This document shows, one piece after another, positions 1 through 27,448 of a stretch of 27,448 nucleotides of DNA (position 1 is its first letter; every line of letters begins with the position of its first letter). The notes below the pieces were generated by a model. The model saw only the letters and a program-made list of their open reading frames with translations, was not told the origin of the DNA and ran no database searches. The stretch is from a virus, in the IMG/VR virus record IMGVR_UViG_3300020463_000110, positions 1-27,448 of that record. One strand, given 5' to 3'. The translations under genes and the position numbers were made by a program.

Positions 1-96
1 TTGTATCGTTGTCACACTATAATGAATTGTGCAAAGACTTGTCCAAAAGGCCTAAACCCGGCATTAGCAATAGCTGAAGTCAAGAAGATAATGTAG
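1..96 (+). CDS. sdhB: Succinate dehydrogenase iron-sulfur subunit, C-terminal fragment (partial, 5' end outside window)
   Basis: The frame starting at base 1 reads 31 residues to a TAG at 94-96. The fragment has the cysteine pattern C-x5-C-x3-C-P-K-G-L-N-P, with Cys at fragment residues 4, 10 and 14, followed by a short AIAEVKK-type tail. This is the hallmark C-terminus of SdhB (E. coli has RCHSIMNC...CPKGLNP), where these cysteines bind the [3Fe-4S] and [4Fe-4S] clusters that pass electrons from succinate to quinone. Fumarate reductase FrdB has a different motif here, so SdhB fits better. Only 13 bases separate it from the next gene, on the same strand, which suggests one transcript with phage genes. 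Only the last 31 residues are visible, so full length, the N-terminal 2Fe-2S domain and any sdhCDA partners cannot be judged. Confidence 0.85.
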
Positions 97-109
97 TGTT
101 TGAGGATCC

Positions 110-793
110 ATGGCAATAATAGATTATAATGAGCCTTTTATTTTATGGGCAAGTGCAAGAACCGCTTCTACAGATTTTTTTTACGAATACTCTATAAGAA
201 ATAACTGTAAAACTATGCATATGAATCACGAACCTTTAAATTTAGAAGGTGTAAGAGCTGGACTATTACCTTCCGGTGGAATATTAGAAGTGGTTTCTCA
301 AAAATATTCTTTTAAGTGTATGGTAAATACATACACATCAAAAAAAGGATTATATGAATTAAGTAAACTTAAAAATGCAATTCCAGCTATGAACTATAAG
401 CACATTATAATTCATAGAAAAGATCTTTATGCTAGAGAAAAGTCATATCTATTTTCGCAACAAAATAATGTATGGTCTAAAAAAGATTTACTTATACCAA
501 GGGAATTTGTTGGATGGATGAATTTATCAGATAAAAAATTACGATGGAAAGAAGAACATGCTATAAAATTTGAGAAAGAAGTTTTAGACAAATATGTTGA
601 ACTTATTAATATATTTGATGAATATGAAATTCCTTATCAAATGGTAGAATTTGAAGAAGCATGCGAATATATCGGTAAAGATACTTCGCAAGGAACTAAA
701 CAATATTATGGAGAATGGGAATCTGCTACGGTTAAAGAGCAGCTACTCAAATTAGAAGACCATGAATTTTACAAAAGAATTAGAAGAACTTAA
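110..793 (+). CDS. Sulfotransferase-like protein
   Basis: This 227-residue protein resembles PAPS-dependent sulfotransferases. Near the N-terminus, a hydrophobic strand leads into S-A-R-T-A-S-T (about residues 15-21), which looks like the 5'-phosphosulfate-binding loop. A second hydrophobic strand ends in H-R-K-D-L with Arg103 and Ser112, which looks like the 3'-phosphate-binding segment. Such enzymes move a sulfate group onto sugars, lipids or proteins; the acceptor here is unknown. The ATG at 110 is preceded by a GAGG ribosome-binding site. It follows sdhB closely and precedes glycan-type genes including a KdsB homologue, so a role in modifying surface glycan is plausible. The assignment rests on two motifs only and could also cover a related P-loop fold. 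Confidence 0.6.
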   Translation: MAIIDYNEPFILWASARTASTDFFYEYSIRNNCKTMHMNHEPLNLEGVRAGLLPSGGILEVVSQKYSFKCMVNTYTSKKGLYELSKLKNAIPAMNYKHIIIHRKDLYAREKSYLFSQQNNVWSKKDLLIPREFVGWMNLSDKKLRWKEEHAIKFEKEVLDKYVELINIFDEYEIPYQMVEFEEACEYIGKDTSQGTKQYYGEWESATVKEQLLKLEDHEFYKRIRRT

Positions 794-1298
794 TCATCCT
801 CTCATACCGAAACACGGTGAAAATATTAAGGGTGAAGATCTTGAAAATTATATTCAGAAAACTGGTGATTTAGATTTTGCGTACGCAGTCTTAGAATACA
901 TTAATAATTTACTTCTTCAGCTGGCTAAAATTAAGAATAACGATTTAAGATTGTCAGCTAAAATAAATTCTAAAAATATATTAATTCGTGATGGTGCACC
1001 GTATTTTGTAGATCAAATAGAATGGGTGCATTCACACGAGGTATTTAAAATCATAATGTCTACAAACGTAGACATATGTAATTCACTACACACATCTTTA
1101 CTTTTATACGAATCTGTAAATTGGAAAACTGCAGCATACGATAAAAATCATGCTGCAATATATACTGCTCAGCATCAAAAGAATGAGGAGATCTTTGAGA
1201 AGGGTGTACGTCACGGATTTTGGAATGTAAAGACAAAAGAAGAAATAAAAGAAAAATATGAAAAGTATAAACATTTAGAGGATTGGTATGAATCATAA
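762..1298 (+). CDS. Unrecognised protein with a faint kinase-like motif
   Basis: 178 residues, overlapping the end of the sulfotransferase-like gene by 32 bases. I do not recognise the family with confidence. Residues about 65-88 (S-A-K-I-N-S-K-N-I-L, a short turn, then F-V-D-Q-I-E-W) resemble the catalytic-loop and metal-binding segment of APH/protein-kinase-like folds, whose usual pattern is HxDxxxxN(I/L)(I/L) followed by D(F/W). The Asn (N72) and a later Asp (D84) are present. The catalytic HxD is replaced by S-A-K, so if related it would be an inactive or highly diverged form, and the protein is short for a complete kinase. No strong ribosome-binding site is visible before the ATG at 762, and no other in-frame ATG lies nearby. 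Neighbours suggest a role with glycan modification. Confidence 0.5.
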   Translation: MNFTKELEELNHPLIPKHGENIKGEDLENYIQKTGDLDFAYAVLEYINNLLLQLAKIKNNDLRLSAKINSKNILIRDGAPYFVDQIEWVHSHEVFKIIMSTNVDICNSLHTSLLLYESVNWKTAAYDKNHAAIYTAQHQKNEEIFEKGVRHGFWNVKTKEEIKEKYEKYKHLEDWYES

Positions 1299-1896
1299 TG
1301 CAAGTGGAGCTTTATATCACACATGGACAAGCTTTATTCTAATTGACGTTTTAGAAGATGAAGAAGCAGTAATATGCTGTGAAGATATAAAAGTAGCAGA
1401 ATTATATAAAGAAGTTTATTTAAATCATTTTAACGCCAAACAATGGTTTAAGAACGCAAAGCTAGAAGACGGAAAGCGAGAGTGGAATTACGAAGCTATG
1501 GAGAAATACGTCGTAGAAGCGAATGGCTTTCTTAATTATCTTAAGACTGATAAAAAACCAAACAATAAGTTTGGATATTCTATAGCTAAACGTGACGTAT
1601 CGACTCAAGGTGTAGAAGACAACATGTATGAATTTATGCAAGATCTTTTAAAGGACCAGGTTGATTTAGGAAATTCTCGTCATTTTAAATCAGCCGAAGA
1701 ACTAGATGATAAGTTTACAATGCTTTTAAATTGTAAAGCGTTTATTGGTACAGAAACGTCATGGTCGCTGCTGTCTAAAAATCTACATATTCCTTGCATG
1801 TCACTTCATCAGTTTTGGCCCTATAAAAGTATAAAGCGCGTTAGAATAGATGGAGTTAGAACATACGTAGACCCACATATATCGATTGAAAAATGA
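1288..1896 (+). CDS. GT-B-like (glycosyltransferase-type) protein, paralogue 1
   Basis: 202 residues. The C-terminal part (about residues 126-170) has D-L-G, then F-K-S-A-E-E-L, then F-I-G-T-E-T-S-W-S. This resembles the nucleotide-sugar donor half of GT-B glycosyltransferases, where a 'sits in a queue, seen as a Ser/Thr-rich loop after F-I-G' pattern is common. The protein is too short to be a complete two-domain GT-B enzyme. The next gene is a diverged copy with the same blocks in the same order, so this pair arose by tandem duplication. The ATG at 1288 has GAGG upstream and overlaps the previous gene by 11 bases, as expected in a translationally coupled operon. Function is inferred only; sugar transfer has not been shown for this shape of protein. 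Confidence 0.55.
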   Translation: MNHNASGALYHTWTSFILIDVLEDEEAVICCEDIKVAELYKEVYLNHFNAKQWFKNAKLEDGKREWNYEAMEKYVVEANGFLNYLKTDKKPNNKFGYSIAKRDVSTQGVEDNMYEFMQDLLKDQVDLGNSRHFKSAEELDDKFTMLLNCKAFIGTETSWSLLSKNLHIPCMSLHQFWPYKSIKRVRIDGVRTYVDPHISIEK

Positions 1897-2450
1897 TGGA
1901 GTTTGCGACAAACCATGCTTTAGGTAAAACGTGGAGACAATATCACTACATGAACCATGCATGGCGTTTAGGCCATGAAGATGATATGGTAATATATTGT
2001 TCGCATTTTGATCAAGCTAAAATCATGTGGGAAGCATATAAACATTTCTTTGAGGTAAAAGGTGAACCGATTTTCCGAGAAGAAAATTTTGAGCACGTTT
2101 TAGATTTACAAGATTACTATAGAAATCCTACACGAGATGATCTTTTTGATTTATTTAAAACATATCTCAAACCATGGCCATATCTAGGAACTGCATTACC
2201 TATAGCTTATTCTATTATTGATATAAAAAATGGTGATAAAGGAATCGATAGTAAATCAAAAAATAATATTCTTAAATTTTTAACAGGCACAGATTTAGGC
2301 GATACACGTAATTTTAAATCTGCAGATGAATTAATCTATAAAATTACGCAGCTGGCTGCAGCAGAAACATTTATAGGACCTAATTGTTCGTGGTCTTTTT
2401 TGTGCCCTTATTTTGATACAACATGGATTGAACTGAGAAGAGGATTCTAA
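1893..2450 (+). CDS. GT-B-like protein, paralogue 2 of a tandem pair
   Basis: 185 residues, diverged paralogue of the preceding gene. Shared blocks are an N-terminal A-L-x-x-T-W segment, D-L-G-(D/N)-(T/S)-R-(N/H)-F-K-S-A-(D/E)-E-L (residues 134-147) and F-I-G-x-x-x-S-W-S near residue 160. The middle region differs. The start overlaps the previous stop as ATGA at 1893; a second ATG follows directly at 1896 and either could be used. The end overlaps the KdsB-like gene as TAATG. The pair may act as a heterodimer or the copies may have split their targets. That is inference; the sequence shows only duplication and the shared motif. Confidence 0.55.
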   Translation: MMEFATNHALGKTWRQYHYMNHAWRLGHEDDMVIYCSHFDQAKIMWEAYKHFFEVKGEPIFREENFEHVLDLQDYYRNPTRDDLFDLFKTYLKPWPYLGTALPIAYSIIDIKNGDKGIDSKSKNNILKFLTGTDLGDTRNFKSADELIYKITQLAAAETFIGPNCSWSFLCPYFDTTWIELRRGF

Positions 2451-3121
2451 TGAGTACAGCAATCGTAATACCAGCTAGGATGAAATCAACAAGATTTCCT
2501 GGCAAACCTTTAATTGATATGGATGGTAGACCTTTAATTCGAAGATGCTTTGATATTTGTCAGTCGTTTGGTTATGACACATATGTCCTTACTGATAGTC
2601 AAGAGATCGCAGATGTCATTACAAAGTTTAATGTAATATGGACAAGTCCTGATTGCACAGATGGAACGGATCGTTGTCTTTCTGCAATAGGTGATGAACT
2701 GCATTATGACAAATATATTAATGTACAAGGTGACACTTCGAATCCTAATATTACAGTCATTAAAGCAATAGAGAAAGCACTAGACGATCACTATGTAATT
2801 CAAGCACACAAAAAGATGACGCCTGAGGGTCAAGCGGATCCTACTGTTTGTAAAATGGTACAAACAAATAATGTGGTGCATTGGTATGTTCGCAGCGCAT
2901 TAGCATATGGTGATTTTTCTTTAGGCTATCATGGATATACACCAGAAGCAAAAAGACGTTGGAATACATTTACACATTATGAAGAAGAAAAGATAGAATC
3001 AATTGAAGCTATGAGGTGGATTCAGAACAATGATATGGTTAAAACTGTCAGAGTAGAAGATGATGGTATAGAAATTAATGAACCTAAAGATTACGAGCTC
3101 TGGAAAAAAAATTATAAGTGA
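2450..3121 (+). CDS. kdsB: 3-deoxy-manno-octulosonate cytidylyltransferase-like (CMP-Kdo synthetase)
   Basis: 223 residues, slightly shorter than typical KdsB (about 250). It would join CTP and Kdo to make CMP-Kdo, the donor for lipopolysaccharide inner core or related acidic capsule sugars. The N-terminal nucleotide-binding signature is clear: V-I-P-A-R-M-K-S-T-R-F-P-G-K-P-L at residues 6-21. T-D-G-T-D-R follows at about 70-75, and the metal-binding N-V-Q-G-D has its Asp at 95. The C-terminal signature normally reads V-D-T-P-E-D-L-E with an Asp metal ligand. Here it is I-N-E-P-K-D-Y-E, so that Asp is replaced by Asn210. The Glu after Q-G-D is also missing. It may therefore use a different sugar acid or be less active. 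The ATG at 2450 overlaps the upstream stop as TAATG, with AGAGG before it. Confidence 0.8.
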   Translation: MSTAIVIPARMKSTRFPGKPLIDMDGRPLIRRCFDICQSFGYDTYVLTDSQEIADVITKFNVIWTSPDCTDGTDRCLSAIGDELHYDKYINVQGDTSNPNITVIKAIEKALDDHYVIQAHKKMTPEGQADPTVCKMVQTNNVVHWYVRSALAYGDFSLGYHGYTPEAKRRWNTFTHYEEEKIESIEAMRWIQNNDMVKTVRVEDDGIEINEPKDYELWKKNYK

Positions 3122-3145
3122 TTGATTTTAAACAAAACAAAAGTA

Positions 3146-3174
3146 TGTACAAACGCGAAAAAACAGTGTAGGAT
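3146..3174 (+). promoter_or_regulatory. Sigma70-like promoter, TGTACA class (copy 1)
   Basis: TGTACA (3146-3151), 17-bp spacer, TAGGAT (3169-3174). It lies in the 78-base gap upstream of the ATG at 3200. It is one of four elements in this region with identical -35 sequence and identical spacing. Confidence 0.65.
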
Positions 3175-3199
3175 GGTTACATCAAATGAGGAGATAACC

Positions 3200-3520
3200 A
3201 TGAAAACTTTTACAGTATATCAGCTACAAGGCCCAAACTACAGAGACGCACGTTTTGATTTAGGTTTCGGCGATAATCCAGTAGCTCTTGCTGAAAAACT
3301 TTTCAACCAACGTTCTTATCAGTTGGTTGCTGACATCAAAGCAGTTGACCTAAACCACGTTTTTCAAATTGGTAACATTGGTCCTGAAGAAAATATTACA
3401 CGCATCGGTAAAATGTGTTCTCTTTCAGTCGGTGACGTAATTCAGTGTCAAGAAACTGGCGATTGTTTTCTTATCGCAAACTTTGGTTTTAAAAATCTTT
3501 TCGAAAAGGAGGCAGCGTAA
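3200..3520 (+). CDS. Conserved phage protein, YodL-like
   Basis: 106 residues from the ATG at 3200. A longer reading from a TTG at 3122 is open. The ATG at 3200 is chosen because it has AGGAGA just upstream and because the promoter TGTACA-N17-TAGGAT ends at 3174, inside the longer reading. The C-terminal part has L-S-V-G-D-V-I, a short turn, then F-L-I-A-N-F-G-F. This resembles the 'SVGDVI ... GF' pattern of YodL-type small domains seen in mobile elements and phages. Function is unknown. It is the first gene of a coupled set: its TAA overlaps the next ATG (TAATG), and AAGGAGG lies inside its 3' end as the next gene's ribosome-binding site. Confidence 0.7.
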   Translation: MKTFTVYQLQGPNYRDARFDLGFGDNPVALAEKLFNQRSYQLVADIKAVDLNHVFQIGNIGPEENITRIGKMCSLSVGDVIQCQETGDCFLIANFGFKNLFEKEAA

Positions 3521-3915
3521 TGTATACTTTTGAAGATAACCTTTTTTCTGATCTGCACAAAGAAGTGTATGGTTTCCGTCCTCGTTACCACAGATACTAT
3601 GAAGCTTCTGATAATGAAAAGCAAAATATCTGGGATGATCTTGTAGACGAGATGGATCAGGCTGTAGCTGATGCTCGTCAAGCTGTCAAAGATGCAATTA
3701 ACAGATTTGAAGATCGTATCGCAGATGTTATCAAGATTGGTGCTGGTGATCGTAAGACAGCTCTTCGTTGGATCACATCTAACGAGAAGTTTTTTCACGA
3801 ACAGAGTGTTGAGCATTTTGTTTGGGAACAAGGGTTTTTAAACTCTGGCTATGGTACGGCTCTTATAAAAGAGCTTGTAGACATAGTTGAGTATGAAGAG
3901 ATGGAGTGGGTATAG
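3520..3915 (+). CDS. Hypothetical phage protein
   Basis: 131 residues, family not named with confidence. It starts with M-Y-T-F-E-D-N-L-F and is rich in acidic and aromatic residues. A helical middle (about residues 40-75, many Asp, Ala and Arg) may form a coiled coil, followed by a conserved-looking aromatic segment. No membrane segment or catalytic motif is visible. The start has a near-perfect ribosome-binding site (AAGGAGG, 3507-3513), implying strong translation, and the ATG overlaps the previous stop. Its own stop TAG overlaps the GTG start of a tiny membrane-protein gene. Confidence 0.7.
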   Translation: MYTFEDNLFSDLHKEVYGFRPRYHRYYEASDNEKQNIWDDLVDEMDQAVADARQAVKDAINRFEDRIADVIKIGAGDRKTALRWITSNEKFFHEQSVEHFVWEQGFLNSGYGTALIKELVDIVEYEEMEWV

Positions 3916-4010
3916 TGGAGGTATATCTAATAATAGAAAATTACTTTTGGAATGCAATGGGTATTGCCGCCGTAATAGGCGTAGTAATACTATTACAGAA
4001 ATGGATGTAA
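3915..4010 (+). CDS. Predicted 31-residue single-span membrane microprotein
   Basis: This small frame runs from a GTG at 3915, overlapping the previous stop as TAGTG, to TAA at 4008-4010. It ends two bases before the next ATG. A GGAG lies about 9 bases upstream of the GTG. The product has a short acidic and aromatic N-terminus, then a hydrophobic run of about 17 residues (A-M-G-I-A-A-V-I-G-V-V-I-L-L), and ends Q-K-W-M. This is the shape of a single membrane helix with a basic end. The exact fit between two genes supports it. Family and function are unknown; an internal ATG at 3957 would give a still shorter product. Confidence 0.5.
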   Translation: MEVYLIIENYFWNAMGIAAVIGVVILLQKWM

Positions 4011-4011
4011 T

Positions 4012-4281
4012 ATGGAAAAACATTACAACAACTTTTATGGCCGCGGTAGTAAGGAAGGAATAGAGTTCGATGGAAAAATTTGGGACGATAGGCACGGAGG
4101 TCCTTTTGATCGTGGATCAGCTGATTCGTATTATCGTAGGGGTATTACTCCTCACTTTTTTACAGGTTCAAGTTATCAGTCTCCTATCGTAGAAGAAAGC
4201 GAAATGACAAATGAGCAATTGGAAGCATATCACGCAGGTTATAGATACAATCAGAAGCAAGGTGATTTTAAAGAGTGGTGA
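4012..4281 (+). CDS. Hypothetical phage protein, Gly/Tyr-rich
   Basis: 89 residues. It contains D-R-G-S-A-D-S-Y-Y-R-R-G, a Pro-His-Phe/Tyr segment, and then M-T-N-E-Q-L-E-A-Y-H-A-G-Y near the C-terminus. This combination recalls small conserved proteins of marine T4-like phages, but I know of no function. The ATG lies one base after the previous stop. There is no membrane segment or enzyme motif. It ends one base before the next ATG, so the run of small genes is read as one operon from the promoter at 3146-3174. Confidence 0.7.
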   Translation: MEKHYNNFYGRGSKEGIEFDGKIWDDRHGGPFDRGSADSYYRRGITPHFFTGSSYQSPIVEESEMTNEQLEAYHAGYRYNQKQGDFKEW

Positions 4282-4282
4282 T

Positions 4283-4516
4283 ATGTTTACAAATGAAATT
4301 GAGTGGGAAGAAACTATAACGACCGTTTTAGATGATAGCGGACGTCACGAAGACGTTCAGCTATTCATTGACGATCACGGTGTATTCATTCGTCAATGGA
4401 ATGAAAAAGCGAAAAAATTTGATTTAATCGAATTGACTCATAAGATGTATCATGAGCTAATAGAAGCAATGAGATATAAAGAAGGCGCTTACATTACTAG
4501 ATACAAAGCTGTGTAA
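4283..4516 (+). CDS. Hypothetical phage protein
   Basis: 77 residues from the ATG at 4283. The frame is open upstream to an ATG at 4211 inside the previous gene. The later start is preferred because it directly follows the previous stop (TGA-T-ATG) and has a GA-rich GAGTGGTG ribosome-binding region. The product is acidic and looks like a small alpha/beta domain with V-Q-L-F-I-D-D-H-G-V-F-I-R-Q-W in the middle, suggesting beta strands followed by helices. It is the last gene before a 90-base gap holding the next promoter. Function unknown. Confidence 0.65.
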   Translation: MFTNEIEWEETITTVLDDSGRHEDVQLFIDDHGVFIRQWNEKAKKFDLIELTHKMYHELIEAMRYKEGAYITRYKAV

Positions 4517-4554
4517 TATTTTTATCACACTCTAGAATAAAATATATTTAACTG

Positions 4555-4583
4555 TGTACATTCCTGTATTTTCGTAGTAGTAT
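4555..4583 (+). promoter_or_regulatory. Sigma70-like promoter, TGTACA class (copy 2)
   Basis: TGTACA (4555-4560), 17-bp spacer, TAGTAT (4578-4583), ahead of the ATG at 4607. The stretch AACTGTGTACATT(C/T)CTGT with a following TTTTCGT is nearly identical to copy 3 at 5678, so conservation extends into the spacer. The gap 4517-4606 has no other feature I can see. Confidence 0.75.
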
Positions 4584-4606
4584 AGGATTATAACATAGGA
4601 GAAAAT

Positions 4607-4876
4607 ATGACTAATCAACAAAAAGCCGATCGTCTTGCAATCATTCAAAAAATCGCTGAAAGACAAAAGCGTGAGAAAGCTACTGCATTACGTATGGCTA
4701 AACTCAAAACTCGTTCTAAATCTTTGGTAAAAAGAGTACCAAAGAAAAAGCGTGACTTCATGGAAATTCCAAAAGAGTCTAACATGTATCAGTGGACTGA
4801 TGCTAGTAAGTACGCTAAAGAATATTATGGGGAGACCATGTATGAAACAACCAGATTCGACAACGACTGGGATTAA
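4607..4876 (+). CDS. Hypothetical phage protein, basic N-terminal half
   Basis: 89 residues. The N-terminal 50 residues are strongly basic (many Lys and Arg, ending V-P-K-K-K-R-D) and probably helical. The C-terminal part is acidic and aromatic (Y-A-K-E-Y-Y-G-E, then D-N-D-W-D). This charge pattern could suit nucleic-acid or RNA polymerase binding, but no family is recognised. The TAGGAG ribosome-binding site (4597-4602) and the promoter just upstream support the start. Its 3' end carries GGGGAG, used by the overlapping next gene. Confidence 0.65.
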   Translation: MTNQQKADRLAIIQKIAERQKREKATALRMAKLKTRSKSLVKRVPKKKRDFMEIPKESNMYQWTDASKYAKEYYGETMYETTRFDNDWD

Positions 4877-5201
4877 TGGAATCGAAGTAGAGTTGATGCT
4901 GAGTCCACTCAAGGCTCAGCTTGACAAACTCGAGCAAACCACGTCAAACATAAGTATCAAGCTTGATTCCTTGATACATGTTACACTTGCGTGGAATGAA
5001 AGTATCGACAATATTAATGAACATCTAAAAGAAAGTATGGGTGTAATTAAAGAACATGTCGGTCTTATTGAAGATTCTGATGTGTTGGTTAACATTGACG
5101 ATTTTATTTTAAAAAGTTCTTACGAAAAGGACGAGACGGATGAAAAGGTATTACACCTAAATCCTGATTTATTTAATGGAGGCGAAAGCAGTGATAAGTG
5201 A
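4842..5201 (+). CDS. Hypothetical phage protein with coiled-coil tendency
   Basis: 119 residues from the ATG at 4842, which has GGGGAG seven bases upstream. The frame is open back to 4752, but that part lies inside the previous gene and has no ribosome-binding site. The gene overlaps its upstream neighbour by 35 bases. Residues about 20-80 show a heptad-like spread of Leu, Ile and Val (P-L-K-A-Q-L-D-K-L-E, S-I-K-L-D-S-L) and are probably a coiled coil. The C-terminus is acidic. Function is unknown. Its 3' end overlaps the next gene. Confidence 0.6.
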   Translation: MKQPDSTTTGINGIEVELMLSPLKAQLDKLEQTTSNISIKLDSLIHVTLAWNESIDNINEHLKESMGVIKEHVGLIEDSDVLVNIDDFILKSSYEKDETDEKVLHLNPDLFNGGESSDK

Positions 5202-5457
5202 AATTGAAATGGAGATTGCGGTGAACCGTAGTGAAATGATACAAGAGTTACATAATCGTGACTGCCAAGTTATCTTTAGCAAAGTTGATGGTACTGAACG
5301 TACTATGATTTGTACTCTCAATGAGAGTGTGATTGATAACGTAGATACAGCAAAGCGTGAAGTGAAATCACGTAATGATAATGTTCTTGCTGTATGGGAT
5401 GTAGAAAATAAGGGATGGCGATCTTTTCGGATCGACTCTGTCATATCTTTTACATAG
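5191..5457 (+). CDS. WYL_2-like (Sm/SH3-barrel) small protein
   Basis: 88 residues from a GTG at 5191, which has GGAGG eight bases upstream. An in-frame ATG at 5176 has no ribosome-binding site and is less likely. The core reads V-I-F-S-K-V-D-G-T-E-R-T-M-I-C-T-L, then N-V-L-A-V-W-D-V, then W-R-S-F-R-I-D-S-V. This strand-rich pattern resembles the WYL_2 (formerly DUF2693) family found in T4-like phages, an SH3-barrel fold thought to bind nucleic acid or ligands. The role here is unknown. It overlaps the previous gene by 11 bases. Directly after its stop lies a late-promoter element. Confidence 0.6.
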   Translation: MISEIEMEIAVNRSEMIQELHNRDCQVIFSKVDGTERTMICTLNESVIDNVDTAKREVKSRNDNVLAVWDVENKGWRSFRIDSVISFT

Positions 5458-5465
5458 TATAAATA
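5458..5465 (+). promoter_or_regulatory. T4-type late promoter
   Basis: Exact TATAAATA, followed by G as in three other plus-strand copies. In T4 late promoters initiation occurs about six bases after this octamer. Here that position is 5471, the A of the next gene's ATG. Confidence 0.7.
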
Positions 5466-5470
5466 GATAC

Positions 5471-5674
5471 ATGTATATCCCACTAGAATATCTTTTTGCT
5501 ATTACTACGACAGTTGTAGCATACTTGACATATCGTCTAGGTAAAAAAGATGATGCAGATTATCGAGATGATATAGTCGATACGACTATTGATTATCTTA
5601 TTCAAGAAAATATGGTAAAATGGAAACGTCACAGTAACGGCGAGATAGAATTATTTCCTCTCGACGAAAATTAA
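5471..5674 (+). CDS. Small membrane-anchored phage protein
   Basis: 67 residues. The N-terminus has a hydrophobic segment of about 16 residues (Y-L-F-A-I-T-T-T-V-V-A-Y-L-T) ending in Y-R-L-G-K-K, so it is probably one membrane span with the acidic, charged remainder on the inside. No ribosome-binding site precedes the ATG at 5471, and it is the only ATG near the 5' end. The late-promoter octamer TATAAATA ends five bases before it, so the transcript may be leaderless. No function is known; late timing and a membrane anchor would suit a lysis, envelope or virion-assembly role, but this is inference. Confidence 0.65.
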   Translation: MYIPLEYLFAITTTVVAYLTYRLGKKDDADYRDDIVDTTIDYLIQENMVKWKRHSNGEIELFPLDEN

Positions 5675-5677
5675 CTG

Positions 5678-5706
5678 TGTACATTTCTGTTTTTTCGTGT
5701 TAGAAT
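5678..5706 (+). promoter_or_regulatory. Sigma70-like promoter, TGTACA class (copy 3)
   Basis: TGTACA (5678-5683), 17-bp spacer, TAGAAT (5701-5706). It lies between the small membrane-protein gene and the ATG at 5731. It shares the upstream AACTG and the TTTTCGT spacer block with copy 2. Confidence 0.75.
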
Positions 5707-5730
5707 AGAATTATATTATGAGGAGATATT

Positions 5731-6213
5731 ATGGAACAAGTGAAAAAAATTCGTAAACGTCGTAAGCCAATGTCAGAAGAGCAGCGAGCAGCTGCGGCTG
5801 AAAGACTTAAAGTAGCACGAGAAAAACGTATGAAAGCAAATCCGCCTACGTACAAGAATATACATCCATCAGTCTTAGCTGTTCCTGACGATCAGCCTAT
5901 GTCTCTTAAAAATGTGAGACAGTGGATTAAGACACAAAAAGATTTAATGTCGGCTGAGCGTAAAGCTATGAGAGCTGACACAAACAACAAGACAGGTGCT
6001 CTTAGCCGATTCCTTAATCATCAAGCATATATTAGAAATCTAGATCGCTACTTACGTGACGGCGATTACGTTGACAACTACTATGGTGAGTACGGTACAT
6101 CTAAAATTAAATGGCATTGCGCAGTACCTGCCTATGATAAAGATGGTCAAATCAAGCGTACGCACGGCGTATTCTATGATGACATCGGTACTGTCTGGAG
6201 CGATTATGATTGA
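5731..6213 (+). CDS. Hypothetical phage protein, basic N-terminus
   Basis: 160 residues. It opens with a very basic stretch (K-K-I-R-K-R-R-K-P-M-S-E-E-Q-R) that reads like a nucleic-acid-binding helix. A helical region follows, then a C-terminal beta-rich part (K-W-H-C-A-V-P-A-Y, H-G-V-F-Y-D-D-I-G). I do not recognise a named family, though similar genes are common near gp33 and gp32 in marine T4-like phages. It has a strong GAGGAGA ribosome-binding site and its own promoter at 5678-5706. It overlaps gp33 by 8 bases, so both are likely made together. Confidence 0.7.
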   Translation: MEQVKKIRKRRKPMSEEQRAAAAERLKVAREKRMKANPPTYKNIHPSVLAVPDDQPMSLKNVRQWIKTQKDLMSAERKAMRADTNNKTGALSRFLNHQAYIRNLDRYLRDGDYVDNYYGEYGTSKIKWHCAVPAYDKDGQIKRTHGVFYDDIGTVWSDYD

Positions 6214-6436
6214 ATCAAAGTTTTTAACCAAATCTAAGTTCAGTGTTCTCATTGAGAATGCTGTTCTTAAAAAGAAAATGTCGTACATGGATGCAGTTCT
6301 CGACGTCTGTGATAAGAATGACATTGACCCTGAGGATGTAAAGAAATTTATATCCACACCAATTCGAGACAAAATCGAAGCCGAAGCAATGAGGCTTAAC
6401 TTTCTTCCGAAAGGAAACACACTACTTTTTGAATAG
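6206..6436 (+). CDS. 33: Late-transcription coactivator gp33
   Basis: 76 residues from the ATG at 6206, with TGGAG upstream. The frame is open further 5' but that overlaps the previous gene. The core reads M-S-Y-M-D-A-V-L-D-V-C, then I-D-P-E-D-V-K-K-F-I, then R-D-K-I-E-A-E-A-M. This matches the helical core of T4-type gp33, which bridges host RNA polymerase, the gp55 sigma factor and the gp45 sliding clamp so that late promoters fire. The protein ends in L-L-F-E, like the short hydrophobic-acidic clamp-binding tails of the gp33/gp55 system. It is shorter than T4 gp33 (112 residues), as in other marine relatives. The TATAAATA promoters in this window are its expected targets. Confidence 0.75.
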   Translation: MIESKFLTKSKFSVLIENAVLKKKMSYMDAVLDVCDKNDIDPEDVKKFISTPIRDKIEAEAMRLNFLPKGNTLLFE

Positions 6437-6446
6437 GAGAAATCAA

Positions 6447-6596
6447 ATGACAGTAACTCGTGACGAACGTATGGCAAAATCTAGAACTGCTCGAACAAAA
6501 CGAAGAGCGTTGAAAGAAACCTTACTATCAAAGACCGATAGGTTTTTTACGAGAATGCGAAAACTCCGAAGAAAGAAACAAAAGAGTGTACACTAA
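6447..6596 (+). CDS. Very basic 49-residue protein
   Basis: This small frame has a GGAG ribosome-binding site eight bases before its ATG and ends at TAA 6594-6596. About two fifths of its residues are Arg or Lys, including R-T-K-R-R and a final R-K-L-R-R-K-K-Q-K. Such a protein probably binds nucleic acid or is packaged with DNA. No family is recognised. Its last codons contain the -35 box of the gp32 promoter. It sits between gp33 and gp32, where T4 encodes the helicase loader gp59, but it is far too small to be gp59. Confidence 0.65.
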   Translation: MTVTRDERMAKSRTARTKRRALKETLLSKTDRFFTRMRKLRRKKQKSVH

Positions 6597-6615
6597 CGCA
6601 TGTATAGTGTATAAT
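6587..6615 (+). promoter_or_regulatory. Sigma70-like promoter, TGTACA class (copy 4), for gp32
   Basis: TGTACA (6587-6592), 17-bp spacer, perfect TATAAT (6610-6615). GTGTACAC around the -35 is an 8-base palindrome. This is the strongest -10 of the four copies and stands before the highly expressed gp32. Confidence 0.8.
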
Positions 6616-6652
6616 ATTACAGTAACATTTCAGCAAATACAAGGAAAAATAT

Positions 6653-7558
6653 ATGTCTTTTGCAAACTTAAAGCGTAATCGCGATAATATTTCTAAATTA
6701 ATCAAAGCAGCCGAATCAACCGGCGGTGGAGGTGAAAAGAAATCTTATGCTGACGATCGTATGTGGAAACCCACAGTAGATCAAGCCGGTAATGGTTACG
6801 CGATACTACGATTCCTTCCTGCCCGTGAAGGAGCCGAACTACCTTGGGCAAGATACTGGGACCATGGTTTTAAAGGACCAACTGGTCAATGGTATATCGA
6901 AAAATCTCTTACATCAATCGGACAGAACGATCCAGTCGGTGAACTTAATTCTAGACTATGGAATACTGGTATCGAAGAAGATAAAGAAACAGCACGTCGA
7001 CAAAAGCGTCGATTGCATTATGTTTCAAACATCTTTGTTGTTTCAGATCCTGGTAATCCTGAGAATGAAGGCAAAGTCTTCATGTATCAGTTTGGTAAAA
7101 AAATCCATGATAAGATAATGGATCAAATGCAACCAGAATTTGCAGATGAAGAGCCAATCAATCCATTTGATATGTGGGAAGGTGCAAATTTTAAACTTAA
7201 GATTCGTAACGTAGAAGGTTACAGAAACTATGATAAGTCTGAGTTCGCAAAACAAACATCATTGCTTGATGGTGATGATGCAAAACTAGAAAGCGTTTAT
7301 GATCAAATGTATGATCTGTCTGAGTTTACAGATCCTGCAAATTATAAAACGTACGATGAGTTGAAGACAAAGCTTTCTTCTATTCTAGGTGAAGTCGCTG
7401 GTATGGGTGCTGCTACTATGGCACAAACCGCCCAGATGAATGAACCTGTTGAAGCTGCTGCTCCTCAACGAATTGAACCAGTCACGGCAGAGAATATCAA
7501 AGTCGAAGACGATGATGACACTCTCAGTTATTTTGCTAAACTAGCTGAGGCTGACTAA
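6653..7558 (+). CDS. 32: Single-stranded DNA-binding protein gp32
   Basis: 301 residues, the same length as T4 gp32. It coats single-stranded DNA in phage replication, recombination and repair. The basic N-terminus (L-K-R-N-R-D-N) matches the cooperativity domain. The OB core has H-G-F-K-x-x-x-G-Q-W-Y-I-E and P-E-N-E-G-K-V-F-x-Y-x-F-G-K-K-I, hallmark gp32 strings. The C-terminus is acidic (D-D-D-D-T-L-S-Y-F), as needed for partner binding. The zinc-binding His/Cys3 cluster of T4 gp32 is absent: there is no cysteine in the whole protein, as I recall for cyanophage gp32. An AAGGA ribosome-binding site precedes the ATG. It has its own TATAAT promoter and is followed by a hairpin terminator. Confidence 0.95.
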   Translation: MSFANLKRNRDNISKLIKAAESTGGGGEKKSYADDRMWKPTVDQAGNGYAILRFLPAREGAELPWARYWDHGFKGPTGQWYIEKSLTSIGQNDPVGELNSRLWNTGIEEDKETARRQKRRLHYVSNIFVVSDPGNPENEGKVFMYQFGKKIHDKIMDQMQPEFADEEPINPFDMWEGANFKLKIRNVEGYRNYDKSEFAKQTSLLDGDDAKLESVYDQMYDLSEFTDPANYKTYDELKTKLSSILGEVAGMGAATMAQTAQMNEPVEAAAPQRIEPVTAENIKVEDDDDTLSYFAKLAEAD

Positions 7559-7566
7559 AAATAAAG

Positions 7567-7591
7567 GCGGGTGTTATCACCCGCTTTTTTT
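7567..7591. terminator. Rho-independent terminator, probably bidirectional
   Basis: A 7-bp GC-rich stem (GCGGGTG at 7567-7573, CACCCGC at 7578-7584) with loop TTAT is followed by seven T on the plus strand. Read from the minus strand, the same stem is followed by CTTTATTTTT. It lies between convergent gp32 and the tape-measure-like gene. Confidence 0.9.
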
Positions 7592-9149
7592 AATCAACTT
7601 GGATTAAAGTAACAGCATCTACCGGTGAAGGCATTGTAATAACTTGCATAACACCGCCCATATTGTTCTCTGTGTGTGACGGGGCAATCACGAGCGGGCC
7701 CATACCACTTGAGTTAAATCGATTTGCATCTGGTATACTATCTGGAGGAATAGCGTCAATCATCATTTCAGTAGGTGTCTTACTTGTATATACCAGTCCT
7801 CCATGCACCTGATTAATTGCTTCTCGAGCGGCGCCCTGAAAATCACTGTATCCCATTATTGGGGACAGTTGGGGTGCATCTTCGCCGTAAATTTGACTCA
7901 TTCCGAAATTAGCTATTGCATTTGGCAAATTTAACGCACCTGCAAATGCATTTTGAAGCATGTCCACAAGACCTAATGGAGAGGTCAGGACACCGACTGC
8001 AGCTTTAGTCCCCCTACCTTGTACCATGTTTAATCTTGGATCTCCTTGTGCCAGTACAGATTCTATTGCAACACCAAAAGGAAGAGCTAATTTTCCAAGA
8101 GTACTTATAGCCTTATCAAAGCCCTTCACCGATCTAATAAGGTTCTGGGCCTTTTTTAATCTTGATTCTTTTGTTTCAGGTGCGACCGGGGCATTAGTAT
8201 TTGCAGGTAGTGTCATTCTTGGGTCAGATTTCATCATTTGTACTAGAGGTCCAAAGCCACCTGGCCGGACTTTAGGTGGAGGTGGTTTTGGGGCATTTTT
8301 CTTTATTTCATCTAGAGCAGGTCCTACATTGCTAGCAGCAAAAGGATTTTTTAATCCTAACATACCAGCTACCGCAGCTCCCATAGCTACAGCTGCCCTA
8401 CCAGCTCCTACCTTACCTAGAAAAAATAGCAGTCCCCTTCCGAGGAATTTTAGAAAGCCTGGTGCAGCTATACCTGCAGCAATAGCTAAACCATCTCTAA
8501 AAGCTGCAGTTTCTGTGTCAATCTGAATATCGGTCAATGGGATATTGTATTTCCCATCTTCTTTACCAAAAAACTCGTTAAACTTTTTAATACCAGTTTC
8601 GCCGTATGCACCTATTACACCTGCAATAGCTGGACCAAAAAGTCCTTTAGCTCCTAGTAGTTTTGTAGCTATAGCTGCTTGACCACCTTGAGTTAATCTT
8701 TTCTTTGTCTCTTCAGTAAAATCAGTTTTTAAAATTTCATCATCAATATAATCAACTAATCCTCCTATGGCTTGTTCACCGAATTTAGACATGACTGCAA
8801 TTGCTGGAGCAAATCGTAATAATTTACCGGCACCTAATCCGATAGTACCTGCAGCTAGACCCATTGCTCCCATAAGTTTTTCAGCAATCGCACCGATTCC
8901 AAACCCGCTAGGTAATCCTAAACCTTGTTTTAAGCCTGCAGTAAAACTTGATGGACGTTGAGCTTTAAATTTTTGTTCGCGTTCTTTTTGCTTTGATTCA
9001 AGTTCCTCTTCTCTGCGATCTCCACCACCTTGTTGCCTATCTAAGAATTCACCAAAGCGATCTTTAAGACCTGCTGTAGTCCTAGTACCATCTTCGATTG
9101 AAGAAGTCTGATCTCTTAATGTGTCATTAATTTGAGCTAATGTTGCCAT
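7590..9149 (-). CDS. Tail tape-measure / hub-like protein (gp29 position)
   Basis: 519 residues. An N-terminal charged stretch (about residues 35-65, rich in Glu, Arg, Lys and Gln) is likely coiled coil. Residues about 70-270 are long Ala/Gly/Leu-rich hydrophobic helices typical of tape-measure proteins. A proline-rich linker (K-P-P-P-P-K) follows near residue 288, then a mixed C-terminal domain. It follows a tail-tube-like gene and gp26 with an AUG-less minus-1 frame, which is the classical position of the tape measure. T4 gp29 is 590 residues, so a slightly shorter tail would fit. The ATG at 9149 overlaps the stop of the minus-1 frame (TAATG), with AAGGA upstream. Family assignment rests on composition and order rather than a clear motif. 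Confidence 0.55.
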   Translation of the reverse strand: MATLAQINDTLRDQTSSIEDGTRTTAGLKDRFGEFLDRQQGGGDRREEELESKQKEREQKFKAQRPSSFTAGLKQGLGLPSGFGIGAIAEKLMGAMGLAAGTIGLGAGKLLRFAPAIAVMSKFGEQAIGGLVDYIDDEILKTDFTEETKKRLTQGGQAAIATKLLGAKGLFGPAIAGVIGAYGETGIKKFNEFFGKEDGKYNIPLTDIQIDTETAAFRDGLAIAAGIAAPGFLKFLGRGLLFFLGKVGAGRAAVAMGAAVAGMLGLKNPFAASNVGPALDEIKKNAPKPPPPKVRPGGFGPLVQMMKSDPRMTLPANTNAPVAPETKESRLKKAQNLIRSVKGFDKAISTLGKLALPFGVAIESVLAQGDPRLNMVQGRGTKAAVGVLTSPLGLVDMLQNAFAGALNLPNAIANFGMSQIYGEDAPQLSPIMGYSDFQGAAREAINQVHGGLVYTSKTPTEMMIDAIPPDSIPDANRFNSSGMGPLVIAPSHTENNMGGVMQVITMPSPVDAVTLIQVD

Positions 9150-9343
9150 TATAAGTTCCTTACGTTTCTTCTTTTTTCTTCTTCGGCTTGTTCTTTTAGA
9201 TCTTCAGAAAGCATCGTGATGTAGATCTCCCTCTCCCATGGTAACATTCCTTCAATCTCTGTTAAGGAATATTTATGATTTTGTATTAACTGATAATTTG
9301 TTTTATAGTAGTTTATCAGAGTTTCATGAGAGAGGTTTATGAG
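9149..9343 (-). CDS. AUG-less minus-1 frame extension of gp26 (gp51-like; likely reached by programmed frameshift)
   Basis: From the slippery heptamer at 9349-9343 the minus-1 frame stays open for 64 codons to a TAA at 9151-9149. That stop overlaps the ATG of the tape-measure-like gene. There is no ATG, GTG or TTG in this frame near its 5' end; the only ATGs are far inside (codons 33 and 44). The product has L-S-H-E-T-L-I-N-Y-Y-K, then Y-S-L-T-E-I-E-G-M-L-P-W-E-R-E-I-Y, and a charged Glu/Lys/Arg tail, so it looks like a genuine protein. The fusion with gp26 would be about 300 residues. In T4, gene 51 follows gene 26 as a separate gene; here the equivalent seems to be made as gp26-gp51. This parallels the lambda tail chaperones G and GT. 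Confidence 0.75.
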   Translation of the reverse strand, partial: LINLSHETLINYYKTNYQLIQNHKYSLTEIEGMLPWEREIYITMLSEDLKEQAEEEKRRNVRNL

Positions 9344-10050
9344 AAAAAATCCTGGATACCTCGCAGTGTATGTATATTATCGTGATTACATGATGTACAT
9401 TGGAATTTAATATCGTGTGTCAAATTTGGTACGTCATTTACAAATTCCATAATCTTATCAAACTGTTCATTTGTAAGAGAGCCTAGAAAGTTTTCTACGT
9501 CTTCTTTAGGCTCATCTGCAAAATTAAAGTTTTCTTCTTCAGACTGTAAACTATCTAAACAACCCAAAGTCAAATAATATAAAGTCTCTGAGTATCCTGC
9601 ATCTTCTGGTAAGTCAGTCTTAACCATATGAGAATACATCGGATATCTTAATTTTAATGTATAGTTTTCATTTAATACTATTTTATTTTTATTGCTCTTT
9701 GGTACGTCTATTTGTATTTTATCTAACTCAACTGTATAGTCATTTGGTATTTTACATTCAGTACATTTTACTGTTATTTTTGATGTCTCGCCGGCAGATT
9801 TTGCACGGATCCTTGTAAAAATATATTCTACATCAAATGTTGCCAGAGAAAGTGGATCGATCGGATCTATTACACATGATTTAATCGTATCTACAATAGA
9901 TGATAAAATTTGTTTATCGTCTTGTGACTCTAACGCAATAAGTAATACTTTTTGTTCTTTTACTAAAAATGGTCTATATCTAACTTCCTGTTTCGTTGAT
10001 GGTATAGTAAGAGAGTACTTAGGTACCTCGTTCACTGTTGGTAAAGGCAT
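9337..10050 (-). CDS. 26: Baseplate hub / tail assembly protein gp26
   Basis: 237 residues from the ATG at 10050; an earlier in-frame ATG at 10065 lies inside the previous gene. The start overlaps the upstream stop as TAATG and has GGAG nine bases before it. The N-terminus (M-P-L-P-T, then Y-R-P-F-L-V-K-E-Q-K-V-L-L-I-A-L-E-S) matches the T4 baseplate gp26 family, which helps assemble the central hub. Two C-x2-C pairs, V-K-C-T-E-C-K in the middle and F-Q-C-T-S-C-N near the end, probably form a zinc ribbon. The last codons contain T TTT TTC two codons before the stop, an efficient minus-1 slippery sequence. Gene order (tube-like, gp26, minus-1 frame, tape measure) suggests a tail chaperone role. 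Confidence 0.85.
   Translation of the reverse strand: MPLPTVNEVPKYSLTIPSTKQEVRYRPFLVKEQKVLLIALESQDDKQILSSIVDTIKSCVIDPIDPLSLATFDVEYIFTRIRAKSAGETSKITVKCTECKIPNDYTVELDKIQIDVPKSNKNKIVLNENYTLKLRYPMYSHMVKTDLPEDAGYSETLYYLTLGCLDSLQSEEENFNFADEPKEDVENFLGSLTNEQFDKIMEFVNDVPNLTHDIKFQCTSCNHDNIHTLRGIQDFFS
9343..9349 (-). promoter_or_regulatory. Minus-1 ribosomal frameshift site (T TTT TTC)
   Basis: On the minus strand the gp26 zero frame reads GAT TTT TTC TCA TAA, so T_TTT_TTC is in the canonical X_XXY_YYZ register, one sense codon before the stop. A Shine-Dalgarno-like GAGG (9362-9359) lies nine bases upstream, close to the spacing that stimulates dnaX-type shifting. I see no strong downstream hairpin. 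Confidence 0.75.
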
Positions 10051-10655
10051 TATACAGATCTCCAATCCTTAAATGATAATTGCACGGTCAATTCAACCAT
10101 TCCACCTGGTTCATTGCTAAATTCTATAGCGCTCATACTTGTTGGAAACGCTTTTTCTAAAATACAAGTGTATTGAACTTGTGCGTCTTCTAGTCGCTGT
10201 TGCAGATTGTCAAACTCTGCACTGTTATTTAATACACCTGATGCTAATATTCTTTCAGCTTGGCCTAATACATTTTTTGGCATACTAAGCTGTTGCACTC
10301 GTACTTCAAACCCATATTCATCTGGGTAATTTAATTCTTTTGTCTCAAAGTTGATTATTTTACTTTGCCAAAATTCAAAGTATTGTTTGATGTCGTAATC
10401 ATTTGGTACATGAAAAGTCAATGATACATCGTCTGTTGCATACGTATATGCTAGTTTATGTTGTTTCATACCAACAATGCGCTCATTTGTAAGAATCTGT
10501 CTAAAGGGAAGTTGTGCCGATTTACATAAAACATTTAATCGACGAGTAGTGATACCAAATACTCCATCGACTGACGGTAAGAATACACGCCATAAAGATG
10601 TTTTTGCAAGTCCGGTACTAAACTCTCCTTTGAGATCGTCAATGCTATATGTCAT
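10050..10655 (-). CDS. Tail tube-like protein (gp19/gp54-type tube initiator)
   Basis: 201 residues of the T4 tail-tube fold family. Recognisable pieces are L-C-K-S-A-Q-L-P-F-R-Q, D-V-S-L-T-F-H-V-P-N-D-Y-D, an A-F-P-T-S-M-S-A-I-E-F-S-N segment, and a C-terminal E-L-T-V-Q-L-S-F-K-D-W-R. These strings are typical of tube proteins and of their baseplate paralogues that start tube growth. T4 gp19 is 163 and gp54 is 320 residues. Its place beside gp26 and the tape-measure-like gene, rather than beside the sheath gene, favours a baseplate tube-initiator role over the main tube, but the sheath region is outside the window. The ATG overlaps the upstream stop (TAATG). Confidence 0.75.
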   Translation of the reverse strand: MTYSIDDLKGEFSTGLAKTSLWRVFLPSVDGVFGITTRRLNVLCKSAQLPFRQILTNERIVGMKQHKLAYTYATDDVSLTFHVPNDYDIKQYFEFWQSKIINFETKELNYPDEYGFEVRVQQLSMPKNVLGQAERILASGVLNNSAEFDNLQQRLEDAQVQYTCILEKAFPTSMSAIEFSNEPGGMVELTVQLSFKDWRSV

Positions 10656-11239
10656 TAGATCATTTTCCTTGAATCTCTATATACAGTAGACTTACCTGAT
10701 TTTTGAAAGTCTGCAGTTGGTAAGAATGTAGCGATCTCCCACTCGGGTGCCGGTACATACGCAAATCTACTTTTAACGTTTGAATTTAAATAATGTTTGA
10801 AGCATGGCTTAAAAAATTTCAAACTAGATGCACGTTTGAGTGTGTTGTATGTTGCTTCGAACTTTGTAGTATCATCAAAATTTTTGTTGTTAGTTATATC
10901 CATCAACGCGTCAAGCATCTTTGCTCTCAATGTTGGTGGAAGATAATGTAAATTCAAACCATGAAATCCACCAGGTGCAGGACCTACAACAATGACTAAC
11001 GGAAAGCTATCATAATATGGTAGAGTATCTTTTGTTTTTGGATCATAGAAAAACATATACATGTTTCCTGTAATGCCTTTATTTTTTAACTCTACTGGAT
11101 CTTCTTTCATTAATGCACTACGACTTACACGTCCCATTGCTGAGGCTTTACGCCTGAACCAATCTATTGATTGTTTTGTTCTAGGTGTAATACCTGCTCT
11201 GAAAGCTTCGAGCTCTAGTTTTTGAAATATATTTGCCAT
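10655..11239 (-). CDS. Conserved T4-like phage protein, function unassigned
   Basis: 194 residues. The core Y-M-F-F-Y-D-P-K, then L-P-Y-Y-D-S-F-P-L-V-I-V-V-G-P, then G-F-H-G-L-N-L-H-Y-L-P-P is a pattern I recall from marine T4-like genomes without a firm function. It follows gp4, and in T4 gene 2 (DNA end protector) is the neighbour of gene 4, so a head-completion or DNA-end role is possible from context only. A basic helical N-terminus (T-K-Q-S-I-D-W-F-R-R-K) could bind DNA. No ribosome-binding site precedes the ATG. The late promoter TATAAATA ends five bases upstream, so a leaderless transcript is likely. Confidence 0.7.
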   Translation of the reverse strand: MANIFQKLELEAFRAGITPRTKQSIDWFRRKASAMGRVSRSALMKEDPVELKNKGITGNMYMFFYDPKTKDTLPYYDSFPLVIVVGPAPGGFHGLNLHYLPPTLRAKMLDALMDITNNKNFDDTTKFEATYNTLKRASSLKFFKPCFKHYLNSNVKSRFAYVPAPEWEIATFLPTADFQKSGKSTVYRDSRKMI

Positions 11240-11244
11240 AGCAG

Positions 11245-11252
11245 TATTTATA
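11245..11252 (-). promoter_or_regulatory. T4-type late promoter (minus strand)
   Basis: Exact TATAAATA read from 11252 to 11245, inside the 15-base gap after gp4. Predicted +1 falls on 11239, the A of the next ATG, as at 5458-5471. Confidence 0.65.
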
Positions 11253-11254
11253 TG

Positions 11255-11737
11255 CTATTTCTTCTTTTTCTTTGGAGGAGGTAGCGGCTTTAGTTTCTTT
11301 ATTGGTTTAGGCATAATACCCATAGTTTGCAGAGTATTCTCTGTCCAGATTTGAAACTCCCACTTTCTATCTTTTGCATATGATTGTGCAGCTTCCCACT
11401 TATTCATATTCTTGACATATGTAAATGCCTCATTAATATATCGCTTTGTACGTTTAGATCCTGTGGGTGGTTTTGTTTCTCTATCAGGTTTGATCTCAAC
11501 TAATAGTACTCTGTCCTCAAGAACTATTTTAAGATCAGGAAAATACCGATGATAACGTTTATCGGCATCATAATAATATGGCACAACGACTTCTTCGCTC
11601 GTCCAAGATTTTACTTTTGGATTCTCATCACACCACTTAAAGCAATGTCTTTCCCACATTGATCTAAAAATAATGTTATTATGGTCTCCACCATACTTCT
11701 TTGGGTTCTTTGGTTTGTATTTACCTGAGTATGCCAT
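11255..11737 (-). CDS. 4: Head completion nuclease-like protein gp4
   Basis: 160 residues (T4 gp4, also called gp50, is about 150). The N-terminus Y-S-G-K-Y-K-P-K-N-P-x-K-Y-G-G-D and R-S-M-W-E-R-H match the gp4 head-completion family. A PD-(D/E)xK-type nuclease core is visible: Glu29, P-D at 67-68 (F-P-D-L-K), and E-x-K at 81-83 (V-E-I-K-P). This layout is also known from TnsA-like enzymes. In T4, gp4 finishes DNA-filled heads before tails join. The C-terminus is a Lys/Pro-rich tail. It is transcribed away from gp48 and shares a short divergent promoter region with it. No clear ribosome-binding site is seen before its ATG. Confidence 0.8.
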   Translation of the reverse strand: MAYSGKYKPKNPKKYGGDHNNIIFRSMWERHCFKWCDENPKVKSWTSEEVVVPYYYDADKRYHRYFPDLKIVLEDRVLLVEIKPDRETKPPTGSKRTKRYINEAFTYVKNMNKWEAAQSYAKDRKWEFQIWTENTLQTMGIMPKPIKKLKPLPPPKKKKK

Positions 11738-11744
11738 ATAAATA
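11737..11744 (+). promoter_or_regulatory. T4-type late promoter for the baseplate operon
   Basis: Exact TATAAATAG. Predicted +1 near 11750 gives a leader of about 29 bases with GGA before the gp48 ATG at 11779. The octamer begins on the same base as the gp4 start codon on the other strand. Confidence 0.8.
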
Positions 11745-11761
11745 GTCTTAAGTTTTTTAAG

Positions 11762-11769
11762 TATTTATT
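11762..11769 (-). promoter_or_regulatory. Probable late promoter variant for gp4
   Basis: AATAAATA on the minus strand, one base off the TATAAATA consensus. Predicted +1 near 11756 gives a leader of about 19 bases before the gp4 ATG. With 11737-11744 it forms a divergent, overlapping promoter pair. Confidence 0.45.
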
Positions 11770-11778
11770 GGAAAAAAC

Positions 11779-12816
11779 ATGCCTAAATATAGATTCCCTC
11801 TCGAAGCACAAGACGATTATAAAGGCCGTGTGTATTTTACACAGATAATTGAAATACCACCAAAGATTAATACTTCGGCTTTTAAAAGAAAAGAGGTTGA
11901 AGGTGGAGGCCCTGCCGGTCAAGGTAGTAGGGTTACTGATGAGTTAAATTTATTATCTATGGCTAAGAACGTTGGAAGCTTATTTACTGGAACATTTACT
12001 CCTGGACAAACATTTAGAGGACAAACAGTAGAATTATATCTTCCTCCAGCACAGACAATACAAGATGGAATAGAGTTTGATAATTCATTTGGTTTTGGTA
12101 TAGGTGGCGAGGCAGCAAGACAAGCATTATCAAGAGGAGAAAGTTCTATATTAGGTGCTTCAGCTTCGGCCCTTCTAGGAACAGGTGGTATCGGTTCAAT
12201 ACTTTCAAATCTACAAGATCCAGCTATTGCAAGAGTTGCTGCAGCAAAAGTTGGCTCTATGATGGGAAACACTGCAGGTGGTGTGGCATCTACAGTTTCA
12301 CAAACTGCACTGAATCCAAATATACGCGCAGTATTTAAATCGGTAAGACCAAGAGAACATTCTTTTAGCTTTAAGTTTTTACCTAGATCAAGAGCAGAAG
12401 CAAAACAAATAGAAAATATTATAAAATGGTTTCGTACTGAGATTTATCCAGAATCAATTGATATAACTACTGGTGGTCAGAGACTACCTATTGGTTATAA
12501 GTTTCCTAATAAGTTTGGTATTGCTTTAAGATATGGAAGAAAAAACGTTGGCGCGCAATTACTTCCTTGCTATCTACGTGGTATGACTACAAACTATAAT
12601 GCTACTGCTATGTCATTCTATCGTGATGGACAATATAGCGAAATAGATCTTACACTCGATATGATAGAATTCAGAACGCTAGACAAAGATGATGTTAGAT
12701 ATGGATGGAATCTATATGGTAAAAATTATAAAGATTTTTGGGAAGAGTTTATAGCTCAGTTGACTAAAGACGAAGCAGAACCATATGTAGCTACACGTAC
12801 CGAAACACGATCTTAG
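11779..12816 (+). CDS. 48: Baseplate tail tube cap gp48
   Basis: 345 residues, close to T4 gp48 (364). It caps the baseplate hub and templates tube growth. Diagnostic pieces are V-E-L-Y-L-P-P-A-Q-T-I, an Ala/Gly/Ser-rich helical middle (about residues 108-175), and N-P-N-I-R-A-V-F-K-S-V-R-P-R-E-H-S-F-S-F. The last leads into a segment with P-R-S-x-x-E-A-K-x-I-x-x-I-I-K-W-F, shared by gp48/gp54-type proteins. GGAAAA lies just upstream of the ATG, and the late promoter 11737-11744 serves it. It heads the plus-strand baseplate operon, followed eight bases later by gp53. Confidence 0.8.
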   Translation: MPKYRFPLEAQDDYKGRVYFTQIIEIPPKINTSAFKRKEVEGGGPAGQGSRVTDELNLLSMAKNVGSLFTGTFTPGQTFRGQTVELYLPPAQTIQDGIEFDNSFGFGIGGEAARQALSRGESSILGASASALLGTGGIGSILSNLQDPAIARVAAAKVGSMMGNTAGGVASTVSQTALNPNIRAVFKSVRPREHSFSFKFLPRSRAEAKQIENIIKWFRTEIYPESIDITTGGQRLPIGYKFPNKFGIALRYGRKNVGAQLLPCYLRGMTTNYNATAMSFYRDGQYSEIDLTLDMIEFRTLDKDDVRYGWNLYGKNYKDFWEEFIAQLTKDEAEPYVATRTETRS

Positions 12817-12824
12817 GAGAAACC

Positions 12825-13559
12825 ATGTCAACATACTTTATAAACTTTCCAGAGGTTCCATACAAGTTTGGTGCAAACTTACCGGCAGTTGCATATCAAA
12901 ATCTAACTGCATACGTTGATGTTATTGATCAGATAAAAGATAATATAGCATTCTACAGAAACTATTATATTCAAGAAGGTGACAGACCAGATCAATTATC
13001 TTTTGAATTATATGGTACTACAGATTATTATTGGATGTTTTATTTACTTAATGATCATATCAAAGAACAAGGTTGGCCTTTAACATATGATGCATTAAGC
13101 ACACTCATAGATAAAGATTTAATACATACTGTTGTTGAAACCAAAGATGTTTTTGCAAATAAAATGAAAGTCGGCCAAACTGTAACTGGATCTTCCTCTG
13201 GTGTATCTGGAACCATTGCACATAGAAACTTAGATTTAGGTCAGTTATACATCAAAGACTTACAGGGCAGTACATTTGGATCTACAGAAGTTTTAACATC
13301 ACAAGTCGGAGAAACAGTAGAATCTATTACTCTTATATCTTCTGCTGCTGAGAAAAACGCAGTAAGATATTATGTGGACGGAGACAATACACATTCCGAC
13401 ATAGATCCACATGCTGATAGACCAAATACTAAAACACCAGTAACACATCTAGATTATTATCTTGCAGAAAATGAAAAACTAAAATCGATAAGAGTTATAA
13501 GACCTGATGCTGTTCGTGATATATTTAGAGAATTTCAGGATAAATTTTTAGATGGCTAA
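12825..13559 (+). CDS. 53: Baseplate wedge subunit gp53
   Basis: 244 residues (T4 gp53 is 196). The N-terminal half carries the family's signature: F-Y-R-N-Y-Y-I-Q-E-G-D-R-P-D-Q-L-S, then L-Y-G-T-T-D-Y-Y-W-M-F-Y-L-L-N-D. This LysM-like domain locks neighbouring wedges together in the baseplate. Residues from about 110 to 165 form an inserted strand-rich segment (G-Q-T-V-T-G-S-S-S-G-V-S-G-T-I) that accounts for the extra length. AGGAGA precedes the ATG. It overlaps the next gene by 8 bases. Confidence 0.85.
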   Translation: MSTYFINFPEVPYKFGANLPAVAYQNLTAYVDVIDQIKDNIAFYRNYYIQEGDRPDQLSFELYGTTDYYWMFYLLNDHIKEQGWPLTYDALSTLIDKDLIHTVVETKDVFANKMKVGQTVTGSSSGVSGTIAHRNLDLGQLYIKDLQGSTFGSTEVLTSQVGETVESITLISSAAEKNAVRYYVDGDNTHSDIDPHADRPNTKTPVTHLDYYLAENEKLKSIRVIRPDAVRDIFREFQDKFLDG

Positions 13560-14976
13560 ATCATATACGCCCTTTGACCCTCATGAATTTGAGATGCGCC
13601 GTGCTGTACTATCTACACAGCGCAATGATCATGTTGTTGACATCACTAATACACTAATAGAACTAGTAATATTTGAACATATTGAGCGGGCATATCTTAC
13701 TGGTAAACTTTCATATATCGATACCGGTAGATCTATAGAGAGTATGGATTTTCAAGGTACTGAATTTTTAGAGGTTGAATTTGCATTACATACAACTCCA
13801 CATAAAGTTACAAAACGATTTGTTGTAAGAGAAGTTGAAAGCATTGTACCTACAACAGATACTACTGATACGGTTACGCTCGGTATAGTAGATTATGATT
13901 CATATTTAAATACACTTATTAACGTAAATAAGATGTACGAAGGTAAACCAAGTCAGATTATCGATAATATTTTAATAGACTCGTTTGACAATAAAAGAGT
14001 AATAAGAGCTGGAGATGCTAGTCAGATTCCATCTTTAATAGATGAATATAATACTGCGTCAAATCCAAATGCAGATGAGTTAAATTCATATAGACAATTG
14101 GCTCAAGAGTTACAATCATCGTTTCGATACATCGTTCCAAATCTCAATCCATTAGAAGCAATTGAAGTAATAAAGAGAAGAACGACTGGATTAACTGGTA
14201 CACCATTTTTCTGCTATGCATCACTGGCTGATAACAATTTAAGATTTTATGATTTATATAGTTTATTGCAAGAACCTCCTATTAATGATGGTGATCCATT
14301 TATTTTTTCTTCACAATTATCACAAAAAGCTCCAACTACTGGTGCAGGACTTGCAAGACAAATAAGTAGAATAAAAAATCCGAAGAATGCTAATACATTA
14401 GCTTTAATTATGAATGGAGATGTAGGTTCTTTCTACGAATATGTAGATACTACACATGGACTAGAATATAGATTTAATTATGATTTAGAAAAAGTTATGT
14501 CTAATCTACTTACAAGTAATTCATATCCTGCAGCTGATACTAGATCTCAATTTAAAAATACACCTATTAGTGAAATGCTCGCTGAAAGAATTACAAGAGT
14601 AGCTACAGGAAATATATATGATGAAGATGTAAAAAATTTACATGAAGATACGAGTACACAAAGACATTCTGCAAAAGCGATATCACAATCAGTAAGAAAT
14701 CTACTTGGTAAAGCTGTCTTAGAAATAGAAGTTCCAGGACTTCATATGATGCCTCAAGGCGGTAACAAAACTTTGGGAAGAATTCTTTCGATTGTATCTG
14801 TTGCAGACACTGAACAATTTGTTGAAGTGTTTGATAGAAAAAGAACTGGTGATTATATGATATATACTGCGCGACATGTATTAACTCCAAACAACCATAC
14901 GGTTGGTTTAAGTCTTGTAAAAATTGCTAACTACAGAGGTAATACTAAACTTAGTGGCAGCGGGAGTGTTTCTTAA
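13552..14976 (+). CDS. Baseplate hub protein, gp27-type
   Basis: 474 residues. The layout matches hub proteins of the T4 gp27 / Mu gp44 fold. An N-terminal beta domain (L-I-E-L-V-I-F-E-H-I-E, then F-L-E-V-E-F-A-L) is followed by a G-K-P-S-Q-I-I-D-N-I-L helix. The pair P-N-L-N-P-L-E-A-I and T-P-F-F-C-Y-A-S then leads to a second beta domain with R-I-L-S-I-V and Q-F-V-E-V-F-D-R. Such trimers sit between the gp5 spike and the tail tube. T4 gp27 is 391 residues; direct identity is low by eye, so the assignment also uses gene order (before the gp5 OB-fold gene). Its stop overlaps the next ATG as TAATG. Confidence 0.65.
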   Translation: MAKSYTPFDPHEFEMRRAVLSTQRNDHVVDITNTLIELVIFEHIERAYLTGKLSYIDTGRSIESMDFQGTEFLEVEFALHTTPHKVTKRFVVREVESIVPTTDTTDTVTLGIVDYDSYLNTLINVNKMYEGKPSQIIDNILIDSFDNKRVIRAGDASQIPSLIDEYNTASNPNADELNSYRQLAQELQSSFRYIVPNLNPLEAIEVIKRRTTGLTGTPFFCYASLADNNLRFYDLYSLLQEPPINDGDPFIFSSQLSQKAPTTGAGLARQISRIKNPKNANTLALIMNGDVGSFYEYVDTTHGLEYRFNYDLEKVMSNLLTSNSYPAADTRSQFKNTPISEMLAERITRVATGNIYDEDVKNLHEDTSTQRHSAKAISQSVRNLLGKAVLEIEVPGLHMMPQGGNKTLGRILSIVSVADTEQFVEVFDRKRTGDYMIYTARHVLTPNNHTVGLSLVKIANYRGNTKLSGSGSVS

Positions 14977-15860
14977 TGTCATATTATGGAGACAAAACTC
15001 GTTGGTTTATTGGTGTAGCAACTAATAACTTAGATCCATTACAACTTGGTCGAGTACAGGTCAGGATATATGGTATACATTCGCGAAGAACTTTAGATAT
15101 TCCGAATTATGCATTACCGTGGGCAACTGTATTACAACCAAATACAGCAGGTGGTACATCAGGAATCGGTATGATGCCACAGATTTTACCAGGCGCTCAA
15201 GTGTTTGGGATGTTTTTAGATGGTAAATCTTCACAGGTACCATGTATATTAGGCGTAATGCCTAAAATAGAACTACCAACAGAGCAGCAATTATCAAAAC
15301 AACAAGATAAAGCAATACAATATGAAATTGGTTATGACGCCGGTCAAATCGATCCACGGTTAGCTCAAGCTGCAGGATTAACTAATATTAATAATATTAC
15401 AGGTGAGTTAGTAGGAACAGAAAGAGTAGAACAAGCTTTTAACTTTTTTACATCAAGGGGTTTTACAGCAAAGCAATCAGCTGGTATAGTTGGAAATCTT
15501 ATTGTTGAATCTGGATCATCCGATCTTCCAGAACACGGACCAAGAGGAGATGGAGGACAAGCTGCGGGTATTGCTCAATGGCATCCTGGACGTAGAAAAA
15601 TTTTTGAACGAGTATATGGTAAACCGTGGTGGGATAGCACGTTCACAGATCAGCTAAATTTTATTGTTTGGGAACTAAGTAATTGTGATAGTGAATCAGG
15701 ATGTTTAAATAGAAACGCAGGTCGAGATTTAAAACAGACTAATAGTGTTGCGATCGCAGCAAGCATCTTTGATGAACAATATGAAAGAAGTTCAGGCGAA
15801 GCACGACAAGATAGAATAACATACGCGTATAATGTATATAACAAATTTGGTTTAAAATAA
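14976..15860 (+). CDS. 5: gp5-type hub OB-fold protein with tail lysozyme domain
   Basis: 294 residues. Residues about 8-100 are the gp5/VgrG-type OB domain (W-F-I-G-V-A, L-G-R-V-Q-V-R-I-Y-G, A-L-P-W-A-T-V-L, G-A-Q-V-F-G-M-F-L-D-G). Residues about 145-290 match the Phage_lysozyme2 (phage tail lysozyme) family: A-F-N-F-F-T-S-R-G-F-T-A-K-Q-S-A-G-I-V-G-N-L, then E-S-G with likely catalytic Glu178, then G-I-A-Q-W-H. It would sit under the tail tube and cut peptidoglycan during DNA entry. T4 gp5 joins OB, a different lysozyme, and a beta-helix in one 575-residue chain. Here the beta-helix is in a separate gene. Coupled by TAATG at both ends. Confidence 0.8.
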   Translation: MSYYGDKTRWFIGVATNNLDPLQLGRVQVRIYGIHSRRTLDIPNYALPWATVLQPNTAGGTSGIGMMPQILPGAQVFGMFLDGKSSQVPCILGVMPKIELPTEQQLSKQQDKAIQYEIGYDAGQIDPRLAQAAGLTNINNITGELVGTERVEQAFNFFTSRGFTAKQSAGIVGNLIVESGSSDLPEHGPRGDGGQAAGIAQWHPGRRKIFERVYGKPWWDSTFTDQLNFIVWELSNCDSESGCLNRNAGRDLKQTNSVAIAASIFDEQYERSSGEARQDRITYAYNVYNKFGLK

Positions 15861-17686
15861 TGGCTAGCTTTACTCGATATCAATCTACGCTCTCAGCATA
15901 TAATCAACGGTTAGGTACTGCAGATTTTAGTAATACGGCACCTACAGTAGAGGGTGAATATAATTCTAAATATACATCAGGTTTAGGAACAGATGTAGGA
16001 CAAAAATTAAATGGTTTTCAATCTGTTACAAAAACAGAAAACTATTCTGGTCAATTTAAAAATATATTACTGGGACTGGCACTTGTTAAACTCACTGAAG
16101 AAGTTGCAGGTGAAAGTTTAACAGAAGTATTTGATGATGCCTTTGAAGGAATAGGATCTGGCAATGCTAATGTTAATAATACATTAACAGCTGCAGCAGC
16201 TCTTACTCTTTTAACTGGATCTAGTCCTGCTGCAGGATTTTTAAAATCATATTATGGCGGTAGTTCGGGTCTTGCTGTCGGTAATCTTTTATCAAAGGCA
16301 ACCGGTAAAGATGTAACTTCATTAGTATCAGCTATACAAGGTGTCCATTCAGCAGGAAATGCAGATCAATTTGTGGCTGCTGGATTATCTCGATCTTTAG
16401 GTGCAGTACTTGCTCCAGTTATCTCTAGTTTTAATTCTAAAGTAGATACAGAAATAGGAACTGCAATTGCTCCGGTTCTACAAGCAGTAATGGATATTAG
16501 TGCAGGACCGATAGGAATACTTATTGATGAATTAACAGGTAATAAACTAAAAACACTTCAAAATCAAAATATCGTAAGCTTATTATCTCAAGGGAAATAC
16601 GCAGAAGCAATACTATTAACTTCAAATAATTCTAGTAGTCCTTACAATCTTATTGAAGAAACTTTACTTGGCATTGATACTAAAGTTTCAACTAGGATTA
16701 CATATACCGGCTCTAATCAAGTTTCGCCATTTGACATTGGTCAAAATGATAATAAGTGGGAAGGAGCTGAAACTAAAACATGGAAAGATCCGGATGCTCA
16801 GACTTATAGTAATATAGGCACAGCAGGAATAGGTGCTAGAAGCGGTATACAAACTGGTGACACAGGTATAAAAGTAACATCTCAGTCTGAAGCAGATAGT
16901 GTTATGCTAAATGAAGCTTCAACTGAAGCAGAGAAAGAAGCTGCACGTGCATATTATGCAAGCGGAATTAAAACAGACACGACCGTAAGTACCACATTAA
17001 TTGTGACATCTGAATCTCAAGCTTTTAGTATTTTGCAGAATCCACTTTCAAAACCGGATGAAAGAGCAGCTGCTCAGGCATATTTTGGTGCCGTGGCACC
17101 CGCTAGTGATAGTGTGTATAAGTTTACACGTGTAAATGGTCTAGAAGAATTAGAAGCTGAATTTAGATCTGCGACACGTGATATAACAGAGGTTGTAGTT
17201 CATTGGTCTGCACACTTTTTAAATCAGGATATTGGAGCAGAAGAGATTCATGGCCAACATAAAACCGACGGCTTTGACGGTATCGGATATCATTATGTAA
17301 TAAGAAAAGATGGTACTATTGAAAGAGGTCGGCCAATCAATAAGGAAGGAGCGCATGCAAAAGCAAACGGTCACAATGTATATAGTATTGGCATAGCATT
17401 CGTTGGCGGATACACAATTAATTCTAGTCGCAGCCGAGCTCGTCCTCCATCTGGTGTAGAGTCTTTTACTGAGCCTCAAATGAAAGCGCTTAGAATGTTT
17501 TTCAATGCCTTTTATAAAGTATGGCCTGGTGGACAAGCATGGGGTCATAGTGATACTGATAAAAATAAAATAGATCCTGGTTTTTCTGTTCCTGAATTTG
17601 TAAGATCTAAGTTTGGTAAAGAAAATGTGTCAGCGTCTGGTACAGATAAACCACTCTCTCCAGAACAGATAGCAGGAGGCTCGTAA
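15860..17686 (+). CDS. Tail-associated N-acetylmuramoyl-L-alanine amidase
   Basis: 608 residues. The first 330 are low-complexity, Ala/Gly/Ser-rich and helical, possibly structural. Two degenerate repeats of about 40 residues follow (about 338-377 and 381-420; shared pattern (V/I)-T-S-(Q/E)-S and E-(R/K)-x-A-A-(R/Q)-A-Y). The C-terminal domain (about 440-585) is an Amidase_2 / PGRP-type fold: V-V-H-W-S with His448, G-I-G-Y-H-Y-V-I-R-K-D-G, G-H-S-D with His563, and K-I-D-P-G with Asp572. Together these form the zinc site expected for cutting the bond between MurNAc and L-Ala. Its place between the gp5 lysozyme and the spike gene implies a tail-borne hydrolase rather than a free endolysin. Confidence 0.8.
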   Translation: MASFTRYQSTLSAYNQRLGTADFSNTAPTVEGEYNSKYTSGLGTDVGQKLNGFQSVTKTENYSGQFKNILLGLALVKLTEEVAGESLTEVFDDAFEGIGSGNANVNNTLTAAAALTLLTGSSPAAGFLKSYYGGSSGLAVGNLLSKATGKDVTSLVSAIQGVHSAGNADQFVAAGLSRSLGAVLAPVISSFNSKVDTEIGTAIAPVLQAVMDISAGPIGILIDELTGNKLKTLQNQNIVSLLSQGKYAEAILLTSNNSSSPYNLIEETLLGIDTKVSTRITYTGSNQVSPFDIGQNDNKWEGAETKTWKDPDAQTYSNIGTAGIGARSGIQTGDTGIKVTSQSEADSVMLNEASTEAEKEAARAYYASGIKTDTTVSTTLIVTSESQAFSILQNPLSKPDERAAAQAYFGAVAPASDSVYKFTRVNGLEELEAEFRSATRDITEVVVHWSAHFLNQDIGAEEIHGQHKTDGFDGIGYHYVIRKDGTIERGRPINKEGAHAKANGHNVYSIGIAFVGGYTINSSRSRARPPSGVESFTEPQMKALRMFFNAFYKVWPGGQAWGHSDTDKNKIDPGFSVPEFVRSKFGKENVSASGTDKPLSPEQIAGGS

Positions 17687-19278
17687 TGACGACTGAAAAT
17701 GATGACGTACTAGATCGACAAAAGAGATTTGGTAATAGAATATATGATGAAGGTGTTTATCCTAGTGGCTATCAAGATCCGTCTGGGGTGTATCCGCGTA
17801 CTCAATATTACTATGAATCTTCGATTAACAAAGCTTCTCGTGGATTGATAAGAAATGATTTATCAACTAATGGTGGTATACCTACATTACAAAAAAGAAA
17901 TATTCTAAATGAATATGTAAAAAATCCAAGATATGCAGCTAGTAATGCAGATCCTGTAGGAATAACCAGCGAGGGTGTTCCCACTGGTGCAATCTCCGGA
18001 GAGACAGTATTTAATTATATTCCACCACAAGAAGAAGAAAAAAGACGATATTCTACATATCCAAAAAATCAAGTGATAGAAACGCCAGGTGGTCACGTAA
18101 TAGAATTAGATGATACTATTACAAACGAACGTATTCTTGTTAGACATCAGTCAGGAGCAGGAATAGAAATAAAACCTGATGGCTCAGTGTTTGTTAGCAG
18201 TACATCAGATGTATTAATCAGTGCAGGTAATGATCAGCATGTAGTTGTTGAAGGTAATGCACATATGACATATCAAGGTGATTTAAACGTTGATGTAGCC
18301 GGTGATTATAATCTTAGTGTCGGAGGCAATAAACTACAAATTGTGACTGGTGATCATATCTCAGAGATAGATGGAGCGCGCAAGAGTAACATTGCACTTC
18401 AGGATAACTTAACCGTCAAAGGCCACCAGTATAATACAGTTGTAGAATCAAAAACAGATCTAACTCTTGGTGGTTATACACATGCGGTCAAAGGTAACTT
18501 TGAGCAAGCAGTTGAAGGCGAGATGAAACTCCATGCATCAGGAGCTCAACGAATCACGTCACAAGTTAGACAGAATCTAACCTCACCTGATACAAATATT
18601 TTTGGAAATAAGTTGACGGTTATTGGCGAGGAAGGAACAATTGGCAGTGAAGAAACAATTATGTATGCTCATAACATTTACGCTGGTCATACAATTTTTG
18701 TTGGTGATGGTGCAAACGGATCAGGTACAGTTAATGTCCATACAATAAGGGCATCAGATATTGTTGCTTCAAATAGTATGACTGCTCCCACATTTCACGG
18801 AGATTTAGACGGAACGGCTACAACTTCAACTATTACACAATCTCAAGGATATAGTGAAAACACTCAAGGATCTGCAGGACCAATCACTAACAATCCTAGT
18901 AATGCATTACCAGATGATACAACTTCTACTTGTTTACCTAATACAGCCTTTGCAGAGATATATGTAGCGTCTGAATACGGTATACAAGATGTAAAAGTAG
19001 ATCCAGAAAATGAATTAAAAAAATTAATTAATCAAACTACTTTGTCTGGTGGAGTAAGCGATAGACCATTGACAACTAGTGAAATAAGATCTAAACTAAG
19101 AGATGAAAATAATAAAAATAATGAAGACTTTACAGGAAAACAGGTGGCAGAAAATAAATTAAATCCAGAATCTTTAGGAGCTAAATCTGTCCCTGCAGAA
19201 ACAGGTAGAACTGCTAGTAATGATCCAACCGTAGTAGAAAATATTACTGTCATTGGTCCTAATGGAGCATACGCATGA
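17686..19278 (+). CDS. Baseplate central spike beta-helix protein (gp5 C-terminal / VgrG-type)
   Basis: 530 residues. After a Tyr-rich N-terminus, residues about 125-150 (N-Q-V-I-E-T-P-G-G-H-V-I-E-L-D-D-T) match the start of VgrG and gp5 needles. A long run of short strand repeats follows to about residue 300 (for example I-E-I-K-P-D-G-S-V-F-V, L-N-V-D-V-A-G-D-Y-N-L-S-V-G-G), the pattern of an intertwined beta-helix spike that pierces the outer membrane. The C-terminal 100 residues contain P-L-T-T-S-E-I-R-S-K-L-R-D, a domain I recall at the end of marine-phage spikes. It complements the short gp5 gene, which lacks this part. Start overlaps the amidase stop (TAATG). Confidence 0.75.
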   Translation: MTTENDDVLDRQKRFGNRIYDEGVYPSGYQDPSGVYPRTQYYYESSINKASRGLIRNDLSTNGGIPTLQKRNILNEYVKNPRYAASNADPVGITSEGVPTGAISGETVFNYIPPQEEEKRRYSTYPKNQVIETPGGHVIELDDTITNERILVRHQSGAGIEIKPDGSVFVSSTSDVLISAGNDQHVVVEGNAHMTYQGDLNVDVAGDYNLSVGGNKLQIVTGDHISEIDGARKSNIALQDNLTVKGHQYNTVVESKTDLTLGGYTHAVKGNFEQAVEGEMKLHASGAQRITSQVRQNLTSPDTNIFGNKLTVIGEEGTIGSEETIMYAHNIYAGHTIFVGDGANGSGTVNVHTIRASDIVASNSMTAPTFHGDLDGTATTSTITQSQGYSENTQGSAGPITNNPSNALPDDTTSTCLPNTAFAEIYVASEYGIQDVKVDPENELKKLINQTTLSGGVSDRPLTTSEIRSKLRDENNKNNEDFTGKQVAENKLNPESLGAKSVPAETGRTASNDPTVVENITVIGPNGAYA

Positions 19279-19919
19279 GTGATTTTAATTTTTATAATCC
19301 ATATTACAAACCAAATCCTGGTATTAAAAAGATTGTACCAGATCCTTTGTATAACCCAAATAATGCTCCGTTTATATCATCTGGTACAAAGCTAGCTCGA
19401 GGTGTATCAATAGGAAAGTTTTTAGGTGGTGTAGGTGAGAAAACAAATATGAATCATATTACTGATGATGCTGAAAGATTACAGATTGCACGTCAGTTTT
19501 ATTTACAAGCCATGGCAATGAATACAGTCAATACTGATTTAGGTCAATTTCATCAAAGACGATTAATTGTAGTAGAAGGTCTATATAAAAAAGGCCCGGA
19601 AGAAAAACTAGTTACTGGCGGTCTTAATGATTTAGCGACAAAAGGACGTGTAGTTGTGTATCAATTAATAAATCGTGCTGGTATACCTGATCATGCTGCA
19701 ATGTTTGACTTAGCTGTCTATTGGAAAGATAGTTTATTATATGAGAAAATTATATTAGATTATGACAGATATAATCCTGATAAATCTCTAGAATGCCATG
19801 TTATATTACAAATGCCAGAAGTTGATTCTACATATAAAGGAAACTTTACTAAAGAATTAGAAACAAGATTTAATGGATCATTACAAACTACTGGGGAACT
19901 TATAGAAATCCTCGCTTAA
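19275..19919 (+). CDS. Baseplate-region protein, possible degenerate M15-type peptidase fold
   Basis: 214 residues, overlapping the spike gene's stop as ATGA. I do not recognise a named family. The stretch from about residue 60 to 195 has the order of features seen in small D,D-peptidases of the M15 type: a helix, then I-V-V-E-G-L-Y, then a G-x2-x-D-L-A-T-K-G-R loop, then L-L-Y-E-K-I-I-L-D-Y and a final E-C-H-V-I-L. In active enzymes these places hold S-G-Y-R, H-x3-G-x-A-x-D, D-Q-L-I and W-x-H-V. Here only the last His appears kept, so it would be inactive. The likeness is by eye only and may be chance. Context suggests a structural baseplate part. Confidence 0.5.
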   Translation: MSDFNFYNPYYKPNPGIKKIVPDPLYNPNNAPFISSGTKLARGVSIGKFLGGVGEKTNMNHITDDAERLQIARQFYLQAMAMNTVNTDLGQFHQRRLIVVEGLYKKGPEEKLVTGGLNDLATKGRVVVYQLINRAGIPDHAAMFDLAVYWKDSLLYEKIILDYDRYNPDKSLECHVILQMPEVDSTYKGNFTKELETRFNGSLQTTGELIEILA

Positions 19920-19923
19920 ACAT

Positions 19924-19931
19924 TATAAATA
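19924..19931 (+). promoter_or_regulatory. T4-type late promoter for gp25
   Basis: Exact TATAAATAG in the 35-base gap before gp25. Predicted +1 near 19937 gives a leader of about 18 bases containing TTGGA before the ATG at 19955. Confidence 0.8.
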
Positions 19932-19954
19932 GTACAAATTATTTGGAATAAATT

Positions 19955-20401
19955 ATGCCAGCAACAAGATCTTTAGCAATAGAAGACGGGAATCTTTCAA
20001 CATCCAGTGTTGTAACTTCTAGATCTAAAAATTATGTAGATATAGATCTTTCTTTTAATGCAAAGACAAACGGAGATATATTTAAGAAAGTTGATGCCGC
20101 TGCTGTAAAGCAAGCGGTAAAAAATATATTAACAACCGGAACAGGAGAAAAACCATTTACTCCTAATTTTGGTGGTGGAATCGGTGATGCTCTTTTTGAA
20201 AACATGGATGATGGTACATCTTTTGAAATAGAACAAGCTATTGTTGCTTCTATTAATAACTATGAACCTCGAGCAATAATAGACAAAATAGATATATCAG
20301 ATAATCCAGATACTAATGCAATAAATGTAACAGTTCGATTCGGTATAGCAAATGTCGGCGAACTTGTTACTGTAACCACATCTTTATCAAGGCTGAGATA
20401 A
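19955..20401 (+). CDS. 25: Baseplate wedge subunit gp25
   Basis: 148 residues (T4 gp25 is 132). It belongs to the GPW/gp25 family of lysozyme-like wedge proteins that nucleate the sheath. The core is visible: A-V-K-Q-A-V-K-N-I-L-T-T-G-T-G-E-K-P-F, then F-G-G-G-I-G-D-A-L-F-E-N, then I-E-Q-A-I, and strands ending in I-N-V-T-V-R-F. It is followed one base later by gp6, the usual order. Own late promoter upstream. Confidence 0.9.
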   Translation: MPATRSLAIEDGNLSTSSVVTSRSKNYVDIDLSFNAKTNGDIFKKVDAAAVKQAVKNILTTGTGEKPFTPNFGGGIGDALFENMDDGTSFEIEQAIVASINNYEPRAIIDKIDISDNPDTNAINVTVRFGIANVGELVTVTTSLSRLR

Positions 20402-20402
20402 C

Positions 20403-22322
20403 ATGGCAACTACGGTACAAAATAGTCAATTAGATTTTGATGCTATCAAAGACTCTTTAAAAACATATCTTGCAAAACAACCAGAATTCGAAGACTATAA
20501 CTTTGAAGCGTCAGGTCTTTCTAATATTTTAGACGTACTTGCATATAATACACATTATAATGCATTGACCGCTAACTTCGCTTTGAATGAATCGTTTCTT
20601 ACAACTGCACAATTACGTAGTTCGGTCGTATCTCATGCTGCTACTTTAGGATATGTACCAAGATCTCGTACTGCATCAAGAGCAGAAGTACAATTAACTA
20701 TGAATCTTGCTGGCGTTGTAGGTCGACCTAGCTCTATTATAATAGGCGCTGGATATACATTTACTGCTGATGCTGATGATGTGACATATACTTTTCAAAC
20801 ATTAGAAGATTATACAGCTACAGATAATGGTGAGGGATTTTATCAGTTTTTAAATGAAAACGGTGATAGCACTATACAAATATTTGAGGGTGTACAAAAA
20901 CAAAAAACGTTTTTTGTCGGTGATGTGGGTGAACGTCAGTTATATGTTATACAAGACGAAACTATGGATACTCAAACTGCCGCAGTTTACGTGTATGAAA
21001 CAGCGTCGAGCTCTTCGTTTGTATCTTATACACCAATTACCACTGCTACTAATGTTAATTCTCAGTCACGCTATTATCAAATATCAGAAGCACCGAATGG
21101 TTATTACGAATTAAATTTTGGTGACGGAATCTCATTTGGTAGTTCTCCGACAGTTGGTAATAAAATTATAGTTACATATTTGTCTTGTAAAGGAGCTGCA
21201 GCCAATAATGCTTCTACATTTGCTCCAGGAGCTGAGATAAATGTTCCGAGCGTCGGCAATTATCCTTTAACCGTTACTACAGTTGCTTCATCTGGTGTTG
21301 GTGGCCCAAGACAATCAATAGAATCAATTCGACAAAATGCTCCTATCGCATTTGCTGCACAACAAAGACTTGTAACAGCCGACGATTATCGTGCAGTAAT
21401 ACAGAGAAATTATTCAACGGTTACAGATGCTATCGCTTGGGGCGGCGAAGACAACGTGCCAGCAGATTTTGGTAAAGTGTATGCATCTCTCGTATTTGAA
21501 GATGGTACGACTGAAGCACAGAAGACGGCGGTTAAAAACTCAATCGTACAAGATGTATCAAATAATCTTTCTATTCTTTCTATTGATACGGTATTCGAAG
21601 ATCCACAGACAACATTTCTTGAAGTTATTGTAACATTTAACTTTGATCCAAATTTAACTGGACAAACTGTTAAATCAACAGAATCAACTGTTTTCTCACA
21701 AGTACAGTCATACGTTAATAATAATTTGAAAAAATTTGGTGGAATATTTAGAAGATCTGCGCTGTTAGGAGACATCGATGATATTAACGATGCTGTTCTT
21801 AACTCTCGTGCATCAGTAAAATTACAGCAAAGATTCGTGCCAGATCTATTACGATCAACATCGTATAAGGTATACTTTCCAGTAGAATTAGCAACTAGTC
21901 CTACAGATTTTATTGTTACATCGTCTACATTTGTTTTTAATGATAAAGTTTGTTTTATTAGAAATGCTCTAAATAATACTAAGCTACAGATTATTAACTC
22001 TGCAGGCGATGTTGAAATCGATAATATTGGATCGTATGAACCATTAACTGGAACGGTTAATATAACTGGATTTGCGCCAACAGCTATTACTGCTGGTACG
22101 AATTATATTAGATTAACATGTACTCCAGCTAATGAATCTACAATTAAACCATTACGAAGTTATATTTTAGATTTAGACGAAGGTGCATCATATGCTACAA
22201 GTATAGTAGATAGACAACGAACAGAAATTACTCTTGGAGGCGCAAGTGGCGTAACTTCATCTGCAACTGGTGCAGCTAATACATATGTAAGATCTCCAAG
22301 CATACCTTCATCCGGATATTAA
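20403..22322 (+). CDS. 6: Baseplate wedge subunit gp6
   Basis: 639 residues (T4 gp6 is 660). The N-terminus has the gp6 signature L-D-F-D-A-I-K-D-S-L-K-x-Y-L, E-A-S-G-L-S-N-I-L-D-V-L-A-Y-N-T-H-Y-N, then E-S-F-L-x-T-A and the conserved A-A-x-L-G-Y-V-P-R-S motif. The middle holds the baseplate-J-like domain (Y-E-L-N-F-G-D-G-I-S-F-G) and A-P-I-A-F-A-A-Q-Q-R-L-V-T-A-D-D-Y. gp6 dimers form the continuous inner ring of the baseplate. It lies directly after gp25 and one base before the next gene. Confidence 0.95.
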   Translation: MATTVQNSQLDFDAIKDSLKTYLAKQPEFEDYNFEASGLSNILDVLAYNTHYNALTANFALNESFLTTAQLRSSVVSHAATLGYVPRSRTASRAEVQLTMNLAGVVGRPSSIIIGAGYTFTADADDVTYTFQTLEDYTATDNGEGFYQFLNENGDSTIQIFEGVQKQKTFFVGDVGERQLYVIQDETMDTQTAAVYVYETASSSSFVSYTPITTATNVNSQSRYYQISEAPNGYYELNFGDGISFGSSPTVGNKIIVTYLSCKGAAANNASTFAPGAEINVPSVGNYPLTVTTVASSGVGGPRQSIESIRQNAPIAFAAQQRLVTADDYRAVIQRNYSTVTDAIAWGGEDNVPADFGKVYASLVFEDGTTEAQKTAVKNSIVQDVSNNLSILSIDTVFEDPQTTFLEVIVTFNFDPNLTGQTVKSTESTVFSQVQSYVNNNLKKFGGIFRRSALLGDIDDINDAVLNSRASVKLQQRFVPDLLRSTSYKVYFPVELATSPTDFIVTSSTFVFNDKVCFIRNALNNTKLQIINSAGDVEIDNIGSYEPLTGTVNITGFAPTAITAGTNYIRLTCTPANESTIKPLRSYILDLDEGASYATSIVDRQRTEITLGGASGVTSSATGAANTYVRSPSIPSSGY

Positions 22323-22323
22323 A

Positions 22324-23364
22324 ATGTCTCACGCGCCAGACTATAATAGAACGAATTTAAATTTACGGGCATATAGTATTAAAGAGGTACTGCCTCAATA
22401 TTATACATCTGCCTATCCGAATCTAATTACCTTTCTGGAAGGTTATTATGATTATATGGATTCTGATGGAACTATTGATGCCTTACAAGATTTATATAGT
22501 TTATATGATTTAGAAGCAACTGATCTAAAATACATTGAGAAGATATTTGCATCGATTGCCGATGGCGCTAACTCAACATATTTTGGTGAGCCGCGTGAAG
22601 TGCTTCGTAACTTTGCAAATTTTTATAGGGTTAAAGGTACAAAGTATTCTGCAGAAGGATTTTTTCGGGCGTTCTATGGATTAGATGTTGAAATAGAATA
22701 TCCAAAGGATAATCTTTTTATTGTAAGCGAATCAAAAATAGGAACAGAATCGCTTCGTTATATTCAAAACGGCGCTTTATATCAAATATTTTCTGTTCTT
22801 ATTAAATCATCTATTCCATTAAGTAAATGGAGAGAACTATATAAAAAGTTTGTACATCCAGCTGGATTTTTCTTAGGTGGAGAAGTTGTTTTAGAATTAA
22901 CGTCGACTAATTCACAATTTTTAGTAATGCCACTTAATATTGATGAGGCTCCGCCTCCACTATTTGTTGAGGGTGTAGCTAATTTTACAATACCAAATGG
23001 ATTAGTAGAAACATTTGGTATTCTTCCGGACGATGGGGATTCAGATACAGTGGTAGAACGTATTGATCTCAAAGCAAAAGTTGGCGATTATGCAAATATG
23101 AGGGCTGACGTCTTTGCTGCATCTTATGGTAAAATAGATGATACGATGAATATTAACTCGCCGACATTTGATGATTCGGCAAAAGATTTTGCACCATTCT
23201 ACGATAGCGGAGAAGCAGGACCTTCAATCGATCAGCATGGTGTGAGAATGAGTAACGATATAGAAAGGTTCGATCAAGCACTCTGGTTCTATGACTCGGC
23301 TGCTGGAAATCCACGCTATATGACAATTGGTTATGTCGACTCAGATTACGTAGAACTTACTTAG
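22324..23364 (+). CDS. Baseplate wedge protein, gp7 / tail-protein-I-like
   Basis: 346 residues. The N-terminal helical region (V-L-P-Q-Y-Y-T-S-A-Y-P-N-L, then F-L-E-G-Y-Y-D-Y-M-D) and R-N-F-A-N-F-Y-R-V-K-G-T-K-Y-S-A-E-G resemble the part of wedge proteins that packs on gp6 (T4 gp7 heart region, P2 gpI). The family's size differs: T4 gp7 is 1032 residues, so this would be a reduced form. A Ser/Asp-rich C-terminus (D-D-G-D-S-D-T, later Y-D-S-G-E-A-G-P-S) may bind the fibre. It sits between gp6 and the first fibre gene, the expected place. gp8-like is an alternative I cannot exclude. Confidence 0.55.
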   Translation: MSHAPDYNRTNLNLRAYSIKEVLPQYYTSAYPNLITFLEGYYDYMDSDGTIDALQDLYSLYDLEATDLKYIEKIFASIADGANSTYFGEPREVLRNFANFYRVKGTKYSAEGFFRAFYGLDVEIEYPKDNLFIVSESKIGTESLRYIQNGALYQIFSVLIKSSIPLSKWRELYKKFVHPAGFFLGGEVVLELTSTNSQFLVMPLNIDEAPPPLFVEGVANFTIPNGLVETFGILPDDGDSDTVVERIDLKAKVGDYANMRADVFAASYGKIDDTMNINSPTFDDSAKDFAPFYDSGEAGPSIDQHGVRMSNDIERFDQALWFYDSAAGNPRYMTIGYVDSDYVELT

Positions 23365-23374
23365 AGGTAAAAAA

Positions 23375-24883
23375 ATGGCAATTACATTACGAAATACTAA
23401 AGGGACGGCATTGACCCACGTCGAGCTCGATGCCAACTTTACCACATTACAGAACGCTGACTTTGATTCAGCGGCTGTCGCTTCTATTGCACAAGCATTA
23501 GATAATTCTCAGTCAATATTAGACTCTGCTGCAGTTACAACAATTGCACAAGCTGCGCAAGGTAACATAAATTTAAATACTCTTGCAGGAGATTCGGATA
23601 TTGATTTTGGATCAAAGAAAATATTGTATTCAAATAACTATGATTCGATTGGTGCATTACCAAGTGCAGGAACTTATCACGGTATGTTTGCTCATGTGCA
23701 CGGCGAAGCTAAGGCTTATTATGCTCATGGCGGAGCTTGGATAAAACTTGCAGACTATGCCGATATTGGTACAGGAATTGACTCGGCTAGAACAATATCG
23801 CTTGTTGATTCAAATTATGTTTCTGCTAGGATTGGTAGTGTAGGCGGACATACAGATGTTAATATGTCTGGCATATCCAATAACCAGATTCTCAAGTGGG
23901 ATTCTGCCCAACAATTATTTGTTGCAGCTGCCGACGTAAGTGGTGGTGGAGGCGGTGGTGGTCTAGCATATACTGACTTTAGTGTTTCTACAAATGCTGC
24001 AGGATCGCCTGCTCTATCATATAATAACGGTACTGGTGTATTCTCATATACTCCACCAAACTTATCAAGTTATCTAACAAGTTATACTGTATCACAAGGA
24101 GATGTAACTGCGCATCAAGCTGCTTTGTCAATTACTGAATCTCAGATTAGTGATTTTGGTACGTATATTGCTCAAGGTTCATCTCTAGATATGAATGGAG
24201 CTGAATTAATTATGGATGCTGATGGTGATACATCATTCCATGCAAATACCGACGACGAGATTGATATCCGAGTCAAAGGTTCAGATGTTGGTAAGTTTGA
24301 TTCTGACGGTCTTATCATTAATTCGATTCGAACAAGTACTGCTGGAACACCAACATTAACATCCTCATCTAATATTAATATGTCAGTTGGCGGATCTGTT
24401 ACTGTTTCTGGTGGTGGATTTAGAGTTGCATCTTTAACAGGTACTCAACGTAATGCTATGACAGCTGCTAATGGTGAGATAGTTTATAACTCATCAACAA
24501 ATAAACTTCAGACATATGAAAATAATGCTTGGACAGATGTTATATCAAGTGGTAGTACTCCTGGAGCAACATTTACATTGACAGCTAATGGAGCCAGCGA
24601 TTACGTCTTTGCAGCTGATAGTAGATTCTTTCCAACATCTGCTAATGATCCGGTGTTGTATCTACGTCGTGGTGACACATACACCTTTGTAAATAACTCT
24701 GGTGGTTCGCATCCATTCCAGATAAGACAAAGTAATGGCGGGTCAGCTTACAATACAGGTGTTACTAACAATGGAGCAAGTAGCGGTAATATTGTATTCA
24801 CTGTTCCAATGTCTGCGCCTTCAACACTCTACTATCAGTGCACAAACCACTCAGGTATGGGTAACACAATCAATATCGTATAG
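23375..24883 (+). CDS. Tail fibre / adhesin-type protein with C-terminal cupredoxin-like domain
   Basis: 502 residues. The N-terminus (I-T-L-R-N-T-K-G-T-A-L-T-H-V-E-L-D-A-N-F) is a common attachment segment of marine-phage fibres. The middle is Ser/Asp/Gly-rich with a poly-Gly linker near residue 190. The last 105 residues are a cupredoxin-like beta-sandwich: Y-L-R-R-G-D-T-Y-T-F, S-H-P-F with His446, and Y-Y-Q-C-T-N-H-S-G-M-G with Cys489, His492 and Met495. These four fit the type-1 copper ligand set of blue copper proteins (H ... C-x2-H ... M), with Met slightly nearer than in plastocyanin. AGAGG lies before the ATG at 23375. No enzyme activity is implied; the domain could bind a metal or only use the fold for receptor contact. 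Confidence 0.7.
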   Translation: MAITLRNTKGTALTHVELDANFTTLQNADFDSAAVASIAQALDNSQSILDSAAVTTIAQAAQGNINLNTLAGDSDIDFGSKKILYSNNYDSIGALPSAGTYHGMFAHVHGEAKAYYAHGGAWIKLADYADIGTGIDSARTISLVDSNYVSARIGSVGGHTDVNMSGISNNQILKWDSAQQLFVAAADVSGGGGGGGLAYTDFSVSTNAAGSPALSYNNGTGVFSYTPPNLSSYLTSYTVSQGDVTAHQAALSITESQISDFGTYIAQGSSLDMNGAELIMDADGDTSFHANTDDEIDIRVKGSDVGKFDSDGLIINSIRTSTAGTPTLTSSSNINMSVGGSVTVSGGGFRVASLTGTQRNAMTAANGEIVYNSSTNKLQTYENNAWTDVISSGSTPGATFTLTANGASDYVFAADSRFFPTSANDPVLYLRRGDTYTFVNNSGGSHPFQIRQSNGGSAYNTGVTNNGASSGNIVFTVPMSAPSTLYYQCTNHSGMGNTINIV

Positions 24884-24890
24884 GTAAACT

Positions 24891-26396
24891 ATGTCAGAAA
24901 AAACATATATCATAGCAATGGAAAAGGGTCAACCTAAAGACCAGCTGAAAGATGAACTGACAGCTGAGTCTGGTAATGATTATGTTCCAGCTCGAACAGT
25001 TGATGTTGTTGAACCGCGTAATGGTAGCACACGACATTTTGCTATGGCACTTACAGATGAAGAAGCAACAACTCTAAGAGATGACCCTCGAGTCAATAGT
25101 GTTCATGAACCTATTGAGTGGGATGACGATATGTTAGACTTTGAAGTCAACCATAGAACTAGTTGGATTAGAAAAGATCCTAACGCTACTCAAAACAATT
25201 GGGGACTGCTAAGACATATAGAAACTTCTAATCAGTGGCCTTCCAATGGGGCGGCTGATACAAGAAGTTCTGAATATTATACTGGTCACTTAGATGGTAC
25301 AGGCGTTGATGTTGTAGTACACGAAGGAGACACAGCAAGACCAACTCACGAACAATTTTATAATTCAAATGGTGCTACAAGATATAATCAGCTTCAGTGG
25401 AATACATTGCCTAATATGAGTGGTGCTAATACAATTAACTATTCTACTGCTGCAGGTGATCATGCTACTCATGTCCTTGGAACAATGGGTGGTTTGACTG
25501 TTGGTTGGGCTCCAGGTGCTCAGTTGTATAGTTGTCCAATTAATTATATTGGCTCTTCACTATATTGGTTTGATGCTGTGAAAGAATTTCATTTAAATAA
25601 AACAGTTGATCCTCAAACAGGTCATAGAAGACCTACAGTTATGAATATGAGTTGGGGATATAAAACTTTTTTGACTAATATTACCGGAATATATTTTAGA
25701 GGTTCTAATGTAGGAACTACACCCGGAACTTCTAATGCAATAATTGGTGATGTATCAGATAGAGTGAATTGTCCAATATATGGTTTTGAATCTGAAATAG
25801 ATGAATTGCATGAAGCAGGTGTTATTATTACAAAGTCGGCTGGAAATCAATATCAAAAACTAGACATTGATGGTGGAACAGATTATAATAATTATATGAC
25901 TCGATCAGTCGGTACTGGAAACATAAGTTCTGGGAATGCATTATACTATAACAGAGGTTCAAGTAATCGAAGTACCGATACAATAGTTGTTGGGAATATG
26001 GACAGTGATTTATATTCTAGTAGTGAAGCTACAGAGGTATCAAGTGAAAAAGGACCAAGAGTAGATGTATGGGCAGCAGGAACAAATATTGTTAGTGGTG
26101 GAACTAGTAGTGATACGACGTATCTTAACTATACAGGAACAAGTATGGCAGCTCCTCAAGTAGCAGGAATGTGTGCTCTTCTAGTACAAATGAATCCGGG
26201 TATGAGTCCAGCACAAGTTAGACAGTGGGTTATAAATAATGCAAAGACCGGGATGTATATTGGTGACACCAATAATACAACTTATTTTAATAACAATAGA
26301 AATTTACAAGACGGAAATGATAGAATAGCTTATTGGCCTTTTAGTGATCATAGGCCTATTAATCTCTCTGTCAACACAGAATATGTATCTTTTTAG
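24891..26396 (+). CDS. Subtilisin-like serine protease (S8) with I9-type propeptide, in the fibre cluster
   Basis: 501 residues. Residues about 1-78 (Y-I-I-A-M-E-K-G, later A-M-A-L-T-D-E-E-A, then D-P-R-V-N-S-V) look like an inhibitor-I9 propeptide. The S8 core follows: H-A-T-H-V-L-G with catalytic His191, S-A-G-N with oxyanion Asn319, and G-T-S-M-A-A-P with Ser418. The expected Asp motif, a strand then D-(S/T)-G, is not intact; at about 141-150 the sequence reads V-V-V-H-E-G-D-T-A-R, with Glu145 or Asp147 as candidates. It has no obvious signal peptide. Located between two fibre genes, it may mature fibres, degrade host surface protein, or serve as a virion part. GTAAACT precedes the ATG, without a strong ribosome-binding site. 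Confidence 0.8.
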   Translation: MSEKTYIIAMEKGQPKDQLKDELTAESGNDYVPARTVDVVEPRNGSTRHFAMALTDEEATTLRDDPRVNSVHEPIEWDDDMLDFEVNHRTSWIRKDPNATQNNWGLLRHIETSNQWPSNGAADTRSSEYYTGHLDGTGVDVVVHEGDTARPTHEQFYNSNGATRYNQLQWNTLPNMSGANTINYSTAAGDHATHVLGTMGGLTVGWAPGAQLYSCPINYIGSSLYWFDAVKEFHLNKTVDPQTGHRRPTVMNMSWGYKTFLTNITGIYFRGSNVGTTPGTSNAIIGDVSDRVNCPIYGFESEIDELHEAGVIITKSAGNQYQKLDIDGGTDYNNYMTRSVGTGNISSGNALYYNRGSSNRSTDTIVVGNMDSDLYSSSEATEVSSEKGPRVDVWAAGTNIVSGGTSSDTTYLNYTGTSMAAPQVAGMCALLVQMNPGMSPAQVRQWVINNAKTGMYIGDTNNTTYFNNNRNLQDGNDRIAYWPFSDHRPINLSVNTEYVSF

Positions 26397-26397
26397 A

Positions 26398-26405
26398 TAT
26401 AAATA
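26398..26405 (+). promoter_or_regulatory. T4-type late promoter for second fibre gene
   Basis: Exact TATAAATAG directly after the protease stop. Predicted +1 near 26411 gives a leader of about 19 bases with AGAGG before the ATG at 26430. Confidence 0.8.
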
Positions 26406-26429
26406 GATTAAATATTTTAGAGGTTTACA

Positions 26430-27416
26430 ATGACTCGTCAGAACATATCAACTGGCACATTTGCTAATGATGGAAGTGGTGATACGCTTCGTCAGGCCGG
26501 GCAAAAGATTAATGAAAATTTTGTTGAGCTGTATCAAAAACTTGGCGGAGATAGTAATGCTCTAACAGGTATATTATCTATTGCTAGTAGTGGTATTTCA
26601 TTTGAAGGTGCAACTGATGATGCTAATGACACAGTTTTAAATGCTGCAGATCCTACACAAAATAATACTATTAATTTACCAAATGCCTCTGGTAATATTG
26701 TGCTTGATTCTGCCACACAAACATTACTTAATAAAACACTTACTGGTCCAATAGTAAGCGGTATAAAAATTAAAGATAACGATGCTTCGCACACTTATAA
26801 TTTTATAGCGGGTTCATTGACTGCGAATCATAATATTAATATACCAACATTATCAGATAGTGACACACTTACTTTAATTGCTGCTTCTCAAACATTAACA
26901 AATAAAACTCTTACAGCTCCTACAATGTCTCAACCAAAAGTTAGTGGTTATGTAGCAGACGTTAATGGAGCTGAGCTTATTGGTATTACTGCAACAGGAA
27001 GTGCGGTTAATCACGTCGGTGTACAGAACGCAGCTACTAGCACGAATCCTATTTTAAGTGCAGTTGGAGATGATCCAAACATTAATTTAAATTTAGCCGG
27101 TAAAGGTACAGGATCAGTAGAAATAGAAAAGGGAGCGTATTCTGTAGGTGAAATAACGTCTACTGGTGCTGCAGATGCTTCTAAAGGATTTATTCTCGCA
27201 AACTCAGCGACTCCGATTACAATATCAGTAGCTGATGGTACAACTGTTGGAGAACATAAAATATTTACAAATAAGAATGCTGGTGCTGCTACTATCACTC
27301 CAGCCAATTTTGGACCAGGAACCAGTATAGCTTTGAATAACAATCAAGGTTGTCAGATGATATGGGACGGTGGAAATTGGCAGTTGATTGGTAACAACGG
27401 CGGAACAGTGAGCTAG
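26430..27416 (+). CDS. Tail fibre-type structural protein
   Basis: 328 residues. The N-terminus (F-A-N-D-G-S-G-D-T-L-R-Q-A-G-Q-K-I-N-E-N-F) is a frequent marine-phage fibre attachment motif. Two related blocks follow (about residues 81-116 and 137-172), each with I-N-(L/I)-P and then (T/S)-Q-T-L-x-N-K-T-L-T-(G/A)-P, pointing to a repeated trimeric beta-strand shaft. The C-terminus (G-C-Q-M-I-W-D-G-G-N-W-Q-L-I-G-N-N-G) resembles the end domain of several adhesins. No enzyme motif is visible. It has its own late promoter. Which receptor it contacts cannot be told. Confidence 0.7.
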   Translation: MTRQNISTGTFANDGSGDTLRQAGQKINENFVELYQKLGGDSNALTGILSIASSGISFEGATDDANDTVLNAADPTQNNTINLPNASGNIVLDSATQTLLNKTLTGPIVSGIKIKDNDASHTYNFIAGSLTANHNINIPTLSDSDTLTLIAASQTLTNKTLTAPTMSQPKVSGYVADVNGAELIGITATGSAVNHVGVQNAATSTNPILSAVGDDPNINLNLAGKGTGSVEIEKGAYSVGEITSTGAADASKGFILANSATPITISVADGTTVGEHKIFTNKNAGAATITPANFGPGTSIALNNNQGCQMIWDGGNWQLIGNNGGTVS

Positions 27417-27426
27417 GGAATCTAAA

Positions 27427-27448
27427 ATGGTTGCAATTATTACAGATA
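27427..27448 (+). CDS. Start of a further gene (partial, runs off window)
   Basis: An ATG at 27427, ten bases after the previous stop and with AGGGA upstream, opens a frame that reads M-V-A-I-I-T-D to the window edge. Similar starts (M-x-A-I-I-T-D) occur in structural proteins of marine T4-like phages, but seven residues are too few to assign a family. Confidence 0.5.

Follow-up and report, generated by a model that had tools for sequence, protein, structure and literature searches.

Gene order at the locus

How is a gp51-like domain expressed when its reading frame has no start codon near its 5' end? The question is raised by a stretch of viral DNA of 27,448 nucleotides (IMG/VR record IMGVR_UViG_3300020463_000110; the whole stretch is called the window below). 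On the minus strand of the window, the genes for the head closure protein gp4, the DNA end protector gp2, the tail tube and gp26 are followed by the minus-1 frame in question and by a gene of 519 amino acids (aa); gp32 and T4-like baseplate genes are among those encoded on the opposite strand. The features of the region are as follows.

10050..10655, minus strand: tail tube gene (gp19-like; PHROG 45 tail tube, E = 8.8e-27), the stop of which overlaps the gp26 start (TAATG)
9337..10050, minus strand: gp26-like gene, short tail assembly chaperone (TAC-N), 237 aa (PF12322, PHROG 150, hhalign)
9359..9362, minus strand: Shine-Dalgarno (SD)-like GAGG, exactly 9 nt 5' of the heptamer
9343..9349, minus strand: slippery heptamer T_TTT_TTC (from the sequence and its relatives)
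9337..9339, minus strand: 0-frame stop TAA of gp26, one sense codon (TCA) past the heptamer
9149..9349, minus strand: minus-1 frame (TAC-C domain, gp51-like), 66 codons from the heptamer (PHROG matches, dN/dS)
7590..9149, minus strand: 519-aa gene in the tape-measure position (by synteny)

In profile searches the gp26-like protein matched PF12322 (T4_baseplate, E = 5.5e-57) and PHROG 150 (E = 7.8e-61), and its family aligned with T4 gp26 in hhalign (E = 4.5e-16). Its start is the ATG at 10050-10048, within the TAATG overlap with the tail tube gene; the TTG start at 10065 in the mechanical listing of open reading frames is unnecessary. The preliminary description had called the minus-1 frame protein-like, and its product indeed matched the gp51 family PHROG 634 (E = 4.8e-24) as well as positions 232-282, at the C-terminal end, of the gp26-family profile PHROG 150 (E = 2.9e-08). 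The frame encodes this C-terminal domain only, not a separate full-length long form of the T4 type, and no second gp26-family gene was found among the window proteins scanned, the contig being a fragment. No relative with a solved structure was found by sequence. The stop of the frame (TAA, 9151-9149) overlaps the ATG of the 519-aa gene as TAATG. This last gene had no convincing family match, tape measure included, in searches of Pfam-type and PHROG profiles, and it is named the tape measure by position only, from its place after the chaperone gene.

Some further observations concern the databases and the rest of the window. PHROG 150 and PHROG 634 appear to be one frameshifted chaperone split in two, columns 232-282 of the former corresponding to the minus-1 domain. 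The gp4-like head closure protein (11255-11737, minus strand) has a match to the N-terminal domain of TnsA-like endonucleases (PF08722, E = 2.2e-15). On the plus strand, two separate genes (14976-15860 and 17686-19278, within 14976-19278) match the gp5-like hub/lysozyme family PHROG 430; they are separated by a gene of 608 aa whose C-terminus is amidase-like. Rfam gave no matches within the window, and no tRNAs were found in it.

Slippery heptamer at the end of gp26

The gp26 gene ends with GGT ATC CAG GAT TTT TTC TCA TAA. The features first noticed here, namely the heptamer in register one sense codon before the stop, the GAGG nine bases before it and a minus-1 frame that remains open up to TAATG, were all present as described, and the first ATG, GTG or TTG of the minus-1 frame is codon 34 from the heptamer, inside the conserved domain.

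An alignment of the heptamer region across relatives had been named beforehand as a check. We collected 342 relatives from IMG/VR, cultured phages and further scans, leaving out T4, Klebsiella phage KP1079 and LIMEstone1 as known exceptions that are organised differently. In 341 of the 341 relatives that reach the site, the 0 frame contains T_TTT_TTN a short distance ahead of the gp26 stop; the remaining one is truncated before the site, and the best 80 IMG/VR relatives had the arrangement of the window without exception (80/80). The carriers include KVP40, P-HM1, P-SSM2, Pelagibacter phage Mosig, Sinorhizobium phiN3, Stenotrophomonas Moby, Aeromonas AsFcp_4 and Agrobacterium Atu_ph04. Among 198 dereplicated loci, the seventh base of the heptamer was C in 110, T in 74, A in 13 and G in 1. 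The 0-frame stop followed the heptamer after zero or one codon in 180 of these representatives and after eight codons in 17, so the slip site does not always adjoin the stop; loci in which gp26 continues eight codons beyond the heptamer include L003, L013, L021, L046 and L085 (Mosig).

The codons of the heptamer are also fixed. All 71 dereplicated relatives have T as the last base of the codon preceding the two Phe codons, and TTT as the first of these two, against a background elsewhere in gp26 of 71% GAT and 75% TTT; were the sequences independent, as relatives are not, the chance probability would be about 10^-25. T_TTT_TT occurs elsewhere in gp26 at only 6 of 14,129 codons. In these sequence comparisons, the arrangement of the heptamer is far beyond chance.

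The second check named beforehand was purifying selection in the minus-1 frame. The dN/dS ratio had a median of 0.27 over 115 pairs, none of which exceeded 1, and the codons of the relatives are conserved as protein from the first residue past the heptamer. Judged from its codons, the minus-1 frame evolves as a protein under purifying selection.

Programmed minus-1 frameshifting is thus strongly supported by comparison, as is the earlier proposal of gp26 together with a gp26-gp51 fusion of about 300 residues, similar to lambda G and GT. As a whole, the locus is very probably explained by a tail assembly chaperone gene, belonging to a marine T4-like myovirus, in which a minus-1 slip yields both products, with RNA elements that probably stimulate it. 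Most ribosomes would stop at 9337 and produce gp26 (TAC-N). A minority, with two tRNA-Phe on UUU UUC, would move back by one base on U_UUU_UUC and translate a further 64 codons, giving a predicted fusion (TAC-NC) of 300 aa, compared with 237 aa for gp26, with the predicted junction peptide GIQDFFLINLSHE... A set ratio of the short and the fusion product is plausible. A chaperone role is suggested by homology with T4 gp26 and gp51 and by analogy with lambda G and GT, according to which many short and few long copies would hold the tape-measure protein open and recruit tube subunits.

Such a shift would probably be boosted by the SD-like stretch, judging from its position 9 nt upstream. In the relatives, the signal of pairing with the anti-SD sequence peaks at a distance of about 6-15 nt on the 5' side of the heptamer, and the pairing was stronger than in controls recoded for the same protein in 59 of 71 cases.

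RNA elements downstream of the heptamer

A local hairpin conserved in the window's own group was sought in the 70 nt downstream and rejected, the mean z being only -1.24. The downstream signal was found from codon constraint and proved to be long-range. When synonymous codon choice was tested position by position in 60 marine relatives, two stretches were outstanding besides the heptamer, codons 3-6 (AAC CTC TCT CAT) and codons 36-38 (TGG GAG AGG) past it. The Leu codon of the first stretch is CTC in 49 of the 60 relatives, although CTC is the rarest Leu codon. The two stretches are complementary to each other and correspond to the following elements, the last two of which were predicted from the fold of the window only.

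9325..9335, minus strand: 5' arm CCUCUCUCAUG of the long-range stem, beginning 7 nt past the heptamer
9230..9240, minus strand: 3' arm CAUGGGAGAGG of the long-range stem, pairing with CCUCUCUCAUG over 11 bp
9290..9319, minus strand: predicted inner hairpin 1, 7 bp, within the long-range stem
9243..9273, minus strand: predicted inner hairpin 2, 10 bp, within the long-range stem

The arms enclose a loop of 84 nt, which itself folds. The 118 nt 3' of the heptamer in the window have a minimum free energy of -30 kcal/mol, compared with -15.1 for shuffled sequences (z = -5.4), and the stem is part of the minimum free energy structure. In an analysis of 61 sequences by RNAalifold, the long-range helix was the only one found.

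The complementarity of CCUCUCUC and GGGAGAGG might follow from protein sequence and codon usage, or the two stretches might form an RNA element with a role other than frameshifting, for example in mRNA stability or translation of the tape measure. The residues encoded by the two arms (N-L-S-H and P-W-E-R) are conserved, and the protein dictates how far the arms lie from the heptamer, so that position by itself is no proof of a role. However, recoding of the same protein rarely yields the pairing: all nine inner pairs are formed in 77% of the relatives compared with 2.3% of sequences with resampled codons, and the duplex energy of the stem is -13.2 compared with -4.0 kcal/mol. Moreover, synonymous third positions covary. 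Two pairs of the stem change on both sides, from C-G to U-A, in 18 and 8 sequences, all at third codon positions, and these 26 double-sided changes were equalled in none of 500 shuffles. In independent contrasts on a tree built from the gp26 protein, about five concordant and no discordant changes were counted for one pair and four and none for the other, with no concordant ones for crossed control pairs, although the single-pair sign tests on this smaller tree fall short of 0.05. On a wider tree, the covariation of pair 42-141 holds (6.3 vs 0.1), while that of pair 39-144 is weak (3.5 vs 1.3), which is expected if some lineages do not have the stem, yet is a real limit. A spacer of 7 nt is also typical of frameshift stimulators. 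Finally, cyanophages of the P-SSM2 type have a different helix at the same place:

L084 3178-3260 and 34 similar loci: P-SSM2-type hairpin AGTATGGCTCA/TGAGTCATACT, 5 nt past the heptamer

In these 35 loci a local hairpin of 11 bp with a 5-nt spacer replaces the long-range stem, and at least 10 of the 11 pairs are formed in 32 of 35, compared with 1.2% under same-protein recoding, the loci being close relatives. We therefore consider a by-product or another role of the pairing unlikely, and the stem closing 7 nt downstream, by its position, probably raises the efficiency of the shift.

Note that the long-range stem is not universal among the representatives: at least eight of the nine pairs are present in 116 of 198, where the protein alone would give about 17%. 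Its exchange for a local hairpin in other lineages may mean that the putative downstream stimulator was replaced at least once with the slip site unchanged.

Other possible routes to the gp51 domain

The gp51 domain could instead be a separate gene, its translation coupled to that of gp26 by re-initiation at a start codon on or beyond the gp26 stop. In KVP40 and Moby an ATG overlaps this stop, so re-initiation could add product there. In LIMEstone1 (Ackermannviridae; L089 2504-3459, Dickeya phage LIMEstone1), gp26 ends in GAA ATT TTC ATT TAATG without the heptamer, and its stop overlaps an ATG that belongs to the gp51-like domain, an arrangement that is possibly a third way to make the domain. 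Separate short gp51 genes are also annotated in public records, where the use of available starts has given truncated gp51 of 34 aa (Phage C48C1) and 44 aa (Mosig); other records leave the region blank, and a joined gp26/minus-1 frame annotation was not found among the public records examined. Against this explanation, the window offers no ATG, GTG or TTG before codon 34, and ATG is absent up to codon 8 in 135 of the 198 representatives. Over the stretch from the upstream minus-1 stop to codon 8 past the heptamer, none of the three start codons is found in 123 of the 198, while 75 have at least one. In 45 of the 198 the heptamer is preceded, at a distance of two codons or less, by a minus-1 stop; the frame is then open from practically the slip site onwards, which leaves no room for an upstream start. 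Re-initiation also does not account for codon conservation from the first residue past the heptamer, and leaves the invariant T_TTT_TT unexplained. Because no start is available in the window and most relatives, an independent gp51 start was rejected as the main route, and we regard re-initiation as highly improbable.

It would be extremely unlikely that the frame is changed by slippage of RNA polymerase on the T run and not by the ribosome. A run of eight T residues, enough for some slippage, is present in 64 of the 198 representatives, but 124, like the window, have only T6, suggesting that selection keeps the minimum for a ribosomal heptamer and not a long run, and polymerase slippage is disfavoured as a general route by these T6 runs; the conserved SD-like element and the downstream stem likewise suit a ribosomal mechanism. 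Lastly, a sequencing or assembly error, conceivable for a homopolymer run in a metagenomic contig, is effectively refuted and was rejected, since hundreds of independent contigs, and also isolates for which different sequencing methods were used, have the identical break at identical bases.

Comparison with T4, lambda and dnaX

With ribosomal minus-1 frameshifting as the preferred reading, the locus can be compared with known systems. In T4, gp26 (208 aa) and gp51 (249 aa) are encoded on opposite strands in divergent orientation. Both match PF12322 over its full length (E = 8.8e-64 and 3.9e-52, the latter over gp51 residues 1-201), and the C-terminus of T4 gp51 matches PHROG 634, the domain of the window's minus-1 frame. 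Separate T4 genes 26 and 51, assumed in the preliminary description, were thus borne out, but gp51 is more than a C-terminal piece and comprises a full-length gp26-like protein plus an extra C-terminal domain, which suggests that T4 encodes the short and the long form as two diverged gene copies. The proteins are homologous to those of the window, but with two genes T4 does not need the shift, whereas the window has one gene with a probable frameshift. Frameshifting is reportedly conserved in several groups of T4-like phages, and T4 genes 26 and 51 are said to be the separate short and long genes.

In T4-like phages the frameshift had at first been thought undescribed. It is, however, reported in papers that cite Vladimirov et al. 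2022: one credits Vladimirov, Gautam and Davidson (2022) with the finding that some T4-like phages have one short and one long gene in place of frameshifting (PMC10885494), and another cites the study as the source on slippery poly-T signals of T4-like TAC-N genes (PMC12846349). As far as these citing papers convey it, the frameshifted chaperone here is an instance of a phenomenon already reported, in the same genes (gp26 as the short form, the gp51 domain as part of the long form), the window being an uncultured member. An earlier review described G-T shifting as widely conserved with T4 as the exception (PMC5009743), and T4 gp26 and gp51 have been listed as hub assembly chaperones (PMC3004832). 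The gp51 of cyanophages was reported to have only about 20% of the length of other gp51 proteins (Sullivan et al. 2010, PMC3037559), which the frameshift would explain.

In the literature searched, where Vladimirov et al. 2022 was represented by papers citing it, no downstream stem or hairpin was reported, and the RNA signal is potentially the undescribed part. On balance we favour, with some reserve, the view that this is an undescribed tail-gene signal consisting of a covarying stem 7 nt past U_UUU_UUY that closes an 84-nt folded loop, with a local 11-bp hairpin in other lineages, so that the stimulator was replaced at least once around a fixed slip site, and with two gene copies instead in the T4 group. 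The two kinds of conserved element form a natural comparative system for the short-to-long chaperone ratio of phages and lend themselves to a direct reporter test. The results also call for a correction of annotation: across several hundred marine T4-like genomes, the gp51 domain is either missing from the annotation or entered as a truncated separate gene or a hypothetical protein.

Phage lambda makes a short and a long product, gpG and gpGT, by a minus-1 frameshift, to which the locus is likened by analogy. The slip site of lambda is a heptamer different from U_UUU_UUC, whereas the window has U_UUU_UUC and a gp26 of about 240 aa with Cys pairs. The minus-1 signal of Escherichia coli dnaX, an example of the known bacterial sites, consists of three parts, an SD-like element upstream, the heptamer and a structured RNA a few nucleotides downstream. 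The window has the same three-part layout, with an SD-like element, U_UUU_UUY and, in the family, a structure 5-7 nt downstream; it differs from dnaX in the heptamer and in its stem, which is long-range and encloses a self-folding loop of 84 nt.
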